Positions 1-29,069 of a stretch of 29,069 nucleotides of DNA are shown piece by piece. This stretch comes from a virus. The notes under the pieces were generated by a model. The model was given only the letters and a program-made list of their open reading frames with translations, did no database searches and had not been told where the DNA came from. A program made the translations under genes and the position numbers. The first letter of the stretch is position 1, and every line of letters begins with the position of its first letter. The stretch spans positions 1-29,069 of IMG/VR virus record IMGVR_UViG_3300025127_000183; one strand, 5' to 3'.

Positions 1-38
1 AGTTACTCTCATACTGTTAGACAAAATAATATTTAATA

Positions 39-2612
39 ATGCCAACTGCATCACCAGAATCTAATAATCATTTGAAGCCCGGAGAGATTAATTTTGACTT
101 AATCCCTAAAGATTGGGCATTAACACCATTACAAGGTAAAAGAGCATACATAGCTGGTTGGACTACACAACCATACTCGGTTGAAGAAATAAAACGTGAG
201 TTTGATCAGGGAAAGGCAACAGGAGTTGGATTAATTACAGGAGTATGGTCAAACAGCGGTGGATTAGTCTGGGTTGATATTGATGGAACAGAAGCAATAA
301 AAGATCTTGAGGAGCTTGCAGGAGCCCCTATATCAGGTGCTTTCCCTCCTACCCTTACAATCTCATCTGGAAAACCAGATAGGCAGAGAATGCTCTTTAG
401 CGTCCCTGCTTCAAAATTAAAATTATTACCAGATAAAGCAACAATAAAAATAGGAATACCATCGTTTGAAATCTTATTTAGATCAAGACAGGGAGCCATT
501 ATGGGTAGCCATCCTGATACTGATGGTTATTTTACAACTTCTCATGGTGGATTCGAGTTTGCTAAGAATCCTCCAGAAATGCCTGAGTGGTTATATGAAG
601 CTATAGCTAAGTCTTATCCCATAAATAAGTACAAAAAACCAGTTAAATCTGGAATTGTTACCCAACAAGTAAATCTAGATTATGAAGAAGATTCAGAATA
701 TCAAAAAGAAGAATATGTAAATGAGGCAAAAATTTATCTAGATCATTTAAATCCCAAAAGAGCTGGTGACTATGATGACTGGTTGAAAGTAGGGATGAGT
801 CTTAAACAAGTAGATGAGACTTTACTAGGAGATTGGATTGATTGGTCAAAACAAGCAGAAAATTTTCAAGAAGGTGTATGTGAAAAGAAATGGGATACTT
901 TTGAAGTTGTAGAGGGTGGTCCTGCTCCAGAAAATCATTGTGGTTTGCATCATCTAAGGGCTATGGCTAAAGAAGATGGCTATATAGATGTCGGTGGTTT
1001 TGTTGTAGAGACTCCAGATAAATTAATAGAAAAAGCTAAAAAAGCATTTCAACAAGATAATACTGAATTACCAATTCCCTTAGTAAATCAAGTATTAAGT
1101 GAGTTAATAGGCGAACCAACTAAGAAAGAAAAGCAAAATATTAGAGAAAAAGTAATTACAAAAGGAAGACCTAAAACTGCACCAGCTTCAGAATTAGCTG
1201 AGATGGTTACAGGAATGGTGATTGAATGTGGTTGGAGATATGATCCTAAATATGACACCTTTATGTTCTATCAAAGTAAAAAAGGGACATGGCGAAGAGA
1301 AGAATATAGAGATGAATATAAACACTTTGTTCAGGATTTATTTTTAAGAGAAAGTATACCTACTCCCGGTGGTTTTACCTCTCATCTTTTATCTGATGTT
1401 ACAAATTTAACTAAAGCCTATATTACTCAACCATATTGGAATGATGATCCTGATAAATTAGCATTTAAAAATGGTGTTCTTGAGATGAGTTCATCAGAGT
1501 TTTTACCACATGATCAAGAAAATTATTTGACTTGGGGTTTAGACTTTGATTATGATCCTAATGCAGACTCTGGTCCTATCATCCAGTGGTTAAGAAAGAC
1601 CCAATACAATGATGAAGAAAGAGTACAGGTATTGAGAGCATGGTTAAAAGCTTGTTTAGTAGGAAAAGGTCATGAATTACAACGATTCTTGGAGGTTATT
1701 GGTCCAGGGGGACGAGGTAAATCAACCTTCGCTAATTTATGTTGTGCTCTTATTGGTAATGGTAATTACGCTTCGACAACGCTGAATCAATTAGAACAAA
1801 GTCGTTTTGAAATTGCATCAATAAAAGGTAAAAGATTAACTTTAATCAATGATTCTGAGAGATATGGTGGATCTGCTCAGATATTTAAAGCTTTAACTGG
1901 AGGAGATAATCTAAGATTTGAAGAAAAAAATAAAAATGTTGGAGAGCCTTTTGTTTATACTGGCATGGTCATGGTTTGTGCTAATGAACCAATTCAAACT
2001 ACAGACAACACATCAGGTCTTACTAGAAGAAGATTAACTGTTGAATTTAATAGACCTTTATGGGATAAAAATAGTGAAGCGGTTGAAATGATAAAGCTTG
2101 AAAATGGAGAGGTAGCAGGCTTATGGAAGTCATATCTGCCAGGATTAGTCAATTGGGTTCTTCAAATGAGTACTAAAGAAATGAGAGAATATTTACTTGA
2201 TACCTATGATAAGGTAGATCATCTAAAAGCTGTAAGAAATAGTATTCTTTTAACAAGTAATAATTTAGTTGAGTGGTTACAATCAGAAGTTGTTCATTCT
2301 CCAGATTCTGTTTCAGCTGTAGGTAAAAAAATACCAGCAGCTAAAGATTCAAAAGAAAGATATGTAAATAGTAATTTTCATCTTTATGCATCATATTGTT
2401 CATATTGTGAGGACACAGGATCAAAACCTGTAGGACAAAAAAGATTTATATCTTTATTATTGGATTGCTGTAAAAACCAGTTAGGAATGAAGGAAATTAT
2501 TAGTTTCAGTAAAAAGGGCAGACCCTTTATTAGAGGCTTAGTGATTCGAAACTCTGACGAAAAATTTAAAGGTGCAGTAACTATTCTCCCAGAAAGGCAG
2601 TCACAGCAGTAG
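39..2612 (+). CDS. PrimPol-D5 family primase-helicase
   Basis: This 857-residue protein should prime and unwind DNA at the phage replication fork. The N-terminal part looks like an archaeo-eukaryotic primase/polymerase: the acidic pair is D80 and D82 in VWVDIDG, and the conserved histidine is H158 in GSHPD. A PriCT-like linker follows at about 225-320. A D5_N-like segment near 480-520 leads into a superfamily 3 helicase, with Walker A GPGGRGKST at 555-563 and a Walker B-like LINDSE with D605 and E607. The fusion and length fit D5-type phage and plasmid proteins. Upstream, frame 1 stays open from base 1 to a TAA at 34-36, so a previous gene may end there; no clear Shine-Dalgarno is visible. 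It is followed by the hli cluster on the same strand. T4-like cyanophages use different primase and helicase genes, so this argues for another lineage. Confidence 0.9.
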   Translation: MPTASPESNNHLKPGEINFDLIPKDWALTPLQGKRAYIAGWTTQPYSVEEIKREFDQGKATGVGLITGVWSNSGGLVWVDIDGTEAIKDLEELAGAPISGAFPPTLTISSGKPDRQRMLFSVPASKLKLLPDKATIKIGIPSFEILFRSRQGAIMGSHPDTDGYFTTSHGGFEFAKNPPEMPEWLYEAIAKSYPINKYKKPVKSGIVTQQVNLDYEEDSEYQKEEYVNEAKIYLDHLNPKRAGDYDDWLKVGMSLKQVDETLLGDWIDWSKQAENFQEGVCEKKWDTFEVVEGGPAPENHCGLHHLRAMAKEDGYIDVGGFVVETPDKLIEKAKKAFQQDNTELPIPLVNQVLSELIGEPTKKEKQNIREKVITKGRPKTAPASELAEMVTGMVIECGWRYDPKYDTFMFYQSKKGTWRREEYRDEYKHFVQDLFLRESIPTPGGFTSHLLSDVTNLTKAYITQPYWNDDPDKLAFKNGVLEMSSSEFLPHDQENYLTWGLDFDYDPNADSGPIIQWLRKTQYNDEERVQVLRAWLKACLVGKGHELQRFLEVIGPGGRGKSTFANLCCALIGNGNYASTTLNQLEQSRFEIASIKGKRLTLINDSERYGGSAQIFKALTGGDNLRFEEKNKNVGEPFVYTGMVMVCANEPIQTTDNTSGLTRRRLTVEFNRPLWDKNSEAVEMIKLENGEVAGLWKSYLPGLVNWVLQMSTKEMREYLLDTYDKVDHLKAVRNSILLTSNNLVEWLQSEVVHSPDSVSAVGKKIPAAKDSKERYVNSNFHLYASYCSYCEDTGSKPVGQKRFISLLLDCCKNQLGMKEIISFSKKGRPFIRGLVIRNSDEKFKGAVTILPERQSQQ

Positions 2613-2713
2613 TTATAAGAAAATCTAATATCATATATTATTTTTGTTAAGTAATATTAAGTACTGTAACAAAATGTAACAAGTGTAAAATATAAAGAAG
2701 ATATAAAATCCTA
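2613..2713 (+). promoter_or_regulatory. AT-rich leader of the hli micro-gene operon
   Basis: This 101-base gap holds a perfect direct repeat TGTAACAA at 2665-2672 and 2675-2682, spaced by one helical turn. An AT-rich stretch resembling a -10 element, TAAAATATAAAG, follows at 2686-2697. An AAGAAG at 2695-2700 could be a weak ribosome site. The pair resembles a binding site for a dimeric regulator, but no known operator is matched exactly. Confidence 0.35.
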
Positions 2714-2905
2714 ATGACAACAGTTACAGAATCAGGCGGTCGCCAAAACATCTACTCTATCGAGCCTAGACCACAGGTAGATCCTAATTATCAAGGCTAT
2801 CCATTAGAGGCTGAAAAAGCTAATGGTAGATGGGCAATGCTTGGTTTTATAGCTTTATTAGGTGCTTATACAACAACTGGTCAGATTATTCCTGGCATTT
2901 TCTAA
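2714..2905 (+). CDS. hli: High-light-inducible protein (first of three)
   Basis: Hli proteins are single-helix relatives of plant light-harvesting proteins that bind chlorophyll and carotenoid in the thylakoid and protect photosystems under excess light. This 63-residue copy has the family core EKANGRWAMLGF at about 33-44, followed by the hydrophobic helix and the typical C-terminus TTGQIIPGIF. Phage copies are thought to keep host photosynthesis running during infection. It is the longest of the three here, with a 30-residue soluble N-terminus, and is the first gene after the AT-rich leader. The next hli starts 18 bases downstream. Confidence 0.95.
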   Translation: MTTVTESGGRQNIYSIEPRPQVDPNYQGYPLEAEKANGRWAMLGFIALLGAYTTTGQIIPGIF

Positions 2906-2923
2906 ATTACCCCCTTTATTATC

Positions 2924-3031
2924 ATGACTCCTGAAGCAGAAAGATTTAACGGCTGGGCAGCAATGCTTGGATTCGTAGCAGCAGTTGGTGCATATGTAAC
3001 AACTGGACAGATCATTCCTGGAATTTTCTAA
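2924..3031 (+). CDS. hli: High-light-inducible protein (second, minimal)
   Basis: This is a 35-residue minimal Hli protein, almost nothing but the pigment-binding helix: ERFNGWAAMLGF near the N-terminus and TTGQIIPGIF at the end, identical in its last ten residues to the first copy. The arginine of the usual ExxNGRxAMLG core is replaced by tryptophan, so the Glu-Arg salt bridge used for pigment binding and dimer packing in the family would be absent. Its stop overlaps the next start in TAATG, which suggests translational coupling. It is too short for many gene callers. Confidence 0.9.
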   Translation: MTPEAERFNGWAAMLGFVAAVGAYVTTGQIIPGIF

Positions 3032-3162
3032 TGAAAGAAAAGAAATTAGAACAGCAAAAAGTTATTGCAGAGACTCTTAATGGAAGACTTGCAATGCTTG
3101 GGCTGGTTGCAGCAGCAACATCTGATTTACTCACAGGACATATGTTCTTCGGCATTTTTTAA
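3031..3162 (+). CDS. hli: High-light-inducible protein (third)
   Basis: This 43-residue Hli protein has a short charged N-terminus, the core ETLNGRLAMLGL with the Glu, Asn and Arg of the pigment-binding motif intact, a hydrophobic stretch, and an ending LTGHMFFGIF related to the other two copies. It starts in the TAATG overlap with the second hli and ends in another TAATG overlap with the next micro-gene. It therefore appears to be co-translated within one mRNA. The expected location is the host thylakoid membrane. Confidence 0.9.
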   Translation: MKEKKLEQQKVIAETLNGRLAMLGLVAAATSDLLTGHMFFGIF

Positions 3163-3329
3163 TGCATGAGTTATCACAAATAAACGAAATATCACCCTTT
3201 CAAGCAATCCTATGGTGTTTTTATCCCATAGGATTTGTTGTTTTATTTGAATTAGTTTTAAGAGCTAATGATGACGATGATGATGATGAAGGTGGTGGTG
3301 TTATGACACCTGTTTATCAAGGAACCTAA
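3162..3329 (+). CDS. Acidic single-helix membrane micro-protein, 55 aa
   Basis: The ORF encodes one transmembrane helix at about residues 12-33, then a run of six aspartates with a following Glu and glycines, and a short C-terminal tail VMTPVYQGT. The helix-then-acidic-tail layout is reminiscent of small proteins in other cyanophage genomes, from memory rather than search. Function is unknown. The position directly after three hli genes, with stop-start overlaps (TAATG) on both sides, suggests a thylakoid or cell-membrane role expressed together with the Hli proteins. The overlaps and the clean reading frame are the main support for its being a real gene. Confidence 0.75.
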   Translation: MHELSQINEISPFQAILWCFYPIGFVVLFELVLRANDDDDDDEGGGVMTPVYQGT

Positions 3330-3403
3330 TGAACCATTTATTATTTACACTAATTATCGCTGCATATTTAGCTACTGATCTTAGTGCTTTCATCTATGCA
3401 TGA
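3329..3403 (+). CDS. 24-residue membrane micro-protein
   Basis: This is a very short ORF of 24 codons encoding essentially one hydrophobic helix (MNHLLFTLIIAAYLATDLSA, then four more residues). It begins in a TAATG overlap with the previous gene and ends in an ATGA overlap with the next. The size and single helix recall the tiny subunits of photosystems, cytochrome b6f or NDH-1 (for example PetN, PsaM or NdhP), but I see no sequence match that would name it. Support comes from the unbroken chain of coupled starts; as an isolated ORF it would not be credible. Confidence 0.55.
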   Translation: MNHLLFTLIIAAYLATDLSAFIYA

Positions 3404-3501
3404 AAAAAATTTTCTACAGCCCTTACTATCCACTTATTGAATTTGGATTCTTTGTCATTGTAGGCACGGTGGCAGGGTTGTATGGTTTTCTAGAAGTATA
3501 A
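3400..3501 (+). CDS. 33-residue membrane micro-protein
   Basis: This 33-residue ORF has a short basic start (MKKIFYSPYYPL) followed by one transmembrane helix to the end (about 14-31, containing FGFFVIVGTVAG). It overlaps the preceding micro-gene by four bases in an ATGA arrangement. The basic N-terminus predicts the N-terminal end in the cytoplasm or stroma-like side. The function is unknown; a small subunit or regulator of a thylakoid complex is conceivable from size and neighbours only. Confidence 0.6.
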   Translation: MKKIFYSPYYPLIEFGFFVIVGTVAGLYGFLEV

Positions 3502-3526
3502 TTAAATTAATATTTGCACTAAAAAA

Positions 3527-3694
3527 TTGCAGACTTATAAATTAAAAAACTTACCTTTTTTTCAAGAGGCAAGAGCTGCTTTAGAAAATAAATGTGAGTG
3601 CCCACATTGCACTTGTGATTGCGAACACTGTAAAAATAAAATAAAACAAGCGGAAAATGCTGGAGAATACTTTAAAAAATTAACTAAAAATTGA
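3527..3694 (+). CDS. Cysteine-rich metallothionein-like small protein
   Basis: Starting at a TTG, this frame encodes 55 residues with a lysine-rich, mildly helical frame around CECPHCTCDCEHC at residues 23-35. That gives six cysteines spaced CxCxxCxCxCxxC plus two histidines. Such spacing is typical of metal-thiolate clusters (metallothionein-like) or a compact zinc knuckle; it matches no named family that I recognise. There is no ATG in the frame, which opens only at 3506, so the start is TTG or an ATT. It closes the plus-strand micro-gene run and faces the PsbN-like gene convergently. It could bind zinc or another metal, or act as a host-targeted adaptor. Confidence 0.6.
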   Translation: MQTYKLKNLPFFQEARAALENKCECPHCTCDCEHCKNKIKQAENAGEYFKKLTKN

Positions 3695-3725
3695 AAAAAT
3701 TTCAAAAAAAGTTACTACCCCTGAA

Positions 3726-3754
3726 AAGATAATAATAAATCTTAAAATTTTTTT
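3726..3754 (+). terminator. Weak stem-loop with T-run after the micro-gene operon
   Basis: AAGAT (3726-3730) pairs with ATCTT (3739-3743) across an eight-base loop, followed by a seven-T run at 3748-3754. The stem is short and AT-rich, so this is at best a weak intrinsic terminator for the plus-strand genes. The T-run overlaps the stop codon of the convergent PsbN-like gene. A second small AT-rich palindrome, TTGAAA/TTTCAA, lies just upstream at 3691-3705. Confidence 0.35.
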
Positions 3755-3977
3755 AATCGTCGTGCTCATCCCAAGGATCTGTTAAATTTTTATTAGGTGG
3801 TCCAAAAGCCATGTATATTCCATAGCTTGTGACTAGAATTAATAATATAAGGATGATAGCAATTATTTGACCCTCTGGTGGCAGACCAGCATAATTTCCA
3901 TGCTTTATTAAAGGTTGTCTTTCCCAAGTACCGGGAAGTGTATATACTGATGGATTAGAAATAAAATAACTTAACAT
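3753..3977 (-). CDS. psbN: PsbN-like photosystem II assembly/repair protein with N-terminal extension
   Basis: PsbN is a small thylakoid protein needed for assembly and repair of the photosystem II reaction centre, not a stable subunit of it. The last 45 residues here fit the family: one transmembrane helix (IIAIILILLILVTSYGIYMA), then the diagnostic stretch AFGPPNKNLTDPWDEHDD, which corresponds to the AFGPPS..L.DPFE.H.D ending of cyanobacterial PsbN. PsbN is normally about 43-46 residues; this ORF has about 30 extra N-terminal residues (NPSVYTLPGTWERQPLIKHG) with no obvious helix. No internal ATG separates the two parts, so the extension is probably translated. A TATAAAAT lies upstream on the minus strand. 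The call rests on the C-terminal match. Confidence 0.75.
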   Translation of the reverse strand: MLSYFISNPSVYTLPGTWERQPLIKHGNYAGLPPEGQIIAIILILLILVTSYGIYMAFGPPNKNLTDPWDEHDD

Positions 3978-4001
3978 TTTTAAGTACTTTATTTTATAGT
4001 A

Positions 4002-7000
4002 CTAACTTGCTTCTAACACTGCAACTTTGGCTGATAATTCTTTTACTGCATTTACTAATACAGGTATTAAAGATACATATTCCATAGCTAAAATATTTTT
4101 ATTTTCTGTTCCCTCTACTTCAACAGTTTCTAAAGTGTCATATACTGATTCTGGAATTATAGATTGCAGGTCCTGTGCAGAAAAACCTATTTGCTGTCTA
4201 TTAGATTCATCTTTTTTAAATGTAAATTTTATAGGTGTTATTTTATTAATTTCTGTAAGACCATAACTAACAGAACCTAAGATATTTTTAAGTCTTATAT
4301 CAGAAGTTTGTGTACCTACAACCGTTCCACCTGTACCTCCAACCGCATTAACATCATTACCTGTTCTTATCTTGGCACTATTATCTGCCCAGATATGAGA
4401 ATTACCTCCATCCCTTTGTTGTATATATAAAAAACCAGCAGGGTTATTAGTACCTACCTTTCTTGTTCCTATAAAACATTGTCTAGTAATAGCACCAACT
4501 ACGCTTCTAGCTTGAGCAGCAATATTACTTGTATCATTTCCGTGAGCAGTTTGATTAGTTACAATACCGATCATACCTTGACCACTTTGTGCTTGAAGAT
4601 AATTAGAAGTTAAAGCAGCAGCAGTATTGGGAGTGGCATTACTAGAGCCAATAGCTATTCTTCCATCAGATTTGATATGAAAACGTTCATTTGGGGCAGA
4701 GTCAGAATTTGATCCTCTTGTAGAAAATACTAAATGTCCTCTATTATCTGAAGCATCAACTTCTTCTACCTCTATCTTTGCTGCTGGATGAGTTTGAGCA
4801 GCACTAAAAACAAATCCTATTCCAAATTGATTTACATTGCTTGCATCGCCGGGGGCAGAAAGACGTATTAATTCAGTATTTGTACCATGAATGTGAACCT
4901 TTGAACCACTTGTAGAGGTTAATCCTAGAGATAATTGGCCATCAGAATCAAGCCTCATCTTTTCACTTGCATCAATCCTGAATCTCATAGATGTTGCAGC
5001 TTGCGTATTACCCTCATCTGCTGCAATAGTTAAAGCATCGGTTGAGTTTGCACCATTATTGTAAGTAAATTGTCCATAAGATTGACTAGAATCATCCAAT
5101 CTCATTGCTACATTTGAAGTACCCCTAATATGTAAATGTGAACTTGGTGTATCTTCTCCAATACCAACTCTTCCATTTGACCTGCTAACAAACAACATAG
5201 GACCGTTGCCTAAATCATTATCATCATCAATTGCAAAACCTGTTGCACTTGATGTAAGTCCACAAAACATACTACTATTATCATTTTGAAACCGTAAAAC
5301 TACATTGGCTCCACTACTTGTTCTTTGTAAGCAAGCTACAGTTGCATCTGTATCGGCAACGTGAAATCTAGCTGAAGGTGAATTTGTACCTACACCTAAA
5401 TCACCATCTGTAGTTATCCTGACATCTTCTGCTTGACCATTAGCAGACAAGACCATTGCATCATTTATTGCTGATATATGGATGCCATTTGCACCATCAC
5501 CATCCTTTATTCTTATTCTTGCAATTGAATCATCAGAAACAAAACTAGCGACAGTATCTACTGCTCCTGAATTTACAGCTAATCTATAGGCCGGAGTTGT
5601 TACACCAATACCTACCTTGCCATCTGATTGTATTCTGATTCTTTCTACAGGCACAGTTGCATTAGCAGGAGTAGTCAAAAATTGCAATCTTCCTGGACAA
5701 CTAGTAGCAGACCAAGTACCAGAAGCACCTGAATTTATAGAAGCTCCACGTTTTCCATCTTTAGAAGCAAAACTAAATTGCCCTAAAGATTCATTCTGAG
5801 TAATAGAAGTTGCAGCTTCATTTCTACACATGTAGAAAAATGGTGTAATAGCTGCTCCACCATAACTTCCAATTAATGAAAAAGTAGCGGTTGAAGCTGG
5901 GACAGCTGAAGTGTCAGAACCTAACATAGCCTGACCACCAGAAAATATTCTAAATCTTTCTGAACCAGCAGTGTCTACTGAAAATACATCGGCAGAAGGA
6001 AATCTTATTGCAGTGTCTGTATCTCCTGTATGAACAATTTTGTCTGCTATTGATAAATTTTGAAAAATTCTTACAGTTCCATCATTTTCTATTCTTAGTC
6101 TTTCAGTAGCTGATGCTGCTCCATCAGCCGTTGTACTGAATATTAAACGTCCAGGGGTATCATTAGATCCTGGAGTTCCATCTACTTCAGCTTTTATCTG
6201 TGCAACAAAACTTCCAGTATCATTACCATCATTTGCACAAAATCTAATTACTCCTATTACGTCATTTTCTTGAATTATAGTATTTCCTCCAATGGTACCT
6301 GATCTTGTTTTTCCAAACATCAAAAAAGGACTACCATTGTCATCACTACTTCTGACCAAACTGATAGTAGATGTACTGGTATTATTTCCTTCCAATTGAA
6401 CTTGAGGTGTTACACCTCCAACACCTCTATTAGCAGTTGTTCCTATGTGTATACGTCCAGCATTTTGAATCCTTAATCTTTCAGAACCATTTGTCCTAAA
6501 TTGCATCGAATTAGTTGAATGCTCATAAGTTAGTAAACCTATGTTTCCAGAATCTTGATCTCCAAACTGTATTTGACTTAAACCACCACTATGTCCGTTT
6601 AACCTTATCCTTGCGTCTTTGTTTGTACCTGTTGCTTCTACTAATAAATCAACATCTACAGTTGTACTTTTTAAATGTAATAGCTCAGTGGGAGTTGTTG
6701 TGCCAATACCTATTTTCCCATCTGATTTTATAATCATTTTTGCAGTTGGCTCTTGCGCTCCATCAGCCGTTGTAGCAAATACTAAACGACCAGGCATATC
6801 ATTACTTCCGGGTGTGCCATCCACGTTTGCTTGTATAAATGCAGCATCTGACAGTAAATCATTTCCATCTGCACCACTAAAAGATATTTTTCCTATAACA
6901 TCATTATTTTGAACAATAGTGTTCCCATTGACTGTAGAAGATCTTGATTTTCCAAACGCCAAACGAGGGCCAACACTTGAAGCTACATTTCTAACTATTG

Positions 7001-7178
7001 TTATAGCTGAACTAGCATCTGTACCTTGAACTTGTATTAACCCACCTGTGGCTTCACCGACTGGTTTAGGAGTCGAAGATCCAAAAACTGCCCGACCAGT
7101 ATTAGCTATAAAGATTGAATCATCTGCAGCATTATTTATACTTAAACCATTAACTAATTCTGCTTTTGTCTGTGACAT
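4002..7178 (-). CDS. Tail fibre with C-terminal S74 self-cleaving chaperone
   Basis: This 1058-residue protein is a trimeric receptor-binding or side fibre candidate. The body holds about nine degenerate repeats of the form ERxRI-x-SDGxIGIGTxxP (for example SDGKIGIGTTTP, SDGKVGIGVTTP), interspersed with VDGTPGSNDMPGRLVF-type and GDTDTAIRFP-type blocks. The last 100 residues (959-1058) form a peptidase S74 intramolecular chaperone: it begins SDIRLK, with Ser959 and Lys964 in the spacing of the known self-cleavage dyad, and ends in a coiled coil (LVNAVKELSAKVAVLEAS). The chaperone is expected to fold the trimer and then cleave itself off before Ser959. It shares repeat blocks with the 945-residue fibre 14 kb away. 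Upstream of the ATG is TATAA directly abutting the start. Confidence 0.9.
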   Translation of the reverse strand: MSQTKAELVNGLSINNAADDSIFIANTGRAVFGSSTPKPVGEATGGLIQVQGTDASSAITIVRNVASSVGPRLAFGKSRSSTVNGNTIVQNNDVIGKISFSGADGNDLLSDAAFIQANVDGTPGSNDMPGRLVFATTADGAQEPTAKMIIKSDGKIGIGTTTPTELLHLKSTTVDVDLLVEATGTNKDARIRLNGHSGGLSQIQFGDQDSGNIGLLTYEHSTNSMQFRTNGSERLRIQNAGRIHIGTTANRGVGGVTPQVQLEGNNTSTSTISLVRSSDDNGSPFLMFGKTRSGTIGGNTIIQENDVIGVIRFCANDGNDTGSFVAQIKAEVDGTPGSNDTPGRLIFSTTADGAASATERLRIENDGTVRIFQNLSIADKIVHTGDTDTAIRFPSADVFSVDTAGSERFRIFSGGQAMLGSDTSAVPASTATFSLIGSYGGAAITPFFYMCRNEAATSITQNESLGQFSFASKDGKRGASINSGASGTWSATSCPGRLQFLTTPANATVPVERIRIQSDGKVGIGVTTPAYRLAVNSGAVDTVASFVSDDSIARIRIKDGDGANGIHISAINDAMVLSANGQAEDVRITTDGDLGVGTNSPSARFHVADTDATVACLQRTSSGANVVLRFQNDNSSMFCGLTSSATGFAIDDDNDLGNGPMLFVSRSNGRVGIGEDTPSSHLHIRGTSNVAMRLDDSSQSYGQFTYNNGANSTDALTIAADEGNTQAATSMRFRIDASEKMRLDSDGQLSLGLTSTSGSKVHIHGTNTELIRLSAPGDASNVNQFGIGFVFSAAQTHPAAKIEVEEVDASDNRGHLVFSTRGSNSDSAPNERFHIKSDGRIAIGSSNATPNTAAALTSNYLQAQSGQGMIGIVTNQTAHGNDTSNIAAQARSVVGAITRQCFIGTRKVGTNNPAGFLYIQQRDGGNSHIWADNSAKIRTGNDVNAVGGTGGTVVGTQTSDIRLKNILGSVSYGLTEINKITPIKFTFKKDESNRQQIGFSAQDLQSIIPESVYDTLETVEVEGTENKNILAMEYVSLIPVLVNAVKELSAKVAVLEAS

Positions 7179-7221
7179 TTATAGTTGTAACTCGAATTGT
7201 TAATTCAATTTTACGACTACT

Positions 7222-7413
7222 TTATTTACGTATTTTTACCCTTTCAACTAATGGCTGACCTATTTTCTGCTCATATTCACGCTCTATATCAAAATCATCA
7301 ACATCAGTTCCTGACTGACTATATTTATTCATTCCTTTTACAAAACCAGATAAAAATGTTTTACCTTGTCCTCCGTTTGCCATTACAGCTGGAAAATCAT
7401 TATCCATGAACAT
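7222..7413 (-). CDS. Small hypothetical protein, 63 aa
   Basis: This is a soluble, charged 63-residue protein with no recognised domain. The N-terminal half is rich in Gly (MANGGQGKTFLSGFVKGMNK); the resemblance of GGQGKT to a P-loop is superficial because the surrounding fold would be far too short. The C-terminal half is charged and probably helical. Its start abuts the stop of the upstream 97-codon ORF, and it precedes the S74 fibre on the same strand, so it may be a small virion or fibre-associated protein. Met3 is an alternative start. Confidence 0.55.
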   Translation of the reverse strand: MFMDNDFPAVMANGGQGKTFLSGFVKGMNKYSQSGTDVDDFDIEREYEQKIGQPLVERVKIRK

Positions 7414-7707
7414 TTATTTACCTATTTTACTTAAAAACTGATCAACTCTTACTCCTACTGGTGTTTCTTGTGACCTTGCATTCATAGGATTAGTTTTCTC
7501 AGCAGCCATTTTGTTAGCCTGAAAATAAGGTTGACTTACCATATTTCCCTGATTCATTGTCTCGATTTGTTTCAATTTTGGATCTGACATAAGAGAACTC
7601 TGATCAAATCCAGCCTGCATTGGATATCCTGGCATTTTTCTTAACAAAAGTTGATACTTCAATAATATCATCGACAAGACTTCGAGACTAGGTACATGAG
7701 TGTACAA
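7414..7707 (-). CDS. Small hypothetical protein, up to 97 aa
   Basis: The open frame gives 97 codons, but the first 24 overlap a hairpin region and look unlike a protein start; Met25 (MPGYPMQAGFDQ, start at 7635) is the more likely beginning, giving about 73 residues. The rest is polar, Met-, Gln- and Asn-rich, with no hydrophobic helix. No family is recognised. It sits immediately upstream of the 63-residue ORF and the S74 fibre, suggesting one minus-strand transcript for the three genes. Confidence 0.5.
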   Translation of the reverse strand: MYTHVPSLEVLSMILLKYQLLLRKMPGYPMQAGFDQSSLMSDPKLKQIETMNQGNMVSQPYFQANKMAAEKTNPMNARSQETPVGVRVDQFLSKIGK

Positions 7708-8003
7708 TTTTTTTTAACAGTCACCTACCTAACCCAAAACTTTAGATATTATTTTTTTCTTTTTACATTTAAAAATAACGGTAGGGTTAGTATAAATATT
7801 TGTACTTTGACTTTAAAATAGATTTATATGACTGAGGTTTACTATGAACACCCAAGTTCCTAAAAAATATGGGCATTTTACTTAACTGCATGTATGCAGT
7901 GGTTAGGTATGTGAGTGTATATAAAGTTAAACAGTCATGTACCTAACCTCATCTTCTATAAAAGTAATATAAATAGGGAAAATTTTTTAGTATTTGGGTG
8001 TTC
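7686..8003. repeat. Structured non-coding region with GGTTAGGTA words in both orientations
   Basis: This stretch between divergent genes holds repeated copies of one word: GACTAGGTA (7686), TACCTAACC (7726), GGTTAGTA (7785), GGTTAGGTA (7901) and TACCTAACC (7940). Two 48-base segments (from 7688 and 7903) form an imperfect direct repeat. Several hairpins are visible: GTACA/TGTAC at 7692-7705 followed by eight Ts, ACTGCA/TGCAGT at 7885-7900, and GGTTAGGTA/TACCTAACC at 7901-7948. An outer pair encloses the last two: GAACACCCAA (7846-7855) with TTGGGTGTTC (7994-8003), and CTAAAAAAT (7860-7868) with ATTTTTTAG (7982-7990). The result could fold as a three-way junction RNA, or serve as protein-bound iterons. 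Its function is unknown. Confidence 0.6.
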
Positions 8004-8028
8004 AACGATTGCCATTGCTATCAAAGGG

Positions 8029-9180
8029 ATGTATGCTTACGAATACACCTGCCCCCTACTTTGCATGAAAAATAATGATGCGTTCTTATATAAAAATTTA
8101 ACTGCATATGATCAGATATTATTTGTACGAGCTTTTCAAACAGCTTTAGAACACTTTGGCAAGGAATCTTGTTGGTGTTTAACCAAGATGAACAATGCTG
8201 GATTTAAAGGGTTTACAACCAATAAGAAAACAAAACTTATGTATAAAGGTCATGATGCTAGACCACTAATCTTAAGTATGACTGGTAGAAATTATTCAGA
8301 AAATAATCCAATAATTGTCAAAAAAAGTGTATGTAAGTCTCAATATTGTCTTAATCCATCTCATTACTACTGGGGAACTAGAAAAGATGTGGCTTACGAG
8401 AATGCAAAAACTAGTAAAAAATCTATAGATATTAAGTTAATAACTAAGTTAAGAGAAGAAAGTAAAAGTGGAATAAGTAGTAGAAAATTATCAAAACATT
8501 ATCGTTTACCTTATCATTCTGTGAGGAGAATTTGTTCTGGAGAGACTTATGAGAATGTTGAAGACAAAAAAAATGAATATACTGAGGAAAAGATCTGGAC
8601 AAATCTCTCAAACATTTGTATAAATTTAATGAGAGCTCATCCAAATGAAGCAAAAAACTTTAGAGGTGTCGTGACCGAAACTCAACATTATGAATGTCCT
8701 TGGCATATTCATGGTAGTGATAAACATAAGGGCAATTTTGGATTGATGGGTGAGTGTTTAGATTGCATGGAGGAAATTAAAAAAGCCAGATGCACTGTGG
8801 ATGTAAGAGAATTCGAAATGAAATGGTATTGGCAGGTAAAAAGATTTTGGGAACAGGTTGATATAAAAGAAGAAAATGATTGTTGGAAATGGAAAGGTGC
8901 AACTAGAAAAAATGGCACTGAATCTACTGCTTACTTCCCATCTCCTTTCCATTCAGGTAAAACTCAATCTGCACCACGTATTGCTTTTTGGTTAAGTCGC
9001 GGATACACAGGTAAATATAGAATATTTAGTCAGCCAAATTGTGAAGCATTTTGTTGTAATCCTAAACATCTAATGATTAAAGGAATTAGAGAAATACCAC
9101 AATGCAATTCAATAAAAGATATTAAACTACATCATGAAAATATTCTGAAGTATCATAGAGATAGAAACAAACAAAGTTAA
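8029..9180 (+). CDS. HNH/His-Me-like endonuclease-related protein with two zinc-loop motifs and an HTH
   Basis: From Met at 8029 the protein has 383 residues; the frame is open from a GTG at 7915, but that start lies inside the hairpin region, and an ATG at 8065 is also possible. Near residues 102-117 is C-x4-C-x-NP-x-H with a following GT and N, the pattern of the zinc-binding loop in His-Me finger homing endonucleases. A helix-turn-helix-like segment lies at about 136-170 (GISSRKLSKHYRLPYHSVRR). A second copy of the Cys-Asn-Pro-His motif (FCCNPKHL) occurs near 341-348, after a DCWKWKGATRKNG stretch. It is probably a free-standing homing endonuclease or a DNA-binding relative. Which catalytic residues remain cannot be settled by eye. 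The next gene starts one base after its stop. Confidence 0.65.
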   Translation: MYAYEYTCPLLCMKNNDAFLYKNLTAYDQILFVRAFQTALEHFGKESCWCLTKMNNAGFKGFTTNKKTKLMYKGHDARPLILSMTGRNYSENNPIIVKKSVCKSQYCLNPSHYYWGTRKDVAYENAKTSKKSIDIKLITKLREESKSGISSRKLSKHYRLPYHSVRRICSGETYENVEDKKNEYTEEKIWTNLSNICINLMRAHPNEAKNFRGVVTETQHYECPWHIHGSDKHKGNFGLMGECLDCMEEIKKARCTVDVREFEMKWYWQVKRFWEQVDIKEENDCWKWKGATRKNGTESTAYFPSPFHSGKTQSAPRIAFWLSRGYTGKYRIFSQPNCEAFCCNPKHLMIKGIREIPQCNSIKDIKLHHENILKYHRDRNKQS

Positions 9181-9181
9181 A

Positions 9182-9853
9182 GTGGCAAGGTTCCTCACTA
9201 CTATTCCTAGTAATTTAGGTTTTTTTAATTTAGGCTCAGTCGAGTCATACCCTACAGGTGGTGGTGGCCCTACAGCTTATGGTCCAACATCTTATTTTGG
9301 TTCAGATCCTAGACCTGCAGAACAAGGAGATAATTTAAATAATCCTATAAATTTAGGCGATTTTTCAGCAATATTTAAAACACAAATAATTTCCAATACT
9401 CATGGTGGTTTAACTAGAAAACAAAGTACTTTTTATAAAATTATTTTACAAAAACCTAGAACAGTACAGTTTACTCAGGAATTTTCAAGAACATCATACG
9501 AAGAAAATACAAATAGAAATACTTTATTAGCTTTTTATGAAATTGATCAAAATGGACACAGGCAAGAGTTGCCTATAAATAATGAAGGCTATGTGTTTAA
9601 AGAAGGTGCTATTGACTATTTAGATGACGAAAATAATATATTTATTGAAGATTATCCAAAAACCACGTTAAATAAAGGTCAATATCTTTTTGTTATTACT
9701 AATGATATTAGATATTTAGAAACTAATTATTCAATTGGTTTAAACGTTTCGGTTTTAGATTGGAGATTAGTTAAAGAAAATGCTGAGGAACAGATTAATT
9801 TTGGGTCTATAACAAATACACCTGCATCAGAATTTAATTTTGGTAACGTATAA
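9182..9853 (+). CDS. Hypothetical, probable virion protein, 223 aa
   Basis: This 223-residue protein starts at a GTG one base after the preceding stop. A Gly/Pro-rich N-terminus (YPTGGGGPTAYGPTSYFGSD) leads to a domain of alternating polar and hydrophobic residues that reads as all-beta. Stretches such as STFYKIILQKPRTVQF, a middle segment about an ordered text of aspartates, and GQYLFVITNDIRYLETNYSI recall bacterial pre-peptidase C-terminal or similar jelly-roll domains, where a Tyr-bearing strand precedes a turn. No family can be named with confidence. It ends four bases before the convergent Gly/Ser-rich gene. Confidence 0.6.
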   Translation: MARFLTTIPSNLGFFNLGSVESYPTGGGGPTAYGPTSYFGSDPRPAEQGDNLNNPINLGDFSAIFKTQIISNTHGGLTRKQSTFYKIILQKPRTVQFTQEFSRTSYEENTNRNTLLAFYEIDQNGHRQELPINNEGYVFKEGAIDYLDDENNIFIEDYPKTTLNKGQYLFVITNDIRYLETNYSIGLNVSVLDWRLVKENAEEQINFGSITNTPASEFNFGNV

Positions 9854-9856
9854 AGT

Positions 9857-11074
9857 TTATTTTTTAATTTCTTGTACAAAGTAAGAAATAACTGCTAATT
9901 CATCTTTTAATAAATTAGTATTTGTTAGCGGAGCTATATCTATTTTAGTTCTTATGTCACATTGACTTCTTGATCTTCCTGTCCTACTTCTACTTGCACT
10001 AGATGCTCTTCTTGATGTAGATGTTCTACCTGATCCTGTCCCACCTCTTGATCTACTGGAACTACTACCGCTTGCGCCTCTTGATGATGACTTGCTTCCT
10101 GAATTAGATTTACTTCCTGAACTAGATTTACGTCCACTTTTACTCATACCTCCTGATGAAGTTGAGGGAGTACTTGTTGAACGACCAGTTTTATGTCTAC
10201 TTAAATTATTAGCAGATTCACCTACTCCTGTTTGACGTTGACCAGCTGGGTTGCTTGGCATTCCCTTTCCTTGTGTTGTTTTTTTATTTTTTGCTCTATC
10301 TCTTACCATCTTTCGGTAATCATCTATTTTCATTTTTGTAAGTTTTCCATCGACTTTCGTAATTTTATATTTATTTCTTCCACCTTTTTTACCTAACATT
10401 CCACCACTTCCACCACTTCCACCACTTCCACCACTTCCGTCATCATTGCCACTTCCGCCACTTCCGCCATCATTGCCACCATTATTATTACCTCCACCAA
10501 CATCTTTAGGATTAAAAAGACTGTCTGGATTTTGTGCAAATCCAGGATTTTTTAATTGAGGCATAAACAAATTACCTCTCCCTTTTTTTCTTTCATCTTT
10601 TACTATATTTAATGCTCGTTTATAATCGTCTTTTGCGTTTGATAGTCGCATTGATGCTGCTTTTTGAGCAGCTGTTTGTTGATTTGGAAAACGTCCTATT
10701 GGTCTAGTACCTCCTCCACCAGAAACTTGCCCTGGTCTAGTATCAAATGTACTTCTGTTATTAGAAAATATAGGAAAAGCTCTAGGTGTTTCTAAAAAAG
10801 TATCAGATCTGATATTATCTTTTGATGGTAATGAAGATAAATAACTTGCCTGCTCTTGCATTCTTCTGGCAGCTTGTCTAGCTCCCATCTCTTTAGGGGT
10901 GCCAACAGAATCAAATCTAGATGTAAGAGCACGATTATATTCCTTTGTTGTCCTATTTATAGACTCAGCTAAATCTTTATAACTTTTTTGTGGAATTATA
11001 GTCTGAAATGCCTGTGGATCTGCAACTTCAGGCATTATAATTGTTGGTGGTGTCGGACTACTTCCACGACTCAT
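9857..11074 (-). CDS. Gly/Ser/Arg-rich low-complexity protein, probable structural
   Basis: This 405-residue protein begins with a proline-rich segment and an ordered, charged region (about 25-200). A glycine-serine linker follows (about 195-225, encoded partly by a perfect 9-base tandem repeat), then a basic stretch and a long Ser/Arg/Gly-rich tail (about 290-370). The last 34 residues return to an ordered sequence starting CDIRTKIDIAPL and ending YFVQEIKK. That terminus resembles the start of S74 chaperone domains (SDIRLK...), with Cys372 where the nucleophilic Ser would be and Lys377 at the same +5 spacing, but it is far too short to be that whole domain. A structural or DNA-binding virion role is an inference from composition. 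Confidence 0.7.
   Translation of the reverse strand: MSRGSSPTPPTIIMPEVADPQAFQTIIPQKSYKDLAESINRTTKEYNRALTSRFDSVGTPKEMGARQAARRMQEQASYLSSLPSKDNIRSDTFLETPRAFPIFSNNRSTFDTRPGQVSGGGGTRPIGRFPNQQTAAQKAASMRLSNAKDDYKRALNIVKDERKKGRGNLFMPQLKNPGFAQNPDSLFNPKDVGGGNNNGGNDGGSGGSGNDDGSGGSGGSGGSGGMLGKKGGRNKYKITKVDGKLTKMKIDDYRKMVRDRAKNKKTTQGKGMPSNPAGQRQTGVGESANNLSRHKTGRSTSTPSTSSGGMSKSGRKSSSGSKSNSGSKSSSRGASGSSSSRSRGGTGSGRTSTSRRASSASRSRTGRSRSQCDIRTKIDIAPLTNTNLLKDELAVISYFVQEIKK
10401..10436. repeat. Four perfect 9-base tandem repeats encoding Gly-Gly-Ser
   Basis: CCACCACTT occurs four times in a row, followed by decayed copies to about 10490. On the coding (minus) strand the array encodes the flexible GGS linker of the 405-residue protein. 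Perfect units next to decayed ones suggest recent slippage expansion, so copy number may vary between related genomes. Confidence 0.85.
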
Positions 11075-11129
11075 TTTACTTTTTAAATTTAACTTCTATA
11101 GTGATTCTATCGGTAACAAACTCATACAA
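11075..11129. promoter_or_regulatory. Divergent intergenic region
   Basis: This 55-base AT-rich gap separates the start of the minus-strand Gly/Ser-rich gene from the start of the plus-strand run 11130-13153. Both promoters must lie here or be supplied from upstream. I see TTTTTAAATTTAA and TTCTATAGT as candidate AT elements but no convincing -35/-10 pair. Confidence 0.3.
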
Positions 11130-11498
11130 ATGATTAGCCCCGACAAATCCAATAGGAAGGAGACAAAGAATCAAAAGCAGCTCAGCATAAGTTATGGGGC
11201 GTCGCATGATAAAAAATATCCGTATCTCTCTGATATTAGCCAACTTCTACATAATATGTCCACATTAGAATTACAAAATCTTTGCACATTACAAGAGATT
11301 CTTTTTGCTAAATCTTATTGGGAAGCAACAAATTATAGTGGATCTCTAGAAAAATGTAAAAAAAGATTATCAGAATTATATGGTGAAGATTGGGAAGATC
11401 ATGTAAAATTAAGAGATCATTTTAAGAGCCTAAAGCATTACTATATTTGGGTTTTACTAATTAGTCACAAGCAACAATGGAATGAAATAAAAAAGTAA
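11130..11498 (+). CDS. Hypothetical protein, 122 aa
   Basis: A 122-residue soluble protein with a polar, lysine-rich N-terminus and a helical body containing leucine-rich stretches (SQLLHNMSTLELQNLCTLQE) and aromatic patches near the end (HYYIWVLLISHKQQW). No catalytic motif, signal peptide or membrane helix is evident. It opens a plus-strand run that ends with DNA methyltransferase-like and nucleotide-related genes, so an early or replication-related role is possible, but nothing in the sequence shows it. The next gene starts 29 bases downstream. Confidence 0.6.
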   Translation: MISPDKSNRKETKNQKQLSISYGASHDKKYPYLSDISQLLHNMSTLELQNLCTLQEILFAKSYWEATNYSGSLEKCKKRLSELYGEDWEDHVKLRDHFKSLKHYYIWVLLISHKQQWNEIKK

Positions 11499-11527
11499 GC
11501 TAGTATTTGAAAAGATAGTATCCTCGA

Positions 11528-12136
11528 ATGGAAGCAGAACAATTAGAGGACTGGGTAGATATCTTAGATACAACAAATTATGCACCACATAAGGATCCTG
11601 ATAATCTTTATCAGAGTTATAGATTTGTAGATTTAGATATAAATTCAGTCACAACTAAAAATTTTAGAAAAAAACTCTGTAAATCTTTGATAGAACAAGT
11701 TGAAATATTTATTCCACCATCAGGAAGTTTTGATAATAAAGATTTAAGACGTTATCTAGAATTAGTTTCCAGTTATGAAACAAGTACAAAAGATTTAATA
11801 TTAGGGTTGTCTTTAGCTGATCAAATCAGACTTACTTTTAGTGATATGAAAACAAGCACAATATGTGATCGATATCCAGAAATAAATCTAGCTGAGAAAA
11901 GAAGATATCGCTGTGTAGCAGAATATTTAATTAGACAAGGAGAACTTACAAAATTAAGAGATAAAAATGGAAAGCTTATAAAAAAAATCGGTAATATGCA
12001 AAAAGCTGTGGTTCTCTATAGACCACTACCTAAATTATTGGAGACACTTAAAAAATCTGGACTAGGTGATCTTATAAAAATTGACAAAGAGAAAAAAAAT
12101 GATAAAAATGTAAAAGCTGAGGATAAAAATGACTAG
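11528..12136 (+). CDS. Hypothetical protein with possible winged-helix segment, 202 aa
   Basis: This 202-residue protein is mostly helical and charged. The segment at about 105-165, in which an acidic stretch and NLAEKRRYRCVAEYLIRQGE are followed by a two-strand-like turn (KLRDKNGKLIKKIGNMQKAV), has the order helix-helix-hairpin of a winged helix and could bind DNA. The last 25 residues are almost all Lys, Asp, Glu and Asn, a disordered tail. Its end overlaps the next start by eight bases, suggesting translational coupling. No named family is recognised. Confidence 0.6.
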   Translation: MEAEQLEDWVDILDTTNYAPHKDPDNLYQSYRFVDLDINSVTTKNFRKKLCKSLIEQVEIFIPPSGSFDNKDLRRYLELVSSYETSTKDLILGLSLADQIRLTFSDMKTSTICDRYPEINLAEKRRYRCVAEYLIRQGELTKLRDKNGKLIKKIGNMQKAVVLYRPLPKLLETLKKSGLGDLIKIDKEKKNDKNVKAEDKND

Positions 12137-12536
12137 TAGAAGAAATCAACTATTAAAAAAATTAATCGGAACCGCTATAGGTGAAGACGAAAAAAAATTA
12201 TATCAGCTCACCATAGAAAGAGTATGTGCCGATATGTGTGAATTTTATTACAAGTTTTATCACAACGATGGCCCAGGTGCGATGGTTTATGTACCTACTC
12301 ATGAAGATGAGAAGAAATCTATGTTTTATTTGACTGTTAATAACCTTATTAATGCTGTAGATGATCTTAATAAGAATGATATGGAAGGAGCTGCAAATGT
12401 AATGAAACAGGCTATTGTACGGGCAGAAAAATTAGATCCTGATAAAGAAGCATTATTTATAATTCAAGATGATAAAGAAATGTCTTTAGTTCATTACAAG
12501 ATCGATAGTGAAGGAGCAAGTTTCAAACAAATGTGA
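12129..12536 (+). CDS. Hypothetical protein, 135 aa
   Basis: A 135-residue acidic protein with a short basic start, helical regions and a central stretch MVYVPTHEDEKKSMFYLTVN. It has no signal peptide, membrane helix or motif that I can assign. It overlaps the previous gene by eight bases, and its ATG-TGA end overlaps the GTG start of the methyltransferase-like gene. The three are probably translated together and may act together, for example as small partners of DNA modification or replication. Confidence 0.6.
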   Translation: MTSRRNQLLKKLIGTAIGEDEKKLYQLTIERVCADMCEFYYKFYHNDGPGAMVYVPTHEDEKKSMFYLTVNNLINAVDDLNKNDMEGAANVMKQAIVRAEKLDPDKEALFIIQDDKEMSLVHYKIDSEGASFKQM

Positions 12537-13153
12537 CTAAAGGATCATGGAGTGCTAGTAAAAGATCTTTAGCACAAGTTGAACATATTACTCATGATTG
12601 GCTTACCCCTTGTGAATATATACCTTATATTGATGCATTATTAAAAACAATTGATTTAGATCCATGTTCAACATATGACGCTAATAATCAATTTTTAAGA
12701 GCTGAAAAAATATATACCTATAACGATGACGGTTTAAATATAGAAGAACCGTGGACTGGTAAAACATATTTATTCCCACCAACCTATGGAAGATGCTCTT
12801 TTGCAAAAAAAAGAGGAACATGGAGATGGAGTTTATCTGCTGGTCAAGGTGCAAAGGCTCCATCTGTCATATGGTTCAGGAGACTTTTAAAAGAATGGAA
12901 ACTTAGAAATATACCGGAAGCTTTATTTTTTACAACTTATCCTGAAATGATTAGAACTTGTCCAGAAATGTGGGATTTTCCTGTGTGTATTCCTACTCAC
13001 AGAGCAAACCTAATTCATGGTAAAAAATTTGAAACCCTAGACTCACCAATTAGCTGGGGTTATTTCATTTATTTACCTGAAATAAGTTTTGGGTTTAATC
13101 AAATTGATAGATTCAAAGATATATTTACTAATATCGGTAAAGTTATTTGTTAA
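12533..13153 (+). CDS. Dam-like phage N6-adenine methyltransferase with altered catalytic motif
   Basis: The 206-residue protein follows the layout of phage DNA N6-adenine methyltransferases (DNA_N6-adenine methyltransferase family). An N-terminal DWLTP motif at about 19-23 leads to LDPCS with a following Asn (about 42-50), which would bind S-adenosylmethionine. The NPPY catalytic position comes next, then an SVIWFRRL helix and a TTYPEM strand. Instead of NPPY the sequence reads FPPTYGR (Phe81, Pro82, Pro83, Thr84, Tyr85), so the Asn/Asp that contacts the target amine is missing. It may be inactive, changed in specificity, or shifted in alignment. It starts with GTG inside the previous stop. 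Its stop shares TTAA with the convergent small gene. Confidence 0.65.
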   Translation: MTKGSWSASKRSLAQVEHITHDWLTPCEYIPYIDALLKTIDLDPCSTYDANNQFLRAEKIYTYNDDGLNIEEPWTGKTYLFPPTYGRCSFAKKRGTWRWSLSAGQGAKAPSVIWFRRLLKEWKLRNIPEALFFTTYPEMIRTCPEMWDFPVCIPTHRANLIHGKKFETLDSPISWGYFIYLPEISFGFNQIDRFKDIFTNIGKVIC

Positions 13154-13347
13154 TCCAACTTTATTCTAGGAAAATCAAGATCCCTTAATTGGCCTATATA
13201 TGATTTTAAAAAATTCTTAGAACTATTATCATCAACACCTGGCCTAACTCCACGTCTTTCGGGACTTATATCTTGTTTTGAATTTAACGACTTATAAAAT
13301 CTATAACGATTGTCAACGTCGTAACTTTGGGTAGACTGAGGTTTCAT
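13150..13347 (-). CDS. Small hypothetical protein, 65 aa
   Basis: A polar, charged 65-residue ORF lying alone on the minus strand between two plus-strand genes. It fills the whole gap, and its stop codon shares the palindrome TTAA with the stop of the methyltransferase-like gene. There is no hydrophobic segment. The sequence is rich in Arg, Asp and Ser (SPERRGVRPGVDDNSS). No ribosome site is visible. It may be genuine because no other feature explains the 200-base gap, but a non-coding or regulatory gap is possible. Confidence 0.45.
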   Translation of the reverse strand: MKPQSTQSYDVDNRYRFYKSLNSKQDISPERRGVRPGVDDNSSKNFLKSYIGQLRDLDFPRIKLD

Positions 13348-13371
13348 AGATCTATTCTATTGGAGATTAAC

Positions 13372-13716
13372 ATGACAATGAACGAAACAGAATTAAAAAT
13401 TAGCAGTGTTTGTGATGATATTAAAGAATTACTTATTCATAAAAACAGAAAATACGGTAATTCTGCTCTAAAACCAAATCGAATTTTCAGTAAATGTTCT
13501 GCCACGGAACAGCTTTTAGTACGTATTGATGATAAATTAAATCGAATTATGAAGGGAGCTGGACTGTTAGCTACAGATGAAGATGTTGTGAAGGATCTTA
13601 TTGGATATTTAGTACTGCTAAAAATAAGTATGGAATCAGATAAACATAATGACATCTATGAAATTTGTTTTAAATCAGAACCAGACATCCTCGATCATGC
13701 CAGAGATTTCGATTAA
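13372..13716 (+). CDS. DUF1599/Nmad1-like nucleotide-modification-associated protein
   Basis: A clear GGAG at 13362-13365, six bases before the ATG at 13372, sets this start over the in-frame ATG at 13327, giving 114 residues. The protein has the features of nucleotide modification associated domain 1 (DUF1599): a KNRKYGNSAL motif at about 28-37, an RIDDKLNRI helix and a final DVVKDLIGYLVLLKI helix with acidic residues. Proteins of this kind are found in phages beside enzymes that hypermodify bases or control nucleotide pools, which fits the methyltransferase-like neighbour. The biochemical activity of the family is not established. Its end overlaps the next start by 20 bases. Confidence 0.7.
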   Translation: MTMNETELKISSVCDDIKELLIHKNRKYGNSALKPNRIFSKCSATEQLLVRIDDKLNRIMKGAGLLATDEDVVKDLIGYLVLLKISMESDKHNDIYEICFKSEPDILDHARDFD

Positions 13717-13885
13717 TTATAAAGATTTTAAGAAATCTTATGACCATGACTTATTAATAATGGATTGTATTGATTGGCTTAAGGATCGACCTTACGACGC
13801 GAAGGAGATCCTAGACCACTTGGAGTACTGTTCCAATATCGAAAAAACTGACGCAAAACATTCCCAGATGGATCCATTTCTTTAA
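13697..13885 (+). CDS. Small hypothetical protein, 62 aa
   Basis: Using the ATG at 13697 rather than the earlier in-frame ATG at 13649, which lies deep inside the previous gene, gives a 62-residue protein. It is charged and probably two or three helices, with no recognised motif. Its start overlaps the previous gene and its last 107 bases overlap the 3' end of the lysozyme-fold gene on the other strand, a large convergent overlap. Because the two genes share DNA, sequence constraint on one limits the other. It is moderately supported. Confidence 0.45.
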   Translation: MPEISINYKDFKKSYDHDLLIMDCIDWLKDRPYDAKEILDHLEYCSNIEKTDAKHSQMDPFL

Positions 13886-14495
13886 TTTTCTTCTCCAAAT
13901 ATTCTATTCCTTTAATTTGGGTAGCAGATCCGTTATATGTTTCAGCTATATTTAGTAAACAAACTTTAGCGTGGCATTTATGACGATAGAAGGTTGGTAT
14001 CTCTTTATCTGGGGCAAAGTACATATCGAGCTCTGAACGCCTTCTAGAGGTCATTAGATCCCCTCCTGACATCCATATATGATTTATATAAGGACTCCAC
14101 TCTTTAATTATTTTATTTTTAGATGCATAACTATTTATTAAATCCAGTAACTTACAAGATTTAAAGGAATTTATTCCAATACTATGGGCAAAACTTAATA
14201 AAGCTGCTTTTTTACTTTTGTTTAAATTTACAAATACATATTTTTCTACTTGTTCAGAAAAATCTTTAAGATCATCATAGAATTGTTTATCTATTTCTTC
14301 TTGTGAAGCTTTATCATCACAATCTAAAAGATGTCCATTTATAGATTTACTACCATATCCTATTTTCCAAGTATCCTCTCCAAAATTTTTATAAGCTGCA
14401 TATTTACCCATACCTAAATAGATTCTAGGAACAGTATATTTTTTTACTAATGTGTAACCTTTTTCTGTAAAAAACGAAAAATTATGGGACGACAA
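13779..14495 (-). CDS. GH24 lysozyme-fold protein lacking the catalytic residues
   Basis: The 238-residue protein aligns by eye with T4-type lysozymes (GH24): AYKNFGEDTWKIGYG at 34-48, the helical core NLNKSKKAALLSFAHSIGIN at 90-109, and a GGDLMTSRRRSELDMY segment at 144-159 like the GLxxRRxxE end of the family. The Glu-Asp-Thr triad is not conserved: the Glu position is about Gly28, Asp becomes Asn37, and Thr becomes Lys44. A cell-wall cutting role is therefore doubtful; the protein may bind peptidoglycan as a tail part or act by another mechanism. Some 75 extra C-terminal residues have no known domain. Its start overlaps the upstream gene by 14 bases, and its end overlaps a plus-strand gene. 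Confidence 0.75.
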   Translation of the reverse strand: MSSHNFSFFTEKGYTLVKKYTVPRIYLGMGKYAAYKNFGEDTWKIGYGSKSINGHLLDCDDKASQEEIDKQFYDDLKDFSEQVEKYVFVNLNKSKKAALLSFAHSIGINSFKSCKLLDLINSYASKNKIIKEWSPYINHIWMSGGDLMTSRRRSELDMYFAPDKEIPTFYRHKCHAKVCLLNIAETYNGSATQIKGIEYLEKKIKEMDPSGNVLRQFFRYWNSTPSGLGSPSRRKVDP

Positions 14496-14865
14496 CAGAT
14501 CCGTTATAGCTTACTTCAGAGTAACCATCTAATTCTAAAAGTACAACATAGTCTTTTGCAGCATTAGTTACTGATATACCTACAGCTCCTTTACTCTTAC
14601 CTGCTTTAGCTATGTCAAAAAATTTCTGATACCCAGCAGGAGAAGAACCTGAACTAAATGAATCCTCTTGAAAGATTTGCATTGTATTTACTCCCTCGGC
14701 TCTGTCGAGAGTTATTTTAATATCACCTGTGCTTGATGGATTTACTCTGAATCCTCTAACCGCATCACCTTTATTACCTGCTGCTGTAGGTCCTAAGTAA
14801 GTAATTTCAGATCCAGCATCAACGCTAAAGGTATCAAGAGTTGCTTCAATTGTTCGTGTAGCCAT
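14482..14865 (-). CDS. Probable virion/decoration protein, 127 aa
   Basis: A 127-residue, Gly/Ser/Thr-rich and apparently all-beta protein (GPTAAGNKGDAVRGFRVNPS, then VGISVTNAAKDYVVLLELDG) with no cysteine, signal peptide or membrane helix. The composition fits a small phage structural protein such as a head or tail decoration. It lies between the NblA-like gene and the lysozyme-fold gene, overlapping the latter by 14 bases, so all are probably on one late transcript. No family is named. Confidence 0.6.
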   Translation of the reverse strand: MATRTIEATLDTFSVDAGSEITYLGPTAAGNKGDAVRGFRVNPSSTGDIKITLDRAEGVNTMQIFQEDSFSSGSSPAGYQKFFDIAKAGKSKGAVGISVTNAAKDYVVLLELDGYSEVSYNGSVVVP

Positions 14866-14870
14866 GTTTT

Positions 14871-15083
14871 TTAAGAAATTTGCCCTTCAGTTGAGAGCTG
14901 GAATTGGATGTTAGCATCTATGCCGTGATCTTTTAAAATGCTATAAAACATCTGACGATCTAAAGCTTTTTGATGTAAAAGCTCAATAAATGCTTCTTCT
15001 AATTCTACTCGATCTAAAGTTTGTATTGCTAAAGACGCAGCATGAATAGAAAATTCAACGTTTGTCGGAAGGTTAAGATCCAT
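14871..15083 (-). CDS. nblA: NblA-like phycobilisome degradation adaptor
   Basis: NblA is a small two-helix protein that delivers phycobilisomes to the Clp protease during nutrient stress. This 70-residue protein follows its pattern through the core: an FSIHAASLAIQ segment, an Arg, an acidic EEAFIELLHQKALDRQ helix, then MFYSILKDHGI. In NblA the same positions run FS-x-R-x5-Q, R/E-rich turn, FL-x-LY-x-QM-x2-R and Y-x2-LLKHHWG. Length matches the family (about 60-70). The match is by pattern only, and other small two-helix proteins could look alike. If real, it points to a Synechococcus-like host with phycobilisomes, or to another adaptor role in Prochlorococcus. Confidence 0.55.
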   Translation of the reverse strand: MDLNLPTNVEFSIHAASLAIQTLDRVELEEAFIELLHQKALDRQMFYSILKDHGIDANIQFQLSTEGQIS

Positions 15084-15138
15084 ATAAATAAAAACCTTTA
15101 TACATATAGTACCAACAGTGAATTAATGAGCAATTAGT

Positions 15139-15231
15139 TTAATCCTCTGATCCTGTACGTTCTAACAAAACTGTCCCCACTCCATAACTACTACCAAATA
15201 CAATAAAAAAGCTGAGAACAATCACTTCCAT
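15139..15231 (-). CDS. 30-residue membrane micro-protein
   Basis: A 30-codon minus-strand frame starting at an ATG encodes one hydrophobic helix (MEVIVLSFFIVFGSSYG, then VGTVLL) followed by a charged tail ERTGSED. Size and layout resemble tiny photosystem, cytochrome b6f or NDH subunits, but I cannot name it. It occupies a 214-base gap between the NblA-like gene and the basic protein gene that otherwise has no content, and lies in the same orientation as both. No ribosome site is seen. Support is compositional and positional. Confidence 0.5.
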   Translation of the reverse strand: MEVIVLSFFIVFGSSYGVGTVLLERTGSED

Positions 15232-15297
15232 AATTAAAATAAATCTTTAAAATTATTTTAAGACTGTTTAAACCTAGAAAATATTAATCTAAATAAA

Positions 15298-15585
15298 TCA
15301 CCATTTTGTTTTATGTGCCCAATATCTAGCTGAAAACTTATCAGGATTACTATCTTGTGCATTATGTCTAGCATAATATGATTTTTTTCTAGCCTTATCT
15401 TTTTTCGTTTTTGGATTTTTACCAGCCCCTTCAACACCTTGTTGACCAAATCTAATTAATTTCTCTGTTCCATCTTTACATGCTTTTACCACATGAGATT
15501 TTGTTTTATGACTGGGTGTCTTCCTAGGTTTATTACATTTCAAGTGTTCTTTAGAAAGTTTTTTAGCTTTTGCCCTTTTCGACAT
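15298..15585 (-). CDS. Basic ARYW/ARH-motif viral protein of unknown function
   Basis: A 95-residue, strongly basic protein (many Lys and Arg) with a lysine-rich N-terminal half and a conserved-looking C-terminal half. The latter contains KLIRFGQQGVEG, KKSYYARHNAQDS and SARYWAHKTKW. RFG...K-x-SY-x-ARH...ARYW-x-x-K-x-W is a combination I associate with small conserved proteins of phages and large DNA viruses of unknown function. The basic charge suggests nucleic-acid contact, perhaps in the virion. Its start overlaps the Dps-like gene by 23 bases. Confidence 0.65.
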   Translation of the reverse strand: MSKRAKAKKLSKEHLKCNKPRKTPSHKTKSHVVKACKDGTEKLIRFGQQGVEGAGKNPKTKKDKARKKSYYARHNAQDSNPDKFSARYWAHKTKW

Positions 15586-16072
15586 CTGTTCTTTCTTTAT
15601 TAGTATTCATATATGTCATTGTAGCCCTAAGATGCCATTGATTTTTTTTATGAACCCTTCCACGTTCTACAGCTAAATCCTGTGTAAGATCATCCCCAAT
15701 TGACCCAGCGTACTTAGCTAATTCTTCAAAACAATTTGCAAGCAAGTCATGAGAAATACTTAAATCTAAAATAATTTTATCTTGATCAAAAGGATCAGAT
15801 AAATCTATATCTTTAATTCTTGATGCTAGTAAATCACCAACACTACTTGGTGTCATTACGTTTATAGATCTTATATGCTCTGCAACATCATCAATACCTT
15901 CAATCATCTCAGTTTGAATATCTCCCGTAAGAAGATGTACTTGATAAAACTTTGACCCTATCAAACCCCAATGAACTATTTGTGTTTGATTCTGAACCAT
16001 TACGGAATCTCTGAGACACTGTACAAGATGCTCATTAACAACTTGAACATCATCAGGATTTATATTAGACAT
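15563..16072 (-). CDS. dps: Dps-like ferritin (iron/peroxide detoxification)
   Basis: Dps proteins form 12-subunit shells that oxidise and store iron using hydrogen peroxide, sparing DNA from hydroxyl radicals. This 169-residue protein matches the family in size and pattern: QIVHWGLIGSKFYQVH, then IDDVAEHIR. The ferroxidase residues His34, His46, Asp61 and Glu65 sit in the spacing of E. coli Dps His31/43, Asp58 and Glu62. The fifth, Asp47, would be Gly50, with Asp51 next to it. The helix near 115-160 (LLANCFEELAKYAGSIGDD, then HKKNQWHLRAT) also fits. In a cyanophage this fits protection of host photosynthetic metabolism or of phage DNA during high light. It overlaps the basic protein gene by 23 bases. 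Confidence 0.8.
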   Translation of the reverse strand: MSNINPDDVQVVNEHLVQCLRDSVMVQNQTQIVHWGLIGSKFYQVHLLTGDIQTEMIEGIDDVAEHIRSINVMTPSSVGDLLASRIKDIDLSDPFDQDKIILDLSISHDLLANCFEELAKYAGSIGDDLTQDLAVERGRVHKKNQWHLRATMTYMNTNKERTDVEKGKS

Positions 16073-16282
16073 TTAAAGAATTTTTATCTCTCCTGATTGT
16101 ATCTTAGATTTTAAATCTTGCCCAGTTGTTCCATAAAGAGCCATATCTCCTGGAACATAGCTTTTAGCTTGAACCAAATTTTGAATGCTCTCTTCTTTTT
16201 CTGCTCTTAATTCTTCAGTTTTTCTTTTTAAAAAGTCCTTTGCCTCTTTTTCAGGTAGCGACCCATCCGATGTAGAAATCAT
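16073..16282 (-). CDS. Small helical hypothetical protein, 69 aa
   Basis: A 69-residue charged protein whose first half is one long helix (EKEAKDFLKRKTEELRAEKE), followed by a Gly-containing region and a C-terminal stretch ending EIKIL. It has no membrane segment. Its start overlaps the end of the HNH endonuclease gene by 32 bases and its stop abuts the Dps-like start, so it is presumably expressed with Dps. Function unknown. Confidence 0.55.
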   Translation of the reverse strand: MISTSDGSLPEKEAKDFLKRKTEELRAEKEESIQNLVQAKSYVPGDMALYGTTGQDLKSKIQSGEIKIL

Positions 16283-16658
16283 TTGTAATATAAGGTGTTG
16301 CTTTATCTGGATGAAGAATTTTGATTGAGCTATCTTGATTCATCCACTGTTTTATCTTATCAAGTCTCTCCTCTTGATAAAACTTATATGTAGGATTGTA
16401 CCAATCTTCTAAAAGATGTGATCCTTTTAGTCTGTTACATTTAGAACAAGAACAAATCATATTTGATTTCACATTATGACCACCTTTAAATTTTGGAAGA
16501 ATATGATCAATTGTGGCAGATTTATCATCTAGTTTTTTATCACAATAAGCACACTTCCAATCCCAAGATTCAAATATACATTTTCGAAATTTATGGCGAG
16601 CGTTTTTTGGAGAGAGTTCAATTAAATTTGCTAATAAATCCTGCTCGCAGTGAATCAC
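16251..16658 (-). CDS. HNH endonuclease
   Basis: A 135-residue HNH nuclease of the compact CxxC type. CAYC at 36-39 and CSKC at 71-74 form the zinc ribbon, DH at 51-52 and the GGH turn at 59-61 match the DHxxPxxxGG catalytic segment, and N75 and KG at 78-79 complete the motif. It starts with GTG at 16658. Such proteins act as free-standing homing nucleases, restriction-like enzymes or packaging-associated nickases. Its place inside a tight operon and the 32-base overlap with the next gene argue against simple insertion. It is one of two HNH-type genes in the window, but not closely related to the one at 8029. Confidence 0.88.
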   Translation of the reverse strand: MIHCEQDLLANLIELSPKNARHKFRKCIFESWDWKCAYCDKKLDDKSATIDHILPKFKGGHNVKSNMICSCSKCNRLKGSHLLEDWYNPTYKFYQEERLDKIKQWMNQDSSIKILHPDKATPYITNDFYIGWVAT

Positions 16659-16716
16659 ATGTACCTTGCAACCTTGTAGAAACTTTATGCTGCATAAACT
16701 TACACAAGTGTATTGA

Positions 16717-16941
16717 TTAATCCATTAATGAAACTAACTCCACATCTTCTTCTTTTTCATAGTCTACTTCTTCGAGAAGTCTTAATAAATAATAATGAAT
16801 TTTTTCTGTGACCCATTTAAGATCTTCATCTTTTACATCACTGAAAATTGCATTCAAAGATAAGTCTTTGGATGGAGTGCGTAAATGATCTGCTAATAAT
16901 TGTAAGGCTTTATATCTATCTCTATTTATCTCCCTTAACAT
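16717..16941 (-). CDS. Hypothetical helical protein, 74 aa
   Basis: The frame is open from 16986, but the first 15 codons overlap the previous gene; the ATG at 16941, one base after the upstream stop, gives 74 residues. The protein is all-helical and charged (NRDRYKALQLLADHLRTPSK, then KWVTEKIHYYLLRLLEEVDY) with a very acidic C-terminus. It has no motif I can name. It is likely translated with the coiled-coil gene upstream. Confidence 0.55.
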   Translation of the reverse strand: MLREINRDRYKALQLLADHLRTPSKDLSLNAIFSDVKDEDLKWVTEKIHYYLLRLLEEVDYEKEEDVELVSLMD

Positions 16942-16942
16942 C

Positions 16943-17173
16943 TTAATCACCACTTGCCTCTGGAACAACTTCAGCTGTAGCTTCATCAGCTGGTGTGGTT
17001 TCTTTAATTAATGAAGTTGAAAATTCTTTTGCACCTAAAACTTTTAAATAGGTATTTTTAGCAGTAGTCAATTGTGCTTCTAATTGTTGAATCTGCTTTT
17101 CTAATGCTGCAGCCTGTTCATCCAATTGCTTGTCAAAATCCTTTAGCTTTTCCATTTCTAATCCGCAAGACAT
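16943..17173 (-). CDS. Coiled-coil protein, 76 aa
   Basis: A 76-residue protein with a strong coiled coil at about 8-45 (LDEQAAALEKQIQQLEAQLT) with leucines and alanines in heptad positions. An acidic disordered tail (TTPADEATAEVVPEASGD) follows. It has no signal peptide. Small coiled-coil proteins like this in cyanophages may be scaffold or virion parts; the exact role is unknown. The next gene starts one base after its stop. Confidence 0.6.
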   Translation of the reverse strand: MSCGLEMEKLKDFDKQLDEQAAALEKQIQQLEAQLTTAKNTYLKVLGAKEFSTSLIKETTPADEATAEVVPEASGD

Positions 17174-17216
17174 GTTAAATAAGTAACTATTTAGAGTATA
17201 ACCCTAGAATAACTTA

Positions 17217-17771
17217 TTAACAATCATTGTAGTCTCTAGCTATTTGTCCACCTATTTCTGATCCTTTGTCCTGTGCAAACATAGTTACAAAGCCTGCAGC
17301 AAGCCACCCGACTATTGGAATACTACTAAATGCAGGTGCAGCCTTAACTCCTACAGAGGCTCCTACAAGTCTACCTGTAGAGTTACCACTACCTTCTACT
17401 TTGATGCAAGCAATATCTTTATCAGTCATTACGGTTCCCTCTACCTCTTTCTGAATACTCTCGCCCTGCATTGTATAAGTTTCTCTTAAACTTAATTTTG
17501 ATTCTTTATTTCCAAAAACACCTTTTGGTTCTGAAATAACTTTCTGACGAGATAAAATAGCTGGATCATTAGATTTATATTTAATTCTGTAGCCTCCTTT
17601 CAAAGCTATAACATCATATGAAGTATAAGGACCAACAGGTAAATTGAAATTAGGATATGAATTTTTAAATTTATAAGATACCAACGTATTCATTAAACCA
17701 ATATTACATATTCCTAAAATTGATATGACGGTTACAATCCCCCAGTTTTTACGTGGTCGATTACTATACAT
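17217..17771 (-). CDS. Membrane-anchored hypothetical protein, 184 aa
   Basis: A basic N-terminus (MYSNRPRKNWG) precedes one transmembrane helix at about 12-32, leaving a soluble domain presumably outside the cytoplasm. That domain contains YDVIALKGGYRIKYKSNDPA and a central SLRETYTMQGESI segment. A glycine- and alanine-rich hydrophobic stretch at about 135-170 (SVGVKAAPAFSSIPIVGWLA) could insert in or span a membrane. Two cysteines, one near residue 120 and one at the very end, may pair. The domain layout fits an envelope-located protein, perhaps linked to lysis or superinfection, but no family is assigned. It is followed by one base and then the two-helix gene. Confidence 0.6.
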   Translation of the reverse strand: MYSNRPRKNWGIVTVISILGICNIGLMNTLVSYKFKNSYPNFNLPVGPYTSYDVIALKGGYRIKYKSNDPAILSRQKVISEPKGVFGNKESKLSLRETYTMQGESIQKEVEGTVMTDKDIACIKVEGSGNSTGRLVGASVGVKAAPAFSSIPIVGWLAAGFVTMFAQDKGSEIGGQIARDYNDC

Positions 17772-17772
17772 A

Positions 17773-18141
17773 TCACTTACCTGTAGTATCAGTAATTATT
17801 TTTATTGGAGCCTGTTCAATACGTAAAATTTGGGTAGTAACACCTGATGAGGCTACTTTACTTTCATCTTTCTCATCTTTTTTCTTTTTACCACCAGGCG
17901 TGATGTTAAAACTGGCTAGGCATCCTGTAAATACCGAAGCTATAAAAGTGATATCCTTAACCTCTCTATCTTCAGTGATACCAGGCAATGTGATGTAGTT
18001 TAAAGAAATTATAAATCCAGCCCAAACCATTACTCCTAGCCTAATTAGAGTGCCTAAAAAAACCATCTGCTCTTCTTTGTCATCTATGCTTTCTTTTATT
18101 TTTGAGAAGACATTTTTCTTTTCTTTTGAGTTTTCAGTCAT
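17773..18141 (-). CDS. Two-helix membrane protein, holin-like topology
   Basis: A 122-residue protein with a charged N-terminal 30 residues, two hydrophobic segments (LGTLIRLGVMVWAGFIISLN at about 29-48 and ITFIASVFTGCLASFNI at about 64-80), then a lysine- and aspartate-rich region and a polar C-terminus. Small size, two helices and charged tail are the general form of phage holins, but many membrane proteins share it, and the only lysozyme-fold gene nearby lacks a catalytic triad. The first gene of this minus-strand block, it is divergent from the secreted-protein trio. Confidence 0.5.
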   Translation of the reverse strand: MTENSKEKKNVFSKIKESIDDKEEQMVFLGTLIRLGVMVWAGFIISLNYITLPGITEDREVKDITFIASVFTGCLASFNITPGGKKKKDEKDESKVASSGVTTQILRIEQAPIKIITDTTGK

Positions 18142-18212
18142 TTTATTACTTCGTTACATACTAAGTTTACCCTCATGTAAACTTATAAGTATTAAATACT
18201 ATCTTCAAAAAA
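18142..18212. promoter_or_regulatory. Divergent promoter region with two palindromes
   Basis: This 71-base gap separates the minus-strand membrane gene from the plus-strand secreted-protein trio. AAGTTTAC (18163-18170) and GTAAACTT (18177-18184) form a perfect 8-base inverted repeat around CCTCAT, and AGTATT/AATACT (18188-18200) form a second small palindrome around an A. The AT-rich steps could serve as -10 elements in either direction. An operator or bidirectional control site is a reasonable guess. Confidence 0.45.
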
Positions 18213-18701
18213 ATGTTAAAGTATTTCTCTCTATTAATATTATTTTCTTTACCTGCTTCTGTGAAAGCTAATATTTATCACTCAATATCTAGCTCAGTTC
18301 AACTGGAAGTAGCAGCTCCAGGGTCACTGGTCGAGCGTGTTGGAAATTCATATACCATTTCTGGATCAGGTGTCTCTACAAGTGATGGAACAACTACAGG
18401 AGCTTTAGGGGGTCTAGGAGCTGCCACAGACGGGGTAAATTCTTACACTGCAATCACAGCTTCCCAGCTGGAAACAGGTGACTCATACAGTTTTAGCGTT
18501 AGTTACAAAGCTGGTGATTCCATAGAATCAAGTTTGACTACCGGTGAAGTAAGCCCATTCGGATCGATTACAAGCACTTCTGGAGGCGTTGCAGGAGATT
18601 TGGCCGGAACCATTGATACAAAAGGAGCTATGGATCTAACTGCTGGGGGAGCAGGTACTTCTGTTACTGGTCAATTTGTAGTAGGCTTGACCTTGGAATA
18701 A
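18213..18701 (+). CDS. Secreted beta-rich protein, first of trio
   Basis: A 162-residue protein with a classical signal peptide: basic start, hydrophobic LLILFSLP, cleavage probably after VKA at about residues 17-19 (SVKA-NIYHS). The mature part is Gly/Ser/Thr-rich with alternating strands (SYTISGSGVSTSDG, VEAAPGS-like turns) and reads as a beta-rich domain. Similar signal-peptide proteins occur in tandem in cyanophages, from memory rather than search. Signal peptides are uncommon for phage structural proteins; export to the host periplasm or surface is the simplest reading. The next gene begins one base after its stop, and the second gene is clearly related. Confidence 0.7.
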   Translation: MLKYFSLLILFSLPASVKANIYHSISSSVQLEVAAPGSLVERVGNSYTISGSGVSTSDGTTTGALGGLGAATDGVNSYTAITASQLETGDSYSFSVSYKAGDSIESSLTTGEVSPFGSITSTSGGVAGDLAGTIDTKGAMDLTAGGAGTSVTGQFVVGLTLE

Positions 18702-18702
18702 A

Positions 18703-19131
18703 ATGAAACAGTTGATATTGCTGTTTATATTTTTACCAATACCTTTAAAAGCTTCGCCTATATCAGGTGCTTGGACTACAGGTACCATGAATTCAACTAC
18801 TACGACCCAACAAACTATAGTTGAATCTGTAATTTCGAAGGACTATACTTCTGGATATACCTATAGTGTTTCTGGTACTGGCGTAAAGCTACAAAATGGC
18901 GGTAGTATGATACCAGACGCTGTAAAAGAAACTGGAACTACAGATGGAGTTAGTTATTCATGGACTGGTTTAGATTTCAGTACAAAGCCAACCTTCGTGC
19001 AGTCAGAAAACGGAGCTGCCTTTCAACTAACGGAAAGCTATATGGGTCCAGGGCTATCAAATGTGACAACAATAAACAGAAGTATAACCGTGGAAAGCAC
19101 AACAGTCACACAGTCAATTTTTCAAAAATAG
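18703..19131 (+). CDS. Secreted beta-rich protein, second of trio
   Basis: A 142-residue protein with signal peptide (MKQLILLFIFLPIPLKASP, cleavage near residue 17) followed by a Gly/Thr/Ser-rich beta domain. That domain includes SGYTYSVSGTGVKLQNGG, which resembles the first gene's SYTISGSGV motif, so the two are probably paralogues. It ends with a threonine-rich NVTTINRSITVESTTVT segment. Its stop lies within the signal-peptide region of the third gene, which is read in a different frame. Confidence 0.7.
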   Translation: MKQLILLFIFLPIPLKASPISGAWTTGTMNSTTTTQQTIVESVISKDYTSGYTYSVSGTGVKLQNGGSMIPDAVKETGTTDGVSYSWTGLDFSTKPTFVQSENGAAFQLTESYMGPGLSNVTTINRSITVESTTVTQSIFQK

Positions 19132-19781
19132 CTTTACTAATACTTCTTTCTCCAACATCAGTATTAGCTAATGCAGTAAGTCAATCAAATACCGGATCGG
19201 TAACTAATCAAAATTATAATGTCAATAATGGTAGTTTTCACGTCAACCAAATGGGCGGAAACGTAGTCTGTCAGGGAGCTATGATGAATATCACTCCCTT
19301 CTCAACATTCAATACAAATTTCCAAAAACCTTTTTCACATTTTTATGAAACACCAGTGTATGACCCCACTGATTTAGTGGGAGATTTTGATGATGATGGT
19401 AATCCCATAGGAGATGGGACACCAGACAATCCTGGAAAAATCCTCTTTTGGCAGAAAAATTATTCAGGAACTAATAAGGATTCTTATTCTCTTGGAACAG
19501 GAATTACCTTAAATTTTAGTATCCCATTGGATCGAAAGCTAGGTAAATTATGTAAGGATGCAGCTTCAACTCAAATAGGTATTCAAAATCAAAAACTAAA
19601 AAATTTAGAATTAGAGTGGCATGTCGCAAGGGTAAAGCACTGTGGTGAATTAATGCAGAAAGGCATCCGAGTGAAAGAAAATTCTGTTTTCTTTTCTGTT
19701 TGTGAAGATGTTTATTTGACTCCACGTCCTAATCAGATTGAGAAGCATTATCATTCTTTTTCGATCCCTGAGAAGAAGTAA
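18960..19781 (+). CDS. Third secreted protein of trio; start codon uncertain
   Basis: The only ATG in this frame, at 18960, lies 172 bases inside the previous gene, and its first 51 codons are an out-of-frame reading of that gene. The real protein appears to begin near 19113-19128 with NFSKIALLILLSPTSVLA, a good signal peptide, cleaved before NAVSQS. No ATG, GTG or TTG stands there, only GTC at 19113 and ATA at 19128. Start may be non-canonical, or ribosomes may slip at the AAA-TAG end of gene two. The mature part (NTGSVTNQNYNVNNGSFHVN, then FSIPLDRKLGKLCKDAA) resembles a cyanophage family with a beta half and a helical Cys-containing half. The C-terminus overlaps the minus gene by 53 bases. 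Confidence 0.65.
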   Translation: MDWFRFQYKANLRAVRKRSCLSTNGKLYGSRAIKCDNNKQKYNRGKHNSHTVNFSKIALLILLSPTSVLANAVSQSNTGSVTNQNYNVNNGSFHVNQMGGNVVCQGAMMNITPFSTFNTNFQKPFSHFYETPVYDPTDLVGDFDDDGNPIGDGTPDNPGKILFWQKNYSGTNKDSYSLGTGITLNFSIPLDRKLGKLCKDAASTQIGIQNQKLKNLELEWHVARVKHCGELMQKGIRVKENSVFFSVCEDVYLTPRPNQIEKHYHSFSIPEKK

Positions 19782-20415
19782 TTTTCTTCATAATATTCTT
19801 CGTAACTCCTTTAATAATATTTATCAAAGCAGGGCTCGTAGCAGCTATGGAAGCTATTATTACCGTGTTTATGACTAGGGTTGGTTCTGGTAGCCACTGG
19901 TCAACATAACTGACATCCTCCCAAATAGTTAGGCATTCTGTCTTTGATTCGTTATAACGAAATTCTTTAATTTTTTCTAAGCGTTTCTCATTTGCAAACG
20001 AGCCCACTCTGAGCTTTGAATTAGGATCTGGACAAGGAGGGAAAAATGTTTCTTTTTTATTTTTTTTAGGAATTTCTGTCTTTGCTTCTTCTTTAACTAT
20101 TACAGGTTCTTCTTTTTTCTTTTTTTCTTTTACATCATTTGAATAAATCATTTTAGATCTATCAAACTCAATAGGAATTATCTCAGGAACTTCACCCCAA
20201 GGACATTTCCAAAAAGTCCCCCTAGGATCATCATTTATAAGATTAAAATTTTTGTCAGCGTCACGATGAGTTTTGTGACAGCCGGGTAGTAAAAGAGAGG
20301 GTTCACTAAAAGAAGGGTGAACTACATAATCTCCAAATACTCTTATAGGTGGTATTACTTGAACAGAAATACTAGGTATAGATATATTTGGTATATCTAT
20401 ATCTGGAATGCTCAT
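19729..20415 (-). CDS. Conserved-type hypothetical with C-terminal membrane segment, 228 aa
   Basis: A 228-residue protein starting with repeated short Ile-Pro-Ser motifs (DIDIPNISIPSISVQVIPPI), then a Cys/His region (LLPGCHKTHRDADKNFNLIN and later WKCPWG). A Lys/Glu-rich linker leads to FFPPCPDPNSK, a domain with a Cys near TECLTIW, and one hydrophobic helix at about 180-200 near the C-terminus. This pattern is known to me from small cyanophage proteins but no function is assigned. It overlaps its upstream partner by one base (TAATG-type) and converges with the third secreted gene. The two are likely co-expressed. Confidence 0.65.
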   Translation of the reverse strand: MSIPDIDIPNISIPSISVQVIPPIRVFGDYVVHPSFSEPSLLLPGCHKTHRDADKNFNLINDDPRGTFWKCPWGEVPEIIPIEFDRSKMIYSNDVKEKKKKEEPVIVKEEAKTEIPKKNKKETFFPPCPDPNSKLRVGSFANEKRLEKIKEFRYNESKTECLTIWEDVSYVDQWLPEPTLVINTVIIASIAATSPALINIIKGVTKNIMKKITSSQGSKKNDNASQSD

Positions 20416-20624
20416 TAGAAGGGTATAGAGATCCCTGTGGTGTCTGGTAATTCGCTTTCAATAGCTTTAGGGAGAACATTTTGAATATCTCCCATGAGTT
20501 TGTTTTTAATTAGTTTTTCAAAATTATCACTAGTTATATATTTATAACCGTAGATACCAGCACCTATTATTGTTAGAGTAAGAACTCCTGAAGCAACAGC
20601 AATAGCGTTAAAAATTTTTTGCAT
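20415..20624 (-). CDS. Small membrane-anchored protein, 69 aa
   Basis: A 69-residue protein with one transmembrane helix at about 7-28 (AVASGVLTLTIIGAGIYGY) and a soluble C-terminal part containing KLMGDIQNVLPKAIESELP. A basic residue at position 3 suggests an N-in topology. The stop overlaps the start of the Cys/His protein by one base, so the two are likely partners at the membrane. I know similar helix-plus-short-tail ORFs beside that protein type in cyanophages, but no family name applies. Confidence 0.65.
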   Translation of the reverse strand: MQKIFNAIAVASGVLTLTIIGAGIYGYKYITSDNFEKLIKNKLMGDIQNVLPKAIESELPDTTGISIPF

Positions 20625-20682
20625 TTTTTAAAGTATTTAATTAAATTTTACTAAATTGATATGTCTTATGCAACAGCACATA

Positions 20683-21213
20683 TTAAGTAGAGCTAGTAAC
20701 TGTCTCCCATGCTGAACCATTGTATACCTGTAGCTTATTTAATGATGTATTGTAGATAAACGCTCCTGAAACTAATCCTGTTAAATTACCTCTTTGTGTT
20801 GTAGTAATTTTTGGAGGAACCATAAATCTTGTAGTAACAGCATTAACACCTGAAAAATCCGGTGCAATTTTTGATCCTGCTATTCCAGCACTATTACTTA
20901 TTTTTGCGTTTGTTATAACTTGATCAGCAACTGTAGCAGTATTTATACCAGCCCCTAAAATTAATCCAAAAAATCCAAGACCTGCAGCAGGTGCTGTTGT
21001 AAAGGTTATAGTGCTGGCAGCAATTGTATAATCAGTCCCAGGATTTTGTATAATACCACCTAACGAAATTAGTATATTGTTTGCACTTTCTGGACTTACA
21101 TTTACAGAAGAAACTTGTAAAGTAAATGCTGTAGCATTACCATTAAAACCACTTGATATATCATCAACTTCTCTATTTTGACCCGGTAAAGGTTCTGCTC
21201 CTATGTATGCCAT
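20683..21213 (-). CDS. Short tail-fibre/hub protein, MAYIG module
   Basis: A 176-residue structural protein. The first 95 residues form a module seen also at the start of the 945-residue fibre: MAYIG, then DDISSGFNGNATAFTLQV, LISLGGIIQNPGTDY and STITFTTAPAAG. It probably attaches fibres to the tail. The C-terminal part has an AKISNSAGIAGSKIAPDFSG stretch and a terminal PKITTTQRGNLTGLVSGAFI segment, the typical phage domain ending with a YNGSAWETV tip. No enzymatic residues are apparent. The gene sits in the minus-strand tail module and is separated by short spacers from its neighbours. Confidence 0.8.
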   Translation of the reverse strand: MAYIGAEPLPGQNREVDDISSGFNGNATAFTLQVSSVNVSPESANNILISLGGIIQNPGTDYTIAASTITFTTAPAAGLGFFGLILGAGINTATVADQVITNAKISNSAGIAGSKIAPDFSGVNAVTTRFMVPPKITTTQRGNLTGLVSGAFIYNTSLNKLQVYNGSAWETVTSST

Positions 21214-21254
21214 CTAGATAACTATTGTATATAACTAGTTTAAAATGGCTAATT

Positions 21255-21581
21255 TTACCAAGGTACTCCAGAGGTTGTAGTAGGTGTGATTTGAGCTTTT
21301 ATATCTGTATCTAACATCGTTTCTATTCGTGTCACCTCTTCAGATCCTAATGCATTTTTTACCCAATCAATAGCATTGTTTTCAGTAATAGATGCGTAAG
21401 CAATAAATGATTCAGAATCAGCAGGTTCTAATCCAACAGATCCATAAGTTGATGCTTTATAACTTACCTCACTTTCTGTTTGAGTATCTGATGCTGTCCA
21501 ATGCACTTCAGTAACTACATCAGATAAACTTCCTACTGTTTTTGTTGAGTCTAAACAAACAACATTCCATGTCACAGCCAT
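21255..21581 (-). CDS. Phage protein of DUF7936-like type, 108 aa
   Basis: A 108-residue protein with TWNVVCLDSTKTVGSLSDVV at the start, then VHWTASD, an ITENNAIDWVKNALGSEEVT helix near 67-86 and a final TTSGVPW. The combination VHW, TExxxIxWVKxxLG and GxPW is that of a small tail-associated phage family (DUF7936-like, by memory). Its role is not established. It stands between the two MAYIG-module proteins and may be a fibre accessory. The upstream region has an AT-rich motif TAAAATAAAAATATA on the minus strand. Confidence 0.65.
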   Translation of the reverse strand: MAVTWNVVCLDSTKTVGSLSDVVTEVHWTASDTQTESEVSYKASTYGSVGLEPADSESFIAYASITENNAIDWVKNALGSEEVTRIETMLDTDIKAQITPTTTSGVPW

Positions 21582-21633
21582 TTTTTTAAATAATCAATAT
21601 ATTTTTATTTTACTTTGGCTTATCTTAAGTTTT

Positions 21634-24471
21634 TTACGCAACAAGAACATTACCAGCAGCATTACCACGACCTAAGATGTAAAAAGTTAAATCTTGGTCT
21701 TCTCCTCCAGTATTATCTCCTGTGGCGACTAAGGTTGCAGTATTATTATTTTCAGTTATGGAATATGTAATATTATGAATTGAACCTCTTATTACTTTAT
21801 CGTCTTGAGCTAATGAAGCTTGTGTTATATTAGTGCCACTTCCATGAAAAGCTAAATAAACTTTTGATAACTGTGCTCCTGCTGGATTTGTATTGTCTCT
21901 TCTGAAAACCGTTATTTCAAAAGAGGAGGTTCCCCAATTATCAAACGTAAGAATATTTGTTGCAGAAGTGGACATGGTATAGGCTCTACTTAAAACAAAA
22001 GTTTTTACAGTAGCTCCAGTTCCTGTATCAGTATTTGATTGGGCTATATTTCCAGCAATATGAATTAAACAGCCCGTAATCCCAACAGTGGTTCCTATTA
22101 ATACTTTTTGGTTATCTCGAATTCTTAAGGCTTCACTACCAGCAGTTTCAACAGAAACAGTATCAACAGCAGGGAATCTTATACAAGTATCGGTATCTCC
22201 ATCATGAATTAGTTTATCCGGAAATTCCATATTACTATTATTTAATAGTGATACCGTTCCATCAGCACTTATTCTTAATCTTCCCTGTACACTAGTAGCA
22301 CCTGCGGATCTTGTTTTAAAAGTCAGACGCATTGGCATATCACCATCCGCTGGAGTTCCTTCTACTTCGCCAAGAATACTTGCACCAGTTTCATAAGAGT
22401 CGCCATCATAACCTCGCCATAAAATATCCCCAACATCATCACCATTTTGAACTATAGCTGGTGTTCCAGCACCTCTTGCTTTTTCAAATCGAATGTTAGC
22501 ATCGTTACCATTACTTACCGTAGAACGAACTGTTAAATGGTTTCCAACAGTATCTTCAATTAGTGCATCACCATGTACATGGAGAGTTTGTTCTGGAATA
22601 TTTGTAGCAATTCCAACATTTCCTGCGGATGTTATCCTCATTCTTTCAGTAATACTTCCTGAACCATCAGCAGTAGTATGAAATACTAATCTTCCTGGTG
22701 TATCGTTACCACTAGCTGTGCCATCTACTCTCGCTTCTATAGCAGCAGACTGATTAGCTAAATCCGTTCCATCATTTGCACAGAATCTTATTATTCCAAT
22801 TTGATCACCAGTCTGTACTACAGTATTACTTGAAGCTGCACCTCTATTTTTAGCAAATAAAAGATTTGCCCCACCAGTATCAGCTGAGTTTCTCCGTATT
22901 TGTATGCAACTACCAGCAGCAGTTGTTCCACCTATTTGTAATTGTGCATTTAGATTAGCAGCAGCTCTTTCAACATTATCACCAATAAGAACTCTGCTTG
23001 AAGAAGTTGCACGGAAACTTTCTGCTGCACTACCACTTCCACCTGTAAAAAATACTAATCCATCAGAATTCTGTATAATTCTGCAATCAAAATCTTCACC
23101 ACTATCAGTGGAAAAATCAATAAATGGAGTTGTACCTTTTATTTCAATTGATCCAGTATCATTTATAAGAACATGTGCTCCTGAAGAACCAGCAAGAATG
23201 TCACCTACTACACTGAGCTCTTGGAGAGGTGCTGTTGTTCCTATACCTACTCTTCCATCGCTTGTTATTCTGACTCTTTCGGTTGTATCTACAAAAAATC
23301 TTATTGCACTATTTGCAATATTATTATTAAAATCAGCATAAATGTTTAAAAACCCATCAACACTTCTTATACGAGTTGTTGTATCATCATCAGATAAATC
23401 TAAATTTGCACCATCATCTGTGCTTGTGAAATGAGCTAAAGTTTGATCAGAACTCTGTACGTCAACAGTAGCAACTGGAGCATTTTTTCCAATACCAATA
23501 CGTCCTGCAGATGATATCCTCATACGCTCTACCGTGGTAGTTGAACCATCGGAAGTCGTCATGAACAAAAGGTTTCCTGGCATATCATTTGTACCTGGAG
23601 TACCATCAACTTCAGATCTTATCTGAGCAGAATTACAAAAATTACTACCATCAAATCCACTAAATAATATTTGTCCAGTTAAATCGTCATTTTGGACAGT
23701 AGTAGGGGACGCTATAGTACCTCTAGCTTTTTGGAGAATAAATCTAGGTGGGGCATTATTATCAGATATTCTTGCAAAAGATACTGCTCCAATACTTTCA
23801 TCTTCAAGTTGTATATTTGGACTAAATGAATTAGTTCCTAAACGAGTTTGTCTATTGGAGGTCTTTCCAATCAATATACGAGCTGAACTATCGAGCCTAA
23901 GTACTTCGTTACCATTAGTTTCTGCTGAAATAGTATTGCCTTGAGGAAATCTTATTTTTGTATCAGTATCTCCATTATGAATAATGCTGTCAGTAATAAT
24001 TAAATTACCACTGGAAATAGTAATTCCATTACTGTCGAAATTACCAATCTCAGTTGAGTTAGAAACAAAACCTATACTTCCTGAACCTTTTCTGTATAGG
24101 CCGGAATCTTCATCTCCGATAAAACTAACACTGGGAGCCCCCGTAGATCCTGCAGGAAAAGTACCACCTGCATTTAGATAATCAGCAGTTGCATATATTA
24201 TTCCAAAAAAGTTTGCATTACTATCTGGAGCAGAACTAAAAACTATATTTGTTCCAACTAAATTAAAACCTTCAGCTCCGGTAGGATCAGGTCGTTGAAT
24301 AACTCCGCCTACTGATATTAAAACTTGCTGAGGTGATTTTGGAAAAGGTACTGGTGCAGAGCCTGCAACTTGTAAAGCAAAAGTTGTTTGAGAACCATTA
24401 AATCCAGACTTTATGTCATCAATTAATCTATAATCGTCAGCAGCACGAATAGTATTTCCAATATATGCCAT
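21634..24471 (-). CDS. Long tail fibre, 945 aa, without chaperone
   Basis: The N-terminal 90 residues are the MAYIG attachment module shared with the 176-residue protein. The body has about seven degenerate ERxRI-x-SxGxIGIGxxxP repeats (for example AGRIGIGKNAP, DGRVGIGTTAP, AGNVGIATNIP), three VDGTPGTNDMPGNLLF-like blocks and two GDTDTxIRFP blocks. All of these also occur in the S74 fibre 14 kb away. The C-terminal 110 residues are unlike the repeats (TFDNWGTSSFEITVFRRDN, AFHGSGTNITQASLAQDDKV) and may be the receptor-contact tip. There is no S74 chaperone, so folding help must come from elsewhere, perhaps the APC-like protein upstream. Confidence 0.85.
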   Translation of the reverse strand: MAYIGNTIRAADDYRLIDDIKSGFNGSQTTFALQVAGSAPVPFPKSPQQVLISVGGVIQRPDPTGAEGFNLVGTNIVFSSAPDSNANFFGIIYATADYLNAGGTFPAGSTGAPSVSFIGDEDSGLYRKGSGSIGFVSNSTEIGNFDSNGITISSGNLIITDSIIHNGDTDTKIRFPQGNTISAETNGNEVLRLDSSARILIGKTSNRQTRLGTNSFSPNIQLEDESIGAVSFARISDNNAPPRFILQKARGTIASPTTVQNDDLTGQILFSGFDGSNFCNSAQIRSEVDGTPGTNDMPGNLLFMTTSDGSTTTVERMRISSAGRIGIGKNAPVATVDVQSSDQTLAHFTSTDDGANLDLSDDDTTTRIRSVDGFLNIYADFNNNIANSAIRFFVDTTERVRITSDGRVGIGTTAPLQELSVVGDILAGSSGAHVLINDTGSIEIKGTTPFIDFSTDSGEDFDCRIIQNSDGLVFFTGGSGSAAESFRATSSSRVLIGDNVERAAANLNAQLQIGGTTAAGSCIQIRRNSADTGGANLLFAKNRGAASSNTVVQTGDQIGIIRFCANDGTDLANQSAAIEARVDGTASGNDTPGRLVFHTTADGSGSITERMRITSAGNVGIATNIPEQTLHVHGDALIEDTVGNHLTVRSTVSNGNDANIRFEKARGAGTPAIVQNGDDVGDILWRGYDGDSYETGASILGEVEGTPADGDMPMRLTFKTRSAGATSVQGRLRISADGTVSLLNNSNMEFPDKLIHDGDTDTCIRFPAVDTVSVETAGSEALRIRDNQKVLIGTTVGITGCLIHIAGNIAQSNTDTGTGATVKTFVLSRAYTMSTSATNILTFDNWGTSSFEITVFRRDNTNPAGAQLSKVYLAFHGSGTNITQASLAQDDKVIRGSIHNITYSITENNNTATLVATGDNTGGEDQDLTFYILGRGNAAGNVLVA

Positions 24472-24536
24472 AACAGATTAATCTAAAACCTTCTTGAATA
24501 CTTTAATTATTTTAAGCTCAGTAAATATGAGAACTT

Positions 24537-24854
24537 TTAGAAGTTAGGTCCGGCAGTGGATGGTTGTGTCGGCCAAATAATATCTCTTAAATATGAATAT
24601 TTTTGAGGAATATCTCTTAAATTTTGTCTATATACAGACCATTGTGCTTGATCAACACTACATCCAGAAACTACAGTCCAGTCGGTTGACTTCAGGATAT
24701 AATCTCTTTTTTTTCTAACATTCTCCCATGTGGAATCATCAAGTTCTAAAACTTTTTCTCCATAAACTATTATCTCAATAGCCTCTACTTTTGCCTTTAA
24801 GACTTTAAAATCTGCAGATAAATTTACTAAATCATTATTTGATGTTAATCCCAT
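24537..24854 (-). CDS. Phage tail-fibre assembly/APC-like chaperone protein
   Basis: A 105-residue protein with the pattern of the phage tail assembly chaperone-like family (Phage_tail_APC): KKRDYILKSTDWTV, then QAQWSVYRQNLRDIPQK and a final WPTQP. The family feature is LRxxRxxxLxxTDW followed by W-x2-YRQxLRDIPxQ and WPxxP. It is thought to help assemble or attach tail fibres; direct evidence is limited. The N-terminal 30 residues form a helix likely to dimerise. It lies directly upstream (in transcription) of the 945-residue fibre. Confidence 0.8.
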   Translation of the reverse strand: MGLTSNNDLVNLSADFKVLKAKVEAIEIIVYGEKVLELDDSTWENVRKKRDYILKSTDWTVVSGCSVDQAQWSVYRQNLRDIPQKYSYLRDIIWPTQPSTAGPNF

Positions 24855-24855
24855 G

Positions 24856-25197
24856 TTAGGTCTGCTCTAAATAACTTACACAAACATCTATTGCACTAGA
24901 AGTATCAGTCCTTACTCTTAAAACATCACTAGATTCCATAATTACTTTAGACCCACTTATTAATTCAAGTGATGATCCTGCTGGTATAGGAGCATTTCTT
25001 AAAAGAAATACATCATCTCCCGTGTTAGTTACTAAAAACACATCAACATCAGCAGTAGCCCCTGTTTTATTGGCAACTAAAATACTCAAAAGAACTAAAG
25101 TAGCAGAACCACCAGCTGATAAAACATTTGCATTTGAGCTGGTATGTGAATCTGTTACACAACTTGATTTTGTGTCAACTTTGAACGTGTTTGCCAT
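24856..25197 (-). CDS. Small beta-rich virion protein, 113 aa
   Basis: A 113-residue protein with Ser/Thr-rich strands (LSAGGSATLVLLSILVANKT, then ADVDVFLVTNTGDDVFLLRN) and a KVIMESSDVLRVRTDTSS segment, the form of phage virion beta-sandwich proteins. There is no signal peptide and no membrane helix. It is separated by one base from each neighbour, so it clearly belongs to the tail operon. A head-tail or fibre decoration is plausible; no family is named. Confidence 0.65.
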   Translation of the reverse strand: MANTFKVDTKSSCVTDSHTSSNANVLSAGGSATLVLLSILVANKTGATADVDVFLVTNTGDDVFLLRNAPIPAGSSLELISGSKVIMESSDVLRVRTDTSSAIDVCVSYLEQT

Positions 25198-25198
25198 A

Positions 25199-25603
25199 TT
25201 ATCCTAAAGCAATAATTAATGCTAAGTTTTCTCCAGAATCGAAGTTACCATTTACAGTCAAAGATCCATTAACTTGGACATTACCTGTAAAGGTAGAAGC
25301 TCCGCTGGAATCTATTCTAAGCTGAATAGACCCACCAGTCACAAAAGCTAATTCATCAGAAGCTGGACTGATTAAACCTGTATTCGCATCTCCTGAAAAT
25401 TTTAAAGCACAGTTCGATGTTGAACCTCTTTCAAATTGTGAATTTGTACCGTCTTGTCTAAGTAAAGGAAATCCACCATTTGTAATTGCGTCATGAACTA
25501 CAACCGTTTTTATAGTGGTATCTACGGTTACTTCTCCATCAGCACCTTTAAAAATCGAGTGCTCGTTTGTTGTTCCTCTTCTGAATTGAACTTGGGTTGC
25601 CAT
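25199..25603 (-). CDS. Mtd_N-like fibre attachment protein, 134 aa
   Basis: The first 45 residues (TQVQFRRGTTNEHSIFKGAD, then GEVTVDTTIKTVVVHDA) match the N-terminal domain of major tropism determinant-type fibre proteins (Mtd_N): a QFRRGT start, a GEVTVD core and a VVHD turn. This domain is usually a trimeric attachment base. The rest contains two short beta segments typical of fibre repeats (DANTGLISPASDELAFVTGG and FTGNVQVNGSLTVNGNFDSG). It is too short for a receptor-binding tip and could be a fibre base or adaptor. The operon neighbours are the 478-residue fibre and a small virion protein. Confidence 0.8.
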   Translation of the reverse strand: MATQVQFRRGTTNEHSIFKGADGEVTVDTTIKTVVVHDAITNGGFPLLRQDGTNSQFERGSTSNCALKFSGDANTGLISPASDELAFVTGGSIQLRIDSSGASTFTGNVQVNGSLTVNGNFDSGENLALIIALG

Positions 25604-25607
25604 AATA

Positions 25608-27044
25608 CTATCCTAATGCCACTGCTATTGCAGTTGCAAAACTTTCAGTAGCTATAGTTGAATCTACAGCCACTGTTACTTGGTTTCCAGAAGCACTGGT
25701 ATCTATCCCAGTACCACCTGAAACCTGTAAAACTTCTGAATCTAAATCAATAGCAATTGTTCCAGAATCGGTAGTTATGTCAAGATCTTCAGCAGTTATC
25801 TGAGCTTGAACATAAGCCTGTGTTGCTATTGTTCCATTAGCATCAGGAGCAGTTAACGTGCGTGTAGTGCTTCCTGATATTCCAGAACATTCAAAAGCTA
25901 GTTGTTTTGTGTTATCTGAATTATCTCTAATTCTAAATCCACTATCATTTGTAATGATGGAGGTAGAGGTTAATGAAGCTAATCCAGTAAAAGTTGTAGC
26001 ACTTCCTCCTAAAGAAATAGCGGTGCTACCTATTGTTACTGCGCTGTTAGCTAATTGAGAATTTGGTATAGAGCTTGTTCCAAACTGACCAGTTCCACTA
26101 TTATAAGTTAATCCTGATCCACCAGATACGCTTAAAGATCCAAGTAAAACTACGGTTCCAGCTGCATCCGGGAATGTAATAGTTCTATCGGCTGTTGGAT
26201 TAGTTACAGTAAGAGTTGTTTCGAAATCATTTGCACTAGATCCCTCAAAAACTATATTTCCACTTTCAATTTTTATTGAGTTTGCAGCATCAGCCGACCC
26301 AGAAATTAATGTAGTTCCAACTAATGTTGTAGAAGTTAGAGAAGATAAACCAGCAAATGTAGTTACTGTTCCTCCAAGACTAATAGAAGTTGATCCAATA
26401 GTGACAGCAGAGTTAGCTAAATTACTGTTAGCAATTGAAGATGCTGTAGATAATATTGTTCCAGTTTCATTTGGTAAAGTTAAAGTTTTATCTCCCCCTG
26501 TCGCATCAGCTGCTGTGAGTATTGTCTCATTTGCATCTGCTGTAGATCCTTCAAAGGTAATATTTCCGTTAGCTAACTTTATAGAGTTTGCTGCATCAGA
26601 CACACCTGATATTAATGTTGTAGAAGCTAAAGAAGTTAAACCTGTAAAAGTTCCTTGACTAGCTCCAAGAGAAATACTGGTGCTTCCAATAGTAACTGCT
26701 GAGTTAGCTAATTGTCCGTTAGGTATTGCACTTGTGCCAAATTCTCCAGTGCTTGAGTCATATGATAATCCAGATCCAGAAGCAACACTAAAATGTGCTC
26801 TAGCTTCAGAGGCTGACGGACCTGTATATGTAATTACGCCTGAAGTACTGTTATAACCTAGTGATCCATCTCCACCACTATCTGTGACTGATATCGCTCC
26901 TCTAGCTCTAGAATTTGTGAAGTATTGATTTGTACCTTCACTTAAATCAGTTGTACTATTTCCAGCAAAATCTAATTTATCAGAAGAAGAATTTAACTCC
27001 TGAAATAAACCAGAAACTAATACAAGTGACTTTCTCGTTGCCAT
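25608..27044 (-). CDS. Tail-fibre protein with internal SNLANSAV repeats, 478 aa
   Basis: A Gly/Ser/Thr-rich 478-residue fibre shaft. Its repeat units contain LANSAVTIGSTSISLGG followed by a TFTGLxSLxSTT stretch, three times, alternating with NSIKLANGNITFEGS-like and TLTLPNETGTIL blocks. Residues 35-90 have the cyanophage-type FTNSRARGAISVTDSGGDGS segment. There is no S74 or peptidase domain. The repeats point to a trimeric beta-helical or triple-beta shaft. Its C-terminal 60 residues (about TIAIDLDSEVLQVSGGTGID) may be the tip. Upstream on the minus strand is an AAAATAAATATAA element. Confidence 0.8.
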   Translation of the reverse strand: MATRKSLVLVSGLFQELNSSSDKLDFAGNSTTDLSEGTNQYFTNSRARGAISVTDSGGDGSLGYNSTSGVITYTGPSASEARAHFSVASGSGLSYDSSTGEFGTSAIPNGQLANSAVTIGSTSISLGASQGTFTGLTSLASTTLISGVSDAANSIKLANGNITFEGSTADANETILTAADATGGDKTLTLPNETGTILSTASSIANSNLANSAVTIGSTSISLGGTVTTFAGLSSLTSTTLVGTTLISGSADAANSIKIESGNIVFEGSSANDFETTLTVTNPTADRTITFPDAAGTVVLLGSLSVSGGSGLTYNSGTGQFGTSSIPNSQLANSAVTIGSTAISLGGSATTFTGLASLTSTSIITNDSGFRIRDNSDNTKQLAFECSGISGSTTRTLTAPDANGTIATQAYVQAQITAEDLDITTDSGTIAIDLDSEVLQVSGGTGIDTSASGNQVTVAVDSTIATESFATAIAVALG

Positions 27045-27082
27045 TTTACGCTCATGAACAATTCAAATAAATGAACTGCTAA

Positions 27083-27095
27083 TTATATTTATTTT
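27083..27095 (-). promoter_or_regulatory. Late-promoter-like AAAATAAATATAA motif
   Basis: On the minus strand, 39 bases before the start of the 478-residue fibre, AAAATAAATATAA resembles the TATAAATA box of T4-like late promoters. A near copy stands before the 28105 gene and a weaker one before the 21581 gene. Distances to the starts differ, and AT-rich DNA makes chance matches likely. Confidence 0.3.
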
Positions 27096-27110
27096 ACTTT
27101 CTCTAAACTG

Positions 27111-27575
27111 TCAGCTTAAAAGAATTGGAGTTTCTATTTTTATAATGAATTGACCAGTAGAACCAGCCTCTCCTAATCTAGTTAAGTAATTACCAGATCC
27201 TGTAGGAGGTGTCTCAGTTATAGAACCTGCAGAACTTGTTGATAAAAAATAATCATTACCAAAATTTAAACCTGATGTTGCAATTATTCCTCTGACTAAA
27301 ACTCGAATTTGTGAACCAGATGTTTCGGTTGTTTCAGCAAATCCTGCTACTTTAGCTTTATCAAAAGTATCATTTCCTATCGCTTTGCCAATAAATCCAT
27401 CTGAAGATCTTGCATAAACTGCATCTCCCTGTGTTACATTTTCAAATGCTGTAGTAATATATCCGGTAACTTTTGAAACTGGTTCACCTGTAAAAGTAGA
27501 TTTAAAATCTAATAAAGCTTCCGTTAAACCTTGAGCATTAGGTTCATAAGGCTCATAATTTTTTACAATTGCCAT
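27111..27575 (-). CDS. Paralogous tail-module protein B, 154 aa
   Basis: A 154-residue protein related to the one immediately upstream. Shared stretches are YEPxxxGL near the start, TAFENVTQGDAVYARSSDG-type turn, VxGFAET/NAD, and the end TxxxSAGSITxTPPxxxGxxxxRLGEA followed by IKIETPILLS. The spacing and repeats suggest a beta-barrel domain with a shared ancestor by tandem duplication. Small Ala/Gly-rich repeats suggest a spike or fibre piece rather than an enzyme. Its start overlaps the stop of the upstream paralogue by one base. Confidence 0.75.
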   Translation of the reverse strand: MAIVKNYEPYEPNAQGLTEALLDFKSTFTGEPVSKVTGYITTAFENVTQGDAVYARSSDGFIGKAIGNDTFDKAKVAGFAETTETSGSQIRVLVRGIIATSGLNFGNDYFLSTSSAGSITETPPTGSGNYLTRLGEAGSTGQFIIKIETPILLS

Positions 27576-28105
27576 TAACTTAATTTTATAGGAGGTTCAA
27601 TTTGAATAGCTAAAGAGGTTGACGTGGCAGCCTCTCCTAATCGAACTACAGCTTGGCCTGCAGTTGATGGAGGTGTAAGAGTTATTGAACCAGCAGTGCT
27701 AGGAGATAAAAAATATAAATCCCCTGCATCTAATCCAGTCATAGATTTTATACCAACCACTATAACTTTTACAATCGAATTAGCAGTTGCATCTGCATTT
27801 GCAAATCCTACAACCACAGCATTCTCTAATAATCCGTTTGAAGCACTAGCTTTACCAACTTGGCCATCAGATGTCCTCATAAATAATGCATCTCCTTCAC
27901 TTATATTTTCAAACGCTGTAGCATCAAAACCTACTTGCAGAGGAGCAAATTTTGGAAACCCTTCTTTAACATCAACTACCGCATCGACTAACCCTCTATA
28001 ATTAGGTTCATAGGGTTGACGAGTCATTGTAAAATTATTAGCTATCATTAAATCTCTTAAAACGGAAATAGCTCCTTCTATATTAGGTTCGTAAGCAGTT
28101 GACAT
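27575..28105 (-). CDS. Paralogous tail-module protein A, 176 aa
   Basis: A 176-residue protein with two copies of a YEPN motif (AYEPNIEGAISV and PYEPNYRGLVDAV) at the N-terminus, then the same core as its neighbour: FENISEGDALFMRTSDGQVG, VVVGFANADATANSIVKVIV, LDAGDLYFLSPSTAGSITLT and QAVVRLGEAATS. The pair form a tandem duplication. The function is unknown; the surrounding fibre genes make a tail or fibre role likely. An AAAATAAATATTAA element lies upstream on the minus strand. Confidence 0.75.
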   Translation of the reverse strand: MSTAYEPNIEGAISVLRDLMIANNFTMTRQPYEPNYRGLVDAVVDVKEGFPKFAPLQVGFDATAFENISEGDALFMRTSDGQVGKASASNGLLENAVVVGFANADATANSIVKVIVVGIKSMTGLDAGDLYFLSPSTAGSITLTPPSTAGQAVVRLGEAATSTSLAIQIEPPIKLS

Positions 28106-28117
28106 AATTTACCTTTA

Positions 28118-28131
28118 TTAATATTTATTTT
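28118..28131 (-). promoter_or_regulatory. Late-promoter-like AAAATAAATATTAA motif
   Basis: On the minus strand this AT-rich element starts 13 bases upstream of the ATG of the 176-residue protein and is followed by an AAAGG ribosome-site-like tract at 28112-28116. It matches the element before the 478-residue fibre in its first ten bases. It may be a late promoter; the separation from the start is short, so an alternative is a leader-less or purely AT-rich spacer. Confidence 0.3.
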
Positions 28132-28159
28132 AAACTGTGCCTAATATTATAATAGAGAT

Positions 28160-28405
28160 ATGGAACCTCAAGTAATCGCAGCAATAATTTCTGGAAGTAT
28201 CGGTGCATTTGCTGGTATTAGTAGAGCTTTGGCTAGTTTTAATAAAAAACTAGACAGAAGATTTGATAGAATCCAAAGAGAGGTAGATGATTTAAAAAAT
28301 AGTGTTATTCATGATTATGTTTTAAAAGAAGATTTTTTAAGAGAAATGCAGGCAGTTCATACCAAATTAGATAGAATACTTGATCACTTACTCAATCATC
28401 CTTAA
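28160..28405 (+). CDS. Small membrane/coiled-coil protein, plus strand, 81 aa
   Basis: A lone plus-strand gene in the minus-strand tail module. An N-terminal hydrophobic segment (VIAAIISGSIGAFAGISRAL, about 5-24) is followed by a charged coiled coil (RRFDRIQREVDDLKN, about 32-50) and a C-terminal helix (LREMQAVHTKLDRIL). Topology is one membrane helix and a cytoplasmic coiled coil; I recall similar proteins in cyanophages, without a defined role. Holin-like or membrane-spacer function is a guess. The stop shares TTAA with the stop of the convergent minus-strand gene, leaving no spacer. Confidence 0.7.
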   Translation: MEPQVIAAIISGSIGAFAGISRALASFNKKLDRRFDRIQREVDDLKNSVIHDYVLKEDFLREMQAVHTKLDRILDHLLNHP

Positions 28406-28827
28406 ACATTTATCCAAGATGTTGATGATGCTCTATACATAATTAACTGACTTGCATTTGAATCATAATGTAATTGTCCATCAACAGGATTAGCCGGTTG
28501 TCCTGCAGATATTGATACTACAGCTTTTACAGTTTGAAAAGATGATCCATCATGTATTTTAAATATGTGTGTGCTGGCAGTGTCTAACCAAGTTTCCCCT
28601 TTACTAGAAGATGTAAAACCAGCTGCAGAAGTGTTAGGTGCTGTACTTCCAATATGAACTGGACCTACTTTAATTAAACCAGTGCTAGGAGAAGCTACAT
28701 TATCAGCAAAAAATAATCCTGGACTTGTACTATTATTATTTAAAGCAAGTTCACCAGCACCTAATCTTGTAGGAAATGGTCTATCATTAGCCGTGCTTGA
28801 TCTTCTTGTTTGAATTTGAACTGCCAT
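28402..28827 (-). CDS. Fibre/tail attachment protein, QTRRSS type, 141 aa
   Basis: A 141-residue protein with an N-terminal stretch QIQTRRSSTANDRPFPTRLG, then AGELALNNNS and a short FFAD turn, the form of an attachment domain related to, but distinct from, the Mtd_N-like base at 25199. The C-terminal half has two strand-turn-strand segments (GETWLDTASTHIFKIHDGSS and GQPANPVDGQLHYDSNASQL) that are typical of phage tail tip domains. A strong Shine-Dalgarno GGAGG lies eight bases upstream of the ATG. No enzymatic motif is seen. Confidence 0.75.
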   Translation of the reverse strand: MAVQIQTRRSSTANDRPFPTRLGAGELALNNNSTSPGLFFADNVASPSTGLIKVGPVHIGSTAPNTSAAGFTSSSKGETWLDTASTHIFKIHDGSSFQTVKAVVSISAGQPANPVDGQLHYDSNASQLIMYRASSTSWINV

Positions 28828-28829
28828 AA

Positions 28830-29069
28830 TTAATCCTCCACATTAATATATAATCCTGCATCTACTACTGTATCTTGAGCAGTATTTGGAGTATAAGTGC
28901 TTGCATCAAGATCACTAGTTTTTACAGCAGAATCTATTAGTTCTCCATTTATATAATCTCCTGCATTAATCAAACCAGATTCAAAAATATCAGTAAATTC
29001 AATAAGTGGTTTATTTATTATTCCAAATTTAATATCATCTAAAACAGTTGGAGATTTATTAAATAATTT
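28830..29069 (-). CDS. Partial tail-module protein, C-terminus only
   Basis: The minus-strand frame is open from the right end of the window to a TAA at 28830-28832, giving the last 79 residues of a protein whose start lies beyond the window. It is polar and beta-rich in composition (SPTVLDDIKFGIINKPLIEF, then AGDYINGELI and AQDTVVDAGLYINVED). The repeated AGDYINGELI and AGLYINVED stretches suggest a virion protein with short strand repeats. The stop overlaps the ribosome binding region of the next gene, consistent with one tail operon. Confidence 0.7.
   Translation of the reverse strand, partial: KLFNKSPTVLDDIKFGIINKPLIEFTDIFESGLINAGDYINGELIDSAVKTSDLDASTYTPNTAQDTVVDAGLYINVED

Follow-up and report, generated by a model that had tools for sequence, protein, structure and literature searches.

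The hli and psbA genes of phages are standard viral photosynthesis genes, and the small genes that lie between them are hypothetical or uncalled. Hlips, the hli products, bind chlorophyll/carotenoid and quench. Cyanophages carry photosystem and electron-transport genes, and psbN (T4-GC163) is a core gene of the T4-like phages of Prochlorococcus (PMC3037559). The closest described system is the hli03/hli04-T4-GC437 region of the T4-like phages P-SSM4, P-HM1 and P-SSM7 (Sullivan et al. 2010, PMC3037559), where hli03, hli04 and the gene for a 55-aa protein are annotated, whereas the isolate records lack an annotation for a 24-aa gene. For the marine S-EIV1 group (gOTU G238), hli and ptoX have been noted (PMC5332604); we found no description of the micro-ORFs or of psbN for this group in the literature searched. 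Literature searches on microproteins or coupling in cyanophages yielded nothing on the micro-ORF genes. Among the PHROGs, phrog_7843 and phrog_17067 hold 55-aa and 33-aa proteins, respectively, with neither a function nor a host link given, and there is no PHROG for a 24-aa protein.

We analysed a 29,069-nt stretch of viral DNA, referred to here as the window. Five ORFs at 2924-3501 form a chain with four stop-start overlaps: TAATG at 3029-3033, 3160-3164 and 3327-3331, and ATGA at 3400-3403. The first-pass annotation had described such a chain, three TAATG and one ATGA without spacer, and direct reading of the window confirmed it. The count of five chained ORFs stands, but the run does not start at 2924: a third hli gene ends 18 nt upstream of the 2924 ORF, making a cassette of six genes, three of them hli (Table 1). 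An Rfam search of the window for structured RNA gave no match.

Table 1. Genes of the cassette and other features of the window.
Feature	Position	Strand	Remarks
hli, 63 aa, AEKANGRWAM	2714..2905	+	First of the cassette; phrog_178 high light inducible protein, E=5e-26
hli, 35 aa, hli03 type, MTPEAERFNGWAAMLGF...	2924..3031	+	phrog_178, E=5.8e-20
hli, 43 aa, AETLNGRLAM	3031..3162	+	TAATG with previous stop; phrog_178, E=3.2e-16; phrog_20629, E=2.2e-15
55-aa membrane protein, T4-GC437 / phrog_7843	3162..3329	+	TAATG with previous stop; phrog_7843, E=4.5e-27
24-aa single-helix protein MNHLLFTLIIAAYLATDLSAFIYA	3329..3403	+	TAATG with previous stop; outside profile libraries
33-aa single-helix protein MKKIFYSPYYPLIEFGFFVIVGTVAGLYGFLEV	3400..3501	+	ATGA with previous stop; phrog_17067
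Small cysteine-rich ORF CECPHCTCDCEHC	3527..3694	+	After the cassette; start codon uncertain (TTG in the window)
psbN	3753..3977	-	Downstream of the cassette; PF02468, E=6.7e-16; N-terminal extension of ~30 aa
Large tail-fibre-like ORF	4002..7178		
Large tail-fibre-like ORF	21634..24471		

The three hli products are Hlips by their ExxNGR-type motif and their matches to phrog_178 (E 5e-26 to 3e-16). AExxNGRxAM is present in the 63-aa and 43-aa products, and the 35-aa product reads AERFNGWAAM, the R of NGR being replaced by W.

The window primase is closest to that of Synechococcus phage S-EIV1 (35% over 98%, E=1e-150). A 67-kb relative of the window carries the same cassette; compared with S-EIV1, identity is 64-68% for its terminase and 52% for a second large protein of the virion region. 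Core-gene relatives gave no sign of a T4-like cyanophage (Kyanoviridae) origin, and as judged from these genes the window is that of a marine S-EIV1-like phage, not a T4-like one. The cassette, which T4-like phages also carry, is thus found in two unrelated phage lineages. The order hli-55aa-24aa-33aa is conserved in P-HM1, MED4-213, S-SSM4, P-SSM4 and P-SSM3, as well as in dozens of IMG/VR contigs. In T4-like phages psbA usually lies 1-3 kb downstream of the cassette, together with psbD in P-SSM4 and P-SSM3. The 29,069-nt window contains no psbA; a 3' piece at one end of the 67-kb relative is the only psbA piece seen in this lineage. Over positions 39-29069 the window shares primase, HNH and other genes with the freshwater S-EIV1.

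Overlaps within the cassette are frequent, yet not universal. Across 71 dereplicated loci carrying the 24-aa ORF, the junction between the 55-aa and 24-aa genes is a 1-nt overlap in 37 and that between the 24-aa and 33-aa genes is ATGA in 40, the remaining junctions being other short overlaps or gaps. An hli ORF lies ≤120 nt upstream of 77 of the 114 distinct viral 55-aa copies, with a 1-nt overlap in 34 and a zero gap in 14 of these 77. Gaps of 26-67 nt also occur in the cassette.

We assessed selection by pooled pairwise Nei-Gojobori dN/dS. The 35-aa hli gave 0.086 (111 distinct copies from the fetched loci), the 55-aa family 0.17 (helix only), the 33-aa family 0.11-0.19 depending on the length class, and the 24-aa family 0.31, as against 0.9-2.0 for the latter in shifted frames (0.9-2.6 in the shifted frames of the 24-aa and 31-aa sets together). 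Spacers vary, but the ORFs keep to lengths of 24 and 31-33 aa, and the frames are conserved in isolate phages and IMG/VR contigs. The ORFs of the cassette are genes under purifying selection. The micro-ORFs in particular are genes because their frames are conserved, selection is seen in frame only and the overlaps recur. The proposal of the first-pass annotation that they are real genes belonging with hli is thus borne out by conservation, dN/dS and recurring overlaps, and neither of the outcomes it had held to count against this, unconserved frames or overlaps and a lack of synonymous excess, was observed.

The 24-aa family follows the pattern MxHxLFTxxxAxYxxxGxGxxxFA, and nearly all of the 39 aligned sequences are 24 aa long. 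The ORF or a diverged relative occupies the same place in P-HM1, MED4-213, P-SSM7, P-SSM4, P-SSM3, S-SSM4, P-HM2 and P-RSM6 and is found in many IMG/VR contigs; in P-TIM68 it has 26 aa. It has no family in Pfam, NCBIfam or PHROGs, and the isolate phage records examined carry no annotation of the gene. This conserved gene has only 24 codons and escapes gene callers that set a minimum length of about 30 aa. In the 201 Cyanobiaceae genomes sampled, the family was detected on one single-cell contig only, which is also an IMG/VR viral record.

The 33-aa family falls into phrog_17067, which every one of the 53 aligned members matches (best 5.8e-21), the window copy alone only weakly (E=0.0029). The protein is 71% identical in S-SSM4, S-SSM6b, P-SSM3, P-RSM3 and P-SSM4, where the ORF is unannotated; it is annotated in few isolates, as hypothetical in P-HM1 (GC554) and P-HM2 (GC594). 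EFxFF and G..AG..G are invariant within the conserved E-F-x-F-F-x-x-(V/I)-G-x-x-A-G-x-x-G. This motif would bring a glutamate close to the start of the hydrophobic stretch and line one helix face with small residues, an arrangement like that of helix-helix contacts. AlphaFold2, run on window and IMG/VR sequences, predicted one helix in each of two products: at residues 10-32 in the 33-aa protein, with a mean pLDDT of 86, and at 12-34 in the 55-aa protein, where a low-confidence acidic tail, DDDDDDEGGGVMTPVYQG, follows. For these two products the models agree with the single-helix membrane character that had been predicted for the micro-ORFs.

The 55-aa protein is a member of T4-GC437 / phrog_7843 (match over residues 1-54, E=4.5e-27), with a helix and then an acidic D5-6 tail. 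Identity to the window copy is 55-82% in most isolates and 43-46% in S-SSM4 and AG-345-D19. A D5-6 GG tail is common to 55-aa-family proteins with two unrelated helices. Since two unrelated helices carry it, the acidic tail looks modular and seems from the sequences to be the common working part of the family. The second type, with the helix LFPFMPVxxxFxxSxxMLxDLPxN and a DDDDDD-GGG tail, was observed in both phage and host (L007:2248-2430, L280, L254). The three micro-ORF families are without the ExxNGR motif, and against Hlips hhalign gave probabilities of 8% for the 24-aa, 1% for the 33-aa and 0.1% for the 55-aa family. Profile-profile and column-shuffle comparisons gave no support for a Hlip ancestry of the 33-aa or 55-aa proteins.

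Two further small ORFs were observed in this region. The cysteine-rich ORF that follows the cassette in the window has a 37-aa relative in L315 (MQNKCECPHCKCNCEHC...), and its sequence is conserved. A micro-ORF of 28-35 aa with the motif PVPLKxVPYIF / PVPLRFVPYIF is another recurrent element of this cyanophage region and often overlaps the adjacent frames (L010:2816-2923, L009:2353-2442, L012:2404-2490, L007:2152-2247).

Nine IMG/VR loci (L162, L163, L165, L166, L167, L168, L169, L170 and L172) have a 31-aa member of the 33-aa family immediately behind psbA: its start codon either overlaps the psbA stop (TAATG) or follows it without a gap (TAA, then ATG). The psbA call rests on Photo_RC (E=6e-88) for L162 and on the psbA C-terminus for the other eight. 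This adjacency is the closest genetic tie of a micro-protein to D1. Fourteen viral loci with cassette members have a motif of the plastoquinol terminal oxidase (PTOX) downstream.

Profile searches detected the 33-aa family in 62 of the 201 sampled Cyanobiaceae genomes, all putative Prochlorococcus, and in 8 of 194 genomes sampled across the cyanobacteria; these eight are again putative Prochlorococcus and are all part of the first sample. The 55-aa family occurs in many of the same genomes, with E down to 1e-27; tail-only matches of its profile in larger genomes (E ~1e-3) were discarded as poly-Asp. Several of the carriers are single complete contigs, and the 33-aa and 55-aa copies on them are therefore chromosomal. 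Some carriers are presumably SS120 (L364), MIT9312 (L280), MIT9301, NATL2A and MED4. In L364, a stretch of 1.5 kb holds hli genes, the 33-aa gene, an extra 33-aa membrane ORF and the 55-aa gene, with overlaps, and the order in L280 is hli-hli-55aa-33aa-hli. Of 40 host regions around the 33-aa gene, 10 contained Hlip ORFs and 9 the 55-aa gene, compared with 0 of 20 control regions in each case (Fisher p=0.011 and p=0.018, respectively). Only one host 33-aa gene in four has an Hlip gene as close as ~1.7 kb. In putative NATL2A and related genomes (L296-L300, L363, L367, L368), the 55-aa gene precedes PTOX by ~118 nt on the same strand (AOX E=1.8e-14), and in one other host genome it sits beside a peroxiredoxin gene. 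Yfr6 of MED4 is a 33-aa peptide-coding RNA whose partner Yfr14 is at ~628 kb (PMC2518516). We considered Yfr6 as the 33-aa gene and rejected it, as in the putative MED4 genome the 33-aa and 55-aa genes lie at 1,070.6 kb and 1,321.0 kb, respectively.

We consider it fairly probable that these genes form a translationally coupled thylakoid photoprotection cassette, in which Hlips and single-helix partners act around photosystem II. A polycistronic auxiliary cassette would deliver three Hlips and the 55-, 24- and 33-aa partners during infection. Ribosomes finishing one micro-ORF would re-initiate at the overlapping next start (TAATG or ATGA), and the overlaps suggest that this would keep the products in fixed proportion. 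The products would insert into the thylakoid, where the Hlips would bind pigment and quench and the micro-proteins may be partner helices around photosystem II that has just been made or repaired. D1 would come from a phage psbA in the same neighbourhood or elsewhere in the phage genome, and the effect would be that photosystem II is protected or rebuilt during infection in the light. We infer the thylakoid location, the photosystem II target, the photoprotective role and the co-assembly with Hlips from gene context; the first-pass annotation had offered its targets as conjecture, and the psbA-adjacent copies and the PTOX and peroxiredoxin neighbours in hosts appear to give thylakoid and photosystem II targets a better grounding. 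When MED4 was infected by P-HM2 in the light, host hli and psbA transcripts were enriched (PMC5082946). This enrichment, which concerns genes other than the micro-ORFs, fits the need for a photoprotection module. A tentative extension is that the 24-aa and 33-aa proteins might be unrecognised single-helix partners of photosystem II or Hlip complexes, the 33-aa protein an assembly or repair factor and the 24-aa protein a phage-specific thylakoid micro-protein.

Other readings of the micro-proteins have to be set against this one. The first-pass annotation likened the two smallest to known tiny subunits, and phage copies of PetN, PetL, PsaM, PsbX, NdhP, NdhQ and the like could replace those of the host; size and the single helix predicted by AlphaFold2 fit, and cyanophages do carry photosystem and electron-transport genes (PMC3037559). 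Searches of Pfam, NCBIfam and all PDB chains nevertheless showed no relation. For PetN, PetL, PsaM and PsbX there was no meaningful match: the 33-aa and 24-aa families had no Pfam or NCBIfam match at E<=10 and the 55-aa family none at E<=1. NdhP and NdhQ gave no PDB or NCBIfam match, the presence of dedicated models or chains in those libraries being unconfirmed. No micro-ORF family resembled solved photosystem, b6f or NDH subunits among the PDB chains, and the best chance matches in the PDB and profile searches were PsaL for the 24-aa (E=8.4) and PsbM for the 55-aa family (E=1.6), with none for the 33-aa family. Moreover, the 33-aa family was detected in only 8 of the 194 cyanobacterial genomes sampled, whereas the subunits named above are widespread in cyanobacteria. 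Sequence comparison thus largely refutes the equation with canonical subunits, which we regard as very improbable. We give even less credence to the ORFs being chance frames in a conserved hli-psbA leader or spacer with an RNA-level function. The region is short and precedes psbA in many phages, yet purifying selection acts in frame and is absent in shifted frames, ORF lengths (24 and 31-33 aa) are conserved but those of the spacers are not, the window has no Rfam match, and host homologues stand in other contexts.

Small single-helix phage proteins are often of the holin, exclusion or toxin type, and the micro-proteins could have an unrelated phage membrane function (holin/antiholin, superinfection exclusion, or toxin plus antidote) and merely ride in an hli operon. 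That the 24-aa protein is seen in phage sequence only and that the 55-aa family has two unrelated helices on one tail would agree with this. Against it, the 33-aa and 55-aa genes are chromosomal in many putative Prochlorococcus, some of them beside hli, PTOX or peroxiredoxin, and the 33-aa family directly adjoins psbA; we think such a function unlikely. The 24-aa protein could also be derived from an Hlip by degeneration, with the chlorophyll-binding ExxNGR gone and only the C-terminal half of the helix left, and act as a colourless Hlip partner. The gene sits within the hli run, F..AA.Y..TG of both align (hhalign P=0.004 in a single comparison, at the low probability of 8%), and a column-shuffle test gave p=0.011. 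However, short hydrophobic segments resemble one another easily, no intermediate sequence was found, and the 33-aa and 55-aa families are without such similarity, and a Hlip origin of the 24-aa protein is in our judgement doubtful.

If the tentative extension to unrecognised partners of photosystem II or Hlip complexes is true, cyanophages would deliver a stoichiometric Hlip-microprotein set, beyond D1 and Hlips alone. The 33-aa protein would be a factor shared by Prochlorococcus and its phages and coupled directly to psbA in some of the latter, and the 24-aa protein would be smaller than known photosystem subunits. Should the micro-proteins work together with Hlips or D1, phages would have a larger photoprotection module than thought, with host counterparts located next to the hli, PTOX and peroxiredoxin genes of Prochlorococcus.

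The first-pass annotation had seen a new kind of photosynthesis module here. The newness of the module as a whole does not hold, as hli03, hli04 and T4-GC437 are annotated in T4-like cyanophages and the 33-aa gene is found beside hli in some host chromosomes. Of the cassette, hli03, hli04 and T4-GC437 had been listed as cyanophage genes before, and so had the 33-aa family for two phages. To judge from the literature and annotations, novelty lies in the 24-aa family, in how widely the 33-aa family is distributed and in its direct adjacency to psbA, in the chromosomal counterparts that hosts carry next to hli, PTOX and peroxiredoxin, and in the presence of the cassette in an S-EIV1-like phage. 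The hli03/hli04-T4-GC437 region of T4-like phages has the same order and overlaps as the window, whereas the window belongs to an S-EIV1-like phage and has psbN rather than psbA as neighbour. With the marine S-EIV1-like cyanophages (gOTU G238) the window has in common an S-EIV1-type primase, HNH and other genes; the freshwater S-EIV1 genome lacks the cassette. The hli neighbourhoods of Prochlorococcus combine hli with the 33-aa and 55-aa genes, partly overlapping (L280, L364), as in the cassette. They differ from it in that the 24-aa gene was not found there and the order varies, and in some of them an extra membrane ORF of 33-34 aa, ending LWRDLSR, follows the 33-aa gene.
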